DNA from: a virus
IMG/VR virus record: IMGVR_UViG_3300043419_000224
Coordinates: 1 to 22,403 of that record
DNA: 22,403 nt
Direction: 5' to 3' (one strand)
Under the pieces are notes generated by a model. That model did no database searches. It had not been told where the DNA came from and saw nothing but the letters and a program-made list of their open reading frames with translations. The position numbers and the translations under genes are program-made. Position 1 is the first letter of the stretch. Every line of letters begins with the position of its first letter. Shown here piece after piece: positions 1 through 22,403 of this stretch.

Positions 1-154
1 ATTTTCTTGCTTCTTCAATAGTTGCAAAGTTAGTTTCTTCGTCATCAATTAAAATCTTATCATCCTGTGTCTTTTCGATAAGATGATTGAAAGATCTGGT
101 GCTCTCAACGACACCAGACTTAGTGATAGATTTTAAAAACTGTGTATACAACAT
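1..154 (-). CDS. Prohead core protein, gp68-like (partial, 3' end outside window)
   Basis: An open frame starts with ATG at 154-152 and continues without a stop to the left edge, giving 51 residues that begin MLYTQFLKSITKSG and contain an acidic stretch around ILIDDEE. I do not recognise a diagnostic domain. The assignment to T4 gp68, a minor component of the internal scaffold (core) of the prohead, rests on position: T4 order is 20-67-68-21, and this frame follows the gp67-like gene by 9 bases. A weak ribosome-binding sequence (GAAGAG) lies upstream. T4 gp68 is 141 aa, so most of the protein would be outside the window. It could instead be another small head gene or the start of a protease-region gene. 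Confidence 0.5.
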   Translation of the reverse strand, partial: MLYTQFLKSITKSGVVESTRSFNHLIEKTQDDKILIDDEETNFATIEEARK

Positions 155-163
155 TAATTGATA

Positions 164-355
164 TCACTCTTCAGAAGGTGTTTCTTCTACGGATTGTTCT
201 TCAGCTTGATTGAACATAGATTGTGCAACTTCGATTCTTCTTGCATCAATCATTGGTGCTAGCTTCTCAGCCATAGCAGCTGAAAATGCTCTTTCTGTTT
301 CTACGGCATCGCCTTGGCTAATAGCGTAGATTAATTCGGTCGTAGTTTGGCTCAT
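164..355 (-). CDS. 67: Prohead core protein, gp67-like
   Basis: A 63-aa protein directly after the portal gene, 12 bases downstream. In T4 the 80-aa gp67 is an internal scaffold component that is cut up by the prohead protease during head maturation. The central segment AAMAEKLAPMIDARRIEVAQ followed by MF matches the amphipathic pattern I associate with small prohead core proteins of marine T4-like phages, and the C-terminus is very acidic (EEQSVEETPSEE). The start is supported by a good Shine-Dalgarno AGGAG about 6 bases upstream of the ATG. The assignment combines family resemblance and gene order; the protein is too short for a firm call from sequence alone. Confidence 0.65.
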   Translation of the reverse strand: MSQTTTELIYAISQGDAVETERAFSAAMAEKLAPMIDARRIEVAQSMFNQAEEQSVEETPSEE

Positions 356-367
356 ATAATTCTCCTA

Positions 368-2029
368 TTAATTTGGCCATGTGCCAGTTTTTAACTTGGT
401 CACTTTGCCTTTAGATTGTTCTTCATCTTGTTGTTCATCAGCACCAGCGTCCTGTTGATCAGGTGCTGGTTCATCTTGCGGTGCCTCTTGCTGCTGTGCA
501 GCTTGTGCGTCCATCATTGGTTGCTGCATAGCCACTTGAAGTTGTCCTTGTTGCTCTGCTTGCGCCATCTGTAATTCACGTTCATCTTCAATCTCAGAAG
601 CGATTTGTTCAAGTTCTTCATCATCCTGACGGAGAATGTTTCGCTTAACCCATGCTTGTGAATAATATTTTCCTACGAACGGATCAACTGTTTGTAACGA
701 ATTCAATCTTTGCATTAAAATCTCTTGATCTTTCAACTCAGAGAAGTGATTGTCTTCTAAGTAGTCATACTTTAATCTATATCTAATATCTTCCCACTCA
801 TCAGCAGAAATAATATTTTTAGCAATGAGTTGAACTCTTAGTGCTTCAGAAAATAATACGCTAAACTTTTTACGGAGTCTAACAATAAACTTGTTAAACT
901 TAACTTCGTCACGAGAAATTTCTTGTGAACGACCAATGCTGAATCCTTGTTGTGGTTGTAAACGAGAAACAGGCACATTCAGGGCATGGTAAAGTTTTCC
1001 TTGGAAGTATTCGATGTCTTGAATCTCGCCAAGGTTCTGTCCACCTGGAAGTGTAGTAATCTCAGTACCCTTACCACCTTCACGACGAGGCATCCAGAAG
1101 TCTTCCATCATAGAAAGATGGCGACGATCATCACGTGTTTCACCAGTAGTTGCATCGTAAACAATCTTGTTACGGAACTTGTTCATGATATCAGAAACAT
1201 ACTGCTCAGCTTTTAGCTTAGGTAAGTTACCAACATCAACGTAGAAAATACGACGTTCTGGTGCACGGCTAATGCGATAGATGACCAATGCGTCTTCGAT
1301 CATCTTTAATTGGTTGACTGGTTTGATAGCCTTATGTAAATAAGACATCATCATGCCAGTGTTCTGGTCTACATAACCAGAAGGAGCATACACTATAGAA
1401 TCAAGTGCTAATTTAACACCATTTGTAGATTGCTCAGTGATTCCTTTGTCGTTATAAAGATAGTACTCATCAATCTCTTTAACAACTTCAACTCCTTGTG
1501 GAGTCTTTTCTTTTTTGATATTTTTAATACGACGAATCTTACGTGGGTCAATGTAACGTAGTTCTACGATACCACCCTTAACATTATTTTCGTCAATAAG
1601 AATTTGATAATACAATCTTCCATCGATGTACCATGTACGGAAGATTTCATGTGCTCTTTCATCAAATTTTAAAGTGCGTAGGATATTATCAAATTCTTCT
1701 TTTATTTTGTTTTTAATATTAGAAGAAACTTTGACATCATCTAATTTGATTTCAATGCAACGTCTATCTTCGTCTGCTACGATTGCTTCGTTGACAATGT
1801 CTTCGATTGCACCATCGCAGTCAGAGTATTGAGAGACTTCACGATATCTACGAATAAGATCGTTTTCAGTCTTAATCGTACCTTCGATGTCTAGGACTGC
1901 ACCGTAATAACCACCAGCATTAACACCAGTGTTTATTACGGTTGCGCCTGACTCAACAGGACTTGGAGGTATTACGCTCGGCAAGTCCTGTTCTTTTTTA
2001 CGCTTTATTTCAAAGCCAAATAGTTGCAT
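368..2029 (-). CDS. 20: Portal vertex protein gp20
   Basis: A 553-aa protein (T4 gp20 is 524 aa) that as a dodecamer forms the unique head vertex through which DNA is packaged and ejected, and on which head assembly starts. The body has typical gp20 signatures: an early segment RYREVSQYSDCDGAIEDIVN, then IDPRKIRRIKNI, then ISRAPERRIFYVDVGNLP, then LNVPVSRLQP and RSQEISRDEVKFNKFI. The last ~80 residues are a low-complexity, Gln- and Asp/Glu-rich tail that is probably flexible and looks like an extension relative to the conserved core. The ribosome-binding site is weak (AGGG, about 10 bases before ATG), so expression may depend partly on the upstream gp19 gene 20 bases away. Gene order 19-20-67 supports the call. 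Confidence 0.96.
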   Translation of the reverse strand: MQLFGFEIKRKKEQDLPSVIPPSPVESGATVINTGVNAGGYYGAVLDIEGTIKTENDLIRRYREVSQYSDCDGAIEDIVNEAIVADEDRRCIEIKLDDVKVSSNIKNKIKEEFDNILRTLKFDERAHEIFRTWYIDGRLYYQILIDENNVKGGIVELRYIDPRKIRRIKNIKKEKTPQGVEVVKEIDEYYLYNDKGITEQSTNGVKLALDSIVYAPSGYVDQNTGMMMSYLHKAIKPVNQLKMIEDALVIYRISRAPERRIFYVDVGNLPKLKAEQYVSDIMNKFRNKIVYDATTGETRDDRRHLSMMEDFWMPRREGGKGTEITTLPGGQNLGEIQDIEYFQGKLYHALNVPVSRLQPQQGFSIGRSQEISRDEVKFNKFIVRLRKKFSVLFSEALRVQLIAKNIISADEWEDIRYRLKYDYLEDNHFSELKDQEILMQRLNSLQTVDPFVGKYYSQAWVKRNILRQDDEELEQIASEIEDERELQMAQAEQQGQLQVAMQQPMMDAQAAQQQEAPQDEPAPDQQDAGADEQQDEEQSKGKVTKLKTGTWPN

Positions 2030-2049
2030 AATGTAATAGCCCTAGTTTA

Positions 2050-2637
2050 TTATAGAGGGAATGTACCGATTGGAGTGTCAACAGAAACATTAACTCCGAA
2101 ACCAGCAGCAGCCCCAGTGTTCGATGTGAAGAAGTTAAAAGTAAACTCAACATCAAACATTTCAATAGCGTTTTGGGATTCAAAATCTAAACCAACTGCA
2201 GAGATGCTAGTTGGGTAAGCATCCACGAATTTGTATGATTTGATTGTAGCACCGTTACGATCTAACTGGTGCACGTTCAAGTCAACTTGGTAATCACGTG
2301 GATTAGTACGACCTGTAGTGGCGTTGTAATTCTGTACACCAGATTGCCACTGTTCCAATGCATTACGAATACCAAAAGAAGTATCGTTATAGATTGAAAT
2401 AGTCCATGGTTGGAATGTGCGCTCACCAGCAAAGTTAACAGGGCGACCACGATAGAGAACTGGGATGTTCTCTACAGTGGATGCTGGTAACTGAGCAGCT
2501 TTACACAGAAACTGTGCACGTTGTCCAGCAACAACACCCAATGTAACGTAAGACGGGAATGTTAATTCAACACGGAATTGATTAGGGCGTGCACCGCCAC
2601 CAATCATTTGCGCTTTAAAATCAGCAATATTTGCCAT
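2050..2637 (-). CDS. 19: Tail tube protein gp19
   Basis: A 195-aa protein (T4 gp19 is 163 aa) that stacks as hexameric rings to make the inner tube of the contractile tail. It begins MANIADFKAQM followed by GGGARPNQFRVELTFP, a pattern typical of gp19 in the T4 superfamily; LPASTVENIPVLYRGRPV and the following ERTFQPWTISIYND are further signatures of the tail-tube fold. The C-terminus TFNFFTSNTG is also typical. It lies between sheath (18) and portal (20) as in T4. A strong Shine-Dalgarno (AAGGAG, 6-7 bases from ATG) and a late-promoter-like box at 2660-2667 precede it, consistent with the need for many copies independent of the sheath transcript. Confidence 0.95.
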   Translation of the reverse strand: MANIADFKAQMIGGGARPNQFRVELTFPSYVTLGVVAGQRAQFLCKAAQLPASTVENIPVLYRGRPVNFAGERTFQPWTISIYNDTSFGIRNALEQWQSGVQNYNATTGRTNPRDYQVDLNVHQLDRNGATIKSYKFVDAYPTSISAVGLDFESQNAIEMFDVEFTFNFFTSNTGAAAGFGVNVSVDTPIGTFPL

Positions 2638-2659
2638 TTAATTCTCCTTTGTTCTTTCT

Positions 2660-2667
2660 TATTTATT
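2660..2667 (-). promoter_or_regulatory. Late-promoter-like box upstream of gp19
   Basis: On the minus strand this reads AATAAATA, one mismatch from the T4 late -10 consensus TATAAATA. It sits in the 36-base gap between the gp18 stop and gp19 start. If used as in T4, the transcript would start near 2654 and leave a ~17-base leader carrying the AAGGAG ribosome-binding site. The same octamer also occurs inside coding sequence (about 5430 and 21140), so only the position makes it credible. Confidence 0.5.
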
Positions 2668-2673
2668 CCCTAA

Positions 2674-4887
2674 TTACGCACCGATTTCTGCGAAGTTAAT
2701 AGCAGAACGAGCAGCAACGAAGTTAAGAGTGATAAAGTTGATAGAACGATTTGGCTTGATGAAGATATCAGCAATGAATTCATTGCGATCGATAACTTCG
2801 CCAGTGTTGTTAGACTCATCGCACTTAACACGGAAATCAGTGATACCACGGCGACCTTGTACATCACGCAAGAATGGTTCTACCAAGTTCTTGAACTGTG
2901 CACGAGTGAAGCTGTCGTTGAATTCGAACAACTGAAACTTAGCAGCAGTAGCAATTGATTTCTCAAGAACGATAAACAAGCGACGCACGTTGATACGATC
3001 GAACGCAGAAGGACGAGCCATCAGAGTCTTGTCGCCGAACAGAACAGTACCTTCTCCTGGGAAAGTAACAACTGGGTTAACACCGTTCTTGTAAAGTTCG
3101 TCACGTTGTGCTTTAGTTGGGTTGAATGCCAAACGAACAACATTCTTGATTTGACCACGATTCAGACCACCTGGAGAGAACCATGGGTCGTTAGTGTAGT
3201 CAGTACGAGCACACAGACCAGCAACGTCGCCGTTCAGTGGAACATAACGGTACTTGTCATTGTAGCGATCGTATTGGTATTTGTAACCAGAGTCAAGCAC
3301 AGCGTATGAAGTGCTTGGTAACGCATTGCGGTATGCAATAATAGCATTCTGCTCTGTTGATGTAGCACCAACGATTGGAGCGCCACCGCTGCTTTGTGGA
3401 GAGATGAAAGCTACGCAATCTAAACGATTTTCTACAACATTGCTGATAACAGAGTTAGCAACAGTAGTAGAAGCCTTACCTAAAAGGATCAAGCTAATAT
3501 CGTATGCTTCTGAGTTTTCGAACAAGCTAAACGCACTGGTTTTCTCGCCATCAGTCAATGAATAATCGTCAGCACCACCGCTAAAGTTACGGTTTACTGC
3601 AGCGTTCATGCTCTTGAATGCATTGTTTGCGGCTGGAGATCCCCATGCAACGCCTTGCTGTCCGACAGATGTTGTGTGATCCATCCACCAGATCCACTCA
3701 GAACGAGAGTTGATAACGTCCTTGTAGTAATTGTTTGTGCCGTCTGGTTTCTTAGCATCAGCAGCCTTAGAAACGAAAGCAAATTTTTCTAGGATAGAAC
3801 CAGCAACACCAGTGACACCACCATCACGGTCAAAAACGATGATGTGAAGTTCGTCGTTAGTTGAAGAATTTGATGCAGCGTATGTTGATGTACCAGGAGC
3901 AGCGTCAAATTCTTTAGCGCAGTTAATTTCTGCACCGTTGATAGTCACTGTCCAATTACTATATCTGGCAGAGTCTGCCATAGTAACGAATAAAGAGTTA
4001 CCTAGTCTACCTGGATACTTAGCAGCAAACTCACCAACGATACCAGCACCGTTAGCGTATTGCAACAGATAATCTTCACCGTTCTTGATCTTGATACCAG
4101 TACCAGTAGCAATAGTTGCAGTAGCAGTAGCAACTGTACCAGTTGGAGGTGCTGCGATAGTTACTGACGGAGCAGAAGTGTATCCAGAACCAGCTTGAAC
4201 GATATTAACACCAGTGATAGTAGATGTACCTAAAGTCACAGAGTTAACAACAGCACCGTTACCGTTACCAGAAATAGTAACAGTTGGAGTTGCTTTGTAA
4301 CCACTGCCACCATTAGTGATAGTAACACCACTGATTGCACCATTGGTGAACGAAGCAGTAGCAGTAGCGCCAGAGCCAGTGTCACCAGATGCAGGAGTGA
4401 TAGTGATTGTGGCTTCAGTGTAACCAGTCATGTTACCAGCTACAACGATAGCTGTAACAGCGCCACCAGAAAGAACTGCAGTACCAGTAGCAGTAGTGCC
4501 ACCATCAACGTCTGGAGCGCTGAAAGTGACTGCTGGGGCAAGAGCAGTAGAAACGTAACCAGAACCTGCTGTACCTACAGCAACTGCGGTCACACCACCT
4601 GTTGTAGAAGCAACCGCATTCAAGTGTCCAGCGTCTGCACGAACCAACAGTAGGTTATTTGTATAAGATAGGAAGTTTGCTGCTGTAAAGAAAGAGTCAA
4701 AGTTGCTGTCATTTGGTTTACCAAAACGACGAACTAATTCATTCTCAGAACTAACTGTAACTGGTTCCATAACTGGACCCCACTGGAATGCACCAGCGAA
4801 AGCACCAACAGAACTAGAAACGGCTGGAACGATAGAACTGAAATCTTTTTCTACGACTGCAACGCCTGGAGATAATTGAAACGGCAT
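2674..4887 (-). CDS. 18: Tail sheath protein gp18 with inserted GSGY-repeat region
   Basis: A 737-aa contractile sheath subunit (T4 gp18 is 659 aa). The N-terminus MPFQLSPGVAVVEKDFSSIV and segment GAFAGAFQWGPVMEP are classic phage sheath features. The C-terminal third has the conserved sheath core: CARTDYTNDPWFSPGG, GQIKNVVRLAFNPTKAQRD, GDKTLMARPSAFDRINVRRL and LEKSIATAAKFQLFEFND. Residues ~93-265 hold a glycine-, threonine- and alanine-rich region with three GSGY motifs (at about 108, 194 and 233) and a related TGY at about 154, each followed by a beta-strand pattern such as TPTVTISG or APSVTIA. It probably forms surface-exposed beta domains on the tail. The start is backed by AAGGAG upstream, and a late-promoter-like box plus a leader hairpin precede it. 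Confidence 0.96.
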   Translation of the reverse strand: MPFQLSPGVAVVEKDFSSIVPAVSSSVGAFAGAFQWGPVMEPVTVSSENELVRRFGKPNDSNFDSFFTAANFLSYTNNLLLVRADAGHLNAVASTTGGVTAVAVGTAGSGYVSTALAPAVTFSAPDVDGGTTATGTAVLSGGAVTAIVVAGNMTGYTEATITITPASGDTGSGATATASFTNGAISGVTITNGGSGYKATPTVTISGNGNGAVVNSVTLGTSTITGVNIVQAGSGYTSAPSVTIAAPPTGTVATATATIATGTGIKIKNGEDYLLQYANGAGIVGEFAAKYPGRLGNSLFVTMADSARYSNWTVTINGAEINCAKEFDAAPGTSTYAASNSSTNDELHIIVFDRDGGVTGVAGSILEKFAFVSKAADAKKPDGTNNYYKDVINSRSEWIWWMDHTTSVGQQGVAWGSPAANNAFKSMNAAVNRNFSGGADDYSLTDGEKTSAFSLFENSEAYDISLILLGKASTTVANSVISNVVENRLDCVAFISPQSSGGAPIVGATSTEQNAIIAYRNALPSTSYAVLDSGYKYQYDRYNDKYRYVPLNGDVAGLCARTDYTNDPWFSPGGLNRGQIKNVVRLAFNPTKAQRDELYKNGVNPVVTFPGEGTVLFGDKTLMARPSAFDRINVRRLFIVLEKSIATAAKFQLFEFNDSFTRAQFKNLVEPFLRDVQGRRGITDFRVKCDESNNTGEVIDRNEFIADIFIKPNRSINFITLNFVAARSAINFAEIGA

Positions 4888-4918
4888 TGTAATTCTCCTT
4901 GTTAATAAGTTTTACCTT

Positions 4919-4936
4919 TAGACAATTTCATGTCTA
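4919..4936 (-). promoter_or_regulatory. Stem-loop at predicted 5' end of gp18 transcript
   Basis: A perfect 6-bp inverted repeat (TAGACA / TGTCTA) with a 6-base loop. If the box at 4942-4949 is used with T4 late spacing, +1 would fall on 4936, the first base of the stem, so the mRNA would begin with this hairpin. A 5'-terminal hairpin could protect the transcript from decay; that role is inferred. Confidence 0.45.
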
Positions 4937-4941
4937 CATTT

Positions 4942-4949
4942 TATTTAGT
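4942..4949 (-). promoter_or_regulatory. Late-promoter-like box upstream of gp18
   Basis: Minus strand reads ACTAAATA (6 of 8 matches to TATAAATA, with the TAAATA core intact) in the 75-base gap between the gp17 stop and gp18 start. The same ACTAAATA occurs upstream of the 750-aa fibre (15424-15431) and the 320-aa protein (22005-22012). The distance to the start codon (~55 bases) nearly equals that of the 750-aa fibre (~57 bases). Confidence 0.5.
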
Positions 4950-4962
4950 TTTTTCACGATTT

Positions 4963-6540
4963 CTAGAAGTTTAAGGGAGGTTTTTCTGGACCGCCATCAT
5001 CATAGAATCCGAATGGGGTCAGTTCTTCCTCAATAGCTAGCATCTGCTTTTCGTACATGACCTTCCTTAGATTTATGTTATTAAGGTCTTTAAAGTAAGA
5101 ATTTGTTGTTAACCATCCAAATAGAACTAGTGGCATAACTAAATCGTCATGATATCCTTCGTCCGCTTCGTACGATCCTTTTTTCTCAATAAATGTAGAA
5201 ATTTCAGAGATCGTATCAGCGTCTTGCACTAGCAACTTGTTTTCTTCGACAAGTGCTTTAAAGTTGTGACAACCGATTCGTTTAATTTTCTTATCAGTGT
5301 TCACACCCAATTGGGTCTTACCACCACCAAAACCACCAGAAACTGTTTGTCCTAGTGCATGGCGTGTTACGAACAATATGTTTTCATATTCCATCTCAGA
5401 ATATAGAATGTGGGCTACTTGCTCAGATATATTTATTTCCAATAAAACCCACGCATTATTATAATCAGTTCCAACCTTGTAGATGATGTTAGGATACAAC
5501 AGTGGACTGATCTCGTTATTTCTGTATTTGGCTACAATCCTGTAGGGGATTTCCGTTATGTCGATAACTTGGAATGCAGAGTAATCTCCACCTACACCCT
5601 TTGCAATGTCTGCAATTAAGCAGTAAGTATGATTAGCTTGCGGCTCGACATAAATGTCCAGACCTTCTTTCTGGTGAATGATAGCTTCTGGACTCATCTT
5701 AGCAATACAGTCGGCACGAACTAGAGTCAGAGAAGAACCCAAGAAGTTACATAAAACTTCCTGTGTGAACTTCAATTCACCCAGCGCTGCTTTCTGTTCT
5801 GCTGCCCATGCTTCATCACGACCTGGAATCTCCCAGTAAGGAATGAACAGTGGAACGAATCCGTTACGACCCTTTTCAGCGTCAGTCCAAAACTTCCAGA
5901 AGTGGTTGTAACCTAGTGGAGTTGAAGACAGTAGAATCTTAGTGGTCTGACCAGCAGAAATAGTTGGGTAAACAGAAGTGAAGAATTCTTCAGCCACGTT
6001 GTTTGGGATGATCGCAGCTTCGTCAACGTATAGTAAGTTTACAGACTTACCACGAATACCAGATTTACCAGTCGCAGCTGTGAATACCTTAGAGCCATTC
6101 TCTAATTCGATGTCACCTTTGTTCCAAGTAAGAACACCTTGTTGCATCCACTTTGGAAGCATTTCGTACATGGTTTGGTAACGATCCAAAACTTCACGTG
6201 CAGCGTCTTTCTTGTTGGCAAGAATAGCTACAGTTTTGTTTGGTTGGAACAGAGTATACCAAAGAATGTAAGCAGCAGATGTAGTAGTCTTACCTTGCTG
6301 ACGACCTTCCATAAGAATCACACGACGATTGTTATGGATGATATCAACTTTTTTCTTTTGGCAATCGTATAGTTTAAATAACTTAAGACCAAAGTCCAAA
6401 GTTACGATGTAGCAATAGTTTTCAATAAAGTAAATTGGATCTTGAGAACATTTGATAAACTCTTGAATGTTCTCTTGAGTGAATTGTACTTGAACTCCAG
6501 CTGCTTTTAAGTTGGAGTTGCTATTATAAATTTCAGCCAT
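4963..6540 (-). CDS. 17: Large terminase subunit gp17 (packaging ATPase-nuclease)
   Basis: A 525-aa motor protein (T4 gp17 is 610 aa) that docks on the portal, pumps DNA into the prohead and cuts the concatemer. The ATPase domain shows Walker A GRQQGKTT at residues 79-86, Walker B LLYVDEAA near 169-176 with catalytic Asp-Glu 173-174, and coupling motif LLSSTPLG near 203-210. The nuclease domain shows IADIAKGVGGDYSA with Asp311, LLEIN with Glu368, and YHDDLVMP with Asp465/466. The Asp311-Glu368 spacing of 57 equals that of the T4 catalytic pair Asp401-Glu458 as I recall it. The start overlaps no gene but is 2 bases from the gp15 stop with only a weak, distant ribosome site, suggesting coupling. 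No gp16 frame precedes it. Confidence 0.97.
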   Translation of the reverse strand: MAEIYNSNSNLKAAGVQVQFTQENIQEFIKCSQDPIYFIENYCYIVTLDFGLKLFKLYDCQKKKVDIIHNNRRVILMEGRQQGKTTTSAAYILWYTLFQPNKTVAILANKKDAAREVLDRYQTMYEMLPKWMQQGVLTWNKGDIELENGSKVFTAATGKSGIRGKSVNLLYVDEAAIIPNNVAEEFFTSVYPTISAGQTTKILLSSTPLGYNHFWKFWTDAEKGRNGFVPLFIPYWEIPGRDEAWAAEQKAALGELKFTQEVLCNFLGSSLTLVRADCIAKMSPEAIIHQKEGLDIYVEPQANHTYCLIADIAKGVGGDYSAFQVIDITEIPYRIVAKYRNNEISPLLYPNIIYKVGTDYNNAWVLLEINISEQVAHILYSEMEYENILFVTRHALGQTVSGGFGGGKTQLGVNTDKKIKRIGCHNFKALVEENKLLVQDADTISEISTFIEKKGSYEADEGYHDDLVMPLVLFGWLTTNSYFKDLNNINLRKVMYEKQMLAIEEELTPFGFYDDGGPEKPPLNF

Positions 6541-6542
6541 TA

Positions 6543-7286
6543 TTAAAAGTTATCTTCCCAATTTTCAGTATTAACTGTAGCAGTAGTCGTGTCGCCTTCG
6601 GCAGTGTAAATTCTTGTAGCTGTATAATCTTCTTTTAAACCAACATTAGCGTATACAGTATCGATAACATTTTTACCAGAAACTGGTCCAAACAAGCTAG
6701 TCTTTAATGTAAAGTTTAATGTGTGGGTCACAAAACGACGAGTCTGGAAATCACCATCATACTCATCTACAACTGACACACTATTTAACACGATTGGAAC
6801 GTCTAGTTTTACGTTCATCTCTGGGACAGTGTTAACTGTCAGCGTGTACTCTGGAGTGAATGTTGGTAATATCTGCTCTATGATTTGCAGACCATCTTCT
6901 TGGGTCTTGGTCAATACATACAGAGATATTTCTATATTGTACGGAACAGGACTGTACATAAATGTCTTTGATGAAGTACCGTCACCACATTCGATTTTCT
7001 GCATGCGGTTTAGTTTTCTCATCGAATCATATGAGTATCCAGTGATCTCAAAAGACATTCTTGGTAAAGAAACATAGGTATTGTTTTCAAGATTAGGATC
7101 TTGCTCGATACGAACTAACCATTTTTCTTTTGGAGCATATGCCAGTGGAACTTGTAATCTCTGGATCGTAGTTCCATTCACAGAGTCGCCTTGTTTACGA
7201 TCAATGTAGATGTCGCTAAACAAACGACCAAAAGCTACAATGCTCTTGCGAATAATTCCATGATAAAATACATTATTGTTAAGCAT
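6543..7286 (-). CDS. 15: Tail sheath stabilisation/completion protein gp15
   Basis: A 247-aa protein (T4 gp15 is 272 aa) that caps the finished tail as a hexamer and joins it to the neck. The N-terminal pattern MLNNNVFYHGIIRKSIVAFG and following LFSDIYIDR, then RIEQDPNL, LPRMSFEITGYSYDSMRKLN and PVPYNIEISLYVLTKTQEDG are strong gp15 features, as is the position between 14 and 17. The ATG shares one base with the gp14 stop (TAATG), with AGGTG upstream, so it is translationally coupled to gp14. The shorter length compared with T4 is not accompanied by any visible damage. Confidence 0.93.
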   Translation of the reverse strand: MLNNNVFYHGIIRKSIVAFGRLFSDIYIDRKQGDSVNGTTIQRLQVPLAYAPKEKWLVRIEQDPNLENNTYVSLPRMSFEITGYSYDSMRKLNRMQKIECGDGTSSKTFMYSPVPYNIEISLYVLTKTQEDGLQIIEQILPTFTPEYTLTVNTVPEMNVKLDVPIVLNSVSVVDEYDGDFQTRRFVTHTLNFTLKTSLFGPVSGKNVIDTVYANVGLKEDYTATRIYTAEGDTTTATVNTENWEDNF

Positions 7287-8203
7287 TAGTCACCTACCTC
7301 GCCGAATGGGTTAGTCTCACTAAACAGTATATCAGTGGCTTCTTCTTTAAATTTATTGTTGTCACCAAACGACTCGACTCTGTCGATATCTGATTCGATG
7401 ACGGATGCTGCCTGAGCACCGCTACCGCCACCACCCGTTAAAGTGATGACTGGTGCAGTTTGATATCTCTCACCACCATTTGTTACTTCGATAGAAACAA
7501 CTTTACCAGCAGTAGACCCTGAACCAAGAACCGCTGTGGCTGTTGCGCCTAGTCCGCTGCTTGATGTGAATACAACTGTTGGAGCAGATGTGTAACCACT
7601 TCCTTGAGCAGTCACATTAATTTTAGTAACTTGCCCATAAGGTGTTCTTGTTGTATTCGTTGTGAAAGTCTTGAGAGATTCAAACGCATCGATCTCTTTA
7701 ATACCTGTATCAATGCGCTCAGAACTATATTGAAACAGCTCAACTTGTAGTTTGTAAACATATAGTTTACCAAGTTGATAGAATGGATCTTGGTGTTTGA
7801 CAAACTTAATCTCAAACAAACCTTTTGTTAATGGGAAATAAATTAAGTCCCCTTCGTTTGGTCTATTCGGTAGAGTTGTTGCACCATAACGACCGACTAA
7901 CTGTTCCCATCGACGACGAGCAACTACTAGCGTAGCAGACTGCTCCATCATTAAACCAAACTTTTGAATGAATGCACCTTGTCCGTCTAGAGAATCTACG
8001 TTTTCAAAGTACATCTCGATAGGAAAGGATGTTTTAAACTCAGATAATCTATCCTCTCCAAGAATGTTGTCTTTAGAAACTAAAGTTCTTGGGATGTAGA
8101 AAAACTCTTGACCATAAATCTTTAAAGATTCGATGATCAAGTCTTCGACTAGATACTGTTCATTTCTCGTACCGTGAGAAAAATAAACATTTACTGTTGA
8201 CAT
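7286..8203 (-). CDS. 14: Neck protein gp14 with inserted GSGY module
   Basis: A 305-aa protein (T4 gp14 is 256 aa) that with gp13 forms the neck joining head and tail. The first ~175 residues carry the family pattern: VNVYFSHGTRNEQYLVEDLI, EFFYIPRTLV, PIEMYFENVDSLDGQG, then DLIYFPLTKGLFEIKFVKH and LYVYKLQVELFQYSSERIDT. Residues ~191-272 are a glycine- and alanine-rich region with GSGYTSAPTVVF near 201 and a second unit NGGERYQTAPVITLTGGG near 242, after which the C-terminus resumes with FKEEATDILFSETNPFGEVGD. This module resembles the one in the sheath protein and accounts for the extra length. The gene starts 2 bases after the gp13 stop with AGGA at suitable spacing. Confidence 0.93.
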   Translation of the reverse strand: MSTVNVYFSHGTRNEQYLVEDLIIESLKIYGQEFFYIPRTLVSKDNILGEDRLSEFKTSFPIEMYFENVDSLDGQGAFIQKFGLMMEQSATLVVARRRWEQLVGRYGATTLPNRPNEGDLIYFPLTKGLFEIKFVKHQDPFYQLGKLYVYKLQVELFQYSSERIDTGIKEIDAFESLKTFTTNTTRTPYGQVTKINVTAQGSGYTSAPTVVFTSSSGLGATATAVLGSGSTAGKVVSIEVTNGGERYQTAPVITLTGGGGSGAQAASVIESDIDRVESFGDNNKFKEEATDILFSETNPFGEVGD

Positions 8204-8205
8204 TA

Positions 8206-9165
8206 TTATCCTAAGAAAAAGTCTAACGGAGCAGATTTGTTCATTAAAGAATCTTCTAACTCTTTACATTCAGTCACTGCTTCATCATAAAGTTTGTCGC
8301 CATCGAGCGTGACTCCACCTGGAAGTTGGATGCCAGAAAACTTCTTGATATTAGTAGCCCATTGTCTCTTAAACAATGCAGTTACGTAGTGTTTTAACCA
8401 CGATTCGTTCCACACCTTTGTGAACTCGTTTGGGTCAAGTGCACGATATCCTTGTACGATAACATAGTCGCCAAGCATAATATCAGTTTGCCAATTGATG
8501 TCAAGGTGCAGTCGCCCTTGTCTGCGATTGAAACGGAACGATGTGTGTCCATTCAACTCTAAGTCTAACAGAGCCAAATGAGACATTACTGTCTTGTAAT
8601 AAATGATACTTGTAGCAGTTAAATCGTACAAGTCGTTTAGACGCAACTGATATTGCAAGTCGAAAATATTCTTAGAAGAAGATGCTTGTCCCATAGACAG
8701 CACCTTTGTAACACCATAAACCAAGTCTGGTATTGTAATGTATCTTTTATCGTACTCGCCTAAAGTGATAGAAACTGTAGTAGCTGTGACATTGGAGTCA
8801 GCGCCATTGATAGCTTCGCCAGCTTGGAAAGTGCCAGTTACGTTTTTAACCAACAACATAGTTCCGTTTGGAACTCTTTGAGTTTCTGTACAAACCGTAG
8901 CTGTAGCACCAGAAGTTGCTCCAGTGATAAGTTCGCCGATGTTAAAGTTCTGAGCGACAGATTGTGTCAACACAATCTCAGTTGCGCTGATCTTTTGTTT
9001 CATGTAGATTTGCTCTACACCATCGTAGTGATACTGTCTCCAGTGTTCCAGCGCTTCATCTAAACGATCTTCCAGTTGGTCGTCGTCTACGTTAATTTCG
9101 ACTACGGGTGCACCCAGAGCACGGAGTGCGTATTGTTTTAATTGGTCTCTAGATGCAACTGCCAT
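8206..9165 (-). CDS. 13: Neck protein gp13 with inserted repeat
   Basis: A 319-aa neck protein (T4 gp13 is 309 aa). I chose the ATG at 9165 rather than the one at 9219: it gives MAVASRDQLKQYALRALGAP, the conserved gp13 N-terminus, has AGAGG about 9 bases upstream, and falls 1 base after the preceding stop. Conserved parts include DQLEDRLDEALEHWRQYHYD, TIPDLVYGVTKVL, the MSHLALLDLELNGHTSFRFN region, and a C-terminal ITLDG-type segment (here GVTLDGDKLYDEA). Between about residues 58 and 130 lies a beta-rich insert with two units of the type FNIGELITGATSGATATV and FQAGEAINGADSNVTATT. Order 13-14-15 is canonical. Confidence 0.92.
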   Translation of the reverse strand: MAVASRDQLKQYALRALGAPVVEINVDDDQLEDRLDEALEHWRQYHYDGVEQIYMKQKISATEIVLTQSVAQNFNIGELITGATSGATATVCTETQRVPNGTMLLVKNVTGTFQAGEAINGADSNVTATTVSITLGEYDKRYITIPDLVYGVTKVLSMGQASSSKNIFDLQYQLRLNDLYDLTATSIIYYKTVMSHLALLDLELNGHTSFRFNRRQGRLHLDINWQTDIMLGDYVIVQGYRALDPNEFTKVWNESWLKHYVTALFKRQWATNIKKFSGIQLPGGVTLDGDKLYDEAVTECKELEDSLMNKSAPLDFFLG

Positions 9166-9166
9166 T

Positions 9167-9502
9167 TTATTCTGCCTCTGGTTTTGGGTACTTTGCTTTA
9201 ACTGCCAAGCAGTCTGCAATATATTTATCGATCTGCGCTTGGTCGCCTTTTACAACTCCATCTAAGTATTCTTGAATATCTGGGTACTCTAGCTTTCTAC
9301 GCTTTTTGTAAATCTCAGAGTCCCACTTGGCTTGCAGTCTAGCGATCTCTTGGTCACATTCTTCCCTAGTTGGTTTGTCCTCTTGGTTACCATTCCACTC
9401 TAGATTATCGTAAATATCGTCACCACGAATAACCCATGGGTATCCTGGTCTTAGAGATGTCATTGCCTCAGATAGTGTGATAGTTCTTTCGATAATAATC
9501 AT
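9167..9502 (-). CDS. Small XkdW-like / tail fibre assembly-like protein
   Basis: A 111-aa protein. The C-terminal half, RRKLEYPDIQEYLDGVVKGD followed by a helix ending AVKAKYPKP, resembles the short helical segment found in XkdW-type proteins and in fibre assembly chaperones (pattern: KxxxYPxIxxxLDxxxKGD ... VKxxYPKP). The N-terminal part has a DDIYDNLEWNG segment, as in short proteins that precede fibre genes. It sits between the array of small fibre paralogs and gp13, the place of fibre-related genes, so a role in assembling or anchoring those fibres is plausible. AGAGGA lies 7 bases before the ATG. Alternative: an uncharacterised virion protein. Confidence 0.6.
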   Translation of the reverse strand: MIIIERTITLSEAMTSLRPGYPWVIRGDDIYDNLEWNGNQEDKPTREECDQEIARLQAKWDSEIYKKRRKLEYPDIQEYLDGVVKGDQAQIDKYIADCLAVKAKYPKPEAE

Positions 9503-9514
9503 TTTAGGTTCCTC

Positions 9515-10102
9515 TTATGCTATTGCAATAATTGATAATGTGGGCACAACAGTAAGTAATATACCAGTGCCGTCATAGTAGTTAGTAGCGTGCATTGATC
9601 TAGCGTTACCGCTTCCATGCGCACGCCACCACATAGAAAGTCTTTTTGGCGCTGTCCACTCTGATACTCTGCCTGTGTTAAAATTAGTAGTTCCACCAAT
9701 AGCCATAGTCCACATAAATTCGGTGTTATCTTCTGGATAGCGACCAGATCTGCTGTGTCTAGCGAAAACTATTTCATCTGAATCTATGTAAAACTTCATA
9801 TTAGAAATAGCATGATCATGTTCCCATCTCATACCATATCTAAATTTGTAGATAACTCTAGTTGCGCCAAGTGGTGGACAGTAAGAGACATCTGATCCAG
9901 GGATCATCTCATATGAGTAAATCGCTTGTCTGTAATTGTTAATCTGTGCCGCAGATATTTCAGAAACTGCTCCGAGATCAGATGAACCATCACCATTACA
10001 AACCAAATATTCCATCACCCTTCCTGGGCGTGTTGGTATTCCGTTGACAAGCAAATCTTGTCCACTGCTGTTCTGTATTGTATTTACTCTTAAAACACTC
10101 AT
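9515..10102 (-). CDS. Small fibre/knob paralog 5 (SGRYPED type)
   Basis: A 195-aa protein and the last of five tandem small paralogs. The N-terminus MSVLRVNTIQNSSGQDLLVN and the PGRVMEYL segment match the leader shared by all five. The body has a predicted beta-rich pattern: PPLGATRVIYKFRYGM, then HDHAISNMKFYIDSDEIVFA, then HSRSGRYPED, AIGG and ending PTLSIIAIA. It is clearly homologous to the next gene upstream (10102-10692), roughly half the residues matching by eye. The ATG overlaps the previous stop (TAATG) and there is no recognisable Shine-Dalgarno, so translation should depend on coupling. Probably a phage surface protein, fibre tip or decoration; the ligand is unknown. Confidence 0.7.
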   Translation of the reverse strand: MSVLRVNTIQNSSGQDLLVNGIPTRPGRVMEYLVCNGDGSSDLGAVSEISAAQINNYRQAIYSYEMIPGSDVSYCPPLGATRVIYKFRYGMRWEHDHAISNMKFYIDSDEIVFARHSRSGRYPEDNTEFMWTMAIGGTTNFNTGRVSEWTAPKRLSMWWRAHGSGNARSMHATNYYDGTGILLTVVPTLSIIAIA

Positions 10103-10692
10103 TATGCAATGGCTATAATTGTTAAAATCGGCATACTAAACTGTGTACTACCAGTACCATCCCAATATGTAGTTCCGTGTAAACCTCTGGCATTACTCGT
10201 TCCATATGCACGCCATTGCATTTTTAAATTTAGCGATGTTGTCCATGATGCTAGTCTACCAGTATTCACATTTCCTGCGCCGCCAATCGCTATGTTCCAC
10301 ACAAAAGAATATCTGTCTTCTGGATAACGACCAGATCTGCTAAAACGAGCAAATGTCACTTCGTTGGCACCAACAAAAAACTTAAAGTGAGAAATAGCGT
10401 GGTCATGGTTCCAATACATCGCATAGTTAAAATCATAAATAACACGAGTTGTTCCAGCGGGTGGAGTGTAGTTTATAGAAGAACCTTGTACGTCTGTGTA
10501 AGTATACACTGGTCCAACAGCAGCAGTTACGTTTTGGAATGTATATGTTCCAGAACCAACAGTTACAGATGATCCGTCACACGGGCTACTCAAATACTCG
10601 ATAACTTGTCCTGGTCTTCTGGGATAGCCATTAACCAGCACATCCTCATTTGCATTATTTCTAATTGTATCAACTTTTAAGAATGACGGCAT
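10102..10692 (-). CDS. Small fibre/knob paralog 4 (SGRYPED type)
   Basis: A 196-aa homolog of the gene just downstream. Shared elements in order: FLKVDTIRNNANEDVLVNG, RRPGQVIEYL, PPAGTTRVIYDFNYAM, NHDHAISHFKFFVGANEVTF, SGRYPED, AIGG, NARGLHGTTYWDGTG and a C-terminal LTIIAIA. This fold pattern (PPxGTTRVIY, conserved HAI, terminal hydrophobic strand) is seen in small fibre or collar proteins of environmental T4-like phages, but I cannot name a family. The ATG overlaps the preceding stop (TAATG) and has GAGGTAGAG upstream. The differences from its partner cluster between the conserved strands (for example the region after DGSS), as expected for diversifying surface loops. Confidence 0.72.
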   Translation of the reverse strand: MPSFLKVDTIRNNANEDVLVNGYPRRPGQVIEYLSSPCDGSSVTVGSGTYTFQNVTAAVGPVYTYTDVQGSSINYTPPAGTTRVIYDFNYAMYWNHDHAISHFKFFVGANEVTFARFSRSGRYPEDRYSFVWNIAIGGAGNVNTGRLASWTTSLNLKMQWRAYGTSNARGLHGTTYWDGTGSTQFSMPILTIIAIA

Positions 10693-11276
10693 TAATCTCT
10701 ACCTCGTATTTCTGTTAAAATCCAACCATACTCCATATACTGATCTACAAGATAGTTAGTGCCAGATGATTGGTAATATAATTTATAACTTACCTCTTCG
10801 GTAGTACCAGGAAAGTCAAAGTATTTAAATTCTGCAGGAGCCCATGAATTTGTGTTGTAGTTCCATCCATATGCATATCTGTAACTACTTCTAGTATCTG
10901 CAGTTAAGTTGTTAAATCCATTAAATGTATTGCTATCGTAGTTGAACCAGTTATTGCTAGCGTATGTACCACCCTGTCTGTATAGTGTACAAACTAACCA
11001 TCCAGCAGCACCGTAAAGCATAGTACTAAAAAATCTAACATAAATTGTGCTACTTTTAAATCTTGGTTTGATAGTACCAATCAATCCCAATTCTACTGGT
11101 CCACCAGATGTGGCTAATGCACCAGCAGTCATAGCAGTAGTTCTAACTTCTTGAACAATAGATCCTGGACCGCTATAAATTTCGTTATCTGTAGAAATTA
11201 TTCTATTTCCTGTATTAACGAAAAAATCACCGCTGCCGATTTCTGATGTTAGTTGTGAAACTCTAACAACACTCAT
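10692..11276 (-). CDS. Small fibre/knob paralog 3 (MEYGW type)
   Basis: A 194-aa protein sharing the leader MSVVRVSQLTSEIGSGDFFV and PGSIVQEV with its neighbours. The remaining body is IKPRFKSSTIYVRFFSTMLY, then YRYAYGWNYNTNSW, FPGTTEEVSYKLYYQ and TNYLVDQYMEYGWILTEI. This is the pattern of a small beta-sandwich found in many phage fibre C-terminal parts (ITPK..SKI.V ... SP.TTS..TY ... I.L.EI). It is closest to the next gene downstream, which shares the YLV.QYMEYGW.TEI ending. Its ATG overlaps the upstream stop in the 11273-11276 junction by 4 bases on the other side (ATGA). Function inferred as surface adhesin or decoration. Confidence 0.72.
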   Translation of the reverse strand: MSVVRVSQLTSEIGSGDFFVNTGNRIISTDNEIYSGPGSIVQEVRTTAMTAGALATSGGPVELGLIGTIKPRFKSSTIYVRFFSTMLYGAAGWLVCTLYRQGGTYASNNWFNYDSNTFNGFNNLTADTRSSYRYAYGWNYNTNSWAPAEFKYFDFPGTTEEVSYKLYYQSSGTNYLVDQYMEYGWILTEIRGRD

Positions 11277-11821
11277 TGTTTAATCTCCGTAGCAACCCAA
11301 CCATATTCCATGTATTGGTGCACCAAATAATTAGTTGCTGTGCTACTCCAGTTTCTGTAAAGTAATTGATATGTTACTGCAGATGTTGTGTTCGGAGTAT
11401 CAAAATATATATTGTTCTGCGCCATCCAACTAGAACTATTATAGCTCCAACCATATGTATACCTAGAAGATGTGCCAGTCGCTGGAGTTAAATCTGAAAA
11501 AGAGCCAGCACCTATTCTACGTTGTAGTGTTAGTGTCAAAGCATTAGCGTTTCCTAGCAACATAGTGCTAAAGAACTCAACTTTAATAATGCTATTAGCA
11601 AAGATAGGTGTTATGGTGAGGTTTAACCCAAGAGTAGTATTACTAGTTGATGTTACTGTGATATGACTTGTTGGCATCGCAGTGGCATATTGTACCTGTA
11701 CGACGCCTCTGTTAGTTGTTATCGCACCAACGTCTGTGCCAACCAATCTACTACCAGTTGGAATAGTAATAGTTCCAGTACCAGTTCTTGCTGCCAGTTG
11801 ATCAACTTGTAGTCTACTCAC
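11273..11821 (-). CDS. Small fibre/knob paralog 2 (MEYGW type), GTG start
   Basis: A 182-aa protein if it starts at GTG 11821-11819. I prefer this to the ATG at 11836 because it gives (M)SRLQVDQLAARTGTGTI, aligned with the MS..RV.QL leader of its paralogs, because GTG and the previous TGA overlap as GTGA, and because GGGAG lies 8 bases upstream. The body shows GVVQVQYATAMP, LTITPIFANSIIKVEFFSTM, YTYGWSYNSSSW, YFDTPNTTSAVTYQLLYRN and the ending TNYLVHQYMEYGWVATEI. The nearest relative is the neighbouring 194-aa gene. It is a probable phage surface protein with a beta-sandwich pattern; the receptor or partner is unknown. Confidence 0.72.
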   Translation of the reverse strand: MSRLQVDQLAARTGTGTITIPTGSRLVGTDVGAITTNRGVVQVQYATAMPTSHITVTSTSNTTLGLNLTITPIFANSIIKVEFFSTMLLGNANALTLTLQRRIGAGSFSDLTPATGTSSRYTYGWSYNSSSWMAQNNIYFDTPNTTSAVTYQLLYRNWSSTATNYLVHQYMEYGWVATEIKQ

Positions 11822-12393
11822 TGCGCAATCTCCCATAATGTAATAGAACTTGTGCCAGCTTCGTGACCACCAGATGTATAACCTACAGTACGATTAGTCC
11901 ACAAGGTTATGGCTGTGTCAGTTTGAACACAAGCTGTGTATGTTATTGTGGAAGTTGTAGCTGGAGAATCCAGATAGTTATAGAATACACCCTCAGGTGT
12001 ACTGCTGCTGTCAGCATCACGGTAGCTGAGATAAGAAATCATCAAACCAGTGTTTCTATCTGTTGGCCACGATGGGTTTCTACCAATCAGTGTAGTACCT
12101 CTTCTTAAATTCCACATTAAGTTCCAAGTAGCAGCTTCGTTACTGAATTCACCCATCCATCTAACTTCAACCAAAATTTTGCTCGCTGAACTTTTTGGTG
12201 TAATAGAAGCAGTTAATGGTATGTTTGTGAATGCTGTATAGCTGCTCGGGATAGACATTGATGACTGATCCCATGTGTGGTTTTGAATAACTTGTACAAC
12301 TGACCCTGGAGAATACACTATGTCTCCAGGCACAACTGTTATAATACCAGACACTGCTGGTGATTCTAATTGCGAAACTACCAATTTACTCAT
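11818..12393 (-). CDS. Small fibre/knob paralog 1
   Basis: A 191-aa protein. The start at 12393 gives MSKLVVSQLESPAVSGIITV, overlaps the previous TGA as ATGA, and has GGAG 6 bases upstream; the in-frame ATG at 12405 would lie inside the upstream gene and lacks this fit. The sequence is the most typical member of the small fibre beta-sandwich family here: SPGSVVQVIQNHTWDQ, PLTASITPKSSASKILVEVR, YLDSPATTSTITYTACVQTD and the ending SSITLWEIAQ. This module is common at the C-termini of large fibres in marine phages, so here it occurs as a free-standing gene. Its place directly after the 241-aa fibre and before two further pairs suggests an expanding adhesin cassette. Confidence 0.75.
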   Translation of the reverse strand: MSKLVVSQLESPAVSGIITVVPGDIVYSPGSVVQVIQNHTWDQSSMSIPSSYTAFTNIPLTASITPKSSASKILVEVRWMGEFSNEAATWNLMWNLRRGTTLIGRNPSWPTDRNTGLMISYLSYRDADSSSTPEGVFYNYLDSPATTSTITYTACVQTDTAITLWTNRTVGYTSGGHEAGTSSITLWEIAQ

Positions 12394-13115
12394 ACAATAC
12401 TCCACTCGCCACCAGAGGCTATAGTTATCGTGATACCATCTGAAATAGTTATTGGACCAGAACTAGTCATATTTGAGTTAGCTCCAACTGTATAGGCAGT
12501 TGTTACTGTTTTACCATTTTCCCAAAAGATTTGATCTGCACCACCACCTGTTGCGCCGACAGCACCAGAGGTAGCAAACAGCGACCAGTAAGTAGCATTT
12601 GGTGGTACATTGTTTGTTGTTTGTAATACACAAACATATGCAGAACCAAGCCATTGAACAGCGTCTCTTGGATAATATGTTGTTGCTGAGTTCCAGGTGC
12701 TACGCCAGATCAATCCTTGTGGAACTACAAAGTTAAATGCAACATCTCCAGCACCACTTGTCGTTGCTGTTACGTTACCGCTTTGCCCGCTAGTTGCATT
12801 AGCCACAGTACCCAACGAAACAACAGGTGCTCTAGGCATAGTCATTTGTAAGACTACGTCTCCGTTAGTTCCACTATTAGTTATAGATGGATTAGAGTTT
12901 GGGTTACCAACCAGCATCGGTGTAGCATGCATAGCAACAGAAGCTGCTCTTGGTAAACCAAAACTAAACAAAGCAGAACCAGTAGATCCTGTGTTTGTTA
13001 TTGATGGGGTTTGATTTGGGTTTAATGTTGTTAATGTTCCAACATCAACAGTAGCCGTTGGACCCTTCTCACCACGAACAGTCGACGCTGCTAAAATTTG
13101 ACTTAATAATGCCAT
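12390..13115 (-). CDS. Tail fibre protein with carbohydrate-binding-like segment
   Basis: A 241-aa fibre protein. Residues ~20-130 contain repeats of the fibre-shaft type (PSITNTGSTGSALFSFGLPR, then PSITNSGTNGDVVLQMTMPR, then FNFVVPQG). Residues ~137-181 read WRSTWNSATTYYPRDAVQWL, GSAYVCVLQTT and YWSLFA, the pattern of a carbohydrate-binding module of the CBM5/12-like kind (aromatic residues, then D.V...G..Y.C, then P....YW). Residues ~196-241 (FWENGKTVTTAYTVGANSNM ... GPITISDGITITIASGGEWSIV) match the terminal beta segment seen at the end of fibre proteins in many phages and pyocins. It is coupled to the upstream 750-aa fibre (TAATG) with GGGAGA upstream. Probably binds a cell-surface glycan; the sugar cannot be read from sequence. 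Confidence 0.8.
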   Translation of the reverse strand: MALLSQILAASTVRGEKGPTATVDVGTLTTLNPNQTPSITNTGSTGSALFSFGLPRAASVAMHATPMLVGNPNSNPSITNSGTNGDVVLQMTMPRAPVVSLGTVANATSGQSGNVTATTSGAGDVAFNFVVPQGLIWRSTWNSATTYYPRDAVQWLGSAYVCVLQTTNNVPPNATYWSLFATSGAVGATGGGADQIFWENGKTVTTAYTVGANSNMTSSGPITISDGITITIASGGEWSIV

Positions 13116-15367
13116 TAGAATTCATCTCCCACTGCTAAAGAAACTGCCAATGTGTCATCTGCACCAGAAGCGAATGCGAACACTAACCATGTAGAACCGC
13201 TATAAACGAATTCCGCTTTAACTCCTGCGATATCCATAACTAAGTTTTCTGCTAGTCCTTTAATGGTTGAGCCGTTTCTATTAATTGTTAAATTATTTGT
13301 TTGCCAGTTATCACCATCAGCAATGATAACTTCAGCGCCAGCCGATGGTGTGGCTGGAAGTGTGACGGTAAAAGAACCGCCAGTTGTAGTTGCGATAATT
13401 CTGTCTTTATCTACTGCAGTATAGTTTGCTGTTTTAAAAGTCCATGGAGAAGAACCACCGCCAGAAGCAGCGATAGTGATAGTACTAGCGTCTGTTCTTG
13501 TTAATGTTATATTTGTACCAGCTGCAAACTTAACATCATCTGTAGATGAGTCAGATCCAGTTAATCTTAAATTAACTCCACCTGTTGTAGTTTCAGCTGA
13601 AATAGCATAAGTTGTATTTGTATCTGTCCATGGTACGTTAGTTACCATCTGCCCAGATGCATTTAATTGAACTGCATATGAACGGGATGCTGTAGACGAT
13701 ACAGCGTTAGCTGCAACTGTTTGTACAGTATCTGAACCTAATTCTACTAATCCAGCAACAGTGCTTGTTGCTACAGAATATGTTGTATCTGTCCATGGGA
13801 CGTTGATAACACCTTGACCAGATGAGTTAACTTGTAAGGCATAAGATCTAGAAGCAGTTGCAGTAACTGAGTTTGAAGCTACAGTTTGAACAGTGTCAGA
13901 ACCTAACTCAATTAACCCTGCTACAGTAGATGTTGCAGCACTATAAGTGGTATCAGTCCATGGTACGTTGATAACACCTTGACCAGATGCATTTAATTGG
14001 ATACCGTATGTTCTAGAGGCAGTTGTCGTAACTGCATTAGCAGCAACAGTTTGTGCTGTGTCACTAGCTAGTTTGATGCCACCTAAGACAGCTGTCGTAG
14101 CTGTTGGTAGCGAATAAACAGTATCAGACCATGGCACGTTAACGACCATCTGGCCAGATCCGTTTAACTGAACGGCATATGATCTAGAAGCAGTTGTTGT
14201 TACAGCGTTTGCTGCTGTAGTCTGTGTTGTGCCATCACCAAGTTTAACTAATCCATTAGTTGAAGTCGTTGCTGTAGAATATGTTGTGTTGGTATCTGTT
14301 GAAGATATCGTGATTCTTTGGTTGGCTTCATCCCAAGCTACTGTTGTGGCGCCAGAGCCAACAACATTTATAGAATCTGTTCCAGAACCAGAACCACCAG
14401 CAACCAGTTCGATGTTTACACTGTTAGTTGTACCAGAGCCATCTAGCGTGTAAGTTGTATTTGTATCTGTTACTGTCTCTGAACCAGTAGTATAAGCAGT
14501 TACGTGGCCAAAGGTATCAAATGTTAATCCAGTAACATATGTTCTTGAACTTGCAGTTAAATTAGCAGCAGAAGAAGTATCAGCGTGACTGATTGTTATG
14601 TCACCGCTTAGTGCACCACCACCTGTTAATCCAGCGCCAGCGCTGACTGTTCTAGTGTTTGGAACTTTTGTGCCAATGCTAGTTGTTATAGTTGTGGCAA
14701 AATTGGGATCATCACCCAACGCTGCAGCCAGTTCATTAAGGGTGTCTAGAGTTGTAGGAGCAGCGTCTACCAAGTTAGAAACAGCTGTTGCAGCTGCTGT
14801 GTCTGCATATGTCTTAGTAGCAATAGTGCTATCGACACTGAATGTAGTGCCAACTAGAGAGAGACCAGTACCAGCAGTATAAGTGGTATTGGTATCAGTT
14901 CCACTGATAGTGAAATTGGGATATGTTCCAGAAACAGATACTGATCCGCTTCCTGTTAAAGAAACAGTTTGATCGGGTGCACTGTTTGTTATGGTAACGC
15001 CACCAGTGCTACCACTCACAGAAATACCAGTACCAGCTGTTAAAGAAGTGACGCCAGAGTTTGTTAATGTAATTGTATCAGTGGTAGCGTTAGTTGTGAT
15101 AGCGATACCGCTACCAACTAAAGTTAATGTATCAGTACTAGAATCTGCTACAACTGTATCTTGTCCAGATACAGCTATACTTTTGAAGGAATCGCTTGCA
15201 GCACCACCGCCACCACCCGAATTAAAAGAAGAAATGGTATTAGTTGCTGTTTTAAAATACAACTTACCATCAGTATAGTTTAATGCAAGTTCGCCATACT
15301 CTAAATCAGATGTTGTTGGTGTTTTATCAGCTACTGAAGACTTCTTCAGTATAATTTTATTCGCCAT
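13115..15367 (-). CDS. Long tail fibre protein (750 aa) with ~55-aa shaft repeats
   Basis: A large fibre. Residues ~1-50 (MANKIILKKSSVADKTPTTS, then LEYGELALNYTDGKLYFKT) match the N-terminal attachment domain of the Mtd type. The shaft has Thr/Ser/Gly-rich beta repeats, the common AAATAVSNLVDAAPTTLDTL and NELAAALGDDPNFATTI segment near residues ~190-240, then four to five ~55-aa repeats of the form DTVQTVAANAV, ASRSYAVQLNASGQ and NVPWTDT. The last ~110 residues (TFKTANYTAVDKDRIIATTT, FTVTLPATPSAGAEVIIADG, NLTINRNGSTIKG, FVYSGSTWLVFAF) form a typical fibre tip. No S74 chaperone is present. AAGGAA lies 6 bases before the ATG; a promoter-like box and a leader hairpin precede the gene. A receptor-binding role is inferred. 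Confidence 0.88.
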   Translation of the reverse strand: MANKIILKKSSVADKTPTTSDLEYGELALNYTDGKLYFKTATNTISSFNSGGGGGAASDSFKSIAVSGQDTVVADSSTDTLTLVGSGIAITTNATTDTITLTNSGVTSLTAGTGISVSGSTGGVTITNSAPDQTVSLTGSGSVSVSGTYPNFTISGTDTNTTYTAGTGLSLVGTTFSVDSTIATKTYADTAAATAVSNLVDAAPTTLDTLNELAAALGDDPNFATTITTSIGTKVPNTRTVSAGAGLTGGGALSGDITISHADTSSAANLTASSRTYVTGLTFDTFGHVTAYTTGSETVTDTNTTYTLDGSGTTNSVNIELVAGGSGSGTDSINVVGSGATTVAWDEANQRITISSTDTNTTYSTATTSTNGLVKLGDGTTQTTAANAVTTTASRSYAVQLNGSGQMVVNVPWSDTVYSLPTATTAVLGGIKLASDTAQTVAANAVTTTASRTYGIQLNASGQGVINVPWTDTTYSAATSTVAGLIELGSDTVQTVASNSVTATASRSYALQVNSSGQGVINVPWTDTTYSVATSTVAGLVELGSDTVQTVAANAVSSTASRSYAVQLNASGQMVTNVPWTDTNTTYAISAETTTGGVNLRLTGSDSSTDDVKFAAGTNITLTRTDASTITIAASGGGSSPWTFKTANYTAVDKDRIIATTTGGSFTVTLPATPSAGAEVIIADGDNWQTNNLTINRNGSTIKGLAENLVMDIAGVKAEFVYSGSTWLVFAFASGADDTLAVSLAVGDEF
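13620..14290 (-). repeat. In-gene tandem repeats, period about 165-174 bp
   Basis: Within the 750-aa fibre, the plus-strand segment around CCATGGTACGTT recurs near 13627, 13792, 13957 and 14131, spacing 165, 165 and 174 bases. Each unit encodes one ~55-aa shaft repeat with ASRSYAVQLNASGQ and VPWTDT. The units differ at scattered positions, so they are old or selected repeats rather than a recent exact duplication. Confidence 0.85.
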
Positions 15368-15393
15368 TGCGATTCCTTAAAAAAGGTTACAAC

Positions 15394-15415
15394 TAGGGTA
15401 GTAAAAACTACCCTA
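15394..15415 (-). promoter_or_regulatory. Leader stem-loop upstream of the 750-aa fibre
   Basis: A perfect 9-bp inverted repeat (TAGGGTAGT / ACTACCCTA) around a 4-base loop, between the 841-aa fibre stop and the 750-aa fibre start. On the minus strand it is not followed directly by a T-run (the next bases are GTTGTAACC before TTTTTT), so it is a poor terminator. With the box at 15424-15431, +1 would be near 15418, placing the stem 3 bases into the transcript, much like the gp18 leader. Confidence 0.55.
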
Positions 15416-15423
15416 TTTCAAAT

Positions 15424-15431
15424 TATTTAGT
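15424..15431 (-). promoter_or_regulatory. Late-promoter-like box overlapping the 841-aa fibre stop
   Basis: Minus strand reads ACTAAATA; its TAA is the stop codon of the upstream 841-aa fibre (TAC TAA ATA). It is identical to the boxes at 4942-4949 and 22005-22012. Spacing to the 750-aa fibre start (~57 bases) and a hairpin in the leader mimic the gp18 arrangement. Confidence 0.45.
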
Positions 15432-17952
15432 ACGTGCCACCATCGATGTTGAATCCATCAAGTGTAGATGTACCAGCACCAGCACCGTAGATGCTACCAC
15501 CGACACCAACTCCACCTGTGATAACAACTGCGCCAGTAGTTGAACTGCTAGATGCAGTAGACGAAGTGAATGTAACAGCACCGTTGGCAGTCAAACTAGT
15601 AAACGCACCAGACGCTGCAGTTGAAGCACCGATAGGTGTGTTATCAATCGAACCAGCACTGATTGTTGCGCCAGTGATTGTCTTGTTTGTTAATGTTTCT
15701 GTACCAGCAAGAGTAGCAAGAGTGCCAGTAGTTGGTAGTGTAACACTTGTATTACCAGTAGTTGTGACACCCAGTGTATGCGCACCAGAGTGAGTGAAGT
15801 TGCCACCCAGCGTGATAGTTTTAGTGCCATTATTGACACCAGTACCACCGTATGTTGGGCTAACAATAGTGCCTTGCCAAGTACCAGAACTGATAGTTCC
15901 AAGAGTAGTGATAGAAGTTTGACCAACATAAGTTGATGCAATATCAATACTGTCTGGGTTTACAGTGATTCTGTTTGCAGTACCTACAACATTAAACTCT
16001 GTGCCAGAGATAGTTAAACCATTACCCGCTGTGAAAGTTCCAGTACCAGAGAATTGTTGCCAGATAATATTATCTGTACCAACAGTAACTACTTCAATCG
16101 TTTGGACCCAACCAGTATTACCATATGTAGTACCGTTTTCAACGAATGTAAAATCACCACCGCCGATTTCAGCACCAGTATCAAAGTCACTAGCACGAGT
16201 GAGAATCGTGGCGCTAGTACGAACATACATACCGTTGTGCGCTTGGGTGCTTTCGTTTTTAACCAGAATACGGTCACCATTAGTTAATGTGTGTCCGTCA
16301 ATTGCAGTTAAACCAGAAGAAAGAGTGAGAGTAGCACCGACACCATTAGTACCGTTGTTGTAAGTTACTGTACCACCAGAAAGGTTTGCAAGAGTATCAG
16401 TTGTAGCGCAATGTGCAGCTTCGTGTACGTGCAATCCTTCAGCAACAGTATCAACGTAATTTTTAGTTGCTGCATCAGTAGGATTTACAGGTTCTGCAAT
16501 ACCAGTGATAATAGCACCAGAAACATCGACTTTACCTGTACCATTTGGGTTAAGGATAATGTCGCCGTTTGTATCTGTTGACGTGATTGTGTTGCCATTA
16601 AAGTTCAAGTTATCTACTGTTAGTTCTGTTAAACCAGCAATAGCAGTAGTTGTTGAACCTAATGTTAGGGTAGAAGAACCAAGAGTAATGCTCTTAGCAG
16701 AAACTTCACCAGAAGTTACAGTGAAGTTGTTAGTATCGAAAGACGCTACACCCTTGTTACTTGTAGAAGCATCCTCACCAGCGACAGTGATTGTAGTGCC
16801 AGAGTGAGTTACATCGATACCTTCTCCACCCAAAATAGAGAAACCATGAGTAGATGGTGTTAACGCACCGCTATCAGTTGTAACAGATTTAACAACTGTG
16901 TCTTTTAATTCTACCGCACCAGAACTTACGTTAAAGTCAGCGTCTGCAAAAGAAGCAACACCCTTGTTGCTAGTAGAAGCATCTTCTGCTGCGATAGTGA
17001 TTGTATTTGTAGAAGAATTGATAGAAGTATCAATACCTTCGCCACCAGCAAATGTCAGTGTATCGCTAGCTAGAGCAATAGTATCAGTGCCAGTGTCAGC
17101 AGCGATACCTAAAGAAGTTGTAATGCTTGCAGTTGAAGCACTAGTGATCTGACCTTGTGCATTAATAGTCAGAACTGGGATAGCAGTAGTTCCACCATAA
17201 GAACCAGCAGTTACACCAGTGTTGGTGATAGAAACAGTAGAAGTATTGCCAGCATCGCTATTTGTAATAGTGATACCAGTTCCACCTGTTACGGCTCCAC
17301 CAACTGTATCGTAAATGTATTCGGCAAGAGTGTCTGAACCAATCTTAACTCCGCCATTAAATGTTGCTTCGCCAGTAACAGTTAATGTGCTGCTAGCAGA
17401 CAGTGTGGTAAATGCACCAGTGCTTGGTGTAGTGTCGCCGATCGGAGTGCTATTGATGCTTGAGAAAGTAGCAGACTGCGCAGAAATAGATGAACCAACA
17501 TACAACGCACCAGCGATACCAACACCACCGCCAACTACCAATGCGCCACTAGTTGTGCTAGTAGCAGTTTGTGTAGATGGAATGCTAACATAACCAGTAC
17601 CATTTGGCGATAGAGTTAAGTTACCATTAGTATCAGTAGTACTAATAGTATTGCCATTTAAATCTAAGTTATCAACTTTAAGATTATCTAATTTGCTAGA
17701 CGAATCAGTGATAAGAGCAGAATTTGCAGTTAGAACACCTTTGCTGTGGTCCAACATGTCGGTGAAATACTTACCACCGATAACAATATGGTTAGCAGCG
17801 TTCCCTGATGTTTCAGTGCCCATACCAATGTATAAGCGATCACCACCATTAGATCCATTATCTGTTAAGTTTGAATAAGCTAATTCACCAGCACCAAGCG
17901 TACTTGGATTTCCACTTACTGATGAGCGTTTAATTCGAATAATTGATGCCAT
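15427..17952 (-). CDS. Long tail fibre protein (841 aa)
   Basis: A large fibre. Residues 1-40 (MASIIRIKRSSVSGNPSTLG, then AGELAYSNL) match the Mtd-type N-terminal attachment domain, followed by GGKYFTDMLDH. The shaft holds two copies of a NL(D/N)(L/F)NGNTI..TDTNG...PNGTG unit (starting at about residues 93 and 445), several GVGIAGALYVG-like units, and repeated AAEDASTSNKGVASF / AGEDASTSNKGVASF blocks typical of fibres of marine T4-like phages. A region with LHVHEAAHCATTDTL and GDRILVKNESTQAHNGMYV is another widely shared fibre module. The end has TLTNKTITGA, GVGVGGSI and LDGFNIDGGTY; no chaperone domain is visible. The start has GGAGA about 9 bases upstream. It is a probable host-recognition fibre or major part of one. 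Confidence 0.88.
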   Translation of the reverse strand: MASIIRIKRSSVSGNPSTLGAGELAYSNLTDNGSNGGDRLYIGMGTETSGNAANHIVIGGKYFTDMLDHSKGVLTANSALITDSSSKLDNLKVDNLDLNGNTISTTDTNGNLTLSPNGTGYVSIPSTQTATSTTSGALVVGGGVGIAGALYVGSSISAQSATFSSINSTPIGDTTPSTGAFTTLSASSTLTVTGEATFNGGVKIGSDTLAEYIYDTVGGAVTGGTGITITNSDAGNTSTVSITNTGVTAGSYGGTTAIPVLTINAQGQITSASTASITTSLGIAADTGTDTIALASDTLTFAGGEGIDTSINSSTNTITIAAEDASTSNKGVASFADADFNVSSGAVELKDTVVKSVTTDSGALTPSTHGFSILGGEGIDVTHSGTTITVAGEDASTSNKGVASFDTNNFTVTSGEVSAKSITLGSSTLTLGSTTTAIAGLTELTVDNLNFNGNTITSTDTNGDIILNPNGTGKVDVSGAIITGIAEPVNPTDAATKNYVDTVAEGLHVHEAAHCATTDTLANLSGGTVTYNNGTNGVGATLTLSSGLTAIDGHTLTNGDRILVKNESTQAHNGMYVRTSATILTRASDFDTGAEIGGGDFTFVENGTTYGNTGWVQTIEVVTVGTDNIIWQQFSGTGTFTAGNGLTISGTEFNVVGTANRITVNPDSIDIASTYVGQTSITTLGTISSGTWQGTIVSPTYGGTGVNNGTKTITLGGNFTHSGAHTLGVTTTGNTSVTLPTTGTLATLAGTETLTNKTITGATISAGSIDNTPIGASTAASGAFTSLTANGAVTFTSSTASSSSTTGAVVITGGVGVGGSIYGAGAGTSTLDGFNIDGGTY

Positions 17953-17966
17953 CTTTTATTTCTCCG

Positions 17967-18218
17967 TTAAAATTCTCCACCTTCCATGTTCTGCGCATCG
18001 AGCGTAGTGGTAGATGTCCATTTATTTGTACTTGTTCTATAGACTAAAACAGATCCATCAATCTTACCATTTGTTGTGGTATCAACGTCTGCAACAGAAT
18101 CTAATGATTCAACGACAGCTGGATTAGCGTTAGTGGTTGATGCAAGAGTTAAAACACCCTCTGAGACTGCTACTGTTAGAGCCTCGTCTGGGTTTAAAAC
18201 TACAACTGTATCTGTCAT
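17967..18218 (-). CDS. Small fibre-like structural protein (83 aa)
   Basis: An 83-aa protein lying between the 111-aa and 841-aa genes. Its C-terminal half, SVADVDTTTNGKIDGSVLVY followed by RTSTNKWTSTTTLDAQNMEGGEF, has the fibre motif DVDT....G..LVY....KW. The last residues LDAQNMEGGEF resemble the end of the 841-aa fibre (LDGFNIDGGTY), suggesting related C-terminal pieces. The ATG is 1 base after the preceding stop, and I see no Shine-Dalgarno in the AT-rich sequence before it, so translation is probably coupled. Its role is unknown; a minor virion component or a detached fibre module is likely. Confidence 0.65.
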   Translation of the reverse strand: MTDTVVVLNPDEALTVAVSEGVLTLASTTNANPAVVESLDSVADVDTTTNGKIDGSVLVYRTSTNKWTSTTTLDAQNMEGGEF

Positions 18219-18219
18219 A

Positions 18220-18555
18220 TTATATTTGTGTTATTTGTGGGTTCACTGTAACGATTCCTTCTACCACTCTGGTTTTAGAACCATTTGGAGAAGTTATTTC
18301 TACATCATACAACCATCTTCCTGCAGGAATGGCTTCTGATTGTGCTGGTGATAACTGAAGACGAACTTTTCCCTGAGCAGCACTAAACACAGTAGCATTA
18401 AGGTTAAATGCTTGGCTTGAGCTGTATGATTTTCTCATTTGTGAGGCAACAGTGTATCCTGTCAAATCAAGTGCTTGACCATTAGATGCACTAACAGTAA
18501 TTATGTTACTGTAAGAAGCCCCAGCGTCCACAAAAAGGTTGCTTATAGTTGCCAT
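18220..18555 (-). CDS. Baseplate/fibre accessory protein, BppU-N-like (111 aa)
   Basis: A 111-aa beta-rich protein. The pattern (N-terminal ISNLFVDAGASYSNIITVSA, then LDLTGYTVASQMRKSY, then GKVRLQLSPAQSEAIPAGRW, then LYDVEITSPNGSKTRVVEGI) is that of the immunoglobulin-like domain found in upper baseplate proteins (BppU N-terminal) and in small structural proteins of many myoviruses. It follows a consensus late promoter (TATAAATA) and the upstream terminator, so it is the first gene of the second fibre block. AGGA is 7 bases before the ATG. The exact role is unproven: a connector between baseplate and fibres is my preferred guess. Confidence 0.7.
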   Translation of the reverse strand: MATISNLFVDAGASYSNIITVSASNGQALDLTGYTVASQMRKSYSSSQAFNLNATVFSAAQGKVRLQLSPAQSEAIPAGRWLYDVEITSPNGSKTRVVEGIVTVNPQITQI

Positions 18556-18579
18556 TCGGAATTCCTAATCTATACATCT

Positions 18580-18587
18580 TATTTATA
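18580..18587 (-). promoter_or_regulatory. Consensus T4-type late promoter
   Basis: Minus strand reads TATAAATA, a perfect match to the T4 late -10 element. It lies in the only sizeable gap of the fibre region, just past a terminator, and would start a transcript near 18574 with a ~19-base leader containing AGGA before the 111-aa gene. Confidence 0.85.
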
Positions 18588-18606
18588 ATAAGTTAGAATG
18601 CAAATA

Positions 18607-18632
18607 AAAAATCCCTCCGAAGAGGGATTTTT
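18607..18632 (-). terminator. Rho-independent terminator with UUCG tetraloop
   Basis: On the minus strand the sequence forms a stem with CCCTC / GAGGG core, extended by A-T pairs to 11 bp, closed by a C(UUCG)G loop, followed by TTTTTTATTTG. This is a textbook terminator of the kind common in T4. It lies 16 bases after the stop of the 74-aa gene and directly before the late promoter. The symmetric A/T flanks would also terminate plus-strand transcription. Confidence 0.92.
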
Positions 18633-18647
18633 ATTTTTAAGCACAGA

Positions 18648-18872
18648 TCAACCTTCTGATGCAGGTACTTCCCATACCTGATTCAAGTCTTGTGGATTAG
18701 TGAATACGCCAGCAGCGTATTCCCAACCGATAGCAACTGGAGAACCAGTAACATTTACATATTCGTAACTACCAAAACCAGCATCATCTACAGAATTAGG
18801 AATTTTATCCCAAACACATGTGTTTTCTACAACGCCGTTTTTAATATGTGCAATAGTGTATACTTGACTCAT
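18648..18872 (-). CDS. Small fibre-associated protein (74 aa)
   Basis: A 74-aa protein, last gene of the glycine-rich block before the terminator. The pattern YTIAHIKNGVVENTCVWD ... SPVAIGWEYAAGVFTNPQ resembles short proteins that accompany fibre genes in many phages (I.NG.V.N...D and IGW.Y..G.F..P) and are sometimes annotated as fibre assembly or hypothetical. A strong Shine-Dalgarno (AAGGAG) is 7 bases before the ATG, and the gene begins 10 bases after the preceding stop. The function is unknown; a role in folding or attaching the glycine-rich fibres would fit the position but is not shown. Confidence 0.65.
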   Translation of the reverse strand: MSQVYTIAHIKNGVVENTCVWDKIPNSVDDAGFGSYEYVNVTGSPVAIGWEYAAGVFTNPQDLNQVWEVPASEG

Positions 18873-18882
18873 TTATATCTCC

Positions 18883-19608
18883 TTATAGTCCGTAGATTTC
18901 TTCAACAATAACGCATCCTTGAGCACCAGCAGAGCCAGAGCCACCGCCACCACCAGTGACACCGTTTGCTGCAACACCGTGGCGACCACCGCCACTAATA
19001 CCACCACCACCGCCATTACCCGAGACAGAAACTGCTGGAACTTGTCCGTATCCATAGTAGTATATATTTACAGAAGCAGCGCCATATGATTGGCCACGCT
19101 GGCCACCCAGTACTGTTACGTTCGTTCCACTAGCATTACCACCATCTCCTGGTGTGGTGCCAGATCCTGCAGCACCTCCAGTAGCAGAAACATAGGTACC
19201 AAAAGAAGTAGTACCACCAGCAGCACCCGAGGCACCGCCACCACCCACAGTAACAGTTACGTTTGTTGTAAGGTCAGCTAGTTCGATAGTTCTAGTTCCA
19301 ATACCACCGCTACCACCACCAGCGTTTGAGCCGCCACCACCACCGCCACCGTATGCTGTGACAACAACACGTCTTAAATCTGTTTTACCAGTCAGTGTCC
19401 ATGTTGCTGCTCCGACAGTAGTGAATACTTCAGTTCTAGTGAATCCACGTGGGCGGTCTTGGCGAGCAGAAGGGACACCACCAGCAGTAGTACCATCATG
19501 CACTACTGTTACGTTTTTATCTGTGTCTACAGTCACTTCGCCCAAAGCACCAGTAAATGAGCTATGTTGCGCTGTAGTTCCTCTTCTAAATCTAACTTGT
19601 TTTGACAT
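18883..19608 (-). CDS. Glycine-rich fibre protein, paralog 3
   Basis: A 241-aa protein, third of three tandem paralogs. Residues ~1-45 (MSKQVRFRRGTTAQHSSFTG, then EVTVDTDKNVTVVHDGTTAGG) are the short phage fibre N-terminal domain that anchors many fibre proteins. After a linker (RPRGFTRTEVFTT) comes KTDLRRVVVTAYGGGGGGG, then a long Gly-rich region with interspersed strands, ending GAQGCVIVEEIYGL. This is the glycine-rich surface domain seen in fibre tips and adhesins (poly-glycine helices); T-even gp38 is an analogous Gly-rich adhesin, but I see no direct homology. SD AGAGGA is 8 bases before the ATG. A receptor-binding tip role is inferred. Confidence 0.78.
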   Translation of the reverse strand: MSKQVRFRRGTTAQHSSFTGALGEVTVDTDKNVTVVHDGTTAGGVPSARQDRPRGFTRTEVFTTVGAATWTLTGKTDLRRVVVTAYGGGGGGGSNAGGGSGGIGTRTIELADLTTNVTVTVGGGGASGAAGGTTSFGTYVSATGGAAGSGTTPGDGGNASGTNVTVLGGQRGQSYGAASVNIYYYGYGQVPAVSVSGNGGGGGISGGGRHGVAANGVTGGGGGSGSAGAQGCVIVEEIYGL

Positions 19609-19661
19609 TTAATTTATCCTCTTAAACAAATCCATAAATTTCTTCGATGATCACGCAACCT
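19574..19661 (-). repeat. 88-bp perfect direct repeat, copy A
   Basis: Identical over 88 bases to 20298-20385 (offset 724). It covers the first codons of the paralog 3 gene, the 13-base spacer with its ribosome-binding site, and the last codons of paralog 2. Confidence 0.95.
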
Positions 19662-20332
19662 TGTGCACCAGCTTGTCCACCACTGCCACCACCGCCACCT
19701 CTAATACCTTGTGCTGCAACACCTGCACGACCTGCGCCAAAACCACCGCCAGCTGCGCCGTTTTGTGGAAAAAACTGAGATCCATAAACAGGGTGTGTAT
19801 AGTTATTTCCATTTCTACCAGCTTGTGCGCCCATATTGGTAACGCTAGTTCCAGAAGCGGTTCCTGGTGCACCACCTGCATCAGTTCCGCCGCCACCACC
19901 GCCACCGCTGGCAGAAATGTAAGTGCCGAACGAAGTAGTACCACCAGTAGCAGTAGAGCCACCACCAGCGCCAATAGTTACAGTTGTATTAGTTGTTAAT
20001 TCGCTGACATCTAATGTGCGAAAACCGTAACCACCCGCACCGCCACCTGATGCAGCGCCGCCACCGCCACCACCACCGTATGCTGTAACACGAATTCTCT
20101 TTAAATCGGTTTTGTTTGCAATAGTATATGTAGTGCCAGTTGTGGTGAATACTTCCATTCTAGTAAAACCACGTGGTCGATCTTCTCTTAGTAAAGGGAT
20201 ACCACCAGCAGTAGTTCCGTTATGGACAACAGGAACTTTTTTATCTGTATCTACAGTGACTTCTCCAGCAATACCTGTAAAGGCAGCATGCTGAGCAGTA
20301 GTTCCTCTTCTAAATCTAACTTGTTTTGACAT
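19622..20332 (-). CDS. Glycine-rich fibre protein, paralog 2
   Basis: A 236-aa paralog with the same architecture: MSKQVRFRRGTTAQHAAFTG and EVTVDTDKKVPVVHNGTTAGG, then RPRGFTRMEVFTT, KTDLKRIRVTAYGGGGGGG, a Gly-rich repeat region, and the ending GAQGCVIIEEIYGFV. The Gly-rich part differs from its neighbours in a central loop (NYTHPVYGSQFFPQNGA), while both ends are strongly conserved, which suggests that the central region is the variable, exposed part. The start and upstream leader lie inside an 88-bp exact repeat, so the ribosome-binding site AGAGGA is identical to that of paralog 3. Confidence 0.78.
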   Translation of the reverse strand: MSKQVRFRRGTTAQHAAFTGIAGEVTVDTDKKVPVVHNGTTAGGIPLLREDRPRGFTRMEVFTTTGTTYTIANKTDLKRIRVTAYGGGGGGGAASGGGAGGYGFRTLDVSELTTNTTVTIGAGGGSTATGGTTSFGTYISASGGGGGGGTDAGGAPGTASGTSVTNMGAQAGRNGNNYTHPVYGSQFFPQNGAAGGGFGAGRAGVAAQGIRGGGGGSGGQAGAQGCVIIEEIYGFV

Positions 20333-20385
20333 TTAATTTATCCTCTTAAACAAATCCATAAATTTCTTCGATGATCACGCAACCT
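20298..20385 (-). repeat. 88-bp perfect direct repeat, copy B
   Basis: Identical to 19574-19661. It spans the start of paralog 2, the spacer and the end of paralog 1. A third, shorter match (the first ~40 bases of coding sequence) is at 20996 downwards. Confidence 0.95.
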
Positions 20386-20996
20386 GGTCCACCAGTAGCG
20401 TTAACACCACCAGCTCCGAAAACACCTCTAGCAGTTGAGCTCGAACCCTCACCGCCACCATGAGATGTTGTTGTGGGGTTTAGAGGAGCAGTCGATCCAC
20501 CCTGACCACCTAAGTTAAATGCACCAGCGCCTGAAACACCACCACCTGAACCTGCCGTTGTGCCAGATGCTGCAGCACCACCAGCGCATGAAAGGTATGA
20601 TCCAAACGAAGTAGTGCCGCCAGTTCCAGTAGAACCAGCACCGACTGTAACTGCAACTGTTGTTGTGATTGCGCTGGCTTCAAGGATAACCATACCGACA
20701 CCACCTTGTCCGCCACCAGCAGTAGCCCCACCGCCACCACCACCGTATGCATACACAATGATACGTTTTAAATCTGTTTTACCAGATTGAGACCAAGTAC
20801 CGTTGGCTGTAAAAATTTCAGTTCTAGACCAACCACGTTGACGATCTGCTCTAGCCACAGTAACACCACCTGCTGTAACACCATCGTGCACAACTAAGGC
20901 TTTCTTGTCTGTATTAACTGTGATCTCACCTGCTGGACCAGTAAACACACTGTGCTGAGCAGTAGTTCCTCTTCTAAATCTAACTTGTTTTGACAT
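20346..20996 (-). CDS. Glycine-rich fibre protein, paralog 1
   Basis: A 216-aa paralog, first of the three in transcription order and the shortest. It shows MSKQVRFRRGTTAQHSVFTG and EITVNTDKKALVVHDGVTAGG, then RQRGWSRTEIFTANGTWS, KTDLKRIIVYAYGGGGGGA, a Gly-rich region and the end GPGCVIIEEIYGFV. The Gly-rich segment is shorter than in its relatives, with a different central sequence (STAPLNPTTTSHGGGEG). AGGGA is ~9 bases before the ATG. A promoter-like GGTAAATA overlaps the stop region of the upstream gene at 21019-21026 but is a poor match. Likely fibre tip or decoration protein. Confidence 0.77.
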   Translation of the reverse strand: MSKQVRFRRGTTAQHSVFTGPAGEITVNTDKKALVVHDGVTAGGVTVARADRQRGWSRTEIFTANGTWSQSGKTDLKRIIVYAYGGGGGGATAGGGQGGVGMVILEASAITTTVAVTVGAGSTGTGGTTSFGSYLSCAGGAAASGTTAGSGGGVSGAGAFNLGGQGGSTAPLNPTTTSHGGGEGSSSTARGVFGAGGVNATGGPGCVIIEEIYGFV

Positions 20997-21017
20997 ATCT
21001 ATTTTCCCTTATATCAA

Positions 21018-21980
21018 TTATTTACCAAGGAACTCAATACTCATTTGAGCTAAGTTAGGATGGTTATAGTCAAAACCGTAAACTGTTCTAGTTGGTAATG
21101 TTCCGATACCATCAGACATAGCATATAATCTTAGTGTCTCGTATTTATTCAAATAAACGACACGATGAGCATAGTTTTCGTTGTTGGCGAATGTTGCAGT
21201 AGTGTTATCTAGTGAAGTCTGGCTACCACCAAGCATAAAGTAAACATCACCATCTGTCCACACAGAGAACATAACTTTATACCAACCTTCCCAGTTAGTA
21301 GTAAAGTAACCAGCATCGAATGTGCCCATACGTGTGTCGATAATACGAGCACTAGTAAATGGGATAGGAGTTGGAGTACCTTGTGGAACTGTAGTATGGC
21401 TAGTCTTTAATAGGTGGCAGAAACCTTGCTGAGAAGCAACCATGTTCTCAAAATCAAGGTTATTTTTGTGAGCAGCCAAGTGCTTAACACCAGCACGTGT
21501 AACACCATCATAAATTGTGAAAGTGTACCAAGTTGGGTCGATGTAGATATCACCCTGTGTACCTTTGTTAACCAGTGAAAGTTGGAACCAATCAGCAGTC
21601 GATGATGTAGGTGTAGTGATTAAGTCCCAGTCTTCTGTGAGGTCGACTGCTTCAGTCAGTGTAGAATAATCTTCGGTTTCAAGATATTCAACACCAAGTG
21701 TAGAAATTGAGAAGTTTGGATCTTGTGCTGTAGAAAGAACAACCCAAGAACTACCGTTAGAGTAGTAAACTTTTTGCGTATCAGATACATATACCACACG
21801 ACCTGTAGAACTGGCTGCAGTAGGTAGCTGAGAGTATAGAGCAACTGATGTTAAAACACCATTATCCAAAGACTCTAATGCTTTTGCAAGATAAATGACT
21901 TCTTTGCTATCACTACTAGTAGTAAGAGCATTCATTTTACCTTGGATAACTGCTTCTAATGATGAAATATTAACAGTCAT
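21018..21980 (-). CDS. Structural/fibre protein with possible jelly-roll C-terminal domain (320 aa)
   Basis: A 320-aa protein. The N-terminus NISSLEAVIQGKMNALTTSS and EVIYLAKALESL is predicted helical and may be an anchor or coiled coil. The segment SVALYSQLPTAASSTGRVVY VSDTQKVYYSNGSSWV (read as two pieces around residues 50-85) is a widespread fibre module. The C-terminal ~150 residues (FTSARIIDTRMGTFDAGYFT, then GWYKVMFSVWTDGDVYFMLGG, then YLNKYETLRLYAMSDGIGTL) read like a C1q/TNF-like jelly roll: repeated aromatic beta strands with the last strand MSIEFLGK. No enzyme motif is visible. It starts 25 bases from a promoter-like box and has GGAGA upstream. Virion fibre or decoration role inferred. 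Confidence 0.7.
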   Translation of the reverse strand: MTVNISSLEAVIQGKMNALTTSSDSKEVIYLAKALESLDNGVLTSVALYSQLPTAASSTGRVVYVSDTQKVYYSNGSSWVVLSTAQDPNFSISTLGVEYLETEDYSTLTEAVDLTEDWDLITTPTSSTADWFQLSLVNKGTQGDIYIDPTWYTFTIYDGVTRAGVKHLAAHKNNLDFENMVASQQGFCHLLKTSHTTVPQGTPTPIPFTSARIIDTRMGTFDAGYFTTNWEGWYKVMFSVWTDGDVYFMLGGSQTSLDNTTATFANNENYAHRVVYLNKYETLRLYAMSDGIGTLPTRTVYGFDYNHPNLAQMSIEFLGK

Positions 21981-22004
21981 TTATTTTCTCCATTGTTATT
22001 TTTA

Positions 22005-22012
22005 TATTTAGT
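22005..22012 (-). promoter_or_regulatory. Late-promoter-like box overlapping the 93-aa gene stop
   Basis: Minus strand reads ACTAAATA; the TAA is the stop of the 93-aa gene (AAC TAA ATA). With T4 spacing the transcript starts near 21999, leaving a ~19-base leader with GGAGA for the 320-aa gene. It has the same octamer as the boxes before gp18 and the 750-aa fibre. Confidence 0.5.
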
Positions 22013-22289
22013 TTAGATCTATCAGTGCGAGGCAAAGGGCGTCTTCCTCAATACCACCAACAATAGATCCCCATTTTGTTCCATCGTAACCTAAGAATTG
22101 ACCTGCAGTTACGCAAATCATGCCAGCTTCAGGTGAAGTTATGGCTGCATCTCTTAGCGCTGCCGAAGAATAGAATGGGATTTTTAAGAAAGATGCGCCT
22201 GAACCTGCGGTCTGCCCGATAGTTAGGCTAAGTAAATTGCCTGCTTTACTGTCGTCAATGACAGTAGCGTTTTGAATTTTGATTGCCAT
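22008..22289 (-). CDS. Small fibre-like protein (93 aa)
   Basis: A 93-aa protein with a repeated fibre motif: MAIKIQNATVIDDSKAGNLL at the N-terminus, then IPFYSSAALRDAAITSPEAG followed by MICVTAGQFLGYDGTKWGSI. The pattern of F..AA.RDA.I.SP..GM......L.GYDG..W is common in phage fibre proteins, here as a stand-alone short gene. The C-terminus is acidic (EEDALCLALIDLN). The start is supported by GGGGAG about 7 bases upstream and by the late-promoter-like box at 22327-22334. It could be a detached fibre module; its function is unknown. Confidence 0.72.
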   Translation of the reverse strand: MAIKIQNATVIDDSKAGNLLSLTIGQTAGSGASFLKIPFYSSAALRDAAITSPEAGMICVTAGQFLGYDGTKWGSIVGGIEEDALCLALIDLN

Positions 22290-22326
22290 CTTCGCTCCCC
22301 TTAGAACTCGGCATTAATACTTTAAT

Positions 22327-22334
22327 TATTTATG
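22327..22334 (-). promoter_or_regulatory. Late-promoter box before the 93-aa gene
   Basis: Minus strand reads CATAAATA (7 of 8 to TATAAATA), overlapping the stop codon of the upstream fibre (GCA TAA ATA). The transcript would start near 22321, ~31 bases before the 93-aa start, with GGGGAG as the ribosome-binding site. Confidence 0.65.
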
Positions 22335-22403
22335 CGTTTGTATTTTTCAATTCTTGCAACTGTTCGTCTAGTTCTTTAACAGCGTTCACCAAGAAAGCGA
22401 TAA
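22330..22403 (-). CDS. C-terminus of a tail fibre, S74-type chaperone end (partial)
   Basis: Only the last 23 codons plus stop are in the window; the 5' part lies beyond the right edge. They read IAFLVNAVKELDEQLQELKN followed by TNA, a helical, Leu/Glu-rich end. The pattern LV.A.KELDEQL.EL is what one sees at the end of fibre and tailspike proteins carrying a Peptidase_S74 intramolecular chaperone, which is cut off after trimer folding. With so short a piece the family call is by pattern only, but the context of a fibre cluster supports it. Confidence 0.6.
   Translation of the reverse strand, partial: IAFLVNAVKELDEQLQELKNTNA

Follow-up and report, generated by a model that had tools for sequence, protein, structure and literature searches.

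The 22,403-nucleotide stretch of viral DNA analysed here (hereafter the window), a virus record of 22.4 kb that represents only a fragment, carries three tandem paralogous genes, A, B and C, whose two junctions contain an 88-bp perfect direct repeat. We consider it probable, at roughly three chances in four, that these genes are old, specialised and non-interchangeable paralogs of receptor-binding type that undergo local gene conversion at their junctions and in short patches, and that they are not a copy-number cassette. The preliminary description had interpreted the repeat as a recombination cassette for variation of fibre tips. Recombination does appear to act at the junction, whereas the gain or loss of whole genes is not supported, given the constant gene number and position groups of related arrays, and the tips stay where they are.

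Layout of the array and its repeated junctions

The genes follow one another in the order A-B-C, all on the minus strand, and the features of the array and its neighbours are as follows.

21018..21980, minus strand: upstream neighbour, 320 aa; conserved, and bounding the array upstream in every relative
20346..20996, minus strand: gene A, 216 aa; Mtd_N domain and glycine-rich region; first of the three tandem paralogs
20962..20996, minus strand: a third copy, limited to the gene start; 35 nt common to A, B and C, and 44 nt common to A and B
20298..20385, minus strand: repeat copy 1; 3'-terminal 40 nt of A, 13-nt spacer containing GAGGA, 5'-terminal 35 nt of B
19622..20332, minus strand: gene B, 236 aa; Mtd_N domain and a modelled TNF-like/glycine-rich head of receptor-binding type
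19574..19661, minus strand: repeat copy 2; 3'-terminal 40 nt of B, 13-nt spacer containing GAGGA, 5'-terminal 35 nt of C
18883..19608, minus strand: gene C, 241 aa; Mtd_N domain and glycine-rich region; last of the three tandem paralogs
18648..18872, minus strand: downstream neighbour, 74 aa; conserved, and the downstream edge of the array
18220..18555, minus strand: downstream neighbour, 111 aa; conserved, in a PHROG family of L-shaped tail fibre assembly/unknown function

The repeat was described at the outset as perfect, as covering a gene end, a spacer with a ribosome site and a gene start in each copy, and as having a period of one gene unit, and we confirmed all of these properties. The two copies (19574-19661 and 20298-20385) are identical and maximal, being extendable on neither side, and their offset of 724 corresponds to one gene plus its spacer; the GAGGA in the spacer resembles a ribosome-binding site. 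No longer exact repeat exists in the window, and the next longest (44 and 35 bp) come from the same gene starts. When computed with the same amino acids and the codon usage of the window, the chance that 13 end codons, 10 start codons and the 13-nt spacer would all be identical is ~4e-16, and hence the identity of the junctions is not due to chance. The paralogs were also said to have diverging centres and fixed ends. The divergence of the centres is supported, and the fixed ends are so only in part: approximately the first 12 codons are common to all three genes, whereas the end of gene C is unlike those of A and B, and codons 20-60 are specific to each position.

Homogenisation of the junctions

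The closest relative of the window, L004, is 81-84% identical in aligned protein and has its own perfect repeat, of 97 bp, at the same junctions and with different letters. At both junctions of the two genomes, 10 consecutive variable sites are equal within a genome and different between genomes. Relative to the end of the stop codon, this run reaches from ~30 nt upstream to 9 nt downstream, and it is flanked on both sides by sites that support orthology, the nearest at -43 and +74. Such a ten-site run was obtained in 0 of 20000 shuffles, a count that is not an exact probability because the sequences are related. Together, these sites argue that the junctions evolve in concert and were homogenised after the window phage and L004 had split.

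In whole-gene quartets, the A-B pair gave 85 ortholog, 23 concerted and 11 crossed sites; in the other pairs, concerted sites did not outnumber crossed ones to any meaningful degree (15 versus 12 for B-C, and 11 versus 14 for A-C). A long perfect junction repeat occurs only in the window and L004, which are close relatives of each other, among the ten arrays described below; spacers vary freely in the other eight. No other strain was found when IMG/VR was searched for an exact 48-mer and 30-mer of the junction.

Copy number and positional identity in relatives

Scans of IMG/VR with gene B, with a C-type alignment and with the upstream 320-aa gene, both alone and as an alignment, converged on one set of contigs. 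These provided ten distinct complete arrays, namely those of the window, L004, L005, L006, L007, L008, L010, L091, L092 and L093; L089 would be an eleventh, but its array has the same sequence as that of L005 and was not counted. Variants in copy number, which the preliminary description had proposed to look for in relatives, did not appear: all ten arrays have exactly three paralogs in the order A-B-C, and complete arrays of one, two or four genes were not seen. The neighbours on both sides are the same wherever the contig extends far enough. The nine other arrays are ~52-84% identical to the window in protein. In the protein tree, all A, all B and all C proteins each form one group (support 99/95, 86/92 and 77/70), and the triplication would therefore be older than the family, and the paralogs themselves old. 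Judged from contigs, the copy number looks fixed, and transient variants within populations are possible.

Four of the 14 contigs with the upstream 320-aa gene (L084, L011, L012 and L099) break inside the array, at A+171, A+583, B+275 and B+363. These breaks are not at the junction repeat and may reflect either strain variation or assembly breaks at glycine repeats; contigs truncated in this way carry no information on copy number. L084, a partial close relative, overlaps the window in the first 171 nt of A, short of the junction. A more distant contig (L100:104-1817) has two related paralogs in a different arrangement, 262 bp apart. Beyond IMG/VR, a phage collection gave only N-terminal Mtd-like matches and no relative of the upstream 320-aa gene, and a genome collection gave relatives at the level of Mtd_N only.

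Exchange within the genes and stability of the tips

Synonymous codons are shared between paralogs within a genome more often than shuffled genome labels would predict (0.615 versus 0.578, z 5.7, in ten genomes). Codon usage was considered as a cause of this similarity within genomes and was ruled out (0.513 versus 0.511). The excess peaks in the GGTTSFGTY block and at the gene start and is absent from codons 20-60 and from the variable tip. Nearest neighbours indicate exchange at the 3' end as well: the closest sequence belongs to the same genome for 12 of 30 genes in the mid-gene block and for 7 of 30 at the 3' end, against shuffled means of 2.0 and 1.1, respectively. Only one of 30 variable tips behaves in this manner; the remaining 29 are closest to a tip at the same position in another genome. 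Exchange within genomes is seen in other relatives too, in short conserved patches and not in the variable tips. In L007 (4971/5675/6394), the longest exact repeats, of 41-47 nt, link all three paralogs at the mid-gene GGTTSFGTYISATGG block and not at the junction. RecA-family recombinase genes are present in two relatives of ~162 kb.

Protein domains and predicted fold

The glycine-rich, fibre-type character ascribed to these proteins holds in the sense that A, B and C would be receptor-binding-type glycine-rich tail proteins, with receptor binding suggested by their family and fold. All three match Pfam Mtd_N (PF18454) above the cut-off and PHROG 863; in B and C, the glycine-rich family PF21722 scored slightly below the cut-off. 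Over its residues 1-59, the family profile matches Mtd structures of Bordetella phage (PDB 1yu0, E 1.1e-19), and this match stops at residue 59, with nothing beyond the N-terminal domain. Structure was predicted for B alone, by AlphaFold. The model is confident from about residue 60, with pLDDT mostly >90 in the head, and the first 50 residues are of low confidence. It aligned with the fibre protein gp24 of cyanophage Pam3 (PDB 7ypx, 7yfw) over 176 residues by VIA-align (Z 19.3, rmsd 3.0, 33% identity) and was also matched to it by Foldseek (E 6e-7). Accordingly modelled, B is predicted to carry a TNF-like and glycine-rich head like that of the Pam3 fibre.

The window also encodes structural proteins of T4-like type, with portal, tail tube, sheath, terminase, sheath stabiliser and neck proteins, and T4-like phages of Synechococcus and Methylophilales have terminases ~50% identical to its own. 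The region 9515-12405 holds more small tail-type proteins in tandem: 9515-10102 and 10102-10692 can be recognised by eye as paralogs (195/196 aa), and 10692-11276, 11273-11836 and 11818-12405 have a similar layout; the two of these genes that were tested (9515-10102 and 10692-11276) had no PHROG match. Stretches of the tail sheath and of a neck protein (2674-4887 and 7286-8203) match the same PHROGs, such as 460 and 701, which suggests a shared inserted domain.

Proposed mechanism and alternative explanations

In the reading that we favour, each of A, B and C would combine an Mtd-like N-terminal attachment domain with a glycine-rich head, and each would be held at its own position. The repeat would then consist of two layers. 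One is a strongly conserved gene start of 35-44 nt, found in all three genes and largely in relatives; the other, comprising the A and B ends together with the spacer and its ribosome site, would be made identical within a genome by homologous recombination. This could proceed by gene conversion or by crossovers that restore the three-gene state; a cycle of unequal crossover returning to three genes would leave the same marks as gene conversion, and the two are indistinguishable here. Conversion is probably carried out by the phage's own recombination system. Exchange would be limited to short conserved patches, with no swapping of variable tips between positions. Gene loss should be easy, since 88 bp exceeds the ~50 bp given as sufficient for efficient homologous recombination (Singer 1982, as cited in PMC8022953). 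That such loss is absent from all complete arrays suggests that all three genes are needed; the copy number would stay at three presumably because all three proteins are required, under selection for all three genes. We think it unlikely, though conceivable, that A, B and C form an obligate A:B:C mixed trimer or occupy three dedicated docking positions on one fibre complex, in which case exactly three genes would be kept in step and short-range conversion would keep the shared parts compatible while the tips evolve separately.

A cassette that varies the fibre tips through loss or duplication of one gene, by crossover between the two 88-bp copies, would draw on a repeat longer than that recombination length, an offset of exactly one gene unit and the RecA-family genes of relatives. 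It is nevertheless improbable, as every complete array has three genes, the position groups are old, the tips keep their positions, and eight of the ten arrays lack the perfect repeat. If selection on sequence alone constrained the protein ends, the ribosome site and the start, identical junctions could arise without any exchange, and this agrees with the conserved protein ends and with the first 35 nt, which A, B and C have in common and which hardly differ in other genomes. It would not produce synonymous and spacer changes that are common to both junctions of one genome and different between genomes, or spacers that differ freely in eight other arrays, and we rate it very improbable.

A similarly slight probability attaches to an assembly artefact, whereby a short-read assembler merged two similar junctions and exaggerated their identity. 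The sequences are metagenome contigs, probably from short reads, and several related contigs break inside the array. Against this, two independent contigs show the repeat with different letters and with unique flanks on both sides, the junctions of the eight other arrays stayed distinct, and 88 bp is below common read lengths. Recent duplication of one gene, with the identical junctions as unerased identity by descent, has next to no probability. A tandem duplication would leave identical junctions of such a kind; however, protein identity to B is only 57% for A and 64% for C, the three genes predate the split of all relatives, and the protein tree refutes this explanation.

The preferred reading, local gene conversion among three fixed paralogs, would make this array a natural case in which the gene number has stayed fixed over long evolution despite long perfect repeats that ought to permit gene loss. 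The fixed number suggests a simultaneous need for all three receptor-binding-type paralogs. Exchange would be confined to framework segments of an adhesin-like protein, and the presumed receptor-facing tips would keep their positional identity.

Comparison with known systems

The predicted TNF-like and glycine-rich head of B resembles gp24 of Pam3, which is described as recognising the receptor and as having a conserved glycine stem and a variable tip (PMC9608196). The two systems differ at the N terminus, where the Pam3 domain is an alpha-helical shaft and the window proteins are Mtd-like, and also in the presence of three tandem paralogs in the window phage. The Pam3 fibre has a bound chaperone, gp25; the 111-aa downstream neighbour in the window matches a PHROG for L-shaped tail fibre assembly. 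All three window proteins share their N-terminal domain with Mtd of Bordetella phage. Unlike Mtd, they are without the C-type-lectin variable domain, and the matches of their C-terminal part are to glycine-rich families and, in the case of B, to the fold of the Pam3 fibre. The Mtd domain led us to consider a diversity-generating retroelement, and none was found; an Mtd-style retroelement is unlikely because no reverse transcriptase was present in four related contigs, two of them of ~162 kb, the window itself being a 22-kb fragment.

A literature search for tail-fibre paralogs undergoing exchange retrieved nothing close. Gene conversion is known to keep repeated gene copies alike within a genome, for example in the rRNA operons of E. 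coli (PMC8022953). The A-B-C array resembles these operons in having copies kept alike within a genome and differs from them in that only junctions and short blocks are homogenised, whereas the gene bodies diverge. The glycine domain of Pam3 was reported to be similar to gp38 of phage S16 (PMC9608196), and S16 gp38, with its polyglycine sandwich fold, was not among the structural matches listed for the B model. In alignments, the window proteins resemble the gp38 adhesins of T-even phages (T2, S16 and PP01) in that variable segments lie between glycine-rich motifs. For gp38, recombination at conserved motifs was reported, according to the title of Tetart 1998 as cited in PMC12529663, to swap adhesin specificity. 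There, gp38 is the adhesin on the end of the long gp37 fibre, and its specificity is what the reported swaps alter; in the window array, three fixed paralogs would exchange short patches within one genome and leave their tips unswapped. Exchange restricted to the framework would set the array apart from the motif-to-motif swapping that T-even gp38 is reported to undergo.
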